A stretch of 64,000 nucleotides of DNA from an uncultured Saprospiraceae bacterium. Lineage in GTDB: Bacteria > Bacteroidota > Bacteroidia > Chitinophagales > Saprospiraceae. Below the pieces are notes generated by a model. That model had not been told where the DNA came from, searched no databases, and saw nothing but the letters and a program-made list of their open reading frames with translations. Of this stretch, positions 1 to 64,000 are shown piece after piece. The stretch spans positions 53,475-117,474 of the forward strand of contig CALISO010000027.1 of the NCBI GenBank assembly GCA_938041445.1, given 5' to 3'. How positions within the stretch are numbered: position 1 is the stretch's first letter; every line of letters begins with the position of its first letter. Position numbers and translations under genes: made by a program.

Positions 1-513
1 TTTGCTGCTGGATCAGAAGCGGACTTACAGCCAAACTATGATAGTATAGAAGACTTTGCACCAGCTTGTGTCTGTATAGGACTAAGTGACTCACAGAATT
101 TTATTGATGTTTCAAATAATCTTGTTGATGATATTACATTCTATGACGGCGATGCCTTCCTTAATGCCATTCCTAATGTTGGTCATACTGTAGCATTCTC
201 AAACTATGCTGAAGAAATGATGGAATGTATCTACTACATCGAATCGCAGACGTTAATCTCCTCTTCTAATGATCTTGATACAAATCAAAGTATCAAGATC
301 TATCCCAACCCTAGCGAGCAGGAAATCACTATAGAAATTGACAATGAAGAAATGCCAAGTAGAGTCTATCTCACAATGCTGAATGGGGAATTAGTAAAAG
401 AGATACAAAATAATGTCAGAACGTTGTCAGTCACTGATTTACCTCAAGGAACGTATATGTTGACTGTAGAATTTGAAACAGGTGTGGAGACGAGGAGAGT
501 TGTTGTGGAGTAG
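1..513 (+). CDS. C-terminal part of a secreted protein with T9SS type A sorting domain (5' truncated by window)
   Basis: Frame 1 is open from base 1; C-terminus has IKIYPNPSEQEITIEI...LPQGTYMLTVEFETGVETRRVVVE, a typical Por secretion/T9SS type A domain. The ORF-track start at 217 is an internal Met. Confidence 0.8.
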   Translation, partial: FAAGSEADLQPNYDSIEDFAPACVCIGLSDSQNFIDVSNNLVDDITFYDGDAFLNAIPNVGHTVAFSNYAEEMMECIYYIESQTLISSSNDLDTNQSIKIYPNPSEQEITIEIDNEEMPSRVYLTMLNGELVKEIQNNVRTLSVTDLPQGTYMLTVEFETGVETRRVVVE

Positions 514-525
514 AGTTGACAATTT

Positions 526-2436
526 TTAATACCCCATATACTCGTAAGCCGACTTATAATCGCCGTACTTTTCAAGATGATTCATCAATTCTTGATATAA
601 TCTTGAAGAACATAATGTCGAAGAATCTCCGACAATGACCAACTTTCTTTTGGCTCTTGTCATTGCTACATTGAGTCTTCGGTAGTCACCTAGAAATCCA
701 ATATTACTATTGAGATTACTTCTGACTAGACTGATATAGATCACATCTTTTTCTTGACCTTGAAATCCATCTATACTATCAATCTGTATGTCCAATCCTT
801 TGAGTTCTTCAGTATCTGGAAGGACATCTCGGATATGTCTGACCTGTTCTTTGTACGGGGAGATGATACCGATTTCGTGTCCTTGTGCTTTTTCTAGAAT
901 ACTTAATAGGTGCTCTCTGATGATGAAAAATTCTCCTGGATTCTTATAACTTTTATGCTTTGGATTTACCTCTTCTTCAAAGCCTGTACCTGCAGTGTCA
1001 ATGAAGACTAAGGGAGTCTGGTCACTGGGCAAGGTATGGTTAGATACTCGAGAATCTGACTTGAGTTCTCCATCGTAGCAAGCAGCATTTGAGTAACCAA
1101 GTATGAGGTCATTCATACGATATTGTGTATCAAGAAGCGAAGTACTTTGATTCCTATTTATCAAATATTCGAATAAAGTATTTTGCAATCCCATCTGTAC
1201 TGCCTTTGTGCTCTTTACTGTTGGCGGGAGTTGTTGGTGGTCTCCAGCGAGGATGACTCGTTTTGCTTTGAGCATCGCTACCCAACACTCCGGCTCTAGC
1301 GCTTGCGAAGCTTCGTCAATGACCACTGTATGAAATCTCAAATCTTTCATTACACTGCTTTCCGTTCCAATTAGTGTGGAAGCCACAACTTGAGAATCAT
1401 CGAGTATTGTACTGACTAATTTATCCTCTAAGTCTCTTGCCCACTTGCGTAGATCTCGGGCTTCTTTCTGTAAGTCTTTGCGTTGTTGTCGTTCTTCTGG
1501 TCCAAATGTACGTTTGAATTTTTTTGCTTGACGTTGAGCTTCTTCAGCTTCTATCTTGACGTTTTTTATGTGTGACCAATCTTTATGGTTACGAGCTTTT
1601 TCATTAAGACTGAGATGGACTAGGTCTTCTGATATCCTAGCAATATTTCCAACTCTTGTCACAACAAGTCCTGCGTGGTAGCTCCTCTCAGCTAGCAGAT
1701 CTACAGCATTGTTACTTGCAGCACAGACAAGAACCTTCCCTTCCTTAGTCGCAATGTGTCTGATTAACTCAATTAAGGTGGTAGTCTTGCCAGTGCCAGG
1801 AGGTCCGTGTATGATGTGATACGGATAAGCGTGGAACGCTTCATGAACAGCATCTTTTTGAGATTGGTTGAGATGCTTGGCAATGTTCAATTCTTGTGTT
1901 TTTGCCACTGAAGAGAACCCATCCTGAAAGCAACCAATCATATAATCCTTCACAGGTGGTGTGCCGATTGCCTCTGTAACCGTATTAATTGCCTTATCCA
2001 TCAAGTTGTATGTCCGAGCATCATACGACAGTCTCAATGTATAGGTGTTGCTTGTTGAGAAATAGTGTTTTTCTGATTGTTGAGAATAGATCAGAACTTT
2101 GAAAATTTCCTTTCGCTGATAGCTGACAACCCCAGGTGCAGAAAGCTCTGATTGTTGTTGGATGATTTGCACACTTGTACCTACCCTGATTTTATGTCGC
2201 TTATCTAAGTTGCCAGTCCGTTCAAATGTCAACTCTACCATATCCCCGACAGTAAAATGTTGACTTTCAAATCTCAACGGAAAGACAGCTAAGCCCGCTT
2301 CAAGATGTGCTTTGACTCCTTCTCGTTGAGCTATAGTTTCATAGTATTGCTGTTCTTGTTCCCGTTCAGCCTTCACAGCATTTGCAAGATTAGTGAAGCG
2401 TTCTCTGATCTCAGGTATCGAAAGTGATTGTGACAT
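526..2436 (-). CDS. Superfamily 1 DNA/RNA helicase, UPF1/DNA2/SMUBP-2-like (AAA domain)
   Basis: Walker A HGPPGTGKTTTLIEL, DEASQALEPE, GDHQQLPPT, QYRMN, SIDGFQGQEKDVI, NVAMTRAKRKLVIVGD. Confidence 0.9.
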   Translation of the reverse strand: MSQSLSIPEIRERFTNLANAVKAEREQEQQYYETIAQREGVKAHLEAGLAVFPLRFESQHFTVGDMVELTFERTGNLDKRHKIRVGTSVQIIQQQSELSAPGVVSYQRKEIFKVLIYSQQSEKHYFSTSNTYTLRLSYDARTYNLMDKAINTVTEAIGTPPVKDYMIGCFQDGFSSVAKTQELNIAKHLNQSQKDAVHEAFHAYPYHIIHGPPGTGKTTTLIELIRHIATKEGKVLVCAASNNAVDLLAERSYHAGLVVTRVGNIARISEDLVHLSLNEKARNHKDWSHIKNVKIEAEEAQRQAKKFKRTFGPEERQQRKDLQKEARDLRKWARDLEDKLVSTILDDSQVVASTLIGTESSVMKDLRFHTVVIDEASQALEPECWVAMLKAKRVILAGDHQQLPPTVKSTKAVQMGLQNTLFEYLINRNQSTSLLDTQYRMNDLILGYSNAACYDGELKSDSRVSNHTLPSDQTPLVFIDTAGTGFEEEVNPKHKSYKNPGEFFIIREHLLSILEKAQGHEIGIISPYKEQVRHIRDVLPDTEELKGLDIQIDSIDGFQGQEKDVIYISLVRSNLNSNIGFLGDYRRLNVAMTRAKRKLVIVGDSSTLCSSRLYQELMNHLEKYGDYKSAYEYMGY

Positions 2437-2516
2437 ATGAATACAAATGTAGTACGCTACGAGTTAAAATTATGACTAGATTGGATAATGCACGTAGGAG
2501 GTAGTACTTTCGAAGT

Positions 2517-4040
2517 GTGAAAAGTTTACTTGCTTGTTTATTGATAAGTCTCAGTTCGCTTCAGATGTCTTATGCATTGGATGAATGCTATCAATTGTTT
2601 GAACTTTCTGATACTGACGAGATCATCTTAGGTGAGCAGATTATAATTGATCAGTCTAATAATCTAGTAGATATTGCAGACGACAATTTTAATATTTTGT
2701 CAATTGAGGTCAGAAAGTTTGGAGACTTAGAATCGGTTATTCGATTCTTTGATTGTAATGTGTCATTCGATCAGTTTGATCAGAGAGGAATTTTCACTTT
2801 ATATATTCTTGGGTTAGGCGAAGGTGAAGACTTGCAGATTTTGACTTTTGATGATAGCAGTATGACCTACATAGTTCAAGGAGGAAATATTTCAACTGCG
2901 ATTCCCTGCACTACAGAATGTGTTTCCCAATTTTATCATAATCCTACTATTGAATCAATTACAGCTGAGTTGCTTGTATTCGATTCCAATGTTAATGTCA
3001 CTATTTCAGATCCAGTCTTTGAGTTAGTTTCTGAGCAAGTACTTGTGAGAGATGGTTACTCAACAGTTAGAATAATACCTGCACAATTTGAAACAGTTAC
3101 AGAGTTGGTAGTTGAGTCTTACACTAATATCTGCCCAGACTATCAAGCGGAATATATCCAAGTGGAAGAGCAATATTTAAAAAAAGAGAGTTACAGTATT
3201 CTTACCATTACTCCTACTAATATGCAGTTGTATAAGGAAGAGATACTTGTGTCGGAAGGTTATACAAGATATCAGTTGGAGACTGCGGCAAGTACTGAAG
3301 ACTTTATCGTAGAGATTGTCCCTGATTATACAAGATTAGATTGGGATCTTAAGCCCAATTGTCAGTCTCAATATCCTTATGATTGTCTTGACCATTTTAA
3401 GGTTAGTCAAGCAAAAGAATTTATGAATCTAGGTCAACCTTCTACTTGGGGATGTCCTGACGATGGTCAGATTACGTATCTCACTAAGGAGGTAGTGCCA
3501 ACTAGCTATGGCATCAGACCATATATGCGCTTGGTCTGGCCTAGTTCAACGGAAAGTGAAATTGTGCCAACAGAATATATCACTAGGACTTACACAGATA
3601 TTGTCAATCGTGATTCTATTCCAGAGGAATGTATCGAGATAGCTTATGCGACAATATCTCATCAGAGGTTAGCTTCTCCTGCAACTTCAACACTCGAAAA
3701 CGTTCCAGCCTTGTATAAGACACGTTCTTATCTTAAACTAGTAAGTGACGGCTCAGCTACTTACAGTGAAGCTAACATACTGTGTGATTATAGTTATGAT
3801 AGGGAGATTGTGATCCAGCCATTTGAGGAGTCACTTGATTCTTTTTACTGTGATGAGTTAACATTGAAGCAGCAGATGGATATCATTGACTGCCTTGAGG
3901 ATATAGAATACATAGATGGTCAAGTTACATTTGGGTCTGGGGAGTTCTGGAACGCGATGTTCCATTTATTGTCTGATTGGGATGAGTTTTTTATAGGACC
4001 GTTTACAGGGGGCATCATTCAATATTTTGAAAAGCCATGA
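2517..4040 (+). CDS. Secreted protein with degenerate PxxYxTxTY-type repeats like those in some Bacteroidota OmpA-family proteins; function unknown
   Basis: GTG start, signal peptide MKSLLACLLISLSSLQMSYA; repeated units PAQFETVTELVVES, VPTSYGIRPYMRLV, VPTEYITRTYTDIV, VPALYKTRSYLKLV. Confidence 0.65.
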   Translation: MKSLLACLLISLSSLQMSYALDECYQLFELSDTDEIILGEQIIIDQSNNLVDIADDNFNILSIEVRKFGDLESVIRFFDCNVSFDQFDQRGIFTLYILGLGEGEDLQILTFDDSSMTYIVQGGNISTAIPCTTECVSQFYHNPTIESITAELLVFDSNVNVTISDPVFELVSEQVLVRDGYSTVRIIPAQFETVTELVVESYTNICPDYQAEYIQVEEQYLKKESYSILTITPTNMQLYKEEILVSEGYTRYQLETAASTEDFIVEIVPDYTRLDWDLKPNCQSQYPYDCLDHFKVSQAKEFMNLGQPSTWGCPDDGQITYLTKEVVPTSYGIRPYMRLVWPSSTESEIVPTEYITRTYTDIVNRDSIPEECIEIAYATISHQRLASPATSTLENVPALYKTRSYLKLVSDGSATYSEANILCDYSYDREIVIQPFEESLDSFYCDELTLKQQMDIIDCLEDIEYIDGQVTFGSGEFWNAMFHLLSDWDEFFIGPFTGGIIQYFEKP

Positions 4041-5281
4041 GTCAGGATAGTTATATCAAACAACTTTTGCTTGTTTTGTTGGGCTTAATGCTGACTTCTT
4101 CTCTTTTAGGTCAGCTCCAGTTAATCGATCAATACATTTACAAGAGTGATACTGACTCCATCAGAGTTGGAGATTATCTTGATCCTACTAAGAATGAAAT
4201 TCTTCTGATTTATCCTAGTAGCTGTGAAGGATGTTTACTTGATATCCTTGCATATGAACCTTTGATGCAAAGATGGGATGTTGATTACGATCTTGCTATG
4301 ACTATATTGATCCAGCCTGATCAATGGCAATTTACAACAGCGAGCCTCATCCATCAAGTTGAGTTGAATACAGAGTTTGAGGTGTTTTTAATTAATGGCG
4401 ATTTTGATAGCACCAGTTCTCATCTCTACAGTAAGTCATTAAAGTATCAATCTGTTATTCCACAATTTCTTAATGAAGAAAATTTACAGCCGTATCTAGA
4501 TTCTATGTTGTCAGCAGAGTCTATCCAGGATGATTTACTTGGGTCAAATGTCTTGCAATGTGCCGTTGATGTTTCCAATTGTGATGAACCTGATACAGTC
4601 TTTATGCATATCAATAATCTTGTAGAAATTGGAACGTATGATTATACTGAACTTGTGTCAATATCCAACCAATATCTAATCAGACTGGATGCCATTAATC
4701 GTGATCTCTATTATTATAACCCAGTTGACAACATAGAGCATTTACTTTATTCACTAGACGGATTTATTTGTGATTCAATCAAGATTTATAGTGTATCTGA
4801 GGATAAATATTTGGATGGGGTTATTACGGATTACTGGAATGAAGGTGATGATGAGTATTGGGCAACTGACATAGATTTACAATGTCAAAATTCAGATGAT
4901 CCATTAATCATTTCTACTCAATATGGGACTAACGCCGGTCTAGTCCCTCAATTTGAAAATGGAATGGCTACTAGTCAATTACTTTGTCACTATGAAGCAA
5001 GTAGGCTAGAGTATGGTGACCTAGCCGATTGTCCATCGGATAAAATAGATCAACTTTCACAACTACGAGTATATCCTAATCCTGTTGGAGATATGCTCTT
5101 TGTAGAAGCAGGGATTCATACTATTGACCACATCGCTATGTTTAATATTAGAGGACAGGTGATTATTGCTGACACGGATTATGATGGACCAATTATTATG
5201 AGTGGACTATCTTCTGGCGTCTATTTTTTGGCAGTCACTTCTGAAGGTAAGCTTACTAGATATAGAGTGATAAAGTATTAG
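4037..5281 (+). CDS. Secreted thioredoxin-like (CxxC) protein with T9SS type A sorting domain
   Basis: ATGA overlap with upstream gene; NEILLIYPSSCEGCLLDILAYEPL near N-terminus; C-terminal LRVYPNPVGDMLFVEAG...SGVYFLAVTSEGKLTRYRVIKY. Confidence 0.65.
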   Translation: MSQDSYIKQLLLVLLGLMLTSSLLGQLQLIDQYIYKSDTDSIRVGDYLDPTKNEILLIYPSSCEGCLLDILAYEPLMQRWDVDYDLAMTILIQPDQWQFTTASLIHQVELNTEFEVFLINGDFDSTSSHLYSKSLKYQSVIPQFLNEENLQPYLDSMLSAESIQDDLLGSNVLQCAVDVSNCDEPDTVFMHINNLVEIGTYDYTELVSISNQYLIRLDAINRDLYYYNPVDNIEHLLYSLDGFICDSIKIYSVSEDKYLDGVITDYWNEGDDEYWATDIDLQCQNSDDPLIISTQYGTNAGLVPQFENGMATSQLLCHYEASRLEYGDLADCPSDKIDQLSQLRVYPNPVGDMLFVEAGIHTIDHIAMFNIRGQVIIADTDYDGPIIMSGLSSGVYFLAVTSEGKLTRYRVIKY

Positions 5282-5503
5282 CGCTGAACATCGCACGCTA
5301 TTCACCAAAGGCTATGTGCATCAATCTGAATTTATACATTCTCAAATTAAGTCAGGAGCTCTCTTGAGATTCTCCCTATCCAAAAATTATTTTTAGTGGT
5401 TTGGAGTAATTAAATACTGATATTTGTGTTTTGTATGATATGATGATGTATTTGACACCATCTTAAGACATCATTTTAATTAAGTTAGGCAGAATTACAT
5501 GTT

Positions 5504-6133
5504 ATGAAGTATTGGATTTTAGTCACAAGTTTGGTTGTCACTTCAATGATGACAACTACGCTAAGTGCTCAAGTTGGCATTGGTTTACTTGGAGGGATTG
5601 ACCTTTATCAACGATACACTAATCCAGCTGATGGTATTGCTAGTCCATCTGCAGGTAATGCTATAGCCAATATCGTTTTTGGTCCTAAGATTTGGGTAGG
5701 AGGTAAAAAGCTATCCCTTTCTGCTGAGGTCCCAGCAACAATCGGATTGACGGGATTTAGCAGTAAAGATTACAAAGGCTTGGGTTTAGCTGCCGTACCA
5801 GTGATAGGAATGGTCAACTTTCTTGGCAATAGTGGATTAGACAGAGATGCAGGGCCAGGATTTGGTCTTGGTGGTGGTATTATGCAATATCGTACAGAAT
5901 TGTATGGGTTAACTGATGACTTTATCTCTCAAGGTGTGACAAGAGATTGGGAACAAGTCTTCGTCGTACAAGCCGAAGTTGGATTTGGAATAACTGGTTG
6001 GACAGGTAAGCTCTATGCGAGATATGGATTCTCTAATGATGATGAAGAACTAAGGACATTCAATATTGGGATCCTTGCAGACTTTAATTTTATTATGATG
6101 AGACGCATTAAGGATCCCGCTAGTGCCTTGTAA
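5504..6133 (+). CDS. Hypothetical secreted/outer-membrane beta-barrel-like protein
   Basis: Signal peptide MKYWILVTSLVVTSMMTTTLSAQ; Gly/aromatic-rich strand pattern (GFGITGWTGKLYARYGFS). Confidence 0.55.
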   Translation: MKYWILVTSLVVTSMMTTTLSAQVGIGLLGGIDLYQRYTNPADGIASPSAGNAIANIVFGPKIWVGGKKLSLSAEVPATIGLTGFSSKDYKGLGLAAVPVIGMVNFLGNSGLDRDAGPGFGLGGGIMQYRTELYGLTDDFISQGVTRDWEQVFVVQAEVGFGITGWTGKLYARYGFSNDDEELRTFNIGILADFNFIMMRRIKDPASAL

Positions 6134-6136
6134 AAT

Positions 6137-7132
6137 ATGATCTCACTACAACCTCATCATACGTTTGGCGTCATAGCCCATTGTAGCGAGTTTACTTCTA
6201 TCACTACAGTAAATCAATTACAGTCGCTTTGTCAATCAGATTCTGCTGAAGCATTTGTGCTAGGTGGAGGGAGTAATACATTATTCGTAACCAATCCCAA
6301 AAGGGTCTGGATTATTGATATTCTTGGTAAAGAAATTATCAAGCAAAGAGAAAACTATGTGCTACTTAGAGTTGGTGCAGGAGAGGATTGGCATTCATTA
6401 GTCAAGTATTGTGTTGAAGAACAATTAGGTGGCATTGAAAACCTCGCCTTAATTCCCGGCAAATGTGGCGCAGCTCCTATCCAAAATATAGGAGCATATG
6501 GAGTAGAAATCAAAGATGTCCTACAATCAGTCTCAGTTGTGGAGAGAGCAACTGGATATCGTAAAGAGTTCCATAAGTCCGAGTTAGATCTAGGGTATCG
6601 AGATAGTCTCTTCAAACATAAGTGGAAGGGTAGATATATCATAGATAGTATCGTTATCAAGTTGATGAAACAGGGTAGTCACGATATCAAGACTACATAT
6701 GGAGCTATCTTACAGCAATTACAAGATGGTGGGATATCTAACCCATTAATAGCTGATGTCTTCAATGCTGTTGTTGCAATTAGATCAGCAAAGTTGCCTG
6801 ATCCAAAAGTACTAGGTAATGGTGGTAGCTTTTTCAAAAATCCAATCATCTCAGTTGCATTGTATGATGAGCTCAAGGCAAAATTCCCAACAATGCCGAG
6901 CTACCCAATCTCTGATACAACAGTCAAAGTTCCTGCTGGTTGGTTGATAGATCAAGCGGGTTGGAAGGGAAAGACAGTAGGCAATGTAGGCTGCTATGAA
7001 AAGCAAGCATTAGTGATCGTAAATCACGGTGATGCTACTGGTCAAGAAGTACTCGCTTTTTCAGAAATGATCCAATCCTCCGTTGAAGAGAAATACGGGA
7101 TAATATTGCAGCGAGAAATCAATTTGATTTAG
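6137..7132 (+). CDS. murB: UDP-N-acetylenolpyruvoylglucosamine reductase
   Basis: HHTFGV, LGGGSNTLF, GAGEDWHSLVKYCVE, GIENLALIPGKCGAAPIQNIGAYGVEIKDVL, LGNGGSFFKNPI, PAGWLIDQAGWKG. Confidence 0.95.
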   Translation: MISLQPHHTFGVIAHCSEFTSITTVNQLQSLCQSDSAEAFVLGGGSNTLFVTNPKRVWIIDILGKEIIKQRENYVLLRVGAGEDWHSLVKYCVEEQLGGIENLALIPGKCGAAPIQNIGAYGVEIKDVLQSVSVVERATGYRKEFHKSELDLGYRDSLFKHKWKGRYIIDSIVIKLMKQGSHDIKTTYGAILQQLQDGGISNPLIADVFNAVVAIRSAKLPDPKVLGNGGSFFKNPIISVALYDELKAKFPTMPSYPISDTTVKVPAGWLIDQAGWKGKTVGNVGCYEKQALVIVNHGDATGQEVLAFSEMIQSSVEEKYGIILQREINLI

Positions 7133-10100
7133 CTAGTACTATTATCCCTTATATTTCTAATAGGTATATTCAAAGTATTCTTGAGATGCTTACTGATTGT
7201 AAAAGAAAAAGTACTGCCCTTTCCTTCTTCAGATACTACTGAAAATTTTCCTTTATGTCCATTTACAATTTTATTGCAAACGGCTAGACCGATGCCAGTG
7301 CCAGCATAATCGGTTTGCTTATGAAGTCTCTTGAAGATCTCAAATATTTTAACTTGATAATCACTTGCGATACCTATTCCATTATCTGTTACACTAAATT
7401 TCCAATGGTCATCGAGTTCTTCAGAGGATACAATTACCTGAGGGTTCTGACTTTTATTAAATTTCAAACCATTCAATATTAAATTGTAAAATACAGTACC
7501 TATCTGCTCTTTTCTACAATATATGACTGGCAACTTACCGGTGGTTACAGATGCATTGTTGCTTTTGAGATAGACGGATAAGTCTTGGATTTTACCTTCC
7601 AGAAGTGAATTAAGGTCTACTGTCTGAAAGACATCACCTTCCTTCCCAATCAAAGAGTAGCTTAGAAGACTACTGATTAAGGAAGACATACGTTCTACAC
7701 CCTGTTCAACGAAGTGAACATAGTTCATAAGAGTTGGGTCATCTAAGTTGTCAATCTTCTCCTTAAGCAAGCCTGAAAAAGCACCTACAGTTCTCAGCGG
7801 TTCCTGGAGATCATGCGAAGTGATAAATGCATATTGTTCAAGATCTTCATTCGATCTAGTCAATTCTTTATTGGATTCATCAAGCTGTAGGATCAGTTGC
7901 TGCATATCTACTTCTCGTTCTGCCAGAGAAATATTCGCTTTTTCTGTTTTCCTTATTTCATCATTCAGCTTCTTGTTGTATTCCTTAAGAACATTATTTC
8001 GTCGGTTTGCTACACTTTTGTAATAACCTAAAATAAGAAACATCACAAGAATAGCTAAGGCTAATAAAAGTAACTTGAATAGGTTTGTTTCAACAAAGGT
8101 TGGTAAGACCTTTATTACAATAGAAGTATATTCTTCAGGCCAACTACCATCAGTATTGGCAGTCTTGACCATAAAGGTGTATTCCTTTGGATCAAGATTA
8201 GTGTATAGAGCTTTTTGAGCATTTGTGTAATTCCACTCATCTCCTTCTAGTCCATCAAGTCGGTAGGCGTAAGTATTCTTTGACGGTAAACTGTAATTAG
8301 GACTTGAAAATAGAATCTCTACGGAGATATTGTCGGATGCAATCTCAATTGATTGTTTACCAATTGCATTTAAGTTTTCTTTAGAATCAGAGTTGATTAA
8401 GTTGGCACTTGTGATATACACTGGAGATTCAGTACTAGTTTGATCCCATTCAGATTTGTTAATAATGACCATTCCATTTTCACTTCCAAAGTAAACGTTT
8501 CCTGTGGGGTCACCATAGTTTGAATCTCTCCTAAAAGAGATCATCTGTAAACCATCTTTTTGAGTATAAAGATTGTATTTGTCGCTACTTAAGTCATAAC
8601 GAAGAAGACCATTTGGTGATGAGGCCCATATGATACCTTCATTCGTAATCGAAAGGTTATTTACCGCAATATCGGTAAGATCTTCATTGAAAATTTCAAA
8701 TTTGTCATTAACTAGATTGAAAGTAAAGAAGCCATTCAGATAACCAAAGTAGATTTTCTGATTGTATTCCTTCATCGTGATTATCTGATTATTATTCATG
8801 ATGTTTTTTACAGAGTCATCACCATTTTGATATGATAATATTTCCATCTGATCACCATGACCTACTATTCTTCGGATACCTTGATAACAAGCAACCCATA
8901 TGTCACCTCTGGAGTCCTCAAGTATTTTGTTGACACTTATATTTGGAATGACATTGGTCCATTTACCGCTATTCTCATTGACGATGTATAAATCTTTTTC
9001 TGAACCTACCCAAAGACGATCTTTACTATCCTTTACGATTTCAGATACATAAAATAAGAGCTCATTATTATTTAAGTTGAGGTTTCTATAAGAATCATTT
9101 AAGATGTTGCTTGGAAGGTAAAGAGTTTTTGATTTATAAGGTGGCTTTGTATTAATCCGGACAACGCCTTTTTGAGCTCCTATATATAATGAGTTACCTT
9201 GATCTCGAAACATTGTTTGTGCCAGTTCATTACGTATGTTTTTTGCAAAAGGAAGATTATCTAAAATCTGATTAGATGAGATATCGTATCCGAGTAATCC
9301 ATTTTGATTTGTTGCAATGACTAGTGTATTCTCATCAAGTTGTTTGATATTGTTTACTCTATCTAGCCTAATATTGGCAGAATTAAATGGCTGTGGTAAT
9401 TCTACTCTTCTAAACCTATTAGTTAGCTTATTAAATTGGTTAAGTCCTGAAGAACTGCCAATCCAGATTAAGCCTTGCCTCCCCAAATGCAAAGAAGTAA
9501 TGTTATTATCATTGATCGTAAAATCCCTACTTGCTCTTTGGAAATACGAAGAGAATTCAGGTTCTTGACTTGGAATATCAAAGTCTAGTTTTTTGATCTC
9601 TTGTTTGGCTAGTAAACTCAATCCATTATTAGTGGCAACCCACAAGTTCTTTTCTGAATCTATTTCAATATCTCTCACATAATTGAGAGCCAACGATGTT
9701 TTCTTCGCATCATTCGCGGTGAATAATATAAACTCTGGTTCCCAGTCTTGCTTATCTATTATGTTAGTAGCGTTCTCAGGTATTAGCATATAGCCTAGTC
9801 CGCTATTATGTGTTGATAACCAATAATGATTAGAATCATACTCAACAATTCGCCACACATTACTCTTTCCTTCAAGTTGAGGTATGATTATTTGCTTGAA
9901 ATGTCCTTTGCTATGCAGGCCAGATGGATGAGGAATGTATAGAAAATTTCCTCCGTCCCAAGTTGTTAACCAAATCCAACCCTTGCTGTCAACAAGAATG
10001 TCTAATACTGGACCAGGTTGAATAGCAAATGATCTGTTATCAAAAAAGTTGAAATTATAGACACTATCTTTCTTCGGGTATAACACATCAATACCACCTT

Positions 10101-10542
10101 CAGATCCTACCCATATTTCTGAAGAGTCAACCTCAGCGATCGATAGAATTTCAGAACTGCATAGAGTATGTAGCTTGGTAGAGTCACTTGTATATGTGTG
10201 GTATGCATTTTTAGTGATATCATAGCTGGTAACACCACCCAATGTTGTTCCTATCCAAAGGACGCCATTCTTGCCAACCTCAAGCGTTTTGATTATGTCA
10301 GATTCTAATCCTATATCTCCTTTAGAATAAGTTTTGATATATGATGGTGAATCATACCTGCTTAACCCACCATTTGTTGCTAACCATAAGTAGCCTAAAC
10401 TATCCATTGCCATATCATTGATATAGTTGTTAGGCAGTATATTCAATGGGTCCATATTCTGAAAATTCAACTCTTGGCTTTCTTGACCAAAGATTGAACT
10501 TGACACTACTAGGAAAATGAATGTAAGGTGAAAGTTTTTCAA
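7129..10542 (-). CDS. Two-component sensor histidine kinase: periplasmic two-component propeller repeats, Y_Y_Y domain, TM, HisKA/HATPase (phytochrome-type H-box)
   Basis: Repeats such as DSLGYLWLATNGGLSRYD and GQGLIWIGSSSGLNQFN; ITSHDLQEPLRTVGAFSGLL; DNGIGIASDYQVKIFEIFKRLH, GTGIGLAVCNKIV. No receiver or DNA-binding domain at the C-terminus. Confidence 0.9.
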   Translation of the reverse strand: MKNFHLTFIFLVVSSSIFGQESQELNFQNMDPLNILPNNYINDMAMDSLGYLWLATNGGLSRYDSPSYIKTYSKGDIGLESDIIKTLEVGKNGVLWIGTTLGGVTSYDITKNAYHTYTSDSTKLHTLCSSEILSIAEVDSSEIWVGSEGGIDVLYPKKDSVYNFNFFDNRSFAIQPGPVLDILVDSKGWIWLTTWDGGNFLYIPHPSGLHSKGHFKQIIIPQLEGKSNVWRIVEYDSNHYWLSTHNSGLGYMLIPENATNIIDKQDWEPEFILFTANDAKKTSLALNYVRDIEIDSEKNLWVATNNGLSLLAKQEIKKLDFDIPSQEPEFSSYFQRASRDFTINDNNITSLHLGRQGLIWIGSSSGLNQFNKLTNRFRRVELPQPFNSANIRLDRVNNIKQLDENTLVIATNQNGLLGYDISSNQILDNLPFAKNIRNELAQTMFRDQGNSLYIGAQKGVVRINTKPPYKSKTLYLPSNILNDSYRNLNLNNNELLFYVSEIVKDSKDRLWVGSEKDLYIVNENSGKWTNVIPNISVNKILEDSRGDIWVACYQGIRRIVGHGDQMEILSYQNGDDSVKNIMNNNQIITMKEYNQKIYFGYLNGFFTFNLVNDKFEIFNEDLTDIAVNNLSITNEGIIWASSPNGLLRYDLSSDKYNLYTQKDGLQMISFRRDSNYGDPTGNVYFGSENGMVIINKSEWDQTSTESPVYITSANLINSDSKENLNAIGKQSIEIASDNISVEILFSSPNYSLPSKNTYAYRLDGLEGDEWNYTNAQKALYTNLDPKEYTFMVKTANTDGSWPEEYTSIVIKVLPTFVETNLFKLLLLALAILVMFLILGYYKSVANRRNNVLKEYNKKLNDEIRKTEKANISLAEREVDMQQLILQLDESNKELTRSNEDLEQYAFITSHDLQEPLRTVGAFSGLLKEKIDNLDDPTLMNYVHFVEQGVERMSSLISSLLSYSLIGKEGDVFQTVDLNSLLEGKIQDLSVYLKSNNASVTTGKLPVIYCRKEQIGTVFYNLILNGLKFNKSQNPQVIVSSEELDDHWKFSVTDNGIGIASDYQVKIFEIFKRLHKQTDYAGTGIGLAVCNKIVNGHKGKFSVVSEEGKGSTFSFTISKHLKNTLNIPIRNIRDNSTS

Positions 10543-10795
10543 TTAGAATCTGGAGGCTTTTTTCATATATTGACAAAGATAGAACATTTAGATTTCAAGT
10601 ATTTTTGGTCATTGATCTCATTTCTCAACATGAATGTATTGTGTTCGCTATTACTTTTGTTAGGGTATAGTTTCAATTAATTATCGTTAACTATATGGTA
10701 TTACTCTATATATAATCGTTACCTTAATAGTGTAATTACTTTCCTATTAAACTGCTCATTCCCTTACTTGCACTTTATAGGTTGGGGTTCAGATT

Positions 10796-11179
10796 ATGAA
10801 TAAAGTACTATTTATAGACAACGATACAATGACACATTTGCACCATAAGATTATTATGGAGTCATTTGTGGTGTCACACTATGATGTCGATGCTGTTTTT
10901 GAACAGAGTTCACTAGTAGCTCTTCAAAGTATATCCTCACAAGGACCAGAGCAATTACCTAAGCTCATATTTATAGATCTCTATATTCCTAATTTTACTG
11001 CAAAGGGATTTGTTGATGCTTATGCAAAAATCTCGTACTCTATCCCCAATATCATTATCCTCAATAGTACAAGATTCATAGAGGATATGACACCTTGGAT
11101 AGAACACCACTTAGTCCTAGATGTCAAACCAAAGCCTCTTACTCTGCCGTATCTCTCTTCTTGGATTGGCATTCCATAG
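10796..11179 (+). CDS. Single-domain response regulator (receiver-like)
   Basis: KVLFIDND acid pocket, LIFIDLYIP phospho-Asp context, IIILNST, and DVKPKPL Lys; no output domain. Confidence 0.65.
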   Translation: MNKVLFIDNDTMTHLHHKIIMESFVVSHYDVDAVFEQSSLVALQSISSQGPEQLPKLIFIDLYIPNFTAKGFVDAYAKISYSIPNIIILNSTRFIEDMTPWIEHHLVLDVKPKPLTLPYLSSWIGIP

Positions 11180-11296
11180 TAGAACAACGATTGAGACTCA
11201 AGCTGAAGCGGTATTAATCCAATTATCTGCATAGTTCATAGAATTATCTACATATTCATTACGATTATGATAATCTTTGAGAGACAACTTGAAATC

Positions 11297-12724
11297 ATGA
11301 AGTTTTATACTAGCATTCTCACGTGCATTTTAGCTGGACTTTGCGCAACATCTGGCAGGGCTCAACAGGTCTGGACACTAGAAGAGTGTATCAATCGAGC
11401 AATGGTAGAAAGCCTGCAAGTGAAATCTTCCACAATAGCTGAGCAATCTTCAGCCTACGATTTAGAATTGGCAGAATTATCTAGGTATCCTACACTTAAT
11501 GGTAATTTCAACTTCTCTGCCAATTATGGAAGAACGATCGACCCTACTTCTAATGAATTTATCAACCAAGCCTTCTACTCTAATAACATCGGACTTTCTT
11601 CAGGTGTACTACTCTACAATGCTGGTAGAATCCAAAAAACAATAAAACAAGCTGAAGTGTCACTCAATGCTAGCGTTGCAAATACTGAGAGTATTAGATA
11701 TGATATCGCATTGCAAGTAGCTAATCAATACTTAGCTGTGCTATTCGCAAAGGAGAATATTCGAATTGCGGAAACTCAATTAGCACTCACTCAAGAACAA
11801 AAGCGGAATCTAGATCGTCTTATACAATCTGGTGTCCGACCTAAGAATGATATCCTCGAGTTTGATGCTCAATTAACTCAGAATCAACAGTCAGTCTTAC
11901 AAGCAAAAAATCAAGTGCTAACTGCTGAGTTGGGATTGACCCAGCTACTTAGACTTGACCAGACAACAATCGATATTGCTAACGAAGCAGATATTGATGT
12001 TACTCTTGATCCAGATGCGGTTACTCTAGATCAATTGATTGAGAGTACTTTGAGATTGCATCCAGCGCTTGAGGCTGCAAGACTCAATATTGATGCCGCT
12101 GAGCTTGGTGAAGGAATCTCGCAGACAGCTAAGTATCCATCTATTACATTTGGTGGCAACCTCGGAACAGCATATTCTAATAGTGCTAGATCTATTGCTG
12201 GATTCGAGACACAATTAATCGATCAAACTGTAGTCTTCAATAATGTACCTGCAGTAATTCAGTTTTCACAAGATGTACCAATATTGGAAAATTCTCCATA
12301 CTTCAACCAACTATCTGATAACCTCTCTATCGGTCTTGGTCTTGGAGTCAATATCCCAATTTGGAATAATGGAACAGCTCGAATAGGTGTTGAAAGAGCT
12401 AAACTCAATGTCATTAACCAAACGATTAACTATGAGCAAGCTCTAGAAGCAACCAAGATAGAATTGCAAAATGCACTTTTGGATGCAAGGCAGTCAAAGT
12501 TGCAATATAGTGGTGCTACAATATCTACTCAAGCTCAATCTGCTGCATTTGAAAACTCTAAGAAGCGATACGCTGCTGGTGCAATAGGAAACCTAGAATA
12601 TGTAACGGCTCAGAATTTACTACAACAGACTCAAGTCAATGAAATTATCGCGAAGTATGACTATTATTTCAAGGTGACTGTGATAGATTTTTATTTAAAT
12701 GGATTAGACTACTTTACAAAATAG
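11297..12724 (+). CDS. TolC family outer membrane efflux protein
   Basis: WTLEECINRAMVESLQVKSSTIAEQSSAYDLELAELSRYPTLNGNFNFSANYGRTID; long helical repeats; start set at ATG 11297 giving signal peptide MKFYTSILTCILAGLCATSGRAQ. Confidence 0.9.
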   Translation: MKFYTSILTCILAGLCATSGRAQQVWTLEECINRAMVESLQVKSSTIAEQSSAYDLELAELSRYPTLNGNFNFSANYGRTIDPTSNEFINQAFYSNNIGLSSGVLLYNAGRIQKTIKQAEVSLNASVANTESIRYDIALQVANQYLAVLFAKENIRIAETQLALTQEQKRNLDRLIQSGVRPKNDILEFDAQLTQNQQSVLQAKNQVLTAELGLTQLLRLDQTTIDIANEADIDVTLDPDAVTLDQLIESTLRLHPALEAARLNIDAAELGEGISQTAKYPSITFGGNLGTAYSNSARSIAGFETQLIDQTVVFNNVPAVIQFSQDVPILENSPYFNQLSDNLSIGLGLGVNIPIWNNGTARIGVERAKLNVINQTINYEQALEATKIELQNALLDARQSKLQYSGATISTQAQSAAFENSKKRYAAGAIGNLEYVTAQNLLQQTQVNEIIAKYDYYFKVTVIDFYLNGLDYFTK

Positions 12725-12734
12725 CATACTCAAT

Positions 12735-14105
12735 ATGGCAAAAAAGAAATCAAGAATTTGGCTTTGGATAATTTTGGGAATCCTTGTTCTCTCTGCTATT
12801 GCAATGGGTGTAATGCAGATGAATAAGGAGGACGATGATATCAAGGTTGACTTAGAAAAAATCAGTAAGCGGACAATCCTTGAAACCGTCACAGCAAGCG
12901 GCAAAGTCTATCCTGAGAAGGAAGTTAAGATTAGTTCTGATGTGTCAGGTGAGATCGTAGAACTCTACGTAGTGGAAGGCGATACAGTCAGAGCAGGTCA
13001 ACTACTAGCGAAGATAGATCCTGAAAGCTATGTGTCAGCAGTGTCTAGAGGTAAGGCAACAGTCAATAATGCTAGAGCTCAGCAAAGTATGGCAGAGTCT
13101 AACATCGCAGCAAGTCGAGCTCAAAAAGAACAAATCGTAGCACAAATTAGCAATGCTAGAACAATACATCAGCGAAATAGTGAGCTGTTAAAAGATGGAG
13201 TTATTTCTCAAGTAGAATATGATCAGACAGAAGCAACTCTGAGAGGTCTGGAGGCTAATCTGAAAGCCTCTGAGGCAAGCCTGGTATCAGCCCAGAAAAG
13301 TGCGGAGGGTGCTTCATTCAATGTGGAAAGTAGTCAAGCAACCCTACAAGAATTACAGACAAGTCTTAGCCGTACAACCATTAAAGCACCTGTAGATGGA
13401 GTCGTCTCTTCATTGACTGTAGAGCAAGGAGAAAGAGTAGTGGGTACAATGCAGATGACAGGTACAGAGCTGATGCGAATCTCCAATATGTCGAGTATGC
13501 TCGTCGAAGTAGAAGTAAGTGAAAACGATATCCTACGAGTCAACCTAGATGATACCGTCACTATTGATGTTGATGCTTATCCAGATAAGACATTTACAGG
13601 TGTAGTTACACATGTATCCAATAGTGCAGCCAATCTTGCTACAGGTACTGCAAGCGCATTGACTTCGGATCAAGTCACTAACTTTATTGTAGAAGTTAGG
13701 ATTGACTCAGACTCTTACAGTGATTTATTGATATCTAGTAGACCTCATCCTTTCAGACCAGGAATGTCAGCTAGTGTAGATATCAACACTGATAGAGCTG
13801 ATGATGTAATCGCCGTTCCTATTCAAGCGGTGACTACAAGAGTACCAGAAGAATACAAGGATAAAACCAAGAAAGAATACAAGGAAGTTGTCTTTCTTAT
13901 GCAAGGAGATAGTGTGGTGATGAGAGATGTCAAGACTGGTATTCAAGATGATGAGTACATTCAGATCACTAGTAAACTGCCTATCGATGGTAAGATTGTT
14001 ACTGGTCCGTACAACACCATCGCCGATGAATTAGAACAAGGTGATAAGATTTCAGAAAAGACAGATGAAGATGACGATAAAAAGTCAAAGTGGAAGAGCA
14101 GATAA
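12735..14105 (+). CDS. Efflux transporter periplasmic adaptor subunit (HlyD/MacA-like membrane fusion protein)
   Basis: VTASGKVYPEKEVKISSDVSGEIVELYVVEGDTVRAGQLLAKID; TTIKAPVDGVVSSLTVEQGERV; coiled-coil insert; lies directly after tolC-like gene. Confidence 0.9.
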   Translation: MAKKKSRIWLWIILGILVLSAIAMGVMQMNKEDDDIKVDLEKISKRTILETVTASGKVYPEKEVKISSDVSGEIVELYVVEGDTVRAGQLLAKIDPESYVSAVSRGKATVNNARAQQSMAESNIAASRAQKEQIVAQISNARTIHQRNSELLKDGVISQVEYDQTEATLRGLEANLKASEASLVSAQKSAEGASFNVESSQATLQELQTSLSRTTIKAPVDGVVSSLTVEQGERVVGTMQMTGTELMRISNMSSMLVEVEVSENDILRVNLDDTVTIDVDAYPDKTFTGVVTHVSNSAANLATGTASALTSDQVTNFIVEVRIDSDSYSDLLISSRPHPFRPGMSASVDINTDRADDVIAVPIQAVTTRVPEEYKDKTKKEYKEVVFLMQGDSVVMRDVKTGIQDDEYIQITSKLPIDGKIVTGPYNTIADELEQGDKISEKTDEDDDKKSKWKSR

Positions 14106-14700
14106 TACCGCTCTCATAGTTCTACTTAAGAATCCCAAAATAGGCCATGCCAAAACGAGGTTAGCCAAAGGTATAGGTGACCACAAAGCTTACGATGCAT
14201 ATCTGCACTTACTTGATGTCAATCGACAACTTTGCGAGCAATACGATGGTCCTGTTTATTTGTACTATAGTCAGTATCTACCTGAAGAATCTTCTCGTTG
14301 GCAAATGTCAAATGGAACTTATAGATTACAATCAGATGGGGATCTGGGTAATCGAATGCAACAAGCATTTACAGAAGTATTATTAACGCATAAGCGTGCA
14401 GTAATTATTGGGTCTGATTGTCCTTATATTACCCTAGAGCATCTCAATCAAGTTGAAAATTTACTAGATAAAAAAGAAGTTGTTTTTGGGCCAAGCTTGG
14501 ACGGCGGCTACTACTTATTAGGATTAAGTGTTGTCATTGATGGTCTATTTGAAGAGATGCCTTGGAGCACTGAGCAAGTCCTAGATACCAGTTTAGCTAG
14601 ATGTGAAAGTCACAATTTATCAGTTGCCCTGCTAGAGCCACTAGAGGATATCGATGAGGTGGATAGTTGGGAGAGGTATAAGCAAGTACTGTTAAAATAA
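14071..14700 (+). CDS. DUF2064 / TIGR04282-type glycosyltransferase family protein
   Basis: ALIVLLKNPKIGHAKTRLAKGIG, VIIGSDCPYITLEHL, FGPSLDGGYYLLGL, LEDIDEVDSWERY. Start uncertain (GTG 14041, ATG 14065 or ATG 14071); all overlap the upstream CDS. Confidence 0.8.
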   Translation: MTIKSQSGRADNTALIVLLKNPKIGHAKTRLAKGIGDHKAYDAYLHLLDVNRQLCEQYDGPVYLYYSQYLPEESSRWQMSNGTYRLQSDGDLGNRMQQAFTEVLLTHKRAVIIGSDCPYITLEHLNQVENLLDKKEVVFGPSLDGGYYLLGLSVVIDGLFEEMPWSTEQVLDTSLARCESHNLSVALLEPLEDIDEVDSWERYKQVLLK

Positions 14701-14740
14701 AAGATAAGCGTGTTTTATCAATAAGGCAGAATCAATTATT

Positions 14741-15898
14741 CTACTGATCCACCGACGACCCCAATATCAAGTCTGTTGTATATGCTTTAGACTGCCTGAT
14801 AAACTCGATTTTGACCTGATCTCCTGGTTTAAATTTCTCTAACAAAGGCGTAATGTCTCCACTTGACTTGATCGGATTTCCGTTGATCTTCGTAATGATA
14901 TCACCGTAGAACACTCTGCCATACTGATCTTGTTGGACACCTTTGAGACCTGCCTTTTGAGCTGGACTATTCTCTCCGACACTTCTGATCATTGCTCCTG
15001 ATTCCGAAAACTTAGAATTGTCAACAATATCTATCCCGAGGAATGGACGCTTGACTCTGCCATACCGAATCAGGTCAGGCACAACCCAAGCAACTTCATC
15101 AACAGGAATCGAAAACCCAATTCCTGCAGATGATCCAGACTTACTATAGATGGCAGTATTGACACCGATTAGTCTACCTGCACTATCTAGCAATGGGCCA
15201 CCACTATTACCTGGATTAATCGCTGCATCCGTTTGGATCACATTGCTAATTGGAGTGCCATTTTGTGCTTTGATTTCTCTACCTGTGGCGCTGATGATAC
15301 CCGTAGTCAGAGTTTGGTCGAGTCCAAATGGATTGCCAATTGCATAAGTGTTTTGTCCTACTTTGAGATTGTATGATCTTCCTATTGGGATTGGTGTCAA
15401 GTTATCATATGTGGCATCTATCTTAAGGACAGCAAGATCTTTGTTAGGTGCCGCTCCTACAAAAGTTGCTGGATATGATAGTTGATTGGATAGTGTGACA
15501 CTGACTCTATTACTTCCTTCTATGACGTGGTAATTGGTGACGATATGTCCTTGATCATCCCAGATAAACCCTGATCCAGATCCTTGTGGCATCTCGTTGA
15601 TATTCGTATTGAATCGGGACCTTGTCACCTGCGAGGTTGTGATATAGACAACCGATGGTGCAGCCTCTTCAAATAGATTGATGGTCGCCATTTCATCAGA
15701 GAGGTAGCTGACACTATTATCGGCAGGACGAGCCGTATAACCTTGATCTTCACTTGATACTCTATCGGCAGTTTGAGTTGACATTTCTCCTTGTATCTCA
15801 TCAGTGGATACTGATAGGTCAGAACTTAAGTAACGCGTGCCTATCAACAATCCTAGGACAAATACACAAGCTGTAATTATTGAAGATTTAGTCGTCAT
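14741..15898 (-). CDS. HtrA/Deg-family trypsin-like serine protease with PDZ domain
   Basis: Triad contexts TNYHVIEG (His), NKDLAVLKID (Asp), INPGNSGGPLLD (Ser); C-terminal PDZ SPAQKAGLKG...GDIITKINGNPIKSSGD. Confidence 0.92.
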   Translation of the reverse strand: MTTKSSIITACVFVLGLLIGTRYLSSDLSVSTDEIQGEMSTQTADRVSSEDQGYTARPADNSVSYLSDEMATINLFEEAAPSVVYITTSQVTRSRFNTNINEMPQGSGSGFIWDDQGHIVTNYHVIEGSNRVSVTLSNQLSYPATFVGAAPNKDLAVLKIDATYDNLTPIPIGRSYNLKVGQNTYAIGNPFGLDQTLTTGIISATGREIKAQNGTPISNVIQTDAAINPGNSGGPLLDSAGRLIGVNTAIYSKSGSSAGIGFSIPVDEVAWVVPDLIRYGRVKRPFLGIDIVDNSKFSESGAMIRSVGENSPAQKAGLKGVQQDQYGRVFYGDIITKINGNPIKSSGDITPLLEKFKPGDQVKIEFIRQSKAYTTDLILGSSVDQ

Positions 15899-16003
15899 AG
15901 CGAGTTATATTTTTGAGTAATCCAATAACAGTTGATTAGGGGAGATTAGTATTTAATCTAGAATTAAAATTTTATTAAATGCTATGTTGCATCGATTGAA
16001 GGA

Positions 16004-16564
16004 CTACAGATTTTTCTTTAACTGTTCTGCATTCTTAACACCGTGAAATTGAAGTATTTCAAACTTTGAAAATTTTTCGTCTGTGATCAAACCGTATCCA
16101 TAACTTGTATCACGTCGACTAGGTTGTGATATCTTCACAAACTTGTCCGTATAAACTGTACCATCAGACTCATTCCAGATGAGTTTTGAAGTTTCCAGTT
16201 TATCATCTTCTGTATTATAAAATTTGACATTCTCTTTGACAGTCACCTCTTTATCTGCAGAGGCTTTAATGGCATAGTCAGCTTCTAGCCAACTGGTGAC
16301 ATTACCGTTATCATCCATAAATTCTACAAGTACTCCATCAGGGAATTCATCATTGATGATAGATTTTTCTTTGAATCGGCGTAGAGTAGGGGCATTGATA
16401 ATGACTTTGACTTGAGCCGAGTCTGAATAAAATATCCTTACGTCTTTGGCAACTTCTTGCTTGAAATTGGGCTCTTCAGTTAACGCCTTCACATCAGCTA
16501 AGTCATTAACGCAAGCGGTCAATATGCAGCCAAATAGTCCAAGAAGTAAAATGCCTAGTCTCAT
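16004..16564 (-). CDS. lptC: LPS export periplasmic protein LptC-like lipoprotein
   Basis: Lipobox-like CILTACVN; RRFKEKSIINDEFPDGVLVEFMDDNGNVTSWLEADYAIK...NVKFYNTEDDKLETSKLIWNESDGTVYTDKFVKI. ATGA overlap with upstream gene. Confidence 0.75.
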   Translation of the reverse strand: MRLGILLLGLFGCILTACVNDLADVKALTEEPNFKQEVAKDVRIFYSDSAQVKVIINAPTLRRFKEKSIINDEFPDGVLVEFMDDNGNVTSWLEADYAIKASADKEVTVKENVKFYNTEDDKLETSKLIWNESDGTVYTDKFVKISQPSRRDTSYGYGLITDEKFSKFEILQFHGVKNAEQLKKNL

Positions 16565-18660
16565 CGTACCACTGTTACATCACCATTATAGATAATGACA
16601 ACATCATCAAGGTATCGGACATAGGCTACCCAAGCGAATACCGCAGGATTGACAAATTCTCCGTTGAACTTACCATCCCATCCTTGTTGGAATTCATTTG
16701 GAACCATCCCAGTGCCTTCCCATATCAGATTACCCCACCTGTCATAGATTTGGATACGTTCTATTTCTGCAGCTGCTGGTCCTGTACCAACGAAGAATCT
16801 TCCATCATCAGTAGAGCTTCCAGAAAGCATAATATTAGGAGCGAAGATCGGTCTATCTCTTTCAATAAATGTACTTACGGTTACCTCGTCTTGTCTTTCG
16901 CAGCCGTTTTCGTCAGTCACTTGTATGACGTACGTTGTTGTCCCTGGTGCTAAAGCATTAGGGTCAAGACAATCTGTGCAATCTAGTCCAGCATTAACTA
17001 TCCATTCTATGATTTCATTACCCATTACAGGTGTAAATGATGCCTCTAGTTGCGTGCTTACGCCTAAGTCAACAGTAACATCCTCTCCCGCATCGACAAT
17101 TAAGGGTTCAGGAGCTGTAATCTCTGTCTCTATGGAAAATTCACAACCTTTACCATCCTGAACGATGACATCGTATATGCCTACTCCAAGTCCACTTGCT
17201 GAGTTGATATTCGTAAAATCACCACCATCGATACTGTACATATATGGAGGGAAGCCATTTGTCCCTTGGACAACTAGAGTTCCGTCTTCATCTTCGGCAC
17301 ACTGAAGTGTTGCCCCTTCTATCGTAGCACCTAAGTCTGATATAATGTCTTCACAGCATGAGTCAACGAAGAAATCTAGCCTCTCTGTTACGACACAACC
17401 CTTGTCACTTGTAACAGTTAACAATATTGACTTGTCTCCAAATGTCTCATAGTTAATTGGAGGCGGATTCTGTCCAGTAAAAAATGCAGGAACTGCACCT
17501 ACTCCAAATGACCATTCCCATTCAACAATACTTCCATTACTAAAAGTACTGAAGTCATTAACCATGAAGTCAGTATCACATCTTAAGCCTGTCATAGGCT
17601 CGACAGTGAATAATGGCTCTGGCCCTAAAAATTCTCCTGTTCCCCCAAATGATATTTCAAATCCTTGACCTGAATCAGAGAAGTTATTAACTACTAAAGC
17701 ATAACTAACTCCAACCTGCATATCTATGAATCTCACAAAGCCATCTTCACCTGCATCACATCCAGCATCCTCTTCTGTTTCTGTTGAAGTTAAGTCAAGA
17801 CCAGTCTCATAATTACAATTAACGACAGCTTGCCCATTGATATAATTAAAAGGGTGAGTGGCGTTACATCTTATAATTGATTTTGTGCAGGCGTCGATTC
17901 CCAGCGGTAACTCATATAGTCCAAAATCCAAGTCATCACCTGCAGAACCTTGTCCGCCTACGGTAGTCTTCCTTATTGGATCTAGTACAAATGTAAGTGT
18001 GCCAGCTGTCATACATGTCCATTTAAACCAAGTAGAGGAAGATTCTCCACTAAAACATGATCCATCTGCTTCTGTTGTGTCATTACCTGCTCCTGTCACA
18101 AACTCTACCACAAATGGATCTTTGTTGCAAAGAATAGAAGCTGTGGCACAGTCTTGTCCAGGCTCCGTAGGTGGATTGAAATTAGTGACGCATAGTTCAA
18201 ATGTTCCCTGATCTGAATTCCTACCGTCCACTCTGATATAGTATGATTCTCCGACAGTCAAGTTACCTCTGGTCAGACTGACAATATCATCGCCTGCCAC
18301 ATCTGATGCGCATCTCAATTCTTGGATGACACCCGTACAACCATTGTCGATGTATAGTGCTATCTGCGGAGATTGTAAAGTACCACCACCACTATTGCTG
18401 CCTATGACAGTTATAGAGGCAGTCTGAGCCTGTGCGGTAAATTGAAACCAAACATCATTGCTTACGCCATCCCAACAACTAGCAGCACCATATCCACTAG
18501 GACCTGCATTGACATTGGTGAATTCACCAACGGCAGAACAATAGTTAGATGGATTATTGATCGAAATTGGATTTGTACAATCAGCATTAGATGGCTGAGC
18601 ATATGCAATCGAAACTGCACCTACTATGAAAAGAAAACTAACTATTATCGACCTGACCAT
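16561..18660 (-). CDS. Secreted protein with PKD-type domain and T9SS type B (gliding-associated C-terminal) sorting domain
   Basis: Signal peptide; PSNYCSAVGEF...YYIRVDGRN domains; FAPNIMLSGSSTDDGRFFVG...IERIQIYDRWGNLIWEGTG...GWDGKFNGEFVNPAVFAWVAYVRYLDD. Confidence 0.85.
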   Translation of the reverse strand: MVRSIIVSFLFIVGAVSIAYAQPSNADCTNPISINNPSNYCSAVGEFTNVNAGPSGYGAASCWDGVSNDVWFQFTAQAQTASITVIGSNSGGGTLQSPQIALYIDNGCTGVIQELRCASDVAGDDIVSLTRGNLTVGESYYIRVDGRNSDQGTFELCVTNFNPPTEPGQDCATASILCNKDPFVVEFVTGAGNDTTEADGSCFSGESSSTWFKWTCMTAGTLTFVLDPIRKTTVGGQGSAGDDLDFGLYELPLGIDACTKSIIRCNATHPFNYINGQAVVNCNYETGLDLTSTETEEDAGCDAGEDGFVRFIDMQVGVSYALVVNNFSDSGQGFEISFGGTGEFLGPEPLFTVEPMTGLRCDTDFMVNDFSTFSNGSIVEWEWSFGVGAVPAFFTGQNPPPINYETFGDKSILLTVTSDKGCVVTERLDFFVDSCCEDIISDLGATIEGATLQCAEDEDGTLVVQGTNGFPPYMYSIDGGDFTNINSASGLGVGIYDVIVQDGKGCEFSIETEITAPEPLIVDAGEDVTVDLGVSTQLEASFTPVMGNEIIEWIVNAGLDCTDCLDPNALAPGTTTYVIQVTDENGCERQDEVTVSTFIERDRPIFAPNIMLSGSSTDDGRFFVGTGPAAAEIERIQIYDRWGNLIWEGTGMVPNEFQQGWDGKFNGEFVNPAVFAWVAYVRYLDDVVIIYNGDVTVVR

Positions 18661-18900
18661 ACGCTTATTGAATATACGATGTATTAATTAAACGGTAATT
18701 ATCCATATTTGATGTCATAAAAATAGGCTTTTTGTTACCTCAAATGTCGTGGATGACCATAATTTAATACTTCTTTATCGTAGTCTACTTAATGATGTAT
18801 CTCTCTTCGGATTGTTCTGCTGCTTGTTGCCTTATACATTTGGCAATGATTAAAGTTACTGTTTTGGAATTTTCTCGATATCACATCTGTTGATATATAT

Positions 18901-19371
18901 GTGAAACGTAAAGAAAACAAGATTGACGACATCGTAAAGTCTAGATTTTTTAGACTTGCACTGAAAAAGGGTGTAGCGATGATTGGCAATAAGAATAAAC
19001 TTGTTAATCTTGGCCTCCAAGTATTTGATAAATTAGATAAAGGTGAGAACCTCCAGTCGGTCGGTGCTGACTTCCTTAATCAAGTAAGGTTATTGGCAAG
19101 ACTTATTCAATTTTCAGCAACTAGGAAGTATCGCCAAATTTCTCCTAAGACGATGGTACTCATTATCGGAGCGGTGATTTATTTTGTTTCCCCATTAGAT
19201 CTAGTACCTGATTTTATTCCGCTACTTGGGTATGCTGATGACGTGACCTTACTGGCTTGGATATTCACTGCAGTAGGTAAGGAGATTGCTGACTTTGAAG
19301 TCTTTTATAAGCAATATTTGGCCACAGCCGAAATAGATTACATAGAACTAGAAGGTAAAGAAAAGTCCTAG
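18901..19371 (+). CDS. DUF1232 (YkvA-like) membrane protein
   Basis: ISPKTMVLIIGAVIYFVSPLDLVPDFIPLLGYADDVTLLAWIF is the DUF1232 signature; GTG start. Confidence 0.85.
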   Translation: MKRKENKIDDIVKSRFFRLALKKGVAMIGNKNKLVNLGLQVFDKLDKGENLQSVGADFLNQVRLLARLIQFSATRKYRQISPKTMVLIIGAVIYFVSPLDLVPDFIPLLGYADDVTLLAWIFTAVGKEIADFEVFYKQYLATAEIDYIELEGKEKS

Positions 19372-21161
19372 CTCAAAGAACTCAAATGTACAAGATGTGT
19401 GTAGACACCTTCTTCTTTCTGGGATAAGGTTATATGATCACCTTGCTCAATCACCTGACCATCTTCAATCACAAAGATCTTATCAACATCTTTGACTGTG
19501 CTCAATCGGTGAGCGATGATGATAGAGGTTCGATTTTGCATTAATCGATCTAGCGCTTCCTGTACGACGTGCTCTGATTCTGCATCAAGTGAAGAGGTAG
19601 CCTCATCAAGAAGTAAGATTGCAGGGTCTTTCAATATAGCTCTAGCAATGGCAATGCGTTGTCTTTGCCCACCTGAGAGCTTAATGCCTCGTTCTCCAAC
19701 AATCGTTTCTAATCCTTCTGGAAATCCTGAGATAAACTCCCAAGAATTTGATTGTTTTGCAGCATTTATGACTTCTTCATGACTAGCTTTTGGTCTACCG
19801 TAAAGGATGTTTTCTTTTATCGTCCCGCCGAATAGAAGTACTTCCTGAGGTACCATCCCGAAATTTGATCTATATGCACTGATATCGTAGTCTTGGATGT
19901 TATTTCCATCTGCGATAATCTCTCCGCCTTGGATATCATAGAATCTCAATAACAGCTGGACAATGGTAGATTTACCCGATCCACTTGCACCGACTAAGGC
20001 AATCTTCTGCCCACTCTTGATAGAAATATTAAGCGACTTAAGTACTGGTATATCTTCTCGGGTAGGATAGTTAAACACAACATTATTAAAGCTAATATTC
20101 CCTCGTAACTCTACCTTAGCTGTTGGGTCTATATTGTCAAGTTCACCTCCTTCTTTAAGAATCTCTCTGACTCTTTCTGTAGCACCTAAGGCACCTAATA
20201 GTTGACTGTAGAAATTACCCAACCCTGCGATAGCAGCACCGATAGCCGCAGTGTAACTGACAAATGAAATTAATCCTCCAGCAGTAATGGCATCATTCTG
20301 TACCATTTTTGCTCCTTGCCAAATGACGAAAAAGAGAGCACCTGATAATACTGAAACCATAAAGGCTGCAAAAGCACCTCTAGCTTTGGCATAATTCATC
20401 GCAATTCCGATGACCTTATTGATCGTAGTACCGTATCGTTGACTCTCAAAGTTTTCACTCGTAAATGATTTGACCGATCTAATACTTGTCATCGTTTCAT
20501 TCATTATCGTATTGGTCACAGCTAAGGCATCTTGCCGCTGCTTAGAGAGCTTACGAATGTGCTTTCCAAAGAATAGAGCTAGTACTACAATGATGGGAAA
20601 TGTCCCAAGCATAATCAATGATAGTGTAGGTGCAGTCCATGCTAAAAAACCAATCCCAACGAATAAGATAACAATCTGTCTCAAGAACTCAGCTAAGGTC
20701 ACAGAGAATGCTGAGTACATAGATTCCACATCTGCAGTTATCCGACTGATCAGTTCCCCCAATCTATTTTTTTCGTAGAAGACGATTGGCAATGTGATCA
20801 TTTTAGTATACAGCGCCTTTCTGATTGCTGCGATACCATTTTCACTAGTATAAGCGAACAAGTAGACTCTAAAAAATGAGATAATTCCTTGAAAAACGAA
20901 GATGACAATCAATAATAGTCCAATCTCCTTTAATGTGTAATCAAGGGTAGTCTCTCCTTGCGCAATATCGACCATTAATCCAGCTAAGTACAATACAACC
21001 ATAAAGATTGCACTACTCACTGTGAGTAGAATCAAACCTACAATAAAGTGCCATTTATACGGCTTGAGGTAGGCAAATATCTCTAGAGCTTGACTAAATG
21101 TCTCTTTAGTCAACTTTGCTTTTGGCAAATCTGGGTCGTTTCTACCGTGTCTTCTGCTCAT
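19368..21161 (-). CDS. ABC transporter, fused permease/ATP-binding protein (MsbA-like exporter)
   Basis: N-terminal TM domain; Walker A GASGSGKST, signature LSGGQRQRIAIARAIL, Walker B ILLLDEATSSLD. Confidence 0.93.
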   Translation of the reverse strand: MSRRHGRNDPDLPKAKLTKETFSQALEIFAYLKPYKWHFIVGLILLTVSSAIFMVVLYLAGLMVDIAQGETTLDYTLKEIGLLLIVIFVFQGIISFFRVYLFAYTSENGIAAIRKALYTKMITLPIVFYEKNRLGELISRITADVESMYSAFSVTLAEFLRQIVILFVGIGFLAWTAPTLSLIMLGTFPIIVVLALFFGKHIRKLSKQRQDALAVTNTIMNETMTSIRSVKSFTSENFESQRYGTTINKVIGIAMNYAKARGAFAAFMVSVLSGALFFVIWQGAKMVQNDAITAGGLISFVSYTAAIGAAIAGLGNFYSQLLGALGATERVREILKEGGELDNIDPTAKVELRGNISFNNVVFNYPTREDIPVLKSLNISIKSGQKIALVGASGSGKSTIVQLLLRFYDIQGGEIIADGNNIQDYDISAYRSNFGMVPQEVLLFGGTIKENILYGRPKASHEEVINAAKQSNSWEFISGFPEGLETIVGERGIKLSGGQRQRIAIARAILKDPAILLLDEATSSLDAESEHVVQEALDRLMQNRTSIIIAHRLSTVKDVDKIFVIEDGQVIEQGDHITLSQKEEGVYTHLVHLSSLS

Positions 21162-21290
21162 TAAATGTAGGCGTGGATAGCCCTAGTATTTTATCTATTT
21201 GTGATTGATCTGTTGTAGATCTTCAACTGGATAACTGTTGTTATTGAAAACTCAAATCAAAGCTAAGAGTTTTTTACTCCTTATTAGTTA

Positions 21291-21635
21291 CTAGGAATCG
21301 TGTTCTAGTTCTTGCCACACTTCAGCTGCTCTTCTTGTATGTGGGATCACGATACTACCTCCGACTAGATTAGCTATTGCAAATACTTCATAAATCTCAG
21401 GCTTAGTGACTCCAGCCTCCTTTGCTTGTATCAAATGATAAGTGATACAATCATCGCATCGTAGGACCATAGATGCAACAAGCCCGAGTAATTCTTTAGT
21501 TTTTACATTGAGTGCACCTTCTGAGTATGCTGCTCCGTCGAGAGACCAAAATCTCTTAAGTACTTTATTGTCTTCAGCAAGGATGACATCGTTCATCTTA
21601 CTCCTGTAATCGTTGAATGCTTGTATTTTTGACAT
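21291..21635 (-). CDS. Carboxymuconolactone decarboxylase (AhpD-like) family protein
   Basis: KELLGLVASMVLRCDDCITYHLIQAKEAGVTKPEIYEVFAIANLVGGSIVIPHTRRAAEVW with CxxC motif. Confidence 0.88.
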   Translation of the reverse strand: MSKIQAFNDYRSKMNDVILAEDNKVLKRFWSLDGAAYSEGALNVKTKELLGLVASMVLRCDDCITYHLIQAKEAGVTKPEIYEVFAIANLVGGSIVIPHTRRAAEVWQELEHDS

Positions 21636-21648
21636 AGAATGATTTATG

Positions 21649-22098
21649 TTATTTAGCGTTTGCTTTATAATCTCTCCAGATACTTCTGATTATTTTGATT
21701 GGTATGGCAAAACAACAGATCATTGCAAATGCCCAAAAGAATCTAAATTGATTCCTAGCATATTCTGCGACTGCTGGATTGCCTCCTGGTAGAAGTAGTG
21801 TGTCTACACCTTCTTCATCTATATATCGTTGAAACTCATATTGAGCATCCACTATGTAGAATAACATCGGAATCACAGAAAATGCCAAGATGATTTTCAA
21901 TGTCTTATTCTTAGCAAACCAATGATAATCAAGAAGAAATATGTATCTCGTGAACGTAACAGCTATCAGGATAATAATAATATCCTCAATATAGAATGGA
22001 TAATTATTTCCACAATTCTGATAGATAGGCATGATAAGAAGAGTGACGATAATCACTGTCAATGCCAGCCAGAGTAAGGAAAAACTTAACTTATTCAC
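21649..22098 (-). CDS. Hypothetical integral membrane protein
   Basis: Several hydrophobic segments; position between CMD-family and tetR genes on the same strand. Confidence 0.6.
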   Translation of the reverse strand: MNKLSFSLLWLALTVIIVTLLIMPIYQNCGNNYPFYIEDIIIILIAVTFTRYIFLLDYHWFAKNKTLKIILAFSVIPMLFYIVDAQYEFQRYIDEEGVDTLLLPGGNPAVAEYARNQFRFFWAFAMICCFAIPIKIIRSIWRDYKANAK

Positions 22099-22108
22099 TA
22101 TTTCGGTA

Positions 22109-22714
22109 TTACACGGGTTGTTTAAGAGGTTTCATTGCCTTGGTAAAGAGTTTTGCCATAAAGGCCGCCAACTCTTCATTAGTTGTTTTAATGTTGGTCT
22201 TATGTATATTAAGAAACATTTCCACAGGTGTAGCAACAAGGATAACGCTGAGAAGTTGCAGCTCATAAGTTTCCTTAAATTCTCCGAAGTCCTTGAGTTT
22301 TTTTAGGTCGTCTTGCATTTCTATAATGACACTTCTGATAACTTTATTTTCATAGGATGCACTCCGGATATAGGCCTGATTTCTTTGATGAAAATGTTTG
22401 TACTCATTGTCAGATACATAGTCTAGATAGCATTTAAATGACGAATAGAGCATCTGGTAAACATTAGTCGAATTCTCTCTTGCTTCTTTAATGATAACTC
22501 TGATCTCAGTATACATTTCTTCCAGTAGTACATTCATCACATGATTCACGTCGTGGAAGTAATTGTAGAAAGTCCCTCGACCTATTCCACACACTTCTAC
22601 AATATCAGCAACGGTGGTATTAATCGCTCCTTTTTCTGAAAACAACTTCAGTGATTCTTCTAGAAGACGACTGCGTACGACTTGTTTATTTTGTTCTCTT
22701 TTACTCATTTTCAA
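22109..22714 (-). CDS. TetR/AcrR family transcriptional regulator
   Basis: RSRLLEESLKLFSEKGAINTTVADIVEVCGIGRGTFYNYFHDVNHVMNVLLEEMY is a TetR_N helix-turn-helix. Confidence 0.92.
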   Translation of the reverse strand: MKMSKREQNKQVVRSRLLEESLKLFSEKGAINTTVADIVEVCGIGRGTFYNYFHDVNHVMNVLLEEMYTEIRVIIKEARENSTNVYQMLYSSFKCYLDYVSDNEYKHFHQRNQAYIRSASYENKVIRSVIIEMQDDLKKLKDFGEFKETYELQLLSVILVATPVEMFLNIHKTNIKTTNEELAAFMAKLFTKAMKPLKQPV

Positions 22715-22798
22715 ATGCTACCTGCTTGCAAAGTTAGTTCACAACTTGCTAATGATGATCAATGTCAAATTTAGGGCAAAAAAATCATCCTGGCATTT

Positions 22799-22823
22799 AA
22801 AAGATGACACTGTGTCATCTTTT
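22799..22823. promoter_or_regulatory. Perfect 25-bp palindrome, candidate operator of the adjacent TetR regulator
   Basis: AAAAGATGACAC-T-GTGTCATCTTTT: 12-bp arms, 1-nt centre, between divergent tetR (-) and acyl-CoA dehydrogenase (+) genes. Confidence 0.75.
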
Positions 22824-22828
22824 TTGAT

Positions 22829-22836
22829 TATATTTG
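22829..22836 (+). promoter_or_regulatory. Candidate Bacteroidota -7 promoter element (TAnnTTTG)
   Basis: TATATTTG located 44 nt before the ATG at 22880 and 5 nt after the palindrome. Confidence 0.45.
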
Positions 22837-22879
22837 AATTACTGAATATTTAACACCTAATAAATAAACTCCTTACGCA

Positions 22880-24694
22880 ATGGCTCAGTATATCAATATC
22901 GACAATGTCAAGTTTACCTTATTTGAAATGTTGAAGGCTCAAGAGCTTGCACACATCGAGCGATATGCGGAGTATGATCAAGACAATTGTAATATTCTCA
23001 TAGATTCTATGAAGGACTATGCTGATAAGGTGATGTATCCCGTATTCAAGGAGATGGATGAGCAAGGAGCTTACTTCAAAGATGGTAAGGTTGTCGTTCA
23101 TCCCGTTGTTGGAGAATTTATGAAAGGGATGGGTGAGATTGGAGGTATTGGTTCATATCTGGACTATGATGATGGAGGGATGCAGATGCCTCATTCAGTA
23201 TTTACAGCACTATCTCACGTAATTGAATGTGCCAATAATAGCTTGCCAGGTTATACAGGTCTGACAGGTGGAGCAGCAAACTTGATTGTTACATTTGGTA
23301 GTGATGAGCTAAAGCAGAAGTATGTACCGAAGATGATTGCTGGAGAGTGGGGAGGTACGATGTGCCTTACTGAACCTCAAGCAGGGAGTTCACTATCAGA
23401 CATTACCACTTCTGGAAAATTGAATGAAGATGGATCATATTCCATTACAGGTCAGAAGATATTTATTTCAGGTGGAGACCACGATTATTGTGAAAATTTT
23501 GTGCATCTCGCATTAGTAAGAATCGAAGGAGCACCAGCAGGTACCAAAGGGATTTCTCTTTTTGTTATTCCTAAGTTTTTGACTAATGAAGACGGGAGTT
23601 TTACGGAGAATGATGTCTTGACTGCTGGAGACTTTCAGAAAATGGGCCAAAAAGGTTATTGTACGACACACCTTGTATTTGGTGAAAACCAACAATGCAA
23701 AGGTTGGTTAGTCGGAGAGCAGAATAAGGGACTCAAGTATATGTTTCAAATGATGAATGGAGCACGTATAGATGTGGGTATGACAGCAGCCTCAACAGCT
23801 ACAGCGGCCTACTATGCTTCGCTTCAATATGCTGAAGAAAGACCGCAAGGAAGAAGAATCCTTAAGGGAGGAGTCAAGAATGTCGATGCAGAACAAGCAA
23901 CTATCATCAATCATCCTGATGTCAGAAGAATGTTACTGATGCAAAAGTCAGTAACTGAAGGTTCGGTAGCACTATTGCTCCAAGCATCATACTACCAGGA
24001 CTTATCAGAATATGGTCCAGAAGAAGATAGAGAACGCTATCATGACCTACTAGAATTATTGACACCAATTGCCAAGACATATCCATCGGAAATGGGTAGA
24101 GTCTCTATTAGCAATGGCTTGCAAATCCTTGGAGGATATGGATTTTGTACTGACTTTCCCTTAGAGCAATACTATAGAGATATCAGGATTATGTCTCTAT
24201 ATGAAGGGACAACTGGCATCCAATCTCTTGATCTATTGGGCAGAAAGATTGTGATGAAGGATGGTAAGGCAATGAAGTACTTAACTAAAGAAATCATTGA
24301 AACGATCAAGTCTGCATCCAACTATGATGATTTGAAAACTTATGCAGATCAGCTGAAGACTGCAAGCAAGTCTCTTGAGTCAACACTCATGCATCTCCTT
24401 GGATTTGCAATGCAAGGTGATCACGAACGATACATTGCTGATGCAACCATATTCATGGAAATGATGAGTAGCGTTGTCTTGGCTTGGCAATGGCTCAAGA
24501 TGGCGACGACTGCAAAGACTGCAATCGTCACTAGTCAGATGACTTATAGCGAAGAGTTTTACTCAAGTAAAATTCATACGATGAAGTACTTCTTCAAGTA
24601 TGAACTTCCAAAGATTGAAGGTCACAGAGTGACATTAACAAGTCCTGACTCACTGACGATTGTGGAAGAGAAGAAAAATATTGCATTTGCATAA
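22880..24694 (+). CDS. fadE: Acyl-CoA dehydrogenase (FadE-like, ~600 aa class)
   Basis: GGTMCLTEPQAGSSLSDITTSG, YSITGQKIFISGGDHD, ISNGLQILGGYGFCTDFPLEQYYRDIRIMSLYEGTTGIQSLDLLGRK. Confidence 0.9.
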   Translation: MAQYINIDNVKFTLFEMLKAQELAHIERYAEYDQDNCNILIDSMKDYADKVMYPVFKEMDEQGAYFKDGKVVVHPVVGEFMKGMGEIGGIGSYLDYDDGGMQMPHSVFTALSHVIECANNSLPGYTGLTGGAANLIVTFGSDELKQKYVPKMIAGEWGGTMCLTEPQAGSSLSDITTSGKLNEDGSYSITGQKIFISGGDHDYCENFVHLALVRIEGAPAGTKGISLFVIPKFLTNEDGSFTENDVLTAGDFQKMGQKGYCTTHLVFGENQQCKGWLVGEQNKGLKYMFQMMNGARIDVGMTAASTATAAYYASLQYAEERPQGRRILKGGVKNVDAEQATIINHPDVRRMLLMQKSVTEGSVALLLQASYYQDLSEYGPEEDRERYHDLLELLTPIAKTYPSEMGRVSISNGLQILGGYGFCTDFPLEQYYRDIRIMSLYEGTTGIQSLDLLGRKIVMKDGKAMKYLTKEIIETIKSASNYDDLKTYADQLKTASKSLESTLMHLLGFAMQGDHERYIADATIFMEMMSSVVLAWQWLKMATTAKTAIVTSQMTYSEEFYSSKIHTMKYFFKYELPKIEGHRVTLTSPDSLTIVEEKKNIAFA

Positions 24695-24718
24695 TTATTA
24701 TTTTGGAAATTTAGTTAC

Positions 24719-24755
24719 AGGTCGTGTCAATTTAGTTGGGCACGACCTTTATTAT
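24719..24755 (+). terminator. Probable intrinsic terminator after the acyl-CoA dehydrogenase gene
   Basis: AGGTCGTG (24719-24726) pairs with CACGACCT (24741-24748), followed by a T-rich tract. Confidence 0.5.
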
Positions 24756-24845
24756 GTTCTTTAATGACAACATTAAAACAATTACTATAGCTCTTACGTA
24801 TCAAAAATAACAACTAGCTTTACTTACAATAAATACTAAGAATAG

Positions 24846-27245
24846 ATGAGTTTCAGATTACAAAAGGCCGCTGTACTAGGGTCAGGTGTTATGGGAGCAG
24901 GCATCGCCTGTCACTTAGCTAATATTGGGATGGAAGTCCTGATGCTAGATATTGTACCATTCGACATCTCAGACAATGATAAAGATAATCCTGTTGTCCG
25001 GAATAGCATCGTAAATGGTGCTCTCAAAGCAGCTCTGAAATCTAAGCCAGCAGCTCTCTATCAAAAGTCATTTGCTAAGAGAATTTCTACTGGAAATTTC
25101 ACCGATGACTTTGAAAAGATTGCTGATGCAGATTGGATTATAGAAGTAGTGGTTGAAAAACTCGAAATCAAACATCAAATATTTGAGAAAGTAGAGAAGC
25201 ACAGAAAAGTAGGATCTCTTGTATCATCTAATACATCAAGTATTCCTATTGGTATGCTTGCTGAAGGGCGATCGGATGAATTTAAGGCTCACTTTTGTGG
25301 GACTCACTTCTTCAATCCACCTAGATATTTAAGACTATTTGAAGTCATACCACATAAGACTACTGATCAATCTGTTGTGGACTTTTTTATGGAATTCGGG
25401 GATCGGAATCTTGGAAAACAAACTGTCCTATGTAAGGATACGCCAGCATTTATCGGGAATAGAATTGGCATTGTCTCTGGCAATAAGATCAATATGTTGA
25501 CCGAGAAATATGATATGAGGATTGAAGAGGTGGATGCGATAACTGGTCCTTTGATCGGAAGACCCAATACAGCAACTTACAGACTCAATGACCTAGTAGG
25601 ACTAGATACAGGAGAGAAGGTAACGAGGTTTTTATACTCAGCTGTAGATGATGAATTTGTCTCTAAGGCAAAGAAATTGCCAACACCTAAGTTCACTGAA
25701 TTTCTGTTGGAGAATAAGTTTCTCGGCAATAAATCTGGTAAAGGATTTTACGAAAAGACAGATAAACGAGATGACAATGGCAAACGAATCATCAATGCAC
25801 TTAATCTCAAAACATTAGAATATCACCCAGCCATAAAGCCAAGGCTCAAAGCTGTCGGAGATGCAAAAAAGATTGAGATCTTCAGTAAGCGCATGGCGAA
25901 TCTGGTTGATGGAGAAGAGAGAGAAAACAAATTCTTGAAAGAATACTTTGGTTGTCTATTATCTTATGCAGCCAATCGTGTGCCTGAAATCTCTGACCAA
26001 TATTATCCCATAGATGATGCAATGCGAGCGGGTTATATGTGGGGCTATGGTCCATTTGAATATTGGGATGAGTTAGGTCTTGAGAAAGGCATCAAGCTCA
26101 TACAGGAATGTGGAGAGAGTCTCCCTCAATGGATCTCCGATATGCAAGCAAGTGGTCATACTGACTTCTATAAGTATGAAGATGGTGTCCGCAAATACTA
26201 CAATATCAATAGCAAGGCTTATGAAACTGTACCAGGTGCTGAGGAATTCATCATACTAGATGCGATTAGGTCAAATACACCGATTATCAAGAATAGTGAA
26301 TGTACAGTCCACGATATCGGAGATGGAGTGATGTGTGTAGAATTCAGAAGTAAGAGTAATGCCATAGGAGAAGGTATAGGTAATGGAATATCTGAGGCTA
26401 TTGATTTAGCTGAGAGCGAAGGATGGAAAGGACTTGTTATCGGTAACAATGCGAAGAACTTTAGTGTAGGAGCCAATCTGATGAATGTAGGAATGACTGC
26501 AATGCAAAAAGATTTTGATGCATTAGATAAGATGGTGGATCAATTCCAGCAGCTTAATATGAAAATTAGAACTTGTAAGGTCCCGGTTGTCGTTGCTACA
26601 CAAGGTTATGTATTCGGTGGAGGTTGTGAGATATCGATGCACTGTGACGCTGGTGTTTATGCAGCTGAATCCTATATTGGTCTAGTAGAAGTAGGTGTAG
26701 GATTACTGCCGGGAGGTGGTGGAACTAAGGAATTTGCCCTCAGAGCATCTGATGCATACTTTCCTGGTGATGTGATGATGCCAACTCTAATTGAGCATTT
26801 CAAGACGATTACAACAGCTACAGTCTCTACATCTGCTCACGAAGCGTATGGACATAACTATCTGATACATGGAAAAGACTTTGTCGCAACAAATATCAAT
26901 CGGAATATCGCAGAGGCAAAACAAAAGGTGTTGAGCCTCGCTGTTGGCTATATCGCTCCTACACCACGGACAGATATCAAAGTACTCGGACGTCAAGGAA
27001 TGTCAACATTATACTCTGCAATCAACGAATTCAGACTTGGTAATTATATGAGTGACTACGATGTAGAGATCGCTCGCAAGATTGCATATGTCATTTGTGG
27101 AGGTGACCTGACTGCAGCACAAGAGGTGAGTGAGCAGTATCTTCTCGATATAGAACGAGAAGGATTTTTAAGTCTACTTGGTAATCAGAAAACGCTTGAT
27201 AGGATACAACATATGTTGACAACGAATAAGCCACTGAGAAACTAA
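24846..27245 (+). CDS. fadN: 3-hydroxyacyl-CoA dehydrogenase / enoyl-CoA hydratase fusion (FadN/YusL-type domain order)
   Basis: N-terminal AVLGSGVMGAGIACHLANIGMEVLMLDI and SSNTSSIPI; C-terminal crotonase region WKGLVIGNNAKNFSVGANL...VFGGGCEISMHCDAGVYAAESYIGLVEVGVGLLPGGGG. Confidence 0.9.
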   Translation: MSFRLQKAAVLGSGVMGAGIACHLANIGMEVLMLDIVPFDISDNDKDNPVVRNSIVNGALKAALKSKPAALYQKSFAKRISTGNFTDDFEKIADADWIIEVVVEKLEIKHQIFEKVEKHRKVGSLVSSNTSSIPIGMLAEGRSDEFKAHFCGTHFFNPPRYLRLFEVIPHKTTDQSVVDFFMEFGDRNLGKQTVLCKDTPAFIGNRIGIVSGNKINMLTEKYDMRIEEVDAITGPLIGRPNTATYRLNDLVGLDTGEKVTRFLYSAVDDEFVSKAKKLPTPKFTEFLLENKFLGNKSGKGFYEKTDKRDDNGKRIINALNLKTLEYHPAIKPRLKAVGDAKKIEIFSKRMANLVDGEERENKFLKEYFGCLLSYAANRVPEISDQYYPIDDAMRAGYMWGYGPFEYWDELGLEKGIKLIQECGESLPQWISDMQASGHTDFYKYEDGVRKYYNINSKAYETVPGAEEFIILDAIRSNTPIIKNSECTVHDIGDGVMCVEFRSKSNAIGEGIGNGISEAIDLAESEGWKGLVIGNNAKNFSVGANLMNVGMTAMQKDFDALDKMVDQFQQLNMKIRTCKVPVVVATQGYVFGGGCEISMHCDAGVYAAESYIGLVEVGVGLLPGGGGTKEFALRASDAYFPGDVMMPTLIEHFKTITTATVSTSAHEAYGHNYLIHGKDFVATNINRNIAEAKQKVLSLAVGYIAPTPRTDIKVLGRQGMSTLYSAINEFRLGNYMSDYDVEIARKIAYVICGGDLTAAQEVSEQYLLDIEREGFLSLLGNQKTLDRIQHMLTTNKPLRN

Positions 27246-27282
27246 GCATATCAAATTAATATCATATCAATAGATAAATAGC

Positions 27283-28452
27283 ATGGAAGCATATATCATA
27301 GGAGGATTCAGATCAGCAGTAGGTAAGGCAAAGAGGGGAGGATTCAAAAATTATCGATCGGATGATCTGGCTGTTGATGTCATCAAGCACTTGATGTCTA
27401 CGCAGCCTAATGTCGATCCTAAAATCATTGACGATGTAATCGTAGGTTGTGCCAACCCCGAAGGTGAACAAGGATTACAGATTGGTCGATTAATCTCGGC
27501 AAGAGCTCTTGGCAAAGAAGTACCAGGAATCACAATCAATAGATATTGTGGATCAGGACTTGAGTCAATCTCTATGGCTGTTGGAAAAATCAAAGCTGGA
27601 TTTGGGCATCTTTACCTTGCAGGTGGTACAGAGTCTATGAGTATGATTCCTATGACAGGGTACAAGCTAGCACCTAGCTACAAGGCTAACATAGAAAACA
27701 TCAATTATCATGTCAGTATGGGTGCAACTGCTGAGGCAGTCGCGGCTAAATATGAGGTAACCAGAGAGCAAGCAGATGAGTTTGCTGTTCAGTCGCATAC
27801 TAGAGCACAAGATGCAATCGATAATGGTCGCTTCAAAGACGAAATCGTTCCAATCACCGTAAACAATGTGTTTGTCAAAGATGGTAAACGTGTAGAATCG
27901 TCTCACGTAGTTGACACAGATGAAGGATTGCGCAGAGGTACTTCTATGGAAGGGCTTGCAAGGCTTAGACCGGCATTTAAGAATGGTGGGGTAGTCACTG
28001 CAGGTAATTCATCGCAGATATCTGATGGAGCTGCATTTACACTTGTAGCAAGTGAAGAAATGGTCAAACAACTCAATCTTGAACCAATCGCAAGATTGAT
28101 CTCTTGTGCTTCAGCTGGTGTAGATCCACTCTATATGGGTATTGGACCTTGTGCTGCAGTACCTAAGGCTATCAGTCAAGCTGGCCTCAATCTTAACGAT
28201 ATAGAACAAACTGAACTCAATGAGGCATTTGCAACTCAAGCACTAGCTGTAATCAAGACTCTCGGTCTTGACCCAGCAGCTGTCAATGTCAATGGAGGAG
28301 CCATAGCACTTGGTCACCCACTAGGATGTACAGGAGCTAAGTTAACGATCCAACTACTTAATGAAATGAAACGACGTAACCAGAAGTACGGTATGGTCAC
28401 TGCTTGCATTGGCGGTGGTCAAGGTATCGCTGGTGTCTTGGAGAGATTGTAG
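27283..28452 (+). CDS. fadA: Acetyl-CoA acyltransferase (thiolase)
   Basis: TINRYCGSGLESISMA, LAGGTESMSMIPMTG, ELNEAFATQALAV, NVNGGAIALGHPLGCTGAKL, CIGGGQGIAGVLE. Confidence 0.95.
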   Translation: MEAYIIGGFRSAVGKAKRGGFKNYRSDDLAVDVIKHLMSTQPNVDPKIIDDVIVGCANPEGEQGLQIGRLISARALGKEVPGITINRYCGSGLESISMAVGKIKAGFGHLYLAGGTESMSMIPMTGYKLAPSYKANIENINYHVSMGATAEAVAAKYEVTREQADEFAVQSHTRAQDAIDNGRFKDEIVPITVNNVFVKDGKRVESSHVVDTDEGLRRGTSMEGLARLRPAFKNGGVVTAGNSSQISDGAAFTLVASEEMVKQLNLEPIARLISCASAGVDPLYMGIGPCAAVPKAISQAGLNLNDIEQTELNEAFATQALAVIKTLGLDPAAVNVNGGAIALGHPLGCTGAKLTIQLLNEMKRRNQKYGMVTACIGGGQGIAGVLERL

Positions 28453-28469
28453 AGTAATCTTATTTCTCA

Positions 28470-29474
28470 ATGTCAATACCCATAATATCCATTATCACTC
28501 CAGTTAAAAATGGTGCTGCATACTTGAGAGAGTGTCTGGATTCCATTATTGCACAGACTGAAAGTGGGTGGGAGTTGTGTATAATTGATGATAATTCAAG
28601 TGATGAGACTTGGGAGATCTTATATGAATATCAACAGTTGGATGCTCGTATAAAGCCAAGAAAATCAAATGGAGTTGGTATCATACCAGCATTGCAAACT
28701 GGTTATCAATCTTCTACAGGTCAGTACATCACCCGGATGGATGCAGATGATCAGATGGCCCCTCAAAAACTAGAAACAATGGGTTTGTTGTTGTCAAGTA
28801 AGGGAAAAGGTTATCTGGCTCTGGGAGGTGTGGATTACTTTTCTGATGTTGAATTAGGTGATGGATATAAGAAGTATGCCTCTTGGCTCAATAGCCTCAC
28901 AGCAACTGGAAATAATTGGGTCGATATCTATAAAGAATGTGTCATCCCAAGTCCTTGTTGGATGCTTCATCGAGAAGACTTTGATAAGTGTGGTGGATTT
29001 GATTCTGATCAATACCCTGAAGACTACGATCTCTGCTTTCGGATGTATGCTGATGGATTAACAATTATTCCTTGTGATCAGGTATTGCATCAATGGAGAG
29101 ATTACCCTGAGCGAACATCTCGCAATGATCCTAACTATGCGGATAATCGATTTTTAGACTTAAAGTTGCATTGGTTTGCTCAACTAGAATTAGATAATCC
29201 TTGTGAATTAGTGATCTGGGGGGCAGGAAGAAAGGGTAAGCTCATAGCCAAACATTTTGTAGATAACAATATTGATATCTCATGGATAACAACTAACCCA
29301 AAGAAAATAGGACATAATATCTACCAACAGATACTCAAACACCCTGATAAGGTAGATCTAGATAAAAGCAATGTTATAGTTGCTGTATCTAATCCCTCAG
29401 AGCAAGAAGAAATACTTGCTCTATTGAAGGCGTTAGGAAAGAACAAGGGTAAGGATATTTTTCTTTTCTGCTAG
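28470..29474 (+). CDS. Glycosyltransferase family 2 with C-terminal nucleotide-binding-like (GAGxxG) extension
   Basis: ISIITPVKNGAAYLRECLDSIIAQTESGWELCIIDDNSSDETW, RMDADDQM; C-terminal ELVIWGAGRKGKLIAKHFVDNNIDISWITTNPKKIG. Confidence 0.85.
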   Translation: MSIPIISIITPVKNGAAYLRECLDSIIAQTESGWELCIIDDNSSDETWEILYEYQQLDARIKPRKSNGVGIIPALQTGYQSSTGQYITRMDADDQMAPQKLETMGLLLSSKGKGYLALGGVDYFSDVELGDGYKKYASWLNSLTATGNNWVDIYKECVIPSPCWMLHREDFDKCGGFDSDQYPEDYDLCFRMYADGLTIIPCDQVLHQWRDYPERTSRNDPNYADNRFLDLKLHWFAQLELDNPCELVIWGAGRKGKLIAKHFVDNNIDISWITTNPKKIGHNIYQQILKHPDKVDLDKSNVIVAVSNPSEQEEILALLKALGKNKGKDIFLFC

Positions 29475-29500
29475 ATGAAAATGTTAGGATAGATGGCCAA

Positions 29501-30523
29501 CTATAATTTGTAGAAAGTACTTTTTACTCCCTGGACTCCGGGTACACACTTGAATACTGAACCAGATAGTGGAAGAGCCTTTTGCTCCGTAAGAGTCATA
29601 TCTACGCTTGCTGTAGTTATATAAAGTATATCTAAGTTTGGTCCCCCGAAAGCACAAGCTGTGACATTATGTGCAGGTACTTCTATCCGTTGAATAACTT
29701 CTCCGGTCTTGGGGTTAAAGTTGACAATGGCATTACCATTCCACATTCCCACCCACAAGTTATCGTTCTCGTCGATTGCCATACCATCTGGAAATCCTAA
29801 AGCTGGGTCCACAGTGATAGCAGTCCTGCCATTGCTGATTTTTCCTGCTTGATTATCATAATCATATGCCATAATAACGTTAGTTGGCGTATCAATATAG
29901 TACATAGTTTTATGGTCCTTAGTCCATACGATTCCATTAGAGATTGTAATGCCGCTAAGTTTCTTTTTGACATTACCTCTTTCGACTGAATAGAGACTGC
30001 CTATTGGTGCTTCAATATTTAGATCCATAGATCCTACCCATAATCTACCTGACGGATCACACTTACCATCATTGAGTCTAGTTCCTTCAATGTTAGATTC
30101 AACATCACTTATGACTCTATGTGTCATTGTACTGGGAATAAACTCAATAATGCCTTGTTCTGTGGCAAGAATAGCGCTTCCAGTAGTAGATGGAACTGCT
30201 GTGCCGATTCTAGAAGGGAGCAGATAAACTGAATTGTCCTCTTTTTCAGGATCAAGGATATTGAATGTCTTTCCCTCTATATCGATCCACCAAAGACTCT
30301 GCGTATTGTGATTCCATAAAGCACCTTCGCCAAGCTTGGCATCGATTTGATATGCTAATTCTACAGTTATCGCAGGCATTGTTTTGATGTTTGAATCAAT
30401 AACTAATACTTTTTGCTGCTTACATGCTAATGTTAGAATCAATAGGAAAAATAAACACAAATTAAAGAAGGGAAATGTAATTCTTTTGGTCACATTATGG
30501 CGTTTGAGATAAATGAACACCAA
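29501..30523 (-). CDS. SMP-30/gluconolactonase/LRE family lipoprotein
   Basis: LGEGALWNHNTQSLWWIDIEGK, RLNDGKCDPSGRLWVGSMD, NGIVWTKDHKTMYYIDTPTNVIMAYDYD, FPDGMAIDENDNLWVGMWNG; lipobox LTLACKQQ. An alternative GTG start at 30493 is possible. Confidence 0.9.
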   Translation of the reverse strand: MVFIYLKRHNVTKRITFPFFNLCLFFLLILTLACKQQKVLVIDSNIKTMPAITVELAYQIDAKLGEGALWNHNTQSLWWIDIEGKTFNILDPEKEDNSVYLLPSRIGTAVPSTTGSAILATEQGIIEFIPSTMTHRVISDVESNIEGTRLNDGKCDPSGRLWVGSMDLNIEAPIGSLYSVERGNVKKKLSGITISNGIVWTKDHKTMYYIDTPTNVIMAYDYDNQAGKISNGRTAITVDPALGFPDGMAIDENDNLWVGMWNGNAIVNFNPKTGEVIQRIEVPAHNVTACAFGGPNLDILYITTASVDMTLTEQKALPLSGSVFKCVPGVQGVKSTFYKL

Positions 30524-30667
30524 TGTACCATAAGTATTTCAATTGATAAATTTATAATACAAGCATACTTAAGTCAAACCTTAATTTGTGCTTGGATGAT
30601 CAGAATTCTAGACCTATTTATAGAGAATTACTATTCGTTTAACAGAACATTGGATTTATTAATTGGA

Positions 30668-31906
30668 TTAACCTATTGGATTTCCAACCTTACCTATGAA
30701 CAGAGGGACTCTTGTATCAATATGACGAACAACAAATACAAATGGTCTGTCAAACCTAAGAGTAGGAGGGACTGATTCTACGCCGACGCCAACAGTTGTA
30801 ACAGCAGCACCATCAATCCCTTTCTCGTCTACCTTGACGTAGACATCATGCAGGACTCTAGTTAAGTACTGCGAACCAGCAAACTGCCCCATACCACTCA
30901 AGTCGGCGTTCTCAAATGTTGTTGTCATTCCTCTAGAAACTAACACATCTTTCATATTCATCGATGTTGCTATTTCAAATTTTGGAAGGTAGACTTGTAT
31001 ACGATCTGACTGTAGGTTATCATAGATGTTGTGGTAGATGTCTGAGCTAAATCCACTAATAAAGTCATTAATGTCAGATGATTCACTTGGCATAATAAAC
31101 GTCACTGCATAATCTTCGTCAGAGACAGGAAGATCTACAGCGGAGTAATTGTCTGTAACAACAAATGGCCTTACATCATCAGATGACATAGTTGGTATTT
31201 CTATTTGATTCCCATCCCTCGTGGTAAATGGTCTGTTAGATGTTCCATACTCAGTAAAACCAATACCCCAATCAGCAGTAAAAACAAGTGCATTGATTAA
31301 AAATACAGCTTCATCAGCTTGAATCATATCCAGTACTTTCTCAATACGACCTTCCGTTACTTCATCTACCCATCCATTGATGACATCCACAGTTGCTGGA
31401 TCGCTAAAATCTTCTTCTGTAAATGTTCCATTATAGTATGTCTGGATATCATTAGTGTACTCTTCACTAGGAGTGTAAAGGCTAGGGAAGTAGTAGATTT
31501 TGTTCTGACTATTGAATGTAGTGTTATTGCTTTTTGGAGTGAGTTGATCATATATGTCACTGTAGTATGTTCCTAGACCATTTGGTAGGAAGTCTCCTGT
31601 ATTAAGGGCAGATCTAAACTCTTGATAGGTCTCACCCTTAGCTCCTGTCATAGTCATATAGAGAGCTGATTGTAATGAGTAAGGTGAGATGAGTACATTC
31701 TCTTCTCCTTCAGCATCTACATCTTGGAACATCCCTAATCCGTACTCAATACTAGTACCTATGTAGTCATCTAGATCACCTTGTTCTGAAATATCAATAT
31801 CTGGTATCTCATTAGATGGATTATCAACTGATTGATTGTCATCACAGGAAATCAATGTGAAAGTCAAAGCGAAAAGGAAGCTCACGAGGTATTTCATAAT
31901 AGTCAC
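30668..31906 (-). CDS. Serpin family lipoprotein
   Basis: NVLISPYSLQSALYMTMTGAKGETYQEF; VFLINALVFTADW; VKVDEKGIDGAAVTTVGVGVESVPPTLRFDRPFVFVVRHIDTRVPLFIGKVGNP; lipobox TLISCDD. Confidence 0.92.
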   Translation of the reverse strand: MTIMKYLVSFLFALTFTLISCDDNQSVDNPSNEIPDIDISEQGDLDDYIGTSIEYGLGMFQDVDAEGEENVLISPYSLQSALYMTMTGAKGETYQEFRSALNTGDFLPNGLGTYYSDIYDQLTPKSNNTTFNSQNKIYYFPSLYTPSEEYTNDIQTYYNGTFTEEDFSDPATVDVINGWVDEVTEGRIEKVLDMIQADEAVFLINALVFTADWGIGFTEYGTSNRPFTTRDGNQIEIPTMSSDDVRPFVVTDNYSAVDLPVSDEDYAVTFIMPSESSDINDFISGFSSDIYHNIYDNLQSDRIQVYLPKFEIATSMNMKDVLVSRGMTTTFENADLSGMGQFAGSQYLTRVLHDVYVKVDEKGIDGAAVTTVGVGVESVPPTLRFDRPFVFVVRHIDTRVPLFIGKVGNPIG

Positions 31907-32084
31907 TATTTAGTTATCTAAGTTAACGAATATACCTAATAAGACGTTTGTGCGATCGAGGTAGGTTGGGTAGTAGGTGGTGGTTTTTTTAAATTCATAC
32001 CCAACCAGTGACTGTGAAGAGATGGCTCAAAATATAAGTTGCACCATAATATATCCTGTTGTCTTCTAGCAGTTGTCTTTTTGT

Positions 32085-32123
32085 AAAAAAAAAAGGGCTT
32101 CATCTGTGACAATGAAACCCTTT
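32085..32123 (-). terminator. Intrinsic terminator downstream of icd
   Basis: On - strand AAAGGGTTTCAT-TGTCACAG-ATGAAGCCCTTT (12-bp stem with one G-U pair) followed by a T run. Confidence 0.85.
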
Positions 32124-32151
32124 CTAGTATCTCAATACATTCTCTTCTTAT

Positions 32152-34449
<2,298 letters not shown>

Positions 34450-34524
34450 CTACAGATAGACTTAGATATATCCGCTGTTGGCAAATATTCATAATCTATT
34501 TCGTTGATTCTCTGTTTCTCATAT

Positions 34525-34899
34525 ATGAGCAGAAGCGAGCAAATACTAAATCTGAGACCTGAAGTGAATGTCAAGAGCAGCCAAGGTATAGAAGCATTTC
34601 AAAACGTGACACTTCGACCAATTTTGAAGTTTCAGCACCCTTTGACCCTAGCATTTTTAGATAAAAGCAGTCGATACACCAAGGTGCTCAAAGCTGAAAT
34701 GCCAAAAGGTATCTACCACGATAAGGTTTTAACCATCCTCAGGTCCGATCAAGCGTTACGTAATATGGTCATTGGTGCAGTCATTGGAATGATGACGGTG
34801 GATGAGTATACTACCTATCAAGAATTTACTAAAGAGTACAATAGGCGTATCATCACTATGCAAGCTCAGCGATATGCAGATACTGCCTATCCATCTTAA
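34525..34899 (+). CDS. Conserved hypothetical protein (resembles a small Bacteroidota family often labelled 'glyoxalase')
   Basis: EQILNLRPEVNV...EAFQNVTLRPILKFQHPLTLAFL...LRSDQALRNMVIGAVIGMMTVDEYTTYQE; start set at ATG 34525. Confidence 0.6.
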   Translation: MSRSEQILNLRPEVNVKSSQGIEAFQNVTLRPILKFQHPLTLAFLDKSSRYTKVLKAEMPKGIYHDKVLTILRSDQALRNMVIGAVIGMMTVDEYTTYQEFTKEYNRRIITMQAQRYADTAYPS

Positions 34900-34916
34900 T
34901 GGAGAGATATAAAAAG

Positions 34917-34952
34917 AAAACGAGCAGAAGATTAATATCTCCTACTCGTTTA
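34917..34952. terminator. Probable bidirectional terminator between convergent genes
   Basis: Imperfect hairpin CGAGCAGAAGAT-TAAT-ATCTCCTACTCG (34921-34948) flanked by AAAA and TTT. Confidence 0.6.
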
Positions 34953-35003
34953 ATTTGACGTTGTATGTTTTAAATACCTGAATCAATCAGGTTAAATAAC
35001 ATC

Positions 35004-35762
35004 TTACATTTCTTTAGATGCGTCAGATGCAGCTTTTGCAGCACACTTCTTAGCACAAGCTTTTTTGTCTGAACTACAAGCTTTCTTAGATACTGGTGCA
35101 GCGTCAGCTTCCATAGTAGCAGCAGCTACTTTGATGAATGCCTTAGAGTCACTGCAGTACTTTACTTCTTCGTTGCTTACAGTACCAGAAGTAGCGCAAG
35201 TCGTTTTCTGAAAGTAAGATACTTTACCTGAAGTAGAGCACTCTTTTCTTTCGATAGTTGCATCACTTGCAGCTAGAGCATCAGCTTCAGCAGTAAGAGA
35301 AGCTACTTGACCTTCATTTACATTCACGATAGATGCTGTCTTAGCTCCTTTAGAACAAGTCTTAGCACAAGATGCCTTCTCAGCAGCGCTACAAGCTTTC
35401 TTAGAGACAGGTGCAGCTGCACCATCAGCAGATGCATCAGCCTCCATAGTAGCAGAAGCTACTTTGATGAATGCTTTAGAATCTCCACAGTACTTAACTT
35501 CTTCGTTGCTTACAGCACCTGAAACAGAACAAGTTGACTTTTGGAAGTAAGATACTTTACCTGAAGTAGAACATTCTCTTCTTTCGATAGTCGCATCACT
35601 TGCAGCAAGAGCATCAGCCTCAGCAATTAATGAAGCTACTTGACCTTCATCTACAGATACTGCAGCAGTCTTAGCGCCTTTAGTACAAGTCTTAGAACAT
35701 GATTGTGCAGAGATTAATCCTGCAACCATAACCATAGCGAACAACAATACGATTCTTTTCAT
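35004..35762 (-). CDS. Secreted Cys-rich protein made of two near-identical ~107-aa repeats; function unknown
   Basis: Signal peptide MKRIVLLFAMVMVAGLISAQ; EGQVASL(I/T)AEADALAASDATIER(R/K)ECSTSGKVSYFQK(S/T)TC...SNEEVKYC(G/S)DSKAFIKVA(S/A)ATMEAD occurs twice. Confidence 0.8.
   Translation of the reverse strand: MKRIVLLFAMVMVAGLISAQSCSKTCTKGAKTAAVSVDEGQVASLIAEADALAASDATIERRECSTSGKVSYFQKSTCSVSGAVSNEEVKYCGDSKAFIKVASATMEADASADGAAAPVSKKACSAAEKASCAKTCSKGAKTASIVNVNEGQVASLTAEADALAASDATIERKECSTSGKVSYFQKTTCATSGTVSNEEVKYCSDSKAFIKVAAATMEADAAPVSKKACSSDKKACAKKCAAKAASDASKEM
35052..35702 (-). repeat. Tandem in-gene duplication (unit 1 35373-35702, unit 2 35052-35372)
   Basis: Translated units align nearly end to end with few substitutions plus a short indel (SADGA) near the junction. 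Confidence 0.85.
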
Positions 35763-35971
35763 TTATTAAAGTTTTTATAAATTATATTTTCAATTTAACG
35801 ACCTAAAGATAACCTAAACAGACCGCTCAAGTTGACCTATTAATAAGAAATTAACAGTATGAAGGTCCAAATTGACTATTTGTGTCAAAACATTGACGAT
35901 ATAACCTCTGAAATAATGTATTTTTATAGGCATAATATGTTTTAACTCATTTCATTTCTAAGTTCTTATAT

Positions 35972-36433
35972 ATGTTAGACAAACTGATATTCTCTGCGCT
36001 GATCCTTGGTATAGCTGTTATTGCATTTGGATGCAAATCTCAAAAAAGCTCCGAGGAGGCTGAAAAAGTCGATGATATGGTGATGATTTTCGGAAGTTCT
36101 GGTGGATTTGCTGGGAAGACACTTAGATATAAGCTCCATGAAGATGGTAGTATCTATAAAGGGGGCGGAGGTAACACATTTGCTAAAGTCAATGGTGTGG
36201 ATAAAGACCAAGCGGCACAAATCTTCTCAAACTTTAATAATCTAGGATTTGATCGAGTCGTACTCGATGATCCAGGTAATATGACATATTTTATTATTGC
36301 TAAATATGGCGATAGACAAAAGAAACTTGCTTGGGGTGGTATGAACAAAGATATGCCTGACAATCTTGAAATCTACTACAATAGTTTTATGAAGTTGATG
36401 AAAAGAAAGAACACAAACTCCAGTGATATGTAA
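35972..36433 (+). CDS. Hypothetical lipoprotein
   Basis: N-terminal lipobox-like AVIAFGCKSQK; FGSSGGFAGKTLRYKLHEDGSIYKGGG. Confidence 0.6.
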   Translation: MLDKLIFSALILGIAVIAFGCKSQKSSEEAEKVDDMVMIFGSSGGFAGKTLRYKLHEDGSIYKGGGGNTFAKVNGVDKDQAAQIFSNFNNLGFDRVVLDDPGNMTYFIIAKYGDRQKKLAWGGMNKDMPDNLEIYYNSFMKLMKRKNTNSSDM

Positions 36434-36492
36434 GACGCTTAATAGCGATTATACTATCTGATTTAATACACTCTATAAGATTACAATACATT

Positions 36493-39400
36493 ATGATTAA
36501 CCGTATATCTATATTCATATTGGTTGGGTTCTTGATGGCTACTTTGCCAGCAGTTGCTCAGTTTAAAACTATTCCTGAAGGTGATATCATTACCCATGAG
36601 CAGAAGCAACAATCAAGACTCTTGTCGAATGCTAATCCTACTATAACAGGACAAGGAACGCAGTCTCAATTATTTAATGCGATTAATTCTAGCAGTTATC
36701 AATTACTTGATCTCCAAGGAGCAAAGCAAGTACTTGGCTTGAATAAGTTTGGTGGGGCAAAGTATGTCAGAACATCCACAGTAAGTGGAGACCGAGCAGC
36801 GTTTTCATCCATCATTGATCAATTTGCCAAAGCGACTGATATCAAAGAACTTGGTAGTCAAGCAAAATTAGATGTTTCTTGGACTGATGAGATTGGACAT
36901 ACGCATTATAGATTTGGACAGTATGTCAATGGACTTCGTATTTACGGCAGTCAATCAATCTTACATATCAATGCTGAGGGTGGATCTTATCTTCAGTCAG
37001 AGTTGGTACCAGATGACTATCCTTTAGCTGATAAGGTATCTGGTATATCTGAGACTGCTGTCAAAAATACAATCATTCAAACCCTAGATGGATATACAGA
37101 GATCACAGGCGAAAACCTGAGACTAATCGATGGTAATCAATGGGAAATTGAAGAAGTCTATTACTTCCATGAAGATAATCTTGTACAAGCTTACTTTGTT
37201 AAGGTATATGCTAAGATCGATGATAGGCAGGAGTTTTTTGTAGATGCAACTAGTGGTCAGCTTCTGCACAAGCATTCTACGATTTGCAAGTTTCACAACC
37301 ACGTCCACGACCATAGATATACACACGAGGAAACACAAAAGAAGGTACTTGTAGATGGAGCAGTCGTATCGACTGGCCCGGATTTATTTGGTCAAAATAG
37401 GACTATCAATACTTACGAGGTAGGGACTAGACAATACTTAATTGATGCCACAAGAGACATGTATAGTGCCTCTCAGTCAAGTATGCCAAACGAACCAGTG
37501 GGTGTATTATGGACAATCGATGCATTCAATACGTCACCACAGAATAATGACTTCAACTATGATCATGTATCTGTAACGAATAACAACTGGTCAAATCGAG
37601 AGACAGCAGTATCAGCACATTATAACGCAGGTCTATCTTATCAATATTTCAATGATAAATTTAACAGAAATGCTATTGATAACAATGGTGGTAACATCAT
37701 CTCAATAATCAATGTCTCAGACGAAAGCGGTAACTCTATGGGTAATGCCTTTTGGAATGGTGCGGCGATGTTTTATGGCAATGGTGATTCTGCATTTTTA
37801 CCACTAGGAAGAGGGTTGGACGTTGCTGGTCATGAGCTATCACACGGCGTTATCCAGAACACTGCCAATCTCGAATATCAAGGTGAATCAGGTGCATTGA
37901 ATGAATCATTTGCGGATGTCTTCGGAGCTATGATTGATCGTGATGATTGGTTGATAGGAGAGGATGTCGTAAGGACTTCTGCATTTCCATCTGGAGCATT
38001 GAGATCATTATCTGATCCGCATAATGGTGCATCGACTAATGACTTTAACTCTGGATGGCAACCACGTCATTACAATGAACGATTTACAGGATCTGCCGAT
38101 AATGGTGGTGTGCATATTAATAGTGGTATTCCTAATTACGCTTTCTTCTTGTTCGCAAGTGATGTAGGCAAAGAGATGGCTGAGAATGTTTATTATAGAG
38201 CATTGACTACATACTTGTCTAGGTCTTCACAGTTCAGAGATTGTAGGGCAGCTGTAGTACAAGCAGCTAATGATATAGGAGATGCGTCAGTTGTAGCAGC
38301 CGCAAATTCTGCATTTGATCAGGTTGGTATTGCAGGCAATGGCAGTACTGGAGGCACGACTTACGAGACTGATGCAGATCAAAATCTAGGGGCAGACTTC
38401 GTTGTTTACAGTGCTACGGATCTATCTAATCTAAAGATCGCTGATGGAGATGGAGCTGTGATTGCAGATCCATTTGTTGATTTAGGAGTCTTGAGTCGTC
38501 CAAGTGTCACTGATGATGGAAGCGTTATAGTTTTTGTCTCTCAGGACAATCACATACAACGAATTTCGATCGATTGGGCTACAGGATATTTTGACGTAGA
38601 GCAATTTACTGATCAGCCAGTATGGAGAAATGTTGTGATCTCAAAGGATGGACGTCGAATAGCAGCATTGACTGAAGAACTAGAGCCTGTAATCTATGTA
38701 TTTGAGTTTAGCACTGGAATAACTCAACCCTTTACGTTGTTTAACCCAACATTTACAGAGGGTATCTCTACAGGTGATGTCAACTATGCCGATGCAATGG
38801 AGTTTGACCTTTCTGGACAGACATTGATCTATGATGCATTCAACACGATAACAGGTACCTCAGGAACGATCGATTATTGGGATATTGGATTCATAGATGT
38901 ATATGATAGAAGCACACAAAATTTTGCTGATGGTAATATCCAAAAGCTCTTTACAGCATTGCCAGAAAACGTCAGTATTGGAAATCCAACATTCAGTAAA
39001 AATTCACCTTATATCATAGCACTTGATGTGCTTCAAGGTGGTGATTTCGCTCTTGGTGGATACAATATTGAAACATCTGAATACAATGTCATTACTGAAT
39101 TATTCGACATAGGGTTTCCTAACTATTCATCGGACGATAGCAAGATTATTTATGACTTGCCGTGGTTATTTGGATTAGATATTGGATCTATAGATTTGGG
39201 AAGTGACAAGATTACTGGTATTCCGAATACTGAGAATTTTTTCATTGAAAATGCTAAGTGGGGAGTTTTCTTCTCTAATGGTACAAGAGATCTCTTTGTC
39301 AATACCAATGACTTAGATATCGAAGAAATGTCAGTAGTTCCTAATCCAGCGAGTGAGACTGTTATTCTTTCAGGCGAGCAACTCATTAATGCAGAACAAA

Positions 39401-39561
39401 TCGAGATGGTGGATCAACTGGGAAGAGTGGTGTATCAGTCTCAGATAAGTGCTATTGATCAGCATACGATTGATGTCAGTATTTACAGATCAGGGATGTA
39501 TACCATTCGGGTATTGAAGGATGGTGAATTACTCGGTATAAGTAGATTAGTCGTACGATAG
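36493..39561 (+). CDS. M4-family (thermolysin-like) metallopeptidase with T9SS type A sorting domain
   Basis: Propeptide FTP/PepSY-like region; VAGHELSHGVIQNTANLEYQGESGALNESFADVFGAMID (HExxH...E); C-terminal VPNPASETVILSGEQL...YRSGMYTIRVLKDGELLGISRLVVR. Confidence 0.93.
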   Translation: MINRISIFILVGFLMATLPAVAQFKTIPEGDIITHEQKQQSRLLSNANPTITGQGTQSQLFNAINSSSYQLLDLQGAKQVLGLNKFGGAKYVRTSTVSGDRAAFSSIIDQFAKATDIKELGSQAKLDVSWTDEIGHTHYRFGQYVNGLRIYGSQSILHINAEGGSYLQSELVPDDYPLADKVSGISETAVKNTIIQTLDGYTEITGENLRLIDGNQWEIEEVYYFHEDNLVQAYFVKVYAKIDDRQEFFVDATSGQLLHKHSTICKFHNHVHDHRYTHEETQKKVLVDGAVVSTGPDLFGQNRTINTYEVGTRQYLIDATRDMYSASQSSMPNEPVGVLWTIDAFNTSPQNNDFNYDHVSVTNNNWSNRETAVSAHYNAGLSYQYFNDKFNRNAIDNNGGNIISIINVSDESGNSMGNAFWNGAAMFYGNGDSAFLPLGRGLDVAGHELSHGVIQNTANLEYQGESGALNESFADVFGAMIDRDDWLIGEDVVRTSAFPSGALRSLSDPHNGASTNDFNSGWQPRHYNERFTGSADNGGVHINSGIPNYAFFLFASDVGKEMAENVYYRALTTYLSRSSQFRDCRAAVVQAANDIGDASVVAAANSAFDQVGIAGNGSTGGTTYETDADQNLGADFVVYSATDLSNLKIADGDGAVIADPFVDLGVLSRPSVTDDGSVIVFVSQDNHIQRISIDWATGYFDVEQFTDQPVWRNVVISKDGRRIAALTEELEPVIYVFEFSTGITQPFTLFNPTFTEGISTGDVNYADAMEFDLSGQTLIYDAFNTITGTSGTIDYWDIGFIDVYDRSTQNFADGNIQKLFTALPENVSIGNPTFSKNSPYIIALDVLQGGDFALGGYNIETSEYNVITELFDIGFPNYSSDDSKIIYDLPWLFGLDIGSIDLGSDKITGIPNTENFFIENAKWGVFFSNGTRDLFVNTNDLDIEEMSVVPNPASETVILSGEQLINAEQIEMVDQLGRVVYQSQISAIDQHTIDVSIYRSGMYTIRVLKDGELLGISRLVVR

Positions 39562-40562
39562 CCAAGCCTAAAATATTAGTCATTCGATTCAGCGCAATAG
39601 GAGATATTGTGCTGACAACACCTGTCTTCAGAGGACTGAAGCAGCAGTTGGGTGCAGAGGTGCATCACTTGTGCAAACCTCAATTTGCCAAGGTACTTGA
39701 GCTGAATCCAAACATAGATAAGCAATGGACATTAGCGGCTGATATCAAAGAGACAATCAAAGCATTGAAGGATGAAAAATTTGATGCAATTATTGATCTT
39801 CAGCATAATCTACGAAGTAAGCGGATTGTAACGGCTCTCGGGCTAACCACGTCAACAGTAGATAAGCTGAATCTAAAGAAATGGCTCCTAGTCAATCTTA
39901 AATGGAATAGGTTACCCGATGTGCACATTGTAGATCGCTATCTAGACACATGTGATTATTTGTCTATTAAGAATGATGGAAAGGGGCTAGATTACTATCT
40001 ACCAGAAGATAAAGATTCACAGCGTCAATCTATCCTCTCAAAATATCAGATTGGTAACACTTACTTATGTATCGCGATTGGCGCTGCTCATCAGACTAAG
40101 CAGATACCTATTGACAAAATGGTGGAAGTATGCAATCACCTAACTCGTATACCAATTATCCTTCTTGGTGGGCCAAATGATAAAGAACGTGGGGATGCTG
40201 TCGTAGATGGCAGTAACCATCAAAGAATTATCAATACTGCGGGATCATTATCCTTGATAGAAAGCTGTATTGTACTTGAAAATGCTCAGTCTATGATGAC
40301 ACCAGACACAGGGCTGATGCATATCGCCGCTGCATTCGATGTGCCAACAGTCTCGCTATGGGGTAATACTGTGCCACAGTTTGGAATGTATCCTTATCCG
40401 AAGAATCCTCAGTCTACTCATCAAATAGTTGAAGTAACTGATCTGGGGTGTAGGCCTTGCTCTAAAATTGGTTATCCTGAATGTCCAAAAGGACACTTTA
40501 AATGTATGAATGACATCAGAACAACAGAGATAGTAGAGAAAATCTCAGAGTTTATCGAATAG
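39558..40562 (+). CDS. Glycosyltransferase family 9 (heptosyltransferase-like)
   Basis: (ATA)AKPKILVIRFSAIGDIVLTTPVFRGLKQQLG; MMTPDTGLMHIAAAFDVPTVSLWGNTVPQFGMYP. The conserved N-terminus begins upstream of GTG 39609, and no ATG/GTG/TTG lies in frame between the stop at 39543 and that point. Confidence 0.8.
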   Translation: MAKPKILVIRFSAIGDIVLTTPVFRGLKQQLGAEVHHLCKPQFAKVLELNPNIDKQWTLAADIKETIKALKDEKFDAIIDLQHNLRSKRIVTALGLTTSTVDKLNLKKWLLVNLKWNRLPDVHIVDRYLDTCDYLSIKNDGKGLDYYLPEDKDSQRQSILSKYQIGNTYLCIAIGAAHQTKQIPIDKMVEVCNHLTRIPIILLGGPNDKERGDAVVDGSNHQRIINTAGSLSLIESCIVLENAQSMMTPDTGLMHIAAAFDVPTVSLWGNTVPQFGMYPYPKNPQSTHQIVEVTDLGCRPCSKIGYPECPKGHFKCMNDIRTTEIVEKISEFIE

Positions 40563-40627
40563 CATAAATCTTTCTTGCAACAGAATTGTATTATATTCAT
40601 CAACTTAACCTTAACAAGTAAAAATAT

Positions 40628-41473
40628 ATGTCAACTAATCAAAGACCACAAGTGAACATACCTGGCAATATGATGAAGTACGTATTTATCGCCTTTGCAT
40701 GTGTGTTTATCTTTGCAATCCTAAGTAATACAACTTTCATTACGATTCAGCCTGGTAAGAAAGGTGTAATGTTTAAGCGATTTGCTGGAGGTATCAATAA
40801 GGATAGAATATATGATCAAGGATTCCATGTAGTCGCTCCTTGGAATGATCTCATCATCTATGATGTCAGAGTCAACGAAGGTTCTGAAGAGATGGAGGTA
40901 CTATCGAAGAATGGGTTATCTATCCAAGTTGAGTTATCATACAGATACTTCCCAGATCCAGCGAAGATTGGTTACTTGCATGATGAGGTTGGATCAGACT
41001 ATCTAATACGGATTATCGAACCAGATATCAGATCAGCAACAAGAGAAGTCATCGGAAAGTACCTTCCAGAAGAACTCTATAGCACAATGCGAGAGACTAT
41101 TCAGGACGAGATATTTACACGTACATCGGCTGCGGTTGCAGAAAAGTATATTATGCTTGATGCTGTATTGATTAAGTCTCTTGAGTTACCTACGAAGCTC
41201 AAAGATGCAATTGAGTTCAAGCTAGAGACTGAGCAAGAGGCATTTCAATATGAATTCCGTCTTGACAAAGAAAGAAAGGAAGCTGAACGTAAGATTATAG
41301 AAGCTGAAGCAAAAGCTGAATCTAACCGAATCCTTAGTGCCAGCCTCACAGATAAGATACTCACAGAGAAAGGAATTGAGGCAACACTACAACTAGCTCA
41401 GTCACCAAATTCTAAGGTGGTAATCGTAGGAGGAGGTGATGGAGGAATGCCTATAATATTAGGAGATAAGTAA
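40628..41473 (+). CDS. Prohibitin/SPFH (band 7) family membrane protein
   Basis: TM, then TTFITIQPGKKGVMFKRFAGGINKDRIYDQGFHVVAPWNDLIIYDVRV; EAERKIIEAEAKAESNRILSASL. Confidence 0.92.
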   Translation: MSTNQRPQVNIPGNMMKYVFIAFACVFIFAILSNTTFITIQPGKKGVMFKRFAGGINKDRIYDQGFHVVAPWNDLIIYDVRVNEGSEEMEVLSKNGLSIQVELSYRYFPDPAKIGYLHDEVGSDYLIRIIEPDIRSATREVIGKYLPEELYSTMRETIQDEIFTRTSAAVAEKYIMLDAVLIKSLELPTKLKDAIEFKLETEQEAFQYEFRLDKERKEAERKIIEAEAKAESNRILSASLTDKILTEKGIEATLQLAQSPNSKVVIVGGGDGGMPIILGDK

Positions 41474-41535
41474 CTAGTAAAAATCAACAGTTAATAACTA
41501 AGGTATCGATTGTACACCTACATAGTCAACAACAA

Positions 41536-41937
41536 TCACAGATTGCTAGTCGCAGCATTAGAGATCTTATCTAGTGCTGCAGTTACTTTTTCAAGTATGT
41601 GTTCTTGGCCTGTAATATTGTGTCTCTCTTTCAGATAAGCTGGATCATTATAGGTGATAGTAGTCTTTCCATCCACTTCCTGAACCAGCATTTTTTGAGG
41701 TAGATCCAATCCCGTATGGGCTCCATTAGCCATAAGTGGTGTTCCTAACTTAGGATTCCCAAAAAAGATAATTTTCGTCGGAGGAAGAGTTAAATCTGCA
41801 TTCGCTGCATTAGCTTGATGATCTAGTTCAAAGAGAACCTTAAGGTTAGGATTGTTGGTAATGATACCCTTCAATTTCGAGTAGGTTTCATCAAAAGTTA
41901 AGCTACTAACTTTGGTGATCATTCCAGTATTTGTCAT
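41536..41937 (-). CDS. DUF302 domain protein
   Basis: SFDETYSKLK-like FDETYSKLKGII; LPPTKIIFFGNPKLGTPLMANGAHTGLDLPQKMLVQEVDGKTTITYNDPAYL. Confidence 0.85.
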   Translation of the reverse strand: MTNTGMITKVSSLTFDETYSKLKGIITNNPNLKVLFELDHQANAANADLTLPPTKIIFFGNPKLGTPLMANGAHTGLDLPQKMLVQEVDGKTTITYNDPAYLKERHNITGQEHILEKVTAALDKISNAATSNL

Positions 41938-42001
41938 TTGTTTTTCTTTGAGTACGATAACAGGATGAAATTGTTTGGAATTTTTTACCCAAAAGTTCTC
42001 C

Positions 42002-42940
42002 TCAACTAAAATACTCTCCTAAGACCGTTTCCATTTCCCACAATACATCATCGCTCTCATAATCAGCAAGATGTGCATCTATCAAGGTATGATAAAGTTC
42101 TGTATACCTTTCAGTGACTGTATTGACAAACGACTCTGGCATATCTGGTAATGTCTGTCCTTCTTTACCTTGAAAGTTGTTGTCCATCAACCATTCTCTG
42201 ACAAATTCTTTGGACAGTTGCTTCTGCTGAGTATTGTTGTCTAGTCTGTCCTGATATCCATCTGAGATGTAATACCGACTACTATCTGGTGTATGTATTT
42301 CATCCATTAGAGTAATTTCTCCATTATACAGACCAAATTCATACTTGGTATCAACAAGTATTAATCCTTTGTCATTGGCATATTTACTACCTAGTTCAAA
42401 TAGCTTGTATGTATAGTCATAGAGTTTGTCGAGGACTTGTTCTGTCACGATATTTTGAGCTAGTATATCTTCTCTTGAAATGTCAACATCGTGTCCTTCT
42501 TCTGCTTTAGTGGCAGGTGTGATGATTGGTGTTGGGAATGCCTGCCCTTCCTTCATATCATCTGGCATAGGTACTCCGCATATTATCCGCTTACCTGCTT
42601 TGTACTCTCTCCATGAGTGACCCGCAAGATATCCTCTGATAACCATCTCCAACATAATTGGCTTGCACATTTTGCCGATTGAAAGGTTGGGGTGTGGACT
42701 TGCTTCTAACCATGTAGGAACTATAGATTCAGCGGATTTGAGAAAGTGAGTAGCTACACCATTCAGAATCTTTCCCTTAGAAGGAATAGCTTGGTTCAAA
42801 ATGTGATCAAATGCAGAAATTCGATCAGTAGTTACCATTGCAATTTTGTCACCAAAGTAGTAGACATCTCTGACCTTACCTCTATAAAAGTCCGTTTGAG
42901 TAGGGAAGTGGAAGTACGTAGCTGGTATCGTCTGTTTCAT
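42002..42940 (-). CDS. purC: Phosphoribosylaminoimidazolesuccinocarboxamide synthase
   Basis: YRGKVRDVYYFGDKIAMVTTDRISAFDHILNQAIPSKGKILN; LVDTKYEFGLYNGEITLMDEIHTPDSSRYY. Confidence 0.95.
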   Translation of the reverse strand: MKQTIPATYFHFPTQTDFYRGKVRDVYYFGDKIAMVTTDRISAFDHILNQAIPSKGKILNGVATHFLKSAESIVPTWLEASPHPNLSIGKMCKPIMLEMVIRGYLAGHSWREYKAGKRIICGVPMPDDMKEGQAFPTPIITPATKAEEGHDVDISREDILAQNIVTEQVLDKLYDYTYKLFELGSKYANDKGLILVDTKYEFGLYNGEITLMDEIHTPDSSRYYISDGYQDRLDNNTQQKQLSKEFVREWLMDNNFQGKEGQTLPDMPESFVNTVTERYTELYHTLIDAHLADYESDDVLWEMETVLGEYFS

Positions 42941-43021
42941 AGCTACAAAAATAATGGAGCTAATTGAAAACTAGAGGAATACGTGGATAATTTAGTCGTA
43001 TTAGATGAAAGAACGGATTAC

Positions 43022-43447
43022 TTAGATATTGAATAACAAGTTTCTATCTAAGATGAGATCTTTTAATTCTTTAAGGGCTTTGTACTCATTCGGAAGAACA
43101 CGTTTGATAGCTTCTTTGACACAGAAGTATGTGCCTTTATCCATTGCATATTTCATCAACTTCACATCGTGCTTGATCATCCCTCTGATACTTGGTATCT
43201 CGTGCCAGTCAGCTTCTACAGCATAAGTAGGCAGAGTATTACCATTCTCATCTGTCAAGGATTCAAGTTCAATAAAATCATTTGACTTGATCTTATCTTG
43301 GATTTTGACTCTCTCAGCTTGTGGTAGACCCCATATATCTGGATCGCTATCAAGATGATCGTTCAATAAGAATACCTCGAGACCTTTTTCATGGCATCGA
43401 TAGATAACTATTCTTACTGTGTCAAATACGTTGATATTATTACTCAT
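43022..43447 (-). CDS. Hypothetical protein with NUDIX-like N-terminus lacking a recognisable Nudix box
   Basis: VFDTVRIVIYRCHEKGLEVFLLNDH...WGLPQAE resembles the start of NUDIX folds; no GX5EX7REUXEEXGU motif seen. Confidence 0.55.
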   Translation of the reverse strand: MSNNINVFDTVRIVIYRCHEKGLEVFLLNDHLDSDPDIWGLPQAERVKIQDKIKSNDFIELESLTDENGNTLPTYAVEADWHEIPSIRGMIKHDVKLMKYAMDKGTYFCVKEAIKRVLPNEYKALKELKDLILDRNLLFNI

Positions 43448-43576
43448 ATCGCCTTTTCTATCAAATTAAAACGCAAAGTATCACAAATAGTTGTTACAAT
43501 CGTTATTGCACTTACATATTCTGCAAGTCCGTAATTTAAGTAATTGATTAACAGTATAATGTAGAGCTAGCAATTA

Positions 43577-45037
43577 TCATTCTGCGACGCTAACTTTAAG
43601 AATTCTTCCAGGTTCTTCAACACCCACATAGAGGTAGCCATCTAGTCCCATTTCGATGCTACGGACTCTTCCTATACCTTCCAGGATACGTTCTTCACGT
43701 ATTAAGTGCCCATTGGCATCTACGATATCCATACTGATATAGTCAAATCGTAATGAGCCAGTCAGGATATTTCCTTCCCAACCTGGATAATTTGTTCCTT
43801 TCACTTGAGCCATTCCACTTGGTGCAATCGATGGTACCCATGTCTGTTTAGCATCGATAAATCCATCTCGTTGCGTCTCATTAGTGAAGGTTGTACCATT
43901 GTAGTTGATACCATATGAAACAAGTGGCCATCCATAGTTTTGACCTTTTTGGATACGATTAAGTTCATCACCACCTCTTGGTCCATGTTCGTTTTCCCAT
44001 ATTTCATCTTTTGCATAATCATAAATTAAGCCTTGAGGGTTGCGGTGTCCATATGACCAGATTGACTTGATAGCATCTTCTTGATCCACAAATGGATTGT
44101 CATCTGGTATACTCCCATCTAGGTGGAGTCGATGTATCTTACCACAACTGTTCGTTAGAAATTGGGGATGATCGTCTCTCTTGCCTCTATCACCAACGGA
44201 CACGTACATATATCCTGCACTATCAAATACTATTCTAGATCCAAAATGATATCTAGTATTAACATATGGCATCGCAATAAAAATATCCTTTACATTGATC
44301 AATTCATCACCTTGCAATGTGCCCATTGCTACAGCAGTTGTTCCTTTTAATGTGCCTGATTCTTTTTTGGAGTATGACAGATAGATAATGTTGTTCTGTT
44401 CGAAATCAGGATGGAGAGCAATGTCTAATAGACCACCCTGTCCATATTCCCAGACATCGGGGATATTTTGGACTTCGATAGCTGCCTTTCCTTGTTCCTG
44501 GACGAAGAACTCACCACTTCTATCTGTATAATAGAGTGTACCATTCTTATCAACCTTTATGCCCCAAGGAATATCAGCACTTGTCGCTACTGTATCGACT
44601 TGTAATTTGAGAGAGTGAGTTTGATAATATTTGGGTGTTGGATTCGTGACATCTGTATAGCTCTCTCGATCCTTGATTCCTTGGACGATATAGTCTGCTA
44701 AAGCATTGACTTCACTATCTGTAAATGTAGTATCGAATGCAGGCATTCCCTTGGAAACAAGACCCATCCTGATTGATTTGATTAGACTCGCTTTGTCACT
44801 TCCCTCACTCCAAGACCGATCTGCGAAGACTTTAGCATTTGCTCCATGACAACTGCTACAGTAATCTGTAAATAGCGTAGCCGCGATATCCATAGAATCG
44901 GGTGGAGGAGGATCAACGATCAATGTAGGCTCAGTCTCTACAAGAGATGTAGGAGTATTAATCTTTGAAGAGCATTGACTCAAGGTCAAAACCAATCCAG
45001 AACAAACAATAGATATGAAGGCAGTAAATCGGTGCAT
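43577..45037 (-). CDS. PQQ-dependent sugar dehydrogenase (GdhB/sorbosone dehydrogenase-like beta-propeller) with N-terminal cytochrome c domain
   Basis: CSSCHGANAK heme motif; DIPWGIKVDKNGTLYYTDRSGEFF, LLDIALHPDFEQNNIIYLSYS, SYGHRNPQGLIYDYAKDEIWENEHGPRGGDELNRIQKGQNYGWP. Confidence 0.9.
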   Translation of the reverse strand: MHRFTAFISIVCSGLVLTLSQCSSKINTPTSLVETEPTLIVDPPPPDSMDIAATLFTDYCSSCHGANAKVFADRSWSEGSDKASLIKSIRMGLVSKGMPAFDTTFTDSEVNALADYIVQGIKDRESYTDVTNPTPKYYQTHSLKLQVDTVATSADIPWGIKVDKNGTLYYTDRSGEFFVQEQGKAAIEVQNIPDVWEYGQGGLLDIALHPDFEQNNIIYLSYSKKESGTLKGTTAVAMGTLQGDELINVKDIFIAMPYVNTRYHFGSRIVFDSAGYMYVSVGDRGKRDDHPQFLTNSCGKIHRLHLDGSIPDDNPFVDQEDAIKSIWSYGHRNPQGLIYDYAKDEIWENEHGPRGGDELNRIQKGQNYGWPLVSYGINYNGTTFTNETQRDGFIDAKQTWVPSIAPSGMAQVKGTNYPGWEGNILTGSLRFDYISMDIVDANGHLIREERILEGIGRVRSIEMGLDGYLYVGVEEPGRILKVSVAE

Positions 45038-45145
45038 AGTCTATGATTATAAAGTGAATTCACAAGTTAGGGCAATTCTTTCTGAGATTAGAATATCGCG
45101 AATGGATAATGATTGTTGTAAGATAGACGTGAATCCATATAAACG

Positions 45146-45180
45146 ACAAAAGCCTACTCTGCTGAGTAGGCTTTTGTTTT
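45146..45180. terminator. Strong terminator-like hairpin
   Basis: ACAAAAGCCTACTC (45146-45159) TGCT GAGTAGGCTTTTGT (45164-45177), perfect 14-bp stem; T-rich on + side. Lies downstream of the - strand gene ending at 45218. Confidence 0.75.
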
Positions 45181-45217
45181 TACTTTTAGATATATCGGCC
45201 TGTGGCAGGCTATTTTC

Positions 45218-45736
45218 TTACGATTTAGTATTGTCTGGTGTTGCGATGACACCATCTTGCTCTGTGCAAAACTGTACTGTAATATAATCACCGAAGTTGC
45301 CAGTACTATTCAATATGACATCTCCATTTTGATCCATCAAAGTGATAATATCATCGACTTCCTTATTACAGATTCCATCTCCCCAAGAGTCGTAAATAGT
45401 CAATTCATAACATCCTTTGGTTAAGCATACTGAAGTTTCGATTGTTTCGAAGTTATCTTCAATAGTGAAATATTCGCCGTCTGCGACTTTGACATACTTT
45501 TCAGTATTGACTAGTGTCCAAGATATCTCCTCAGCATTATCATCCAGTGTGATTGCTAAGTGTACAACACCTTCGCAACCATCTAGAGTTTTGTCAGGGT
45601 CTGAATTGGCAAATGTAGAAGTAGCTAAGCTTGATAACAATAGCAATACAGACATTGAAAGAAGTAGGTACTTTGAAAATGAGTTAGTTAGTAAATTCAT
45701 GAGTAACATTTTAAATGTTGCATAATTACCTAACAC
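45218..45736 (-). CDS. Small secreted protein with CYELTIYDSWGDGIC-type module
   Basis: Hydrophobic N-terminus; SVCLTKGCYELTIYDSWGDGICNKEVDDIITLMDQNGDVI, a module otherwise seen within larger secreted proteins. Start uncertain. Confidence 0.6.
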   Translation of the reverse strand: MLGNYATFKMLLMNLLTNSFSKYLLLSMSVLLLLSSLATSTFANSDPDKTLDGCEGVVHLAITLDDNAEEISWTLVNTEKYVKVADGEYFTIEDNFETIETSVCLTKGCYELTIYDSWGDGICNKEVDDIITLMDQNGDVILNSTGNFGDYITVQFCTEQDGVIATPDNTKS

Positions 45737-46064
45737 ACGTTTTAAGATGCATTAAGTTCGGATTCTTTAGCAATAGTCAAGGGTTTCAATTTTGTCTAAT
45801 GCTCATATCAAATCAAGTCCAAAAAACCTTAGGAAGTTTTGATTTCATCATAAAAAGTGATAAAATCAGTGTTTACACTGGTATTTGTCTCTCTCAATGA
45901 TGGGTGTAAACAATCAAAATCTATTATTAGCCTTTCTCTTGTTACGTCTATTAGACCTCGATGTATGCAATAAGTAACTTATTATCTTGATTATTTTATC
46001 AAGTATTATCGAGTCTTAGCTATAGTGGAAATGCTCTGTAGTTAAGCATTGATCATAGAGGGGT

Positions 46065-46826
46065 TTACTTTGGAGGAAAACTATTACAGATTGCAGCAAA
46101 ACTGTCAACTTTCAAGGAAGCACCACCAACAAGGCCACCATCCACATCTTCTTTTGAAAATATTTCACTAGCATTTGCAGGCTTGACACTACCACCATAA
46201 AGGATAGAAGTATTCTGCGCTATTGTAGCACCGTATTTACTCTCAAGAGTTGCTCTTATGAATGCATGCATATCTTGTGCTTGTTCAGGAGACGCCGTCT
46301 TCCCAGTTCCGATTGCCCATATTGGTTCGTAAGCGATTGTGATATTTGCCATTTGGCTAGCATCAAGTAGAAATAGATCACTTTCAAGTTGAGTCTTGAT
46401 GTGTGCATTCTGTTCATTCGCTTGCCTGACTTCTAGAGGTTCACCAAGGCAATAAATGACTTTAAGACCATTTTCAAGTGCTAGAGTGATTTTTTTACTC
46501 AATATCCCCGCATCCTCGTGATAGTATCCTCTTCTTTCTGAATGTCCAATGAGTACATATTTAGCACCGGCATCTGTCAACATCGCTGCACTAATCTCAC
46601 CTGTGAATGCTCCTGAAGGTTCACAACAAACATTCTGTGCTCCAAGATGAATAAGGTCTTGGCCTTTTAATATCTCATTGACAACAGCAAGATGTGTAAA
46701 CGGAACACAGAGTATCACCTTATCACTAGAAGTGGTATTGCTTTCTATCAATCCTTGTGCTAAGTCCTTGCCATTAGCAATAGACATATTCATTTTCCAA
46801 TTGCCAGCTGCGATATAGTCTCTCAT
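46065..46826 (-). CDS. tpiA: Triosephosphate isomerase
   Basis: AAGNWKMN, VLIGHSERR, IAYEPIWAIGTGKTASPEQAQDMH, ILYGGSVKPANA, GGLVGGASL. Confidence 0.97.
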   Translation of the reverse strand: MRDYIAAGNWKMNMSIANGKDLAQGLIESNTTSSDKVILCVPFTHLAVVNEILKGQDLIHLGAQNVCCEPSGAFTGEISAAMLTDAGAKYVLIGHSERRGYYHEDAGILSKKITLALENGLKVIYCLGEPLEVRQANEQNAHIKTQLESDLFLLDASQMANITIAYEPIWAIGTGKTASPEQAQDMHAFIRATLESKYGATIAQNTSILYGGSVKPANASEIFSKEDVDGGLVGGASLKVDSFAAICNSFPPK

Positions 46827-47142
46827 AGGGAAGTATTTTTTGCGAATTTAGGGATTTATTCAATAGTATATCGTGCTTAGATTTGGGATTTGTTGAAGAG
46901 ATGAATATTAAGCTTTAAGGTTGGACAATTCTTGTGTGCCAAATTATGATTTGTATCAACCAAGTAATTCATTTTATTTCAAAATATTATTAGGACAGAT
47001 GCTAGAATTAAGTCAATTGATTGCAAACATTGTTTTTAAGATAAATAACATTATTGTCGACCTCTTATATGTGGTGTTTTTTCAGATATTTACAGTATTA
47101 AATTTTCTATTTTATCATTCTTCATATTAATATCTAGGCTAA

Positions 47143-48258
47143 ATGAAAATCGGCGTACCTAAAGAAATCAAAACAAATGAAAATCGTGTGGCACTTACAC
47201 CAGCTGGTGTCATTGAATTGGTCAAGAGAGGACATGAAGTAAAAGTCCTTAAGACTGCCGGTCTTGGATCAGGGTATTCTGATCAGGAGTATGTCGATGC
47301 AGGTGCAAGTCTCGCTGATTCAGCAAAAGAAGTATTTGACTATGCCGATATGATAGTGAAAGTCAAAGAACCTATCCAAGAGGAGTATGAATTGATTAGA
47401 GATAATCAACTTGTATTTACATATTTTCACTTTGCTTCTTACGAGCCGTTAACTAATGCAATGATTAAGAGTAATTCTGTCTGCTTAGCTTATGAGACTG
47501 TAACTGCTCCTAATGGGTCGTTACCACTATTAGTACCAATGTCAGAGGTTGCAGGAAGAATGTCAGTCCAAGAAGGAGCTAAGTATCTTGAAAAGCCAAT
47601 GGGTGGACGAGGCGTATTACTCGGTGGAGTACCTGGAGTCCCACCATCAAAAGTACTCATCCTAGGAGGTGGAATCGTCGGTACTCAAGCTGGTCTCATG
47701 GCTTGTGGATTAGGTGCTGATGTAATCATTGCTGATATTAACTTATCAAGATTACGTTACCTAGAAGAAATGATGCCAGCTAACGTCTCTACAATCTTCT
47801 CTAATGAATATAATATCCGTAAGCTACTTCCAGAAGTAGACTTGATTATCGGTGCAGTCTTGATACCAGGAGCGAAAGCGCCAAGTCTTATCACCAGAGA
47901 TATGCTTAAAGAGATGAAGCCTGGAACAGTCGTCGTCGATGTTGCTGTAGACCAAGGCGGTTGTATCGAAACTTGTAAGCCAACAACGCATACTGATCCG
48001 ACTTTTGTTATAGATGGGGTATTGCATTATTGTGTTGCCAATATGCCTGGAGCGGTACCATACACTTCTACCATCGCATTGACTAATGCAACATTACCTT
48101 ATATGATCCAACTTGCTAACAAAGGATGGAAGAAGGCTTGTAACGAAAATGCTGAGTTAGTACCTGGTCTGAATATTGTCAATGGTAAAGTTGTCCATAA
48201 AGGGGTATCTGATGCGTTTGGATTGGACTACGTGCCTGTGGAAGATGTATTAGCATAG
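47143..48258 (+). CDS. ald: Alanine dehydrogenase
   Basis: MKIGVPKEIKTNENRVALTPAGVIELVKRGHEV, VKVKEP, GGVPGVPPSKVLILGGGIVGTQAGLMACGLGADV, VDVAVDQGGCIET, NMPGAVPYTSTIALTNATLPY. Confidence 0.97.
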   Translation: MKIGVPKEIKTNENRVALTPAGVIELVKRGHEVKVLKTAGLGSGYSDQEYVDAGASLADSAKEVFDYADMIVKVKEPIQEEYELIRDNQLVFTYFHFASYEPLTNAMIKSNSVCLAYETVTAPNGSLPLLVPMSEVAGRMSVQEGAKYLEKPMGGRGVLLGGVPGVPPSKVLILGGGIVGTQAGLMACGLGADVIIADINLSRLRYLEEMMPANVSTIFSNEYNIRKLLPEVDLIIGAVLIPGAKAPSLITRDMLKEMKPGTVVVDVAVDQGGCIETCKPTTHTDPTFVIDGVLHYCVANMPGAVPYTSTIALTNATLPYMIQLANKGWKKACNENAELVPGLNIVNGKVVHKGVSDAFGLDYVPVEDVLA

Positions 48259-48291
48259 TAATCTTACTTAATCGGGTGTAAATTGATTCTC

Positions 48292-49005
48292 TTATCCCAG
48301 CATAAGGTCTTTAGTTAAGCTGTAATGTTCTGCTGTATAGTCTCGATTCTGAATATACAAGGTTAATGATTCTGTGATTTCTTTTTTATTCTCAGTTGAT
48401 AACTTATATATACTAGCGTACGGTTCTGAATGTTCATACGATCTTATTAAGGTGTGTTTATGGAGGCTAAGGTTAGAGTCTTCAATGATAGCTCTAACTC
48501 TCTTATCTTCAGATAACGGAAGAATCATGGTAAATACTCCACCTCTCACTAATAACCTTTCTACCAATTGCATCAGCTTAGGTATGAAATCTCCAGTGCT
48601 GTGCTTAGCTACTGAGAGGCTAGCATCTTGTGGCAAAGTTCCTCCAACAAAGTAAGGTGGATTACAAACGATTAAGTCAAACTTCTGCTTGTAGTCGTAT
48701 TCAAAGCAATCGCCATTTATGATGTCAACTCTATGTGCAAATGGAGATTGTTTAGCATTATACTGAGCTTGAGCAGCTGAGTTTTTATCAATCTCGATTC
48801 CTGTGATGTGAAGAGTAGGGTATTTTTGCGCAAGTATCAGAGCAATCATTCCTGTACCAGTACCTATATCGAGAGCAGTCTTAGCGTGAGGTGTATCTAC
48901 GCTACAACCTAAAAGTACACCATCAGTATTAACCTTGAAGGTCGATAAATGATGGTGTACTTCGAATTGTTTAAATCTAAAAGGTTTTGGGTCTTTGTAA
49001 TCCAA
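48292..49005 (-). CDS. tRNA1(Val) (adenine(37)-N6)-methyltransferase-like SAM-dependent methyltransferase
   Basis: FRFKQFEVHHHLSTFKVNTDGVLLG, ALDIGTGTGMIALILAQKYP, DLIVCNPPYFVGG (NPPY). Confidence 0.88.
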   Translation of the reverse strand: MDYKDPKPFRFKQFEVHHHLSTFKVNTDGVLLGCSVDTPHAKTALDIGTGTGMIALILAQKYPTLHITGIEIDKNSAAQAQYNAKQSPFAHRVDIINGDCFEYDYKQKFDLIVCNPPYFVGGTLPQDASLSVAKHSTGDFIPKLMQLVERLLVRGGVFTMILPLSEDKRVRAIIEDSNLSLHKHTLIRSYEHSEPYASIYKLSTENKKEITESLTLYIQNRDYTAEHYSLTKDLMLG

Positions 49006-49016
49006 ACTTAGCTGGA

Positions 49017-51062
49017 CTACTGTATGACAACGTCATCTACTCGTATTGTATTCGTGAGTCCACTTGGGCCACTACCAGTATACTTAAATGCGATGTGACC
49101 TGTACCACTGAAGCCACTGATGTCAGTATCTCCAGATTGGATCCAATCATTATCTGGTGAGTTACCATCAGCGATCGTAGCATTTATCGTTTCCCATGTT
49201 GCCGCATCTGCATCACCAGTATAGTTGCCAGAGTACAGTACCTCAAAGCCACCATGTGTATAAAACGCTTGGGCAGATCTAAAGGATAAGGTAGTCACTT
49301 CATCAAAGTCTAGCTCAGGTGTCACAAGGTATGTCTCCATATTATCTGCTTCATCATTAAATGCAGTTGCTTGTGCATATAGGTTATTATCAAACTCTCT
49401 GAATTGCCAAGTCCGTTCTCCTTGTGTAGCGACATTATTCCATCCTGTGAGACTGACTGGGTCAAAGTTTACACCTGATTCGAAATCTTCATCGATCTCT
49501 CCTTCAGGATCTTCTCCACCTCCACCACCGTTATCTACATCACATCTTGTGCCTGTCATACTGAATTCATTTGGGTCTCTCAAGATGATTTGAAAGTCAC
49601 CATTGAAAGCACTAAACACGCCTATAAATGTCCCGTTTCCTTCAGGTAGTGGAGTAGAAGTATAGTCACTGAAGCTACTTGTAAATACAAGGAGATTGTT
49701 TCCTTCACAATCTTGCAATTCATAAAAACCGTTACTTCCGTCACTTGCATAGGTAGCAGGAAGGTCGTCTTCCATAAACTGTACATCACTTATTTGTACT
49801 ATTGAATTGATATCATTCTCACTCAGAGATTCAAGTGATATAGATTTTGGTGTAATGGATCCAGAGTTGCCAGTAGAAAGTAGGACTGAACTTGCAACTT
49901 CTATGATGCCAACTTGATTGCCATCATTAGTCCCTAGCTGAGCTACTCCACCAAATTCGCCAATATACAGATTGCCAAGTACGACATAAACTTCACTACC
50001 TATTGGGAATTCTGAAAATGCTGAGTCGTCATTTATTCTTATCTCAACACCTCCTGTCTCATCTTGTACAATGACTTTTCTGAAGAAGTTGCCGTTACTA
50101 TTATTGGCAATGACTGTTCCTTTGATAAACTTATCATTAGGCAATGAAGTAGCAGTCCCAAATTCAAGGAGGTCTTTTACATCTGCAACAGACATTAGGT
50201 CTGCTTCAGTAATGTCGTTAGGATCGATATCAACACCTCCACCTGTTGATCCATCACATCTAGCACCATCAAATTGTACATCACCAAGATCTCTGATAAC
50301 GAGTTGGTATGTGTCACCAAACCTACCTAAGATAGCATAGATTGTACCGTTACCGCTGGGGATTTCCGTATTGGCAAATTCACTGAACCCACTAGATCTT
50401 AATACGAGTTCTACTCCATCACAATTTACAATATTTCTATTTTCTGTTTGGAAAATATTCTGAGATGGGATTGCAGTTGCATAAGTAGACCCTAGTTCTG
50501 ATGATGCAAATTCTACATTGTTAATTTGCACAAGCATATTGAGTAGTGGGTTGCCGACATCGCCAATAAGAATCTCTGTAGGTTGTACAGATACATTGAA
50601 AGCGCCAGGAGTGAGGACTGCATCGACTAATGCAGAAGGAATCCGAGACACTTCTCCATCGACTGGCGCCATACCAATTTGTGGTAATTCAGCAAAGTCT
50701 CCTAGATAGAGGTCATCTAAATTTATATATACTTCTCTTCCTACATAGTAAGTGTTGAATAGATCAGTTTCATCGATGATGATCGCCATACCTCCGGTAT
50801 CATCTTGAATAAATAATGTCTTAAAAATATTACCACTTCTATCACTACCAACAACGACACCTCGCAGGTATGTTCCTTCTTCCAGCTTATATGGATTGTT
50901 AGGAGAGAAGTTTTCCATAATAGATGCAATGGTAACAACTGCTTCATCTGGGATATCAACGGTAGGACCATCGAGAGGTGGTACATCAAATTCCTGATCT
51001 ACACATTGTGTAAATGAAAGGCCTAGCAATAATAGGAATCCGAGTAATCTCAAATTTTTCAT
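49017..51062 (-). CDS. DUF5689-type OB-fold-like lipoprotein with two repeat domains and a C-terminal choice-of-anchor J-like domain
   Basis: Lipobox LLGLSFTQCVD; twice-repeated YLRGVVVGSDRSGNIFKTLFIQDDTGGMAIII / FIKGTVIANNSNGNFFRKVIVQDETGGVEIRI modules; start moved to ATG 51062. Confidence 0.8.
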   Translation of the reverse strand: MKNLRLLGFLLLLGLSFTQCVDQEFDVPPLDGPTVDIPDEAVVTIASIMENFSPNNPYKLEEGTYLRGVVVGSDRSGNIFKTLFIQDDTGGMAIIIDETDLFNTYYVGREVYINLDDLYLGDFAELPQIGMAPVDGEVSRIPSALVDAVLTPGAFNVSVQPTEILIGDVGNPLLNMLVQINNVEFASSELGSTYATAIPSQNIFQTENRNIVNCDGVELVLRSSGFSEFANTEIPSGNGTIYAILGRFGDTYQLVIRDLGDVQFDGARCDGSTGGGVDIDPNDITEADLMSVADVKDLLEFGTATSLPNDKFIKGTVIANNSNGNFFRKVIVQDETGGVEIRINDDSAFSEFPIGSEVYVVLGNLYIGEFGGVAQLGTNDGNQVGIIEVASSVLLSTGNSGSITPKSISLESLSENDINSIVQISDVQFMEDDLPATYASDGSNGFYELQDCEGNNLLVFTSSFSDYTSTPLPEGNGTFIGVFSAFNGDFQIILRDPNEFSMTGTRCDVDNGGGGGEDPEGEIDEDFESGVNFDPVSLTGWNNVATQGERTWQFREFDNNLYAQATAFNDEADNMETYLVTPELDFDEVTTLSFRSAQAFYTHGGFEVLYSGNYTGDADAATWETINATIADGNSPDNDWIQSGDTDISGFSGTGHIAFKYTGSGPSGLTNTIRVDDVVIQ

Positions 51063-51093
51063 ATTAGATATATGTTTAATGTGATTTGTCAAT

Positions 51094-53940
51094 TTAGTTA
51101 AAGCTCACGCTTAATGTGATAAAGTATGTAGTCCCGTAAGCATAGTAGTATCTAGGCGGGAATAGATTTGTTAATTGCAGATTTTCGTTCGCATCGAACT
51201 CTGATCTATAACGTAGTCTCAACTGTTCAAATCCACCACTTCTAAATGTGTTGTTCAAGATATTATTGACACTACCGAGCAATTGTACATACATCTTATC
51301 AGTCTTCCAAGACTTTCTAAAAAATGCATCAAATGTGATGGCATTGGGATATTCTTCTTGACCGTAAACATCTTCATAGAGTGAATTAGTAACATCATTA
51401 CCGAATACAAACTGCTCTAACTGTTCAGGTGTAATAGACGTAGCATCTATGGCATCTAGATTATAAAGTTGTGGGCCGATAATCTGTGCTACACGATCTT
51501 CAAGTCTTCTTACAGGACTCATACTAATGTAGTTCTTGTCAAAGTAATTTGCACCTAGCGATACCGACCAAAACTTTTTGTTATTGTAAGTAATCTCAGC
51601 TGTCAATGCTGTCTGCGGGCCATTTGATACAAATCTATTCTTGAAATAAGTAATACCTAAATCTTGGACATCTACAAGGTCATCAACCGCAACCTGGACG
51701 AATGGATTGTTAGTATACCGGTGATCACCTAATGCGATACCTGCTGCGGCATCGATTGATGGTGTTAGTCTTGCATCGATACCTACTTCGATACCCATAT
51801 GTCTTGTGTCGATATCTCGGACAATCATATTTCCAAACTCGTTGAGCTCATCAAAGTAAACATTTCTCGTTTCGAATTGATCACGAATCTCAGAGTAGTA
51901 AGCAGTGGCTCTTGCTTTGAAACCTGGGAATCTCGCAATGTAGCCTATTTCTCCAGAGGTAACCTTCTGTACATCAATTCCGTCTATCAAGGTTTCTCTA
52001 GTACGTGCTGTCACATAACTATTACGTGAGTAAGGTGCTTCAGTAAGATATGCTGCTGAGGCATAAAAGTAGTTTCGTCCATTAAGCTTGTACGTAGCAC
52101 CTGCTTTCACTGTTCCTGTTGTGTAGGATTTTCTTTCACCTTTGCCAAGGCTATTGTCTGGAAATCTACCATTTTGGAAGATTCCATCTCTCACAAAAGT
52201 TGTGTAATCTACTGCACCAGCAATATAGAAATCTAGCCTATTTAATGCGTATTCCAAACTTGACCAAGCATTAGTGTTGATGTGTTGCATATGATAGTGG
52301 TAACCAAATAAATCACCTTCATAAAGGATGTTATTTGGTTCGAGTACATTGTTCTGTTTAGCAGGGTCGACAAGTACATTAAGGTCTCCACTTTCATCAG
52401 CGAAGTTATCCCAGTCTACTGAAAAGTCAGCTCCCATCAAGTCATCGACAATCTTGAAGTTGTCAGTGTTTTCCATCGTGAAGTTGACACCTGAATTAGT
52501 CGTGATTTTATCTGACCAAGCGGTATTTACTGTTGTATTGAAAAATAACTTAGTTGGATCGTACCGTTGTTCTTGAATTTTGTAAGCAGCAAATTTTCCA
52601 GTTATATCATTTCCAGCAATACCGTCTACACTTTGGATAGTTTCGATTCTGTTAGCATTGATTTCATACATTGATTCAAGGTCTAGCTGAAGCAAATCTG
52701 GATTGCTGCTTAGGTGCTCTGCTGCGAGTTCTCGGACTTCTGGTGAATCTGAAAAGCTTGGTAGATTACGATAGTAGTCTGGTCTTGGATCTGGAGCATC
52801 GTACCAGTCAATACCCGAGCTTCCATCCTTACCTACTTGTAGACCTATGGTAGAGGTGATGCTACTTCTATTAATTCTGTTGTCATAACGAAGCAAGGCA
52901 GTGTGAAGATTATTTCTATACTGTCTAGGGTTACGAACTTCACCATTAAGATATCCCCAGTTAGGATTGTAAAAGTTATCACCAACAAGATCATAAGCCT
53001 CTTGAGTAGAAGCAGAACTTCTTCCTCTCACTGTATTTACCGAGAATATAGAAAGTCCTATACTATGATTGTCATCAAATATCTTTTCTACTCCAAAGAA
53101 TCCTGAGAATCCATCATAAAATGTTCCTTGAACAAATCCTGTTTCAGACCATCTTCGGGAGACTGATGCTCCAAATGCCCATCCATTTTCACTGACTCCA
53201 CTTCCGTAGGTGAGCATCGCTCGATTTCTGTAGCTGGCATTAGCAGCACTATATGATGCACGGACTTGCTCTCTGAACCTTGATGCTCTTAAGTCAATAT
53301 TGGAAGCACCTGCGATATTGCCTATCGTCCAAGAACCAGGTGCAAGACCTTCTGTCTCATCTCTAGATCTGAACATGTCATTGAGACCTCCCCAAGCACC
53401 GAAAAATGTCCTGCCACTACTGAGGCTATTGAAGTAAACACCGTTGATATACACTTCATTAGCAGTATTGTCATAGCCTCTGATTCTAAACCTTGCTGCT
53501 CTGAAGTTAAATGCTGCGACATTATTAAATGGATCACGACTTGCGGTCAAAAGACTTGCAACTTCCGAATTACTATCATCGAGAATCTCTAGATCAGTAA
53601 TGACTGCAATATCATTCTCGACAGATAGATTTGCCCCTTCAACCTGAGCATATCTAGATTCATATCGCTTTCCGAAATCTGCAGCTGTAATTGTGAATTC
53701 ATTAATGCCATACTCCTCCGTAATGACTCTCATTGTGTAAGCACCTGGCTTGAGAGATGGGAATCGGTATACTCCCGAGGCATTTGTTGAGGCGAATAAT
53801 TCTTGATTGACGACTTCTACGTCTGCACCTACAATAGGCTGATTGCTCACTTGGTCTAGTAGAAGACCTTCAAACTGTGAAAATGCTGACGTTATTGAAA
53901 TCAAAAAACCGGCAAAAACAAAAATTAATCTATTCCTCAT
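51094..53940 (-). CDS. TonB-dependent receptor with carboxypeptidase-regulatory-like N-terminal domain
   Basis: Signal peptide MRNRLIFVFAGFLISITSAFSQ; FEGLLLDQVSNQPIVGADVEV; plug-like region FRIRGYDNTANEVYINGVYFN; C-terminal beta-barrel ending FITLSVSFN. Start moved to ATG 53940. Confidence 0.87.
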   Translation of the reverse strand: MRNRLIFVFAGFLISITSAFSQFEGLLLDQVSNQPIVGADVEVVNQELFASTNASGVYRFPSLKPGAYTMRVITEEYGINEFTITAADFGKRYESRYAQVEGANLSVENDIAVITDLEILDDSNSEVASLLTASRDPFNNVAAFNFRAARFRIRGYDNTANEVYINGVYFNSLSSGRTFFGAWGGLNDMFRSRDETEGLAPGSWTIGNIAGASNIDLRASRFREQVRASYSAANASYRNRAMLTYGSGVSENGWAFGASVSRRWSETGFVQGTFYDGFSGFFGVEKIFDDNHSIGLSIFSVNTVRGRSSASTQEAYDLVGDNFYNPNWGYLNGEVRNPRQYRNNLHTALLRYDNRINRSSITSTIGLQVGKDGSSGIDWYDAPDPRPDYYRNLPSFSDSPEVRELAAEHLSSNPDLLQLDLESMYEINANRIETIQSVDGIAGNDITGKFAAYKIQEQRYDPTKLFFNTTVNTAWSDKITTNSGVNFTMENTDNFKIVDDLMGADFSVDWDNFADESGDLNVLVDPAKQNNVLEPNNILYEGDLFGYHYHMQHINTNAWSSLEYALNRLDFYIAGAVDYTTFVRDGIFQNGRFPDNSLGKGERKSYTTGTVKAGATYKLNGRNYFYASAAYLTEAPYSRNSYVTARTRETLIDGIDVQKVTSGEIGYIARFPGFKARATAYYSEIRDQFETRNVYFDELNEFGNMIVRDIDTRHMGIEVGIDARLTPSIDAAAGIALGDHRYTNNPFVQVAVDDLVDVQDLGITYFKNRFVSNGPQTALTAEITYNNKKFWSVSLGANYFDKNYISMSPVRRLEDRVAQIIGPQLYNLDAIDATSITPEQLEQFVFGNDVTNSLYEDVYGQEEYPNAITFDAFFRKSWKTDKMYVQLLGSVNNILNNTFRSGGFEQLRLRYRSEFDANENLQLTNLFPPRYYYAYGTTYFITLSVSFN

Positions 53941-54022
53941 GTTGTTATGGCTATATAATGCGAATTTACCCTTTTCTTTAGCACTTGAATACACATTGAC
54001 AACAAAACTATATTATTGTAAA

Positions 54023-55066
54023 GTGAAACATATCATAACCACCTTTTTCCTCCTAATCCTTCTCTTTCAAAGCCAAGTATCAGTTGCTCAAGATGAAGGA
54101 TATAAGATTGCAGCTGTTGGCTTTTATAACTTTGAGAACCTGTTTGACACCTTAGATACGCCAAATGTTCGCGATAAGGAATTTACCCCGAATGGATACA
54201 AGGCTTGGACGAGTGAGAAATACAATGAAAAGCTTGGTAATCTTGCCTATGTCATCGATAATATGGCATCTGATAAGATCAATTCTGGTATTTCAATACT
54301 TGGTGTTTCAGAAATAGAGAATGTTACTGTATTAGAAGATCTTGTAGCTCACCCGACGATTAAGAACAAGGACTATGGTATTGTCCATCATGACTCTCCT
54401 GATGAGAGAGGCATAGATGTAGCTTTGCTCTATCGTAAGAACCATTTCAAAGTGACTAATACCAAAGACTACTTTGTGGATATTACGATTGGTGTTGACA
54501 CAAATTATACTCGGGATGTCTTATTGGTTTCTGGTCTACTGGATGGAGAACAGATGCACTTCTTAGTTAATCACTGGCCAAGTAGAAGTGGTGGAGAGAA
54601 GCGATCTGAAGCCGGAAGAGGTAAGGCTGCTGATGTCGCAAAAATGGTAATTGACTCCCTTAATCAAGTAGAAGACAATCCTAAAATTATCCTAATGGGT
54701 GACCTTAATGATAACCCAACAAATAAAAGTTTGACGATGCACCTGCGTGCAAATAATAAACTCAATAAGGTCAAAGACAATGAAATGTATAACCCTATGG
54801 CAGAATTGTTCAGGGCAGGACATGGATCAAATGCTTGGCGAGATACTTGGAGTTTGTTTGATCAGATATTAGTCTCAGGAGTATTGACAGAAAAAAAGAC
54901 CGAAGGTTTCAAGTTCTACAAGGCTGAAATCTACAGTGAGAAATTTCTTAAACAATCTATTGGTCAATTCAAAGGATATCCATTTCGGACTTTTGTGGGT
55001 AATGCCTATCAAGGTGGATACAGCGATCACTTTCCTGTTTATATCTATTTGACTAAAAAGGTATAG
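54023..55066 (+). CDS. Secreted endonuclease/exonuclease/phosphatase (EEP) family protein
   Basis: AVGFYNFENLFDT, GVSEIEN, DVALLYRK, FLVNHWPSRSGGE, ILMGDLNDNPTN, GYSDHFPVYIYL; GTG 54023 followed by a signal peptide. The ORF-track start at 53843 lies inside the divergent receptor gene. Confidence 0.9.
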   Translation: MKHIITTFFLLILLFQSQVSVAQDEGYKIAAVGFYNFENLFDTLDTPNVRDKEFTPNGYKAWTSEKYNEKLGNLAYVIDNMASDKINSGISILGVSEIENVTVLEDLVAHPTIKNKDYGIVHHDSPDERGIDVALLYRKNHFKVTNTKDYFVDITIGVDTNYTRDVLLVSGLLDGEQMHFLVNHWPSRSGGEKRSEAGRGKAADVAKMVIDSLNQVEDNPKIILMGDLNDNPTNKSLTMHLRANNKLNKVKDNEMYNPMAELFRAGHGSNAWRDTWSLFDQILVSGVLTEKKTEGFKFYKAEIYSEKFLKQSIGQFKGYPFRTFVGNAYQGGYSDHFPVYIYLTKKV

Positions 55067-55263
55067 TTACACTTTCTTTCATATCAAGATAGGAATCCAT
55101 TCATTACTTCTACCAAAGATGTGAGCATATCTTCACAATTTACAAGAATGAAATAGCAGAAGCAAAATCGAAGTGATTTAGCACAGCTTCTAACGAATCT
55201 ACAATGCCTTCCTAAGATTTATTTATCTAAAATATCGTAATATGTATCTTTACCATAGCAACT

Positions 55264-56568
55264 ATGCTATTAGAAAGATACCCAATACAACTCAGCAAAG
55301 AATTTTCCGATATCCTCCAACATATCGAAGGGACGGACGACTCTATGCTGGTCACTGGTAAGGCTGGTACAGGGAAATCTACCTTGCTCTCAATCTTAAG
55401 AAGAACGACACAGAAACGAGTCGCTGTTGTTGCTCCTACAGGTATCGCTGCTCTCAATGTCAAGGGACAAACCATCCATAGCTTCTTTAAGTTTCCACCT
55501 AAGATGATGATGGCATCAGATATCAAGATGTCTAAGAATCCTAAATTGTATCGTAACATAGATGTCTTAGTCATTGACGAGATATCGATGGTTCGTGCTG
55601 ACTTGCTTGATAACATTGATCGATTCCTAAGAATCAATCGAAAGAATGCTGATCCATTCGGTGGCGTTCAAGTTATCTTTTTTGGTGATATGTTTCAATT
55701 GCCACCAGTAGTATCATCAGCCTTCGAGAAGCAAGTATTCAGAGACAAATATGACTCACCCTACTTTTTCAGTGCCAACGTGATGCAAGAAGTCGATTTT
55801 CCACTCATAGAACTGCATACCGTGTATCGTCAGAGTGACCGACACTTTGTAGGAATCCTTGACCGAGTCCGTACCAATACCTTAGATCAAGATGATCTCG
55901 ATACTCTCAATGCTCAAGTAGGTAATCATCTTTCCGATGAAGACCTTTTTATCACGTTGACGAGCAGTAATGCATCAGCAATGGCAATTAATCAAAGTAG
56001 TCTGGCAAAGTTGGATGGAGACGCATTCAAGTACCCAGCGCAGGTTGAAGGTGTCTTCCAAGCAAGTCGATACCCTGCGGATCAACTTCTCCAACTCAAA
56101 GAAGGAGCTCAAGTGATCTTTGTCAAAAATGATAGTGAACGCCGATGGGTCAATGGAACGCTAGGTAAGGTGACTTCGATTTCAAAGGAAGATATAGTTG
56201 TATCTATTACAGATCCTAATGGTCGAGCAACTTCTGTCACGATTTTTCAAGAAGAGTGGGAGATACTTAAGTACAAGGTTGATGATAAAAATCCTAAGAA
56301 GTTCACCACAGAAGTAGTCGGAGTCTTTAGGCAATATCCCATCAAATTAGCCTGGGCAATCACAATACACAAGAGTCAAGGACAGACATTTGATAAAGTG
56401 AGAATAGACTTAGGTAGGGGAGCATTCGAATTTGGTCAGACCTATGTCGCGCTAAGTCGTTGTCGTACTCTTGAAGGAATAGAACTTTCACGACCGCTCA
56501 ATCCAAGAGATATTATGTCCGACAATCGTATAGCTGAGTACTATCAATTGAAGCGGTTTTATTGGTAA
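55264..56568 (+). CDS. PIF1-like / UvrD_C_2 domain ATP-dependent DNA helicase (AAA family)
   Basis: VTGKAGTGKSTLLSILRR, VVAPTGIAALNVKGQTIHSFF, VLVIDEISMVRADLLD, VIFFGDMFQLPPV, LAWAITIHKSQGQTFDKVRIDLG, QTYVALSRCRTLEGI. Confidence 0.92.
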   Translation: MLLERYPIQLSKEFSDILQHIEGTDDSMLVTGKAGTGKSTLLSILRRTTQKRVAVVAPTGIAALNVKGQTIHSFFKFPPKMMMASDIKMSKNPKLYRNIDVLVIDEISMVRADLLDNIDRFLRINRKNADPFGGVQVIFFGDMFQLPPVVSSAFEKQVFRDKYDSPYFFSANVMQEVDFPLIELHTVYRQSDRHFVGILDRVRTNTLDQDDLDTLNAQVGNHLSDEDLFITLTSSNASAMAINQSSLAKLDGDAFKYPAQVEGVFQASRYPADQLLQLKEGAQVIFVKNDSERRWVNGTLGKVTSISKEDIVVSITDPNGRATSVTIFQEEWEILKYKVDDKNPKKFTTEVVGVFRQYPIKLAWAITIHKSQGQTFDKVRIDLGRGAFEFGQTYVALSRCRTLEGIELSRPLNPRDIMSDNRIAEYYQLKRFYW

Positions 56569-56576
56569 AGCCTAGT

Positions 56577-59500
56577 TTAATATCCAAGCTTAACTACCCG
56601 ATGATAGTACACATCTCCATCTATACATATCCCTACCAAGTATACACCAGATGTGAAACTACTCATATCAATTGCAGTGGAATGATAGCTATTGAAAACA
56701 ACTTCACCATCAAAGTTGAAAATCATAACTGAATCAATGTTGACTTCAGAATTGATTATAATATGCGAAGATGTCGGATTGGGATAGATGGTAATGCTCG
56801 GCTTATTGCTGATTATAGTCGTGTTAGAGATTAAGTCAACAGTGACGATATCTGAGGTGCTACAATCATTCACATCAATAATCTCTATCGTGTAGTCTCC
56901 TGCAGGTAAATCATTGATCACTTCAGTGAATTCGACTTCTTCACCATTTACAAAAAGAGAGTAAGGACCTGTGCCCCCTTGAACTGATAAATTGATAAGT
57001 CCGAGATTACTATTAGTCTGATTGATGACGCTGGTGGTTACAGTTACTTCTTCTAATTCTTGAATAACGATGTTAGAAATAGATAAGGTACAGTCATTTG
57101 CATCCGTCACTTCGGCTTGATAGTTACCCGGTTGTAAGTCAGTCAATATTGGTAGTGTGTCTAGTGTGCTCCATACAATGTTGTATGGTTCTGTACCGCC
57201 ATTGATTGTCAATTCTATGCTACCATCATTTGCTCCAAAGCAAGATACATCAATTACCTGGTCGAGAGTGTAGTTGAGACTGCTAGGCTCAATGATTTCA
57301 AGTGAGTTACTTTCACTTGTACAACCAATACCATCTGTGATTGTAACTGTGTAGATATTTCCACTTAGATTGGATAAGGTATCGGATTGAGCATCACTTT
57401 CATGGATGGTACCATTGCTCCAATTATAATTATATGGGGGAACACCTTGATTGATAGAAACCTGAAGTTGGCCATTATTATTACCATTACATAAAATGTC
57501 TTGGACTAAAGCTAATTCCGAATTTAGTTGGACTCCATCCGTCATCACAGGAATATTTCTCATTGATTGTTTACATCCTGTTTCATCCACAACTGTTACT
57601 GAGTAAAGTCCGGATTGGAGATTATAGATGTCTTCACTGGTATTGCCGTTGGTGTCATTCCATAGATAGAACAACTCTCCAGTTCCACCATTAACCGATA
57701 GATCTATAACACCATCATTACTGCCTACGCATTGAGTATTAGTGATATCAGCGACTTCAATGACGATAGGATCAGGATTGGTAATATTGACTGTTTCTGT
57801 GATGATTCCACAGCCCTTACTATCAGTAACAGTAGCGATATAGCTACCAGAACCCAACTGAGCTATGTCATCTGTAAATTGATTGCTGTTCCAGTTGTAA
57901 GTATAGGGTGGTGTACCTCCGAAGACTGTTAACTGGATGGCTGCATTAGCATCATCAGCACATAGGTTTGTAGTGATATCATCAAAGATATAGTCCAATA
58001 CTTCTGGTTCACTGACTTCGATATTTGAGAGGATTTGACTGCAATGAGTTTGTGGATCAGTCACTGTTAGATGATAGACTCCAGCTATTAAATCTAAGAT
58101 GCTTGATTCGGTGTCACCGGTTGACCACAGATACTCAAGTGGTTGCCCTGCAATAGAATTGGCGATGATTCTACCATCATTGCCTCCAGCGCAGCCAACA
58201 GGTCTGATTTGTTGCACTCCTGCTAAGTCAGGTTCTGTAAAATTCAGCACCATCGGATCAGTCGTCGTCAGGCATCCATCACTATTAATAATTGCGGAAT
58301 AAGCTCCTGCTGACAATCCTGAAATAGTATTACCAGTCATACCATTAGACCAAGTGATAGAACAATCTTCACCGCAAGACGTCAATAAGGTGATGCTCCC
58401 ATCCAAGATTGCATTACAACTAGGATTGATAATATCGACAAATGTGTAGTTTTCAGTTGCCATATTGGTCACTGTGATTATATCTGTTGTAAGTGTGCAA
58501 CCGTTCCCATCACTGATTGTGGCTGTGTAATTTGCGGCTGGGATATTGGCAATTGTAGTCCCAATCATTTCATTAGACCAGATGACTTCGTAGGGAGCAG
58601 TTCCATTTGATGGTAGGATTGTGATGCCTCCTGTGGCAGCACCACCGCATTCACTTTCTTGAATATCGATGACAGTATAATCAAGAGTTGAAAGTGTAAG
58701 ATCATCTTCGCCTCCATTGCAGTTTTCGTCTATTCCATTACAAGGAATCTCATCGGCTGCTTGGTTAATGAGTGCATCGTTGTCATTACAGTCTCCTGGT
58801 GTCACGGTAAATAGACTAGTGTCAAAATCACAGCCATAGAAGACTATATCACTGTTCCCAAAGCCATCTCCATCATTATCTGGATAGTATGCAAGTGAAT
58901 CATCATTAGGGTCAAGTGCTAATAATGCTAATTGGTCGATACCAATATCTCCGAATACTGTCTCACTTGACATCGCAGAGAACCGTAATTGAATTATTAC
59001 ACCTTCATATTCTGACAAATCGACTGTTTCAAATTTCCATTCATCAACAGGATTGTCTGTTGCATGCCAGACTACTTCGACTTCTTGAGTTGCCATATTG
59101 AGAACAGATAGTGAAAGCTCTCCTGCATCTTGGCCATTCCGATGATATGCAAATGATAGGTGGCAATTATTACTTGATTGTTGTACAACTAGACATTGTG
59201 ATTGTAATGTTGCAACTTGATTTGGTTGGCAAATGTCTGGTTGATTCTCAATATATAGGTAGTTACCTATGCCACTCACATCTTCACTTGGTCCTGTAAA
59301 TTCCGTAGGTGTCCTGCCATTATTCACTATCCAATCTAAGTCATCATCATCGGCATTACTCCAAATACCTGTAATCTCACAATCCGATTGGCAATTAAGA
59401 GCACAAGTGGAATGATTGTCAAATGACTCTAAACTGATAGGATTTGCACATAGCGTCCTAAACTGGATTGGGCAACTATACGGTGATATTTGAAAAATGC

Positions 59501-60524
59501 TACATTCAGAGGCGACATAGAATTCGTAGTCTGTATCTGGCAAGAGGCCATTAAATGTGTAGGTCTGGACTCCACAGTCTTCATAAATTAATGTGCCATT
59601 ATTAATCGGAAAACCTTCTAGTCCAGTATTGATAATCAATCGACCGCAACCTTCAGGAGCTTCCCAAGTGATTGTAGCAGAGGTAGCAGTTAACTCATCA
59701 ACGCCTGTTACTGTAGGTACAACACATGGTTGATCAATGAATGAGAAGTGGACACCTTTGATGGTTCCGACATCTCCTACTGCTCGATCACAAATTTGTA
59801 ATAGCCAAGTACCGTTTGCTTCAGTGCTAACTGTACTCAATGGTGTTAAAGGTTGGAAACTCTGCTGTAGATTGGGTACACCATTTTCTAGTGTACTACA
59901 AGCAAGGTCTGTGAATAACGTTTGATCGTTACAGTCATCAGAATCAGGTGAACCAAAATTTTGTGTAAAAATTCCTTTATGTTCCACGACTGGTATTTTT
60001 ATTCCAGTAGGAGAGATAAGGATAATATTCAAGTCTGCCGGCCAAGGATGCTCAATGGTTAATCCAACAGAAGATAATTGCTGACCTTCTTCTACATCTG
60101 ATACTATAATCGGATAGTCAGTAAGACTTGGGCAACGATTGTCTCTAATCAACATATTGAGTCCACAAGGTGATTGATTGTCTATCGCCGTAGTGAATCG
60201 ATATGGGCCATTCCAATCGCTAGTTTCATTTCCACAGTCTTCTTGGATGAAAAGTGCATAGTCTTGACCAGAATCTAAGTTATCGAGTTGGTATGAGTTA
60301 CCTTCTATTTGCGTCAGCAGTATCTCATCTTCATCCTGCTCTAGTCTGTATCTAATGTTATATGTAGGATCGGATATGCCAGAGGTCGCAATCCAAGTGA
60401 TCTCAACTTGGCCCAGTCCATTGGGGTTGAAGTTGTTAACGATAGGCGGAGTACAGTCCTGACCCACAACAATCCCACTGCCCAGAAGCACTAAGATGAT
60501 CGAGATGTAGGATTGCCAATTCAT
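56577..60524 (-). CDS. Large secreted multidomain adhesin-like protein: Fn3, P-domain, MopE-like metal-binding motif, multiple SprB repeats, T9SS type A sorting domain
   Basis: PIIVSDVEEGQQLSSVGLTIEHPWPADLNIILISPTG; YYPDNDGDGFGN...GDCNDNDALINQAADEIPCNGIDENCNGGEDD; repeats like GGTPPYTYNWNSNQFTDDIAQLGSGSYIATVTDSKGC; ITIYPNPTSSHIIINSE...SGVYLVGICIDGDVYYHRVVKL. Confidence 0.9.
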   Translation of the reverse strand: MNWQSYISIILVLLGSGIVVGQDCTPPIVNNFNPNGLGQVEITWIATSGISDPTYNIRYRLEQDEDEILLTQIEGNSYQLDNLDSGQDYALFIQEDCGNETSDWNGPYRFTTAIDNQSPCGLNMLIRDNRCPSLTDYPIIVSDVEEGQQLSSVGLTIEHPWPADLNIILISPTGIKIPVVEHKGIFTQNFGSPDSDDCNDQTLFTDLACSTLENGVPNLQQSFQPLTPLSTVSTEANGTWLLQICDRAVGDVGTIKGVHFSFIDQPCVVPTVTGVDELTATSATITWEAPEGCGRLIINTGLEGFPINNGTLIYEDCGVQTYTFNGLLPDTDYEFYVASECSIFQISPYSCPIQFRTLCANPISLESFDNHSTCALNCQSDCEITGIWSNADDDDLDWIVNNGRTPTEFTGPSEDVSGIGNYLYIENQPDICQPNQVATLQSQCLVVQQSSNNCHLSFAYHRNGQDAGELSLSVLNMATQEVEVVWHATDNPVDEWKFETVDLSEYEGVIIQLRFSAMSSETVFGDIGIDQLALLALDPNDDSLAYYPDNDGDGFGNSDIVFYGCDFDTSLFTVTPGDCNDNDALINQAADEIPCNGIDENCNGGEDDLTLSTLDYTVIDIQESECGGAATGGITILPSNGTAPYEVIWSNEMIGTTIANIPAANYTATISDGNGCTLTTDIITVTNMATENYTFVDIINPSCNAILDGSITLLTSCGEDCSITWSNGMTGNTISGLSAGAYSAIINSDGCLTTTDPMVLNFTEPDLAGVQQIRPVGCAGGNDGRIIANSIAGQPLEYLWSTGDTESSILDLIAGVYHLTVTDPQTHCSQILSNIEVSEPEVLDYIFDDITTNLCADDANAAIQLTVFGGTPPYTYNWNSNQFTDDIAQLGSGSYIATVTDSKGCGIITETVNITNPDPIVIEVADITNTQCVGSNDGVIDLSVNGGTGELFYLWNDTNGNTSEDIYNLQSGLYSVTVVDETGCKQSMRNIPVMTDGVQLNSELALVQDILCNGNNNGQLQVSINQGVPPYNYNWSNGTIHESDAQSDTLSNLSGNIYTVTITDGIGCTSESNSLEIIEPSSLNYTLDQVIDVSCFGANDGSIELTINGGTEPYNIVWSTLDTLPILTDLQPGNYQAEVTDANDCTLSISNIVIQELEEVTVTTSVINQTNSNLGLINLSVQGGTGPYSLFVNGEEVEFTEVINDLPAGDYTIEIIDVNDCSTSDIVTVDLISNTTIISNKPSITIYPNPTSSHIIINSEVNIDSVMIFNFDGEVVFNSYHSTAIDMSSFTSGVYLVGICIDGDVYYHRVVKLGY

Positions 60525-60552
60525 TAGGCCTATTTATTGCGTTACAAGATAA

Positions 60553-63414
60553 TTACCCTTTTATAACGAAGTTAATCATACGATTTGGTACAACAATGGT
60601 CTTCACGACATTACCACCAGATAGCCACTTCTCCATTGCTGGAAGTGCTTCTGCAAGAGCAATCAGCTGATCTTGAGTCTGCGAAGGTGTAGTCTCTAAG
60701 TCTGCTCTCTTCTTTCCATTGACGCATACAGGATAGACTACGCTGTCTGACACTAAAAATGATGCGTCAAATATTGGATAATCACTATGATGTATTGAGC
60801 CAGTATGACCAGTCTCAGCCCATAGATGTTCTGTTAAAAATGGTGCAAATGGTGCAAGCAACTGGACTAATGGTATTAAGACTTGCTTACTATTTGCTTC
60901 TGCTTTTTTCAATTCATTCACAGCAACCATAAATGCACTGATACACGTATTGAATGAGAATCCTTCGATATCTTTTCTGACCTTCTTTATTGTCTTATGT
61001 AGGATGGCAAGTTGATCTTTAGTAGCATCATCATCCGATATGACCAACTTCTCTTCTATATAGAACAAGCTCCAGAGTTTCTTGATAAACTTGGAGACTC
61101 CTTCGATACCATTCATATCCCAAGGCTTAGATTGCTCGATTGGCCCTAGAAACATCTCATACATTCTGAAGCAGTCTGCGCCATATTGCTCAATAATGTT
61201 GTCTGGATTGATGACATTGTACTTAGACTTAGACATTTTGCCTACCTCGCTATGAGTGAGTAATTGCGCATCTTTACTACCATTCTTTGAGATGAATTTT
61301 CCTTCACTGTAAGTGCCATTACCACATTCAAAGATTGCATCCTTGTACTTAGGTCTCCAATCAAGGAAGCGCTTAATACCTGACATATTGATATAAGAAT
61401 CTTCGCTCCCGTAGTTCGTCACAAAGTCAATGTGAATCGGTATGGCAGTATATTGGTCTATACCATTTGCTTCTGCAAGTTGAGAGCACAGGAATTTATT
61501 GCGACCATCTTCTTTAACTTTTTGTAAGTAGATTGATTCGATGACACCTTGAATCATCCCTTGATTGATCAACTTCTTGAATGGTTCGTCAGTAGGAAGA
61601 TGGCCAAGATCATAGAGAAACTTATGCCAGAATCTTGAATACATCAGGTGACCAACAGCATGTTCTGTGCCACCTATATAAAGATCAACATCTTGCCAAT
61701 AGTTGACAGCATTTTCGCTTACAAAGTTGTCAGGATTCTGACTATCCATATAACGAAGGAAGTACCAACTCGATCCTGCAAAACCAGGCATCGTATCAGT
61801 CTCTCTTTTTCCTTCAGGTGTGTTGACCCAATCAGATACTCTTGCTAGTGGTGACTTACCTTCAGCAGTAGGCTTAAAATCATCTAATGGTGGGAGTTCT
61901 ACAGGTAACTGATCAAGAGGGACCGCCTTAGCAATGCCATCATTGTCATAAATAATAGGAAATGGTTCTCCCCAATATCGTTGTCTACTGTAATTAGCAT
62001 CTCGGAGCTTGTAGTTACGCTTACGAGCACCCAATCCTTTATCATAGATTGCTGAGATAGCAGCTTTGATAGCATCCTTGACCTTCATTCCATTGAGAAA
62101 GTCAGAGTTAATCATCACACCAACCTTGCTACCAACTTCAGCATCAGGAAAGTCAGACTTATCTTGTACTTCGATAATCGGCAAGTCAAATTTTTTCGCA
62201 AATCGATGATCTCTCGGATCTTCAGCTGGTACAGCCATAATGGCTCCAGTCCCATAGTCTTTCAATACATAGTCACTGATGTAAATGGGTATCGCATTGC
62301 CTGTAAAAGGATGTGTTGCATATCCACCTGTGAATGCTCCAGAAACTTCTTTTTCATTTGACATTCTATCGATGTCAGATTTGGCAGCAGCTGCATCTTG
62401 GTATGCCTTGACAATGTCTGCCTGCTCTGGTGTAGTGATACTATTAACCAAGTCATGCTCTGGCGCAAGTACCATATATGTCACGCCAAATATTGTGTCA
62501 GGTCTTGTTGTAAATACTTCAATTGTCCCGTTTGCATCTTTGATGGGAAAGAACACTTGTGCTCCTGAAGATTTACCTATCCAGTTTCTTTGAATCGTTT
62601 TGAGAGACTCACTCCATTCGAGATTGTTCAAGCCGTCCAGAAGTCTTTCGGCATAGGCAGTCACTCTTAGTGACCATTGGAGCATAGGCTTTTTGATAAC
62701 GGGGTAGCCACCTCTTTCAGATCGACCATCTTTGACCTCATCATTGGCGAGGACAGTACCAAGTTCTTCACACCAATTGACAAATGATTCCTTTCGATAG
62801 GCCAAGCGATAATTCATCAATATATCTGCTTGTTCGATCTTGGTCATCACTGCCCATTCATCATTATCAAAGATGAGATCTTCTGCTCCGAATGCTGTGG
62901 TGTTGTGTGATCCTTCAGTCTCAAACAATTTGACTAGATCTGTAATTGGCATAGCTTTCTGTGCCTTAGTACAATAGTAGTGTTCGAAGAGTTGGATAAA
63001 TATCCACTGTGTCCATTTATAGTAAGCTGGGTCAGTCGTTTCTACCTTTCGATCCCAATCATAGTCAAAGCCTATATTATTGAGTTGCTCTTTGTACTTA
63101 GCAATATTAGTTGCTGTAGAGTCAGCCGGATGGACTCCTGTCTGGATTGCATACTGTTCTGCAGGTAATCCAAATGCATCGTATCCCATCGGATGGAGTA
63201 CATTGAAGCCATTTTGACGCTTGTATCTACTATAAATATCTGATGCAATGTATCCTAGTGGATGACCGACATGCAATCCTGCTCCTGATGGATAGGGAAA
63301 CATATCCAAGACATAGTACTTAGGCTTATCCTTGTCTATTTGTGTCTTATAGATTTGGTCTGTCGCCCAAGCCTTTTTAACTTTCGCTTCTACTGATTGG
63401 TGGTTGTATTGCAT
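60553..63414 (-). CDS. leuS: Leucyl-tRNA synthetase
   Basis: YVLDMFPYPSGAGLHVGHPLGYIASDI, FGLPAEQYAIQTGVHP, FTTRPDTIFGVTYMVLAPEH, GSSWYFLRYMD, KMSKSKYNVINPDNIIEQYGADCFRMYEMFLGPIEQSKPW. Confidence 0.98.
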   Translation of the reverse strand: MQYNHQSVEAKVKKAWATDQIYKTQIDKDKPKYYVLDMFPYPSGAGLHVGHPLGYIASDIYSRYKRQNGFNVLHPMGYDAFGLPAEQYAIQTGVHPADSTATNIAKYKEQLNNIGFDYDWDRKVETTDPAYYKWTQWIFIQLFEHYYCTKAQKAMPITDLVKLFETEGSHNTTAFGAEDLIFDNDEWAVMTKIEQADILMNYRLAYRKESFVNWCEELGTVLANDEVKDGRSERGGYPVIKKPMLQWSLRVTAYAERLLDGLNNLEWSESLKTIQRNWIGKSSGAQVFFPIKDANGTIEVFTTRPDTIFGVTYMVLAPEHDLVNSITTPEQADIVKAYQDAAAAKSDIDRMSNEKEVSGAFTGGYATHPFTGNAIPIYISDYVLKDYGTGAIMAVPAEDPRDHRFAKKFDLPIIEVQDKSDFPDAEVGSKVGVMINSDFLNGMKVKDAIKAAISAIYDKGLGARKRNYKLRDANYSRQRYWGEPFPIIYDNDGIAKAVPLDQLPVELPPLDDFKPTAEGKSPLARVSDWVNTPEGKRETDTMPGFAGSSWYFLRYMDSQNPDNFVSENAVNYWQDVDLYIGGTEHAVGHLMYSRFWHKFLYDLGHLPTDEPFKKLINQGMIQGVIESIYLQKVKEDGRNKFLCSQLAEANGIDQYTAIPIHIDFVTNYGSEDSYINMSGIKRFLDWRPKYKDAIFECGNGTYSEGKFISKNGSKDAQLLTHSEVGKMSKSKYNVINPDNIIEQYGADCFRMYEMFLGPIEQSKPWDMNGIEGVSKFIKKLWSLFYIEEKLVISDDDATKDQLAILHKTIKKVRKDIEGFSFNTCISAFMVAVNELKKAEANSKQVLIPLVQLLAPFAPFLTEHLWAETGHTGSIHHSDYPIFDASFLVSDSVVYPVCVNGKKRADLETTPSQTQDQLIALAEALPAMEKWLSGGNVVKTIVVPNRMINFVIKG

Positions 63415-63418
63415 TCGC

Positions 63419-64000
63419 TTACTCTGCTTCTTCTACTGATGTAAATGTTCTGTATTTGACCTGATCGGGCTTATTATCTCTAAATCCCCAAGACTCCAAC
63501 CATCGATTACGAGAATCTTTTTTGGTCACTCTGTACTTATAAGAGTAGAGTACTTGATCATCATTATTCTTGACAATCATACTCGTCTCATTGCCAGCAC
63601 CATCAAATCCAAATGTATAGGTCTTATCGACATTAGAAGCACCATCCATAATGACACGTTCTATCCTATCACCTTTTTTATTATAGTCAAAAGTCTCGAT
63701 TCTTAGTATTTCATCGCTTTCTGCTTCCATAGAGACAGTCCGACGCTTGTGACCATCTGTATTATGAAAAATATAATTGCTGAGAAGATTACCACTAGCA
63801 TCATGATATTCTGACTTGGCTGGTAGCCCAGAACCCTTATAGATATATGTTTCAGTTGCCTTGAGAGCACCGTTGGACTCATAAAACTTTCTCCATACAG
63901 GCAGATCAGTATCCTTATACTGAGTAGACTCCTTATAAAGTAATTCGCCTTTAGCAGATCCTGTTGCATCTTCGAAGACTGAGTAGATTTCTACATTCTC
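63419..64000 (-). CDS. C-terminal part of hypothetical protein with short YD/MORN-like repeats (5' truncated by window end)
   Basis: Frame open from 64000 to the stop at 63419: ENVEIYSVFEDATGSAKGELLYKES...TYIYKGSGLPAKSEYHDASGNLLSNYIFHNTDGHKRRTVSMEAESDEI...EEAE. The ORF-track start at 63730 is internal. Confidence 0.7.
   Translation of the reverse strand, partial: ENVEIYSVFEDATGSAKGELLYKESTQYKDTDLPVWRKFYESNGALKATETYIYKGSGLPAKSEYHDASGNLLSNYIFHNTDGHKRRTVSMEAESDEILRIETFDYNKKGDRIERVIMDGASNVDKTYTFGFDGAGNETSMIVKNNDDQVLYSYKYRVTKKDSRNRWLESWGFRDNKPDQVKYRTFTSVEEAE

What the first reader, a model, noticed from the sequence alone, without database searches (positions are those of the whole stretch)
49017..55066. 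Divergent TonB receptor + DUF5689 OB-fold lipoprotein / secreted EEP nuclease-phosphatase locus lacking SusD: candidate extracellular nucleic-acid (or phosphoester) acquisition system
The receptor and DUF5689 gene are adjacent on - with a 31-nt gap, and the EEP-superfamily gene starts 82 bp away on + with a signal peptide and conserved GDLND / SDHFPV motifs. There is no SusD homologue or glycoside hydrolase, so this is not a classical polysaccharide locus. OB-fold-type domains combined with EEP domains occur in known extracellular nucleases; here the parts are split among a surface lipoprotein, a transporter and an enzyme. A surface-capture, cleavage and import system is inferred.
Basis: inference. 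Interest (0 to 1): 0.6.

Follow-up and report, generated by a model that had tools for sequence, protein, structure and literature searches.

The report
Likely TonB-driven DNA-uptake gene trio
Three neighbouring genes for a surface lipoprotein, an outer-membrane gate and an exported nuclease-like enzyme match a locus that a duck bacterium needs to take up DNA, and the enzyme, which nobody has tested, is present in nearly every genome that has the gate, so this looks like a DNA-import machine rather than an ordinary feeding locus.

Summary
49017-51062(-) is a lipoprotein with two DUF5689 domains plus a choice-of-anchor J domain. 51094-53940(-) is a TonB-dependent transporter (TBDT). 54023-55066(+) is a secreted EEP enzyme (PF19580). 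No SusD gene is adjacent.

[quoted passage not shown] In the Riemerella genome read here the order is comEC–2 genes–EEP–receptor–lipoprotein, so the EEP is RS04910, for which no mutant was reported.

Across 60 loci the lipoprotein follows the receptor in 59 and the EEP adjoins it in 43; no other neighbour exceeds 14. In 199 same-order genomes 84 of 85 receptor-positive ones carry the EEP; in the window's family the split is 25/25 versus 0/12. DUF5689 models as OB folds resembling dsDNA-binding HIN-200 domains. ComEC here lacks its Lactamase_B nuclease domain. R. anatipestifer tonB mutants transform poorly.

Best reading: a TonB-energised DNA-uptake port (lipoprotein captures, receptor imports, EEP trims), serving transformation and possibly scavenging. 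The receptor/lipoprotein role is inferred by orthology. The EEP's role and nuclease activity are inferred and untested.

The parts
49017..51062 (-). Surface lipoprotein, 681 aa: signal peptide + lipobox Cys, two DUF5689 domains, C-terminal choice-of-anchor J domain; orthologue of RA0C_RS04920
   Evidence: invariant lipobox Cys in 35 homologues; BLAST vs the Riemerella protein 27% over 430 aa, E 1.7e-35
50277..50942 (-). DUF5689 domain 1 (membrane-proximal)
   Evidence: PF18942 E 1.3e-62
49569..50198 (-). DUF5689 domain 2; OB-fold-type model
   Evidence: PF18942 E 1.5e-55; model pLDDT mostly above 90 in this region, Foldseek top hits HIN-200-dsDNA and RPA
49023..49493 (-). Choice-of-anchor J / cleaved-adhesin (MAM-like jelly-roll) domain
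   Evidence: NF038128 E 7e-21; Foldseek gingipain K1-K3 adhesin domains
51094..53940 (-). TonB-dependent outer-membrane transporter, 948 aa, orthologue of RA0C_RS04915
   Evidence: model pLDDT 82, pTM 0.77; Foldseek PqqU E 1.4e-26, FhuA, FecA; Riemerella orthologue 28% over 948 columns, E 6e-114
53695..53871 (-). N-terminal carboxypeptidase-regulatory-like domain of the receptor
   Evidence: PF13620 E 2.7e-9
53941..54022 (.). 82-bp divergent intergenic region, likely shared promoter region; divergent arrangement conserved
   Evidence: divergent in 49 of 49 adjacent cases in the order sample
54023..55066 (+). Exported EEP-superfamily enzyme (Exo_endo_phos_3), 347 aa, orthologue of the Riemerella EEP next to the receptor (by gene order RA0C_RS04910)
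   Evidence: PF19580 E 6.7e-121; only PF19580 protein in the genome; catalytic residues invariant; 38% identity to the Riemerella protein

Best explanation
The locus encodes the outer-membrane part of a pilus-independent DNA-uptake machine of the kind needed for natural transformation in Riemerella anatipestifer. The surface lipoprotein (DUF5689 OB folds + adhesin-like domain) captures extracellular double-stranded DNA and docks on the TonB-dependent receptor. The receptor, energised by TonB/ExbBD, passes DNA into the periplasm. The exported EEP enzyme cuts the DNA, either nicking it at entry or degrading one strand. A membrane-anchored helix-hairpin-helix protein and ComEC, encoded elsewhere in the genome, then pass a single strand to DprA. 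Shown: anatomy, orthology, conserved linkage and co-occurrence, folds (predicted), presence of the other uptake genes in this genome, and (published, other species) essentiality of the pair and TonB dependence. Inferred: DNA as ligand here, direct passage of DNA through the receptor, independence from a pilus, the nuclease activity of the EEP and its step in uptake.
For: Published markerless deletions of RA0C_RS04915 and RS04920 abolish transformation (PMC8459023). The Riemerella locus carries comEC, two genes, EEP, receptor, DUF5689 lipoprotein in that order, matching locus tags RS04895-RS04920. The window proteins are full-length orthologues, separated by a clear score gap from paralogues (E<1e-40 full-length vs at most about 1e-26). 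Conserved unit: receptor 60/60, lipoprotein 59/60, EEP 43/60, next neighbour 14/60. Co-occurrence: class sample 40/40 vs 3/22, order sample 84/85 vs 66/114, family 25/25 vs 0/12. The tree puts receptor-linked EEPs in one subclade (92/83) apart from most signal-less second copies. DUF5689 model: best PDB hits p204 HINab-dsDNA (E 1.8e-8), IFI16, RPA70-ssDNA, BRCA2-ssDNA. Receptor model: TBDT. Genome also has ComEC, a 3xHhH membrane-anchored protein, DprA, DUF1343. ComEC of this genome, two relatives and Riemerella has no Lactamase_B domain, so a separate strand-degrading nuclease is needed if the scheme in PMC6299819 holds. tonBA and tonBB mutants transform poorly, and the tonBA mutant is not iron-deficient (PMC8383284).
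Against: No phenotype is known for this organism; F. johnsoniae has the homologues but was not transformable under the conditions tried (PMC8459023, PMC7965970). The Riemerella transposon screen did not hit the EEP (my Poisson estimate: 19% chance of no insertion). The EEP family also lives in genomes with no such receptor (66 of 114 in the order; other classes), so it has other roles or is not dedicated. The lipoprotein is strongly acidic (net -79; family median pI 4.9), unusual for a DNA binder. The HhH protein is near-universal (186/199), so it does not co-vary with the trio. Whole-chain TM-scores to HIN-200 are low (0.15-0.24 for the two-domain match), so only the OB-type topology is supported.
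Confidence: 0.66

Rival explanations
1. Nutrient scavenging: the trio captures and cuts extracellular DNA so that oligonucleotides and nucleotides, not transforming DNA, are imported as P/N/C source.
For: Secreted nucleases are common in Bacteroidota (PMC11495043). EEP is exported and positioned at the receptor. Co-loss of the trio while HhH stays is compatible with a function other than transformation. The Riemerella pair could have been co-opted.
Against: Orthologous pair is essential for transformation in Riemerella. Transformation falls without phosphate, although expression of the trio was not measured. No inner-membrane transporter or nucleotidase is consistently linked; the only conserved neighbours are the trio itself.
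Confidence: 0.2
2. The EEP is a lipid, inositol or polyphosphate phosphatase (or other phosphoesterase) that acts on the envelope and merely shares the divergent promoter; the pair alone does DNA uptake.
For: The EEP superfamily includes phosphatases (established knowledge). PF19580 occurs without the receptor in varied gene contexts, next to polA/exbBD-like genes in other classes. Not found in the transposon screen.
Against: 84/85 co-occurrence and 49/85 divergent adjacency with the receptor; 25/25 vs 0/12 in one family, including a genus with one of each. Weak profile similarity to EEP phosphodiesterases (TDP2, a two-domain EEP protein). Basic pI in most homologues (median 8.5).
Confidence: 0.25
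3. The pair is a receptor for another ligand (metal chelate, peptide, cofactor), and loss of transformation in Riemerella is an indirect effect of starvation or envelope change.
For: The TBDT fold is closest to small-ligand receptors (PqqU, Fiu, OprC). Transformation in Riemerella depends on iron, peptone and phosphate. A gene of the same lipoprotein family (M949_1556) is reported to affect virulence and antigenicity.
Against: Deletions of the pair were below the detection limit (more than 4 logs), like comEC, dprA and recA mutants, whereas the other markerless mutants with an effect were reduced by only 6-128 fold. Locus lies beside comEC in Riemerella. DUF5689 has an OB-type fold.
Confidence: 0.12
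4. Classical SusCD-type polysaccharide utilisation locus.
For: CarboxypepD_reg + TBDT + downstream lipoprotein resembles a SusC/SusD pair in layout.
Against: No SusD family hit; lipoprotein is DUF5689/anchor J; no CAZyme in adjacent genes.
Confidence: 0.02

Closest known systems
Riemerella anatipestifer natural-transformation pair RA0C_RS04915 / RS04920 (PMC8459023)
   Same: Orthologous TBDT and DUF5689 + anchor-J lipoprotein in the same order and strand; same EEP gene divergent upstream
   Different: Window lipoprotein has two DUF5689 domains instead of one; comEC is not next to the locus but on another contig; different order of the same class; transformation not known here
SusCD-type nutrient importers
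   Same: TonB-dependent barrel with an N-terminal CarboxypepD_reg domain plus a surface lipoprotein from one operon
   Different: Lipoprotein is not SusD; no glycoside hydrolases; EEP enzyme instead
Type IV pilus / ComEA / ComEC DNA uptake (Vibrio, Neisseria) and EndA or ComEC-Lactamase_B strand degradation
   Same: Same downstream parts (HhH DNA receptor, ComEC, DprA) present in the genome
   Different: Outer-membrane step apparently by a TonB-dependent receptor; ComEC lacks the nuclease domain; EEP is the candidate nuclease. Absence of a pilus was not tested
Secreted EEP/DNase I-like nucleases
   Same: EEP fold family and catalytic residues; a weak profile match to a solved 562-aa EEP-domain protein
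   Different: Single EEP domain of a Bacteroidota subfamily, no fused OB domain; OB folds sit in the partner lipoprotein

Membership tests
Riemerella-type transformation locus | Full-length orthologue of RA0C_RS04915 (TBDT) | tested here: met
   E 6e-114 over 948 columns with the Riemerella protein; clear gap to paralogues
Riemerella-type transformation locus | DUF5689 + anchor-J lipoprotein directly downstream, same strand | tested here: met
   59/60 loci
Riemerella-type transformation locus | Other essential genes in the genome: ComEC, DprA, HhH protein, DUF1343 | tested here: met
   but ComEC, DprA and HhH are near-universal, so weakly informative (controls)
Riemerella-type transformation locus | ComF, RecA, ComM/YifB present | not tested
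Riemerella-type transformation locus | Loss of transformation on deletion | not testable with these tools
   needs a culture
TonB-dependent transporter | Plug + about 22-strand barrel fold | tested here: met
   (predicted structure)
TonB-dependent transporter | TonB box / TonB dependence | not tested
   TonB box not searched; published tonB mutants of Riemerella transform poorly
EEP nuclease (PF19580) | Family profile and catalytic residues | tested here: met
EEP nuclease (PF19580) | Cleaves DNA | not testable with these tools
   no assay; profile hits in PDB weak (E 0.01 or worse)
SusCD polysaccharide utilisation locus | SusD homologue and CAZymes adjacent | tested here: not met

The most novel reading that the evidence does not exclude
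A three-part, TonB-powered, pilus-independent machine that imports double-stranded DNA across the outer membrane: OB-fold surface lipoprotein, DNA-conducting TonB-dependent receptor, and a dedicated EEP nuclease that makes the single strand for a ComEC that has no nuclease domain of its own, spread over several families of one class of Bacteroidota.
Probability: 0.4. Interest if true: 0.86.

Novelty: new variant of a known kind. Interest (0 to 1): 0.68.

Why it matters
How Bacteroidota bring DNA through the outer membrane is open: the 2021 Riemerella screen named the receptor and lipoprotein but called the step that makes single-stranded DNA unknown. The data here give a named candidate for it (the EEP, RA0C_RS04910), a fold-based reason for the lipoprotein to bind DNA, a link to the published tonB phenotype, and evidence that the unit extends beyond the Riemerella order and that receptor and EEP are kept or lost together in several lineages. 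If true, DNA joins the list of TonB-imported substrates, and horizontal gene transfer capacity could be read from genomes of this large group.

Tried and rejected
PDB sequence searches with single proteins found nothing; the lipoprotein profile also found nothing. HhH co-occurrence was tried as an independent test of a competence role, but the gene is near-universal (186/199), so it does not discriminate. Literature searches for later work on the pair, or on the EEP in transformation, found only the Riemerella papers (open-access library, no preprints). RA0C_1534 (PMC6557517) was checked as a possible link and is an unrelated sigma factor. The SusCD/PUL reading was rejected on domain content.

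Full report
Observation. The lipoprotein (start about 51062, lipobox LSFTQC) has two DUF5689 domains and a choice-of-anchor J domain. The receptor (start 53940) shows only a CarboxypepD_reg domain in Pfam. The EEP gene (GTG start 54023) is a full-length PF19580 protein with a signal peptide, and is the only one in the genome. Both DUF5689 domains found in the genome are in this gene. The gaps of 31 nt and 82 bp are right.

The key lead. The only paper in the library that names DUF5689 is a transposon screen for natural transformation in Riemerella anatipestifer (PMC8459023). There RA0C_RS04920 (DUF5689 + DUF5017/anchor J) and RA0C_RS04915 (carboxypeptidase-regulatory-like outer-membrane protein) form an operon, and markerless deletion of either abolished transformation (detection limit about 4e-10 against 5.4e-5 in wild type). 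The authors proposed that RS04920 binds dsDNA and RS04915 conducts it, and wrote that the step making single strands is unknown. RS04910 was used only as the upstream gene in a qRT-PCR control.

Orthology. A Weeksellaceae search gave genomes of a genus identified as Riemerella: the contig of 286,583 bases is NZ_QXHU01000005.1, R. anatipestifer CCUG25054, and the receptor of the sister genome G297 is 93% identical to it. In G297 (one contig of 2,164,087 bases; I infer that it is ATCC 11845 or a close strain) the order is ComEC, a 145-aa gene, a 542-aa gene, EEP, receptor, DUF5689 lipoprotein. That fits locus tags RS04895 (ComEC) to RS04915 and RS04920, so the EEP is RS04910 by position. Window versus Riemerella: receptor 28% over 948 columns (E 6e-114), lipoprotein 27% over 430 (E 1.7e-35), EEP 38% (E 3e-83).

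Conservation of the trio. In 248 genomes drawn from the phylum the receptor has full-length orthologues in 40, all in the window's class, with a score gap to paralogues. I read about 19 kb around these and around 20 Weeksellaceae loci. In the 60 loci the lipoprotein lies directly downstream in 59 and the EEP is adjacent in 43, nearly always divergent; the next most frequent neighbour is in 14. So flanks scramble and the trio stays. In one large genus of the sample (g15, probably Flavobacterium) the EEP is mostly not adjacent and in many cases lies 17-58 kb away on the same contig. Co-occurrence: class sample, EEP in 40 of 40 receptor-positive and 3 of 22 receptor-negative genomes. Order sample, 84 of 85 versus 66 of 114; the one exception is a 77%-complete genome with the receptor at a contig end. 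In the window's own family the split is 25/25 against 0/12, including one genus with both states. These Fisher p-values (about 1e-9 to 1e-13) ignore phylogeny and overstate independence, but the repeated joint absences are not explained by one event. The relation is one-sided: the EEP family exists without the receptor elsewhere, in unrelated contexts. A tree puts receptor-linked EEPs in one subclade (92/83, with a few unlinked copies inside it) and three of four second copies outside it.

Structure. The lipoprotein model (pLDDT 82.7; first DUF5689 repeat about 60-80, the rest mostly above 90) has best PDB matches to p204 HINab bound to dsDNA (E 1.8e-8), IFI16-type HIN domains, and the RPA70 and BRCA2 ssDNA-binding OB folds, while the C-terminal domain matches gingipain cleaved-adhesin and MAM domains. 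Whole-chain TM-scores are low, so this supports OB-type topology, not a shared binding mode. The receptor model (pTM 0.77) is a TBDT, closest to PqqU, Fiu, OprC, FhuA and FecA. The positions expected to be catalytic in EEP enzymes are invariant in 35 sequences (assignment from general knowledge of the superfamily).

Rest of the pathway. The genome has ComEC and, about 1.4 kb away on the same strand, a membrane-anchored protein with three HhH motifs like RA0C_RS02645, plus DprA and DUF1343. ComEC of this genome, two relatives and Riemerella has DUF4131 and Competence but no Lactamase_B domain, the domain proposed to degrade one strand in B. subtilis (PMC6299819). This is what makes the EEP a natural candidate for the missing nuclease. 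TonB: tonBA and tonBB mutants of R. anatipestifer transform poorly, and the tonBA mutant is not iron-starved (PMC8383284), as expected if the receptor is TonB-driven; the authors suggested a nutrient effect instead.

Limits. The EEP was not hit in the Riemerella screen. With 3,000 insertions in 2.16 Mb I estimate a 19% chance that a 1.2-kb gene is missed, so this is weak evidence against an essential role. The lipoprotein is acidic. ComEC, DprA and HhH are too widespread to test the competence reading by co-occurrence. Scavenging of DNA for nutrients remains possible, and both functions could share the port. Absence of a type IV pilus was not tested. F. johnsoniae has the homologues but was not transformable as tested.

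Verdict. It is best read as the outer-membrane part of a Riemerella-type DNA-uptake machine, with the EEP as a new, untested third component.

Noticed in passing
L042:3745-6375, L045:16900-18999, L050:1642-4284, L059:3974-6736, L184:4707-7445: In several Flavobacteriaceae-like genomes a second, related receptor of about 880-920 aa sits close to the EEP/receptor pair; in G134 (L184) the true receptor and DUF5689 gene are gone but the EEP remains near this paralogue.
   Followed up: partly
L187, L196, L199 (other classes of the phylum): The PF19580 EEP gene lies in a conserved order beside exbB/exbD-like genes (in two of the three also polA), with no receptor or DUF5689 nearby, hinting at another role for this enzyme family.
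   Followed up: no
L042:14933-15901, L045:5429-6397, L068:12463-13437: A second EEP copy without signal peptide (about 320 aa), in a clade of its own, occurs within a few kb of the trio in some genomes.
   Followed up: partly
window 48292-49005: A trmN6-like tRNA methyltransferase gene starts 12 bp downstream of the lipoprotein gene on the same strand and may be co-transcribed; it is not a conserved neighbour in the other loci.
   Followed up: partly
L039:4783-7634, L048:6642-8679, L052:6093-8008: Two adjacent DUF5689 genes follow the receptor in some genomes, and the number of DUF5689 domains per protein varies.
   Followed up: no
L176:6110-10808 (own genome, contig C13): ComEC and the three-HhH membrane-anchored protein lie about 1.4 kb apart with two small lipoprotein-like genes between them; in Riemerella ComEC is instead near the receptor trio.
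   Followed up: partly
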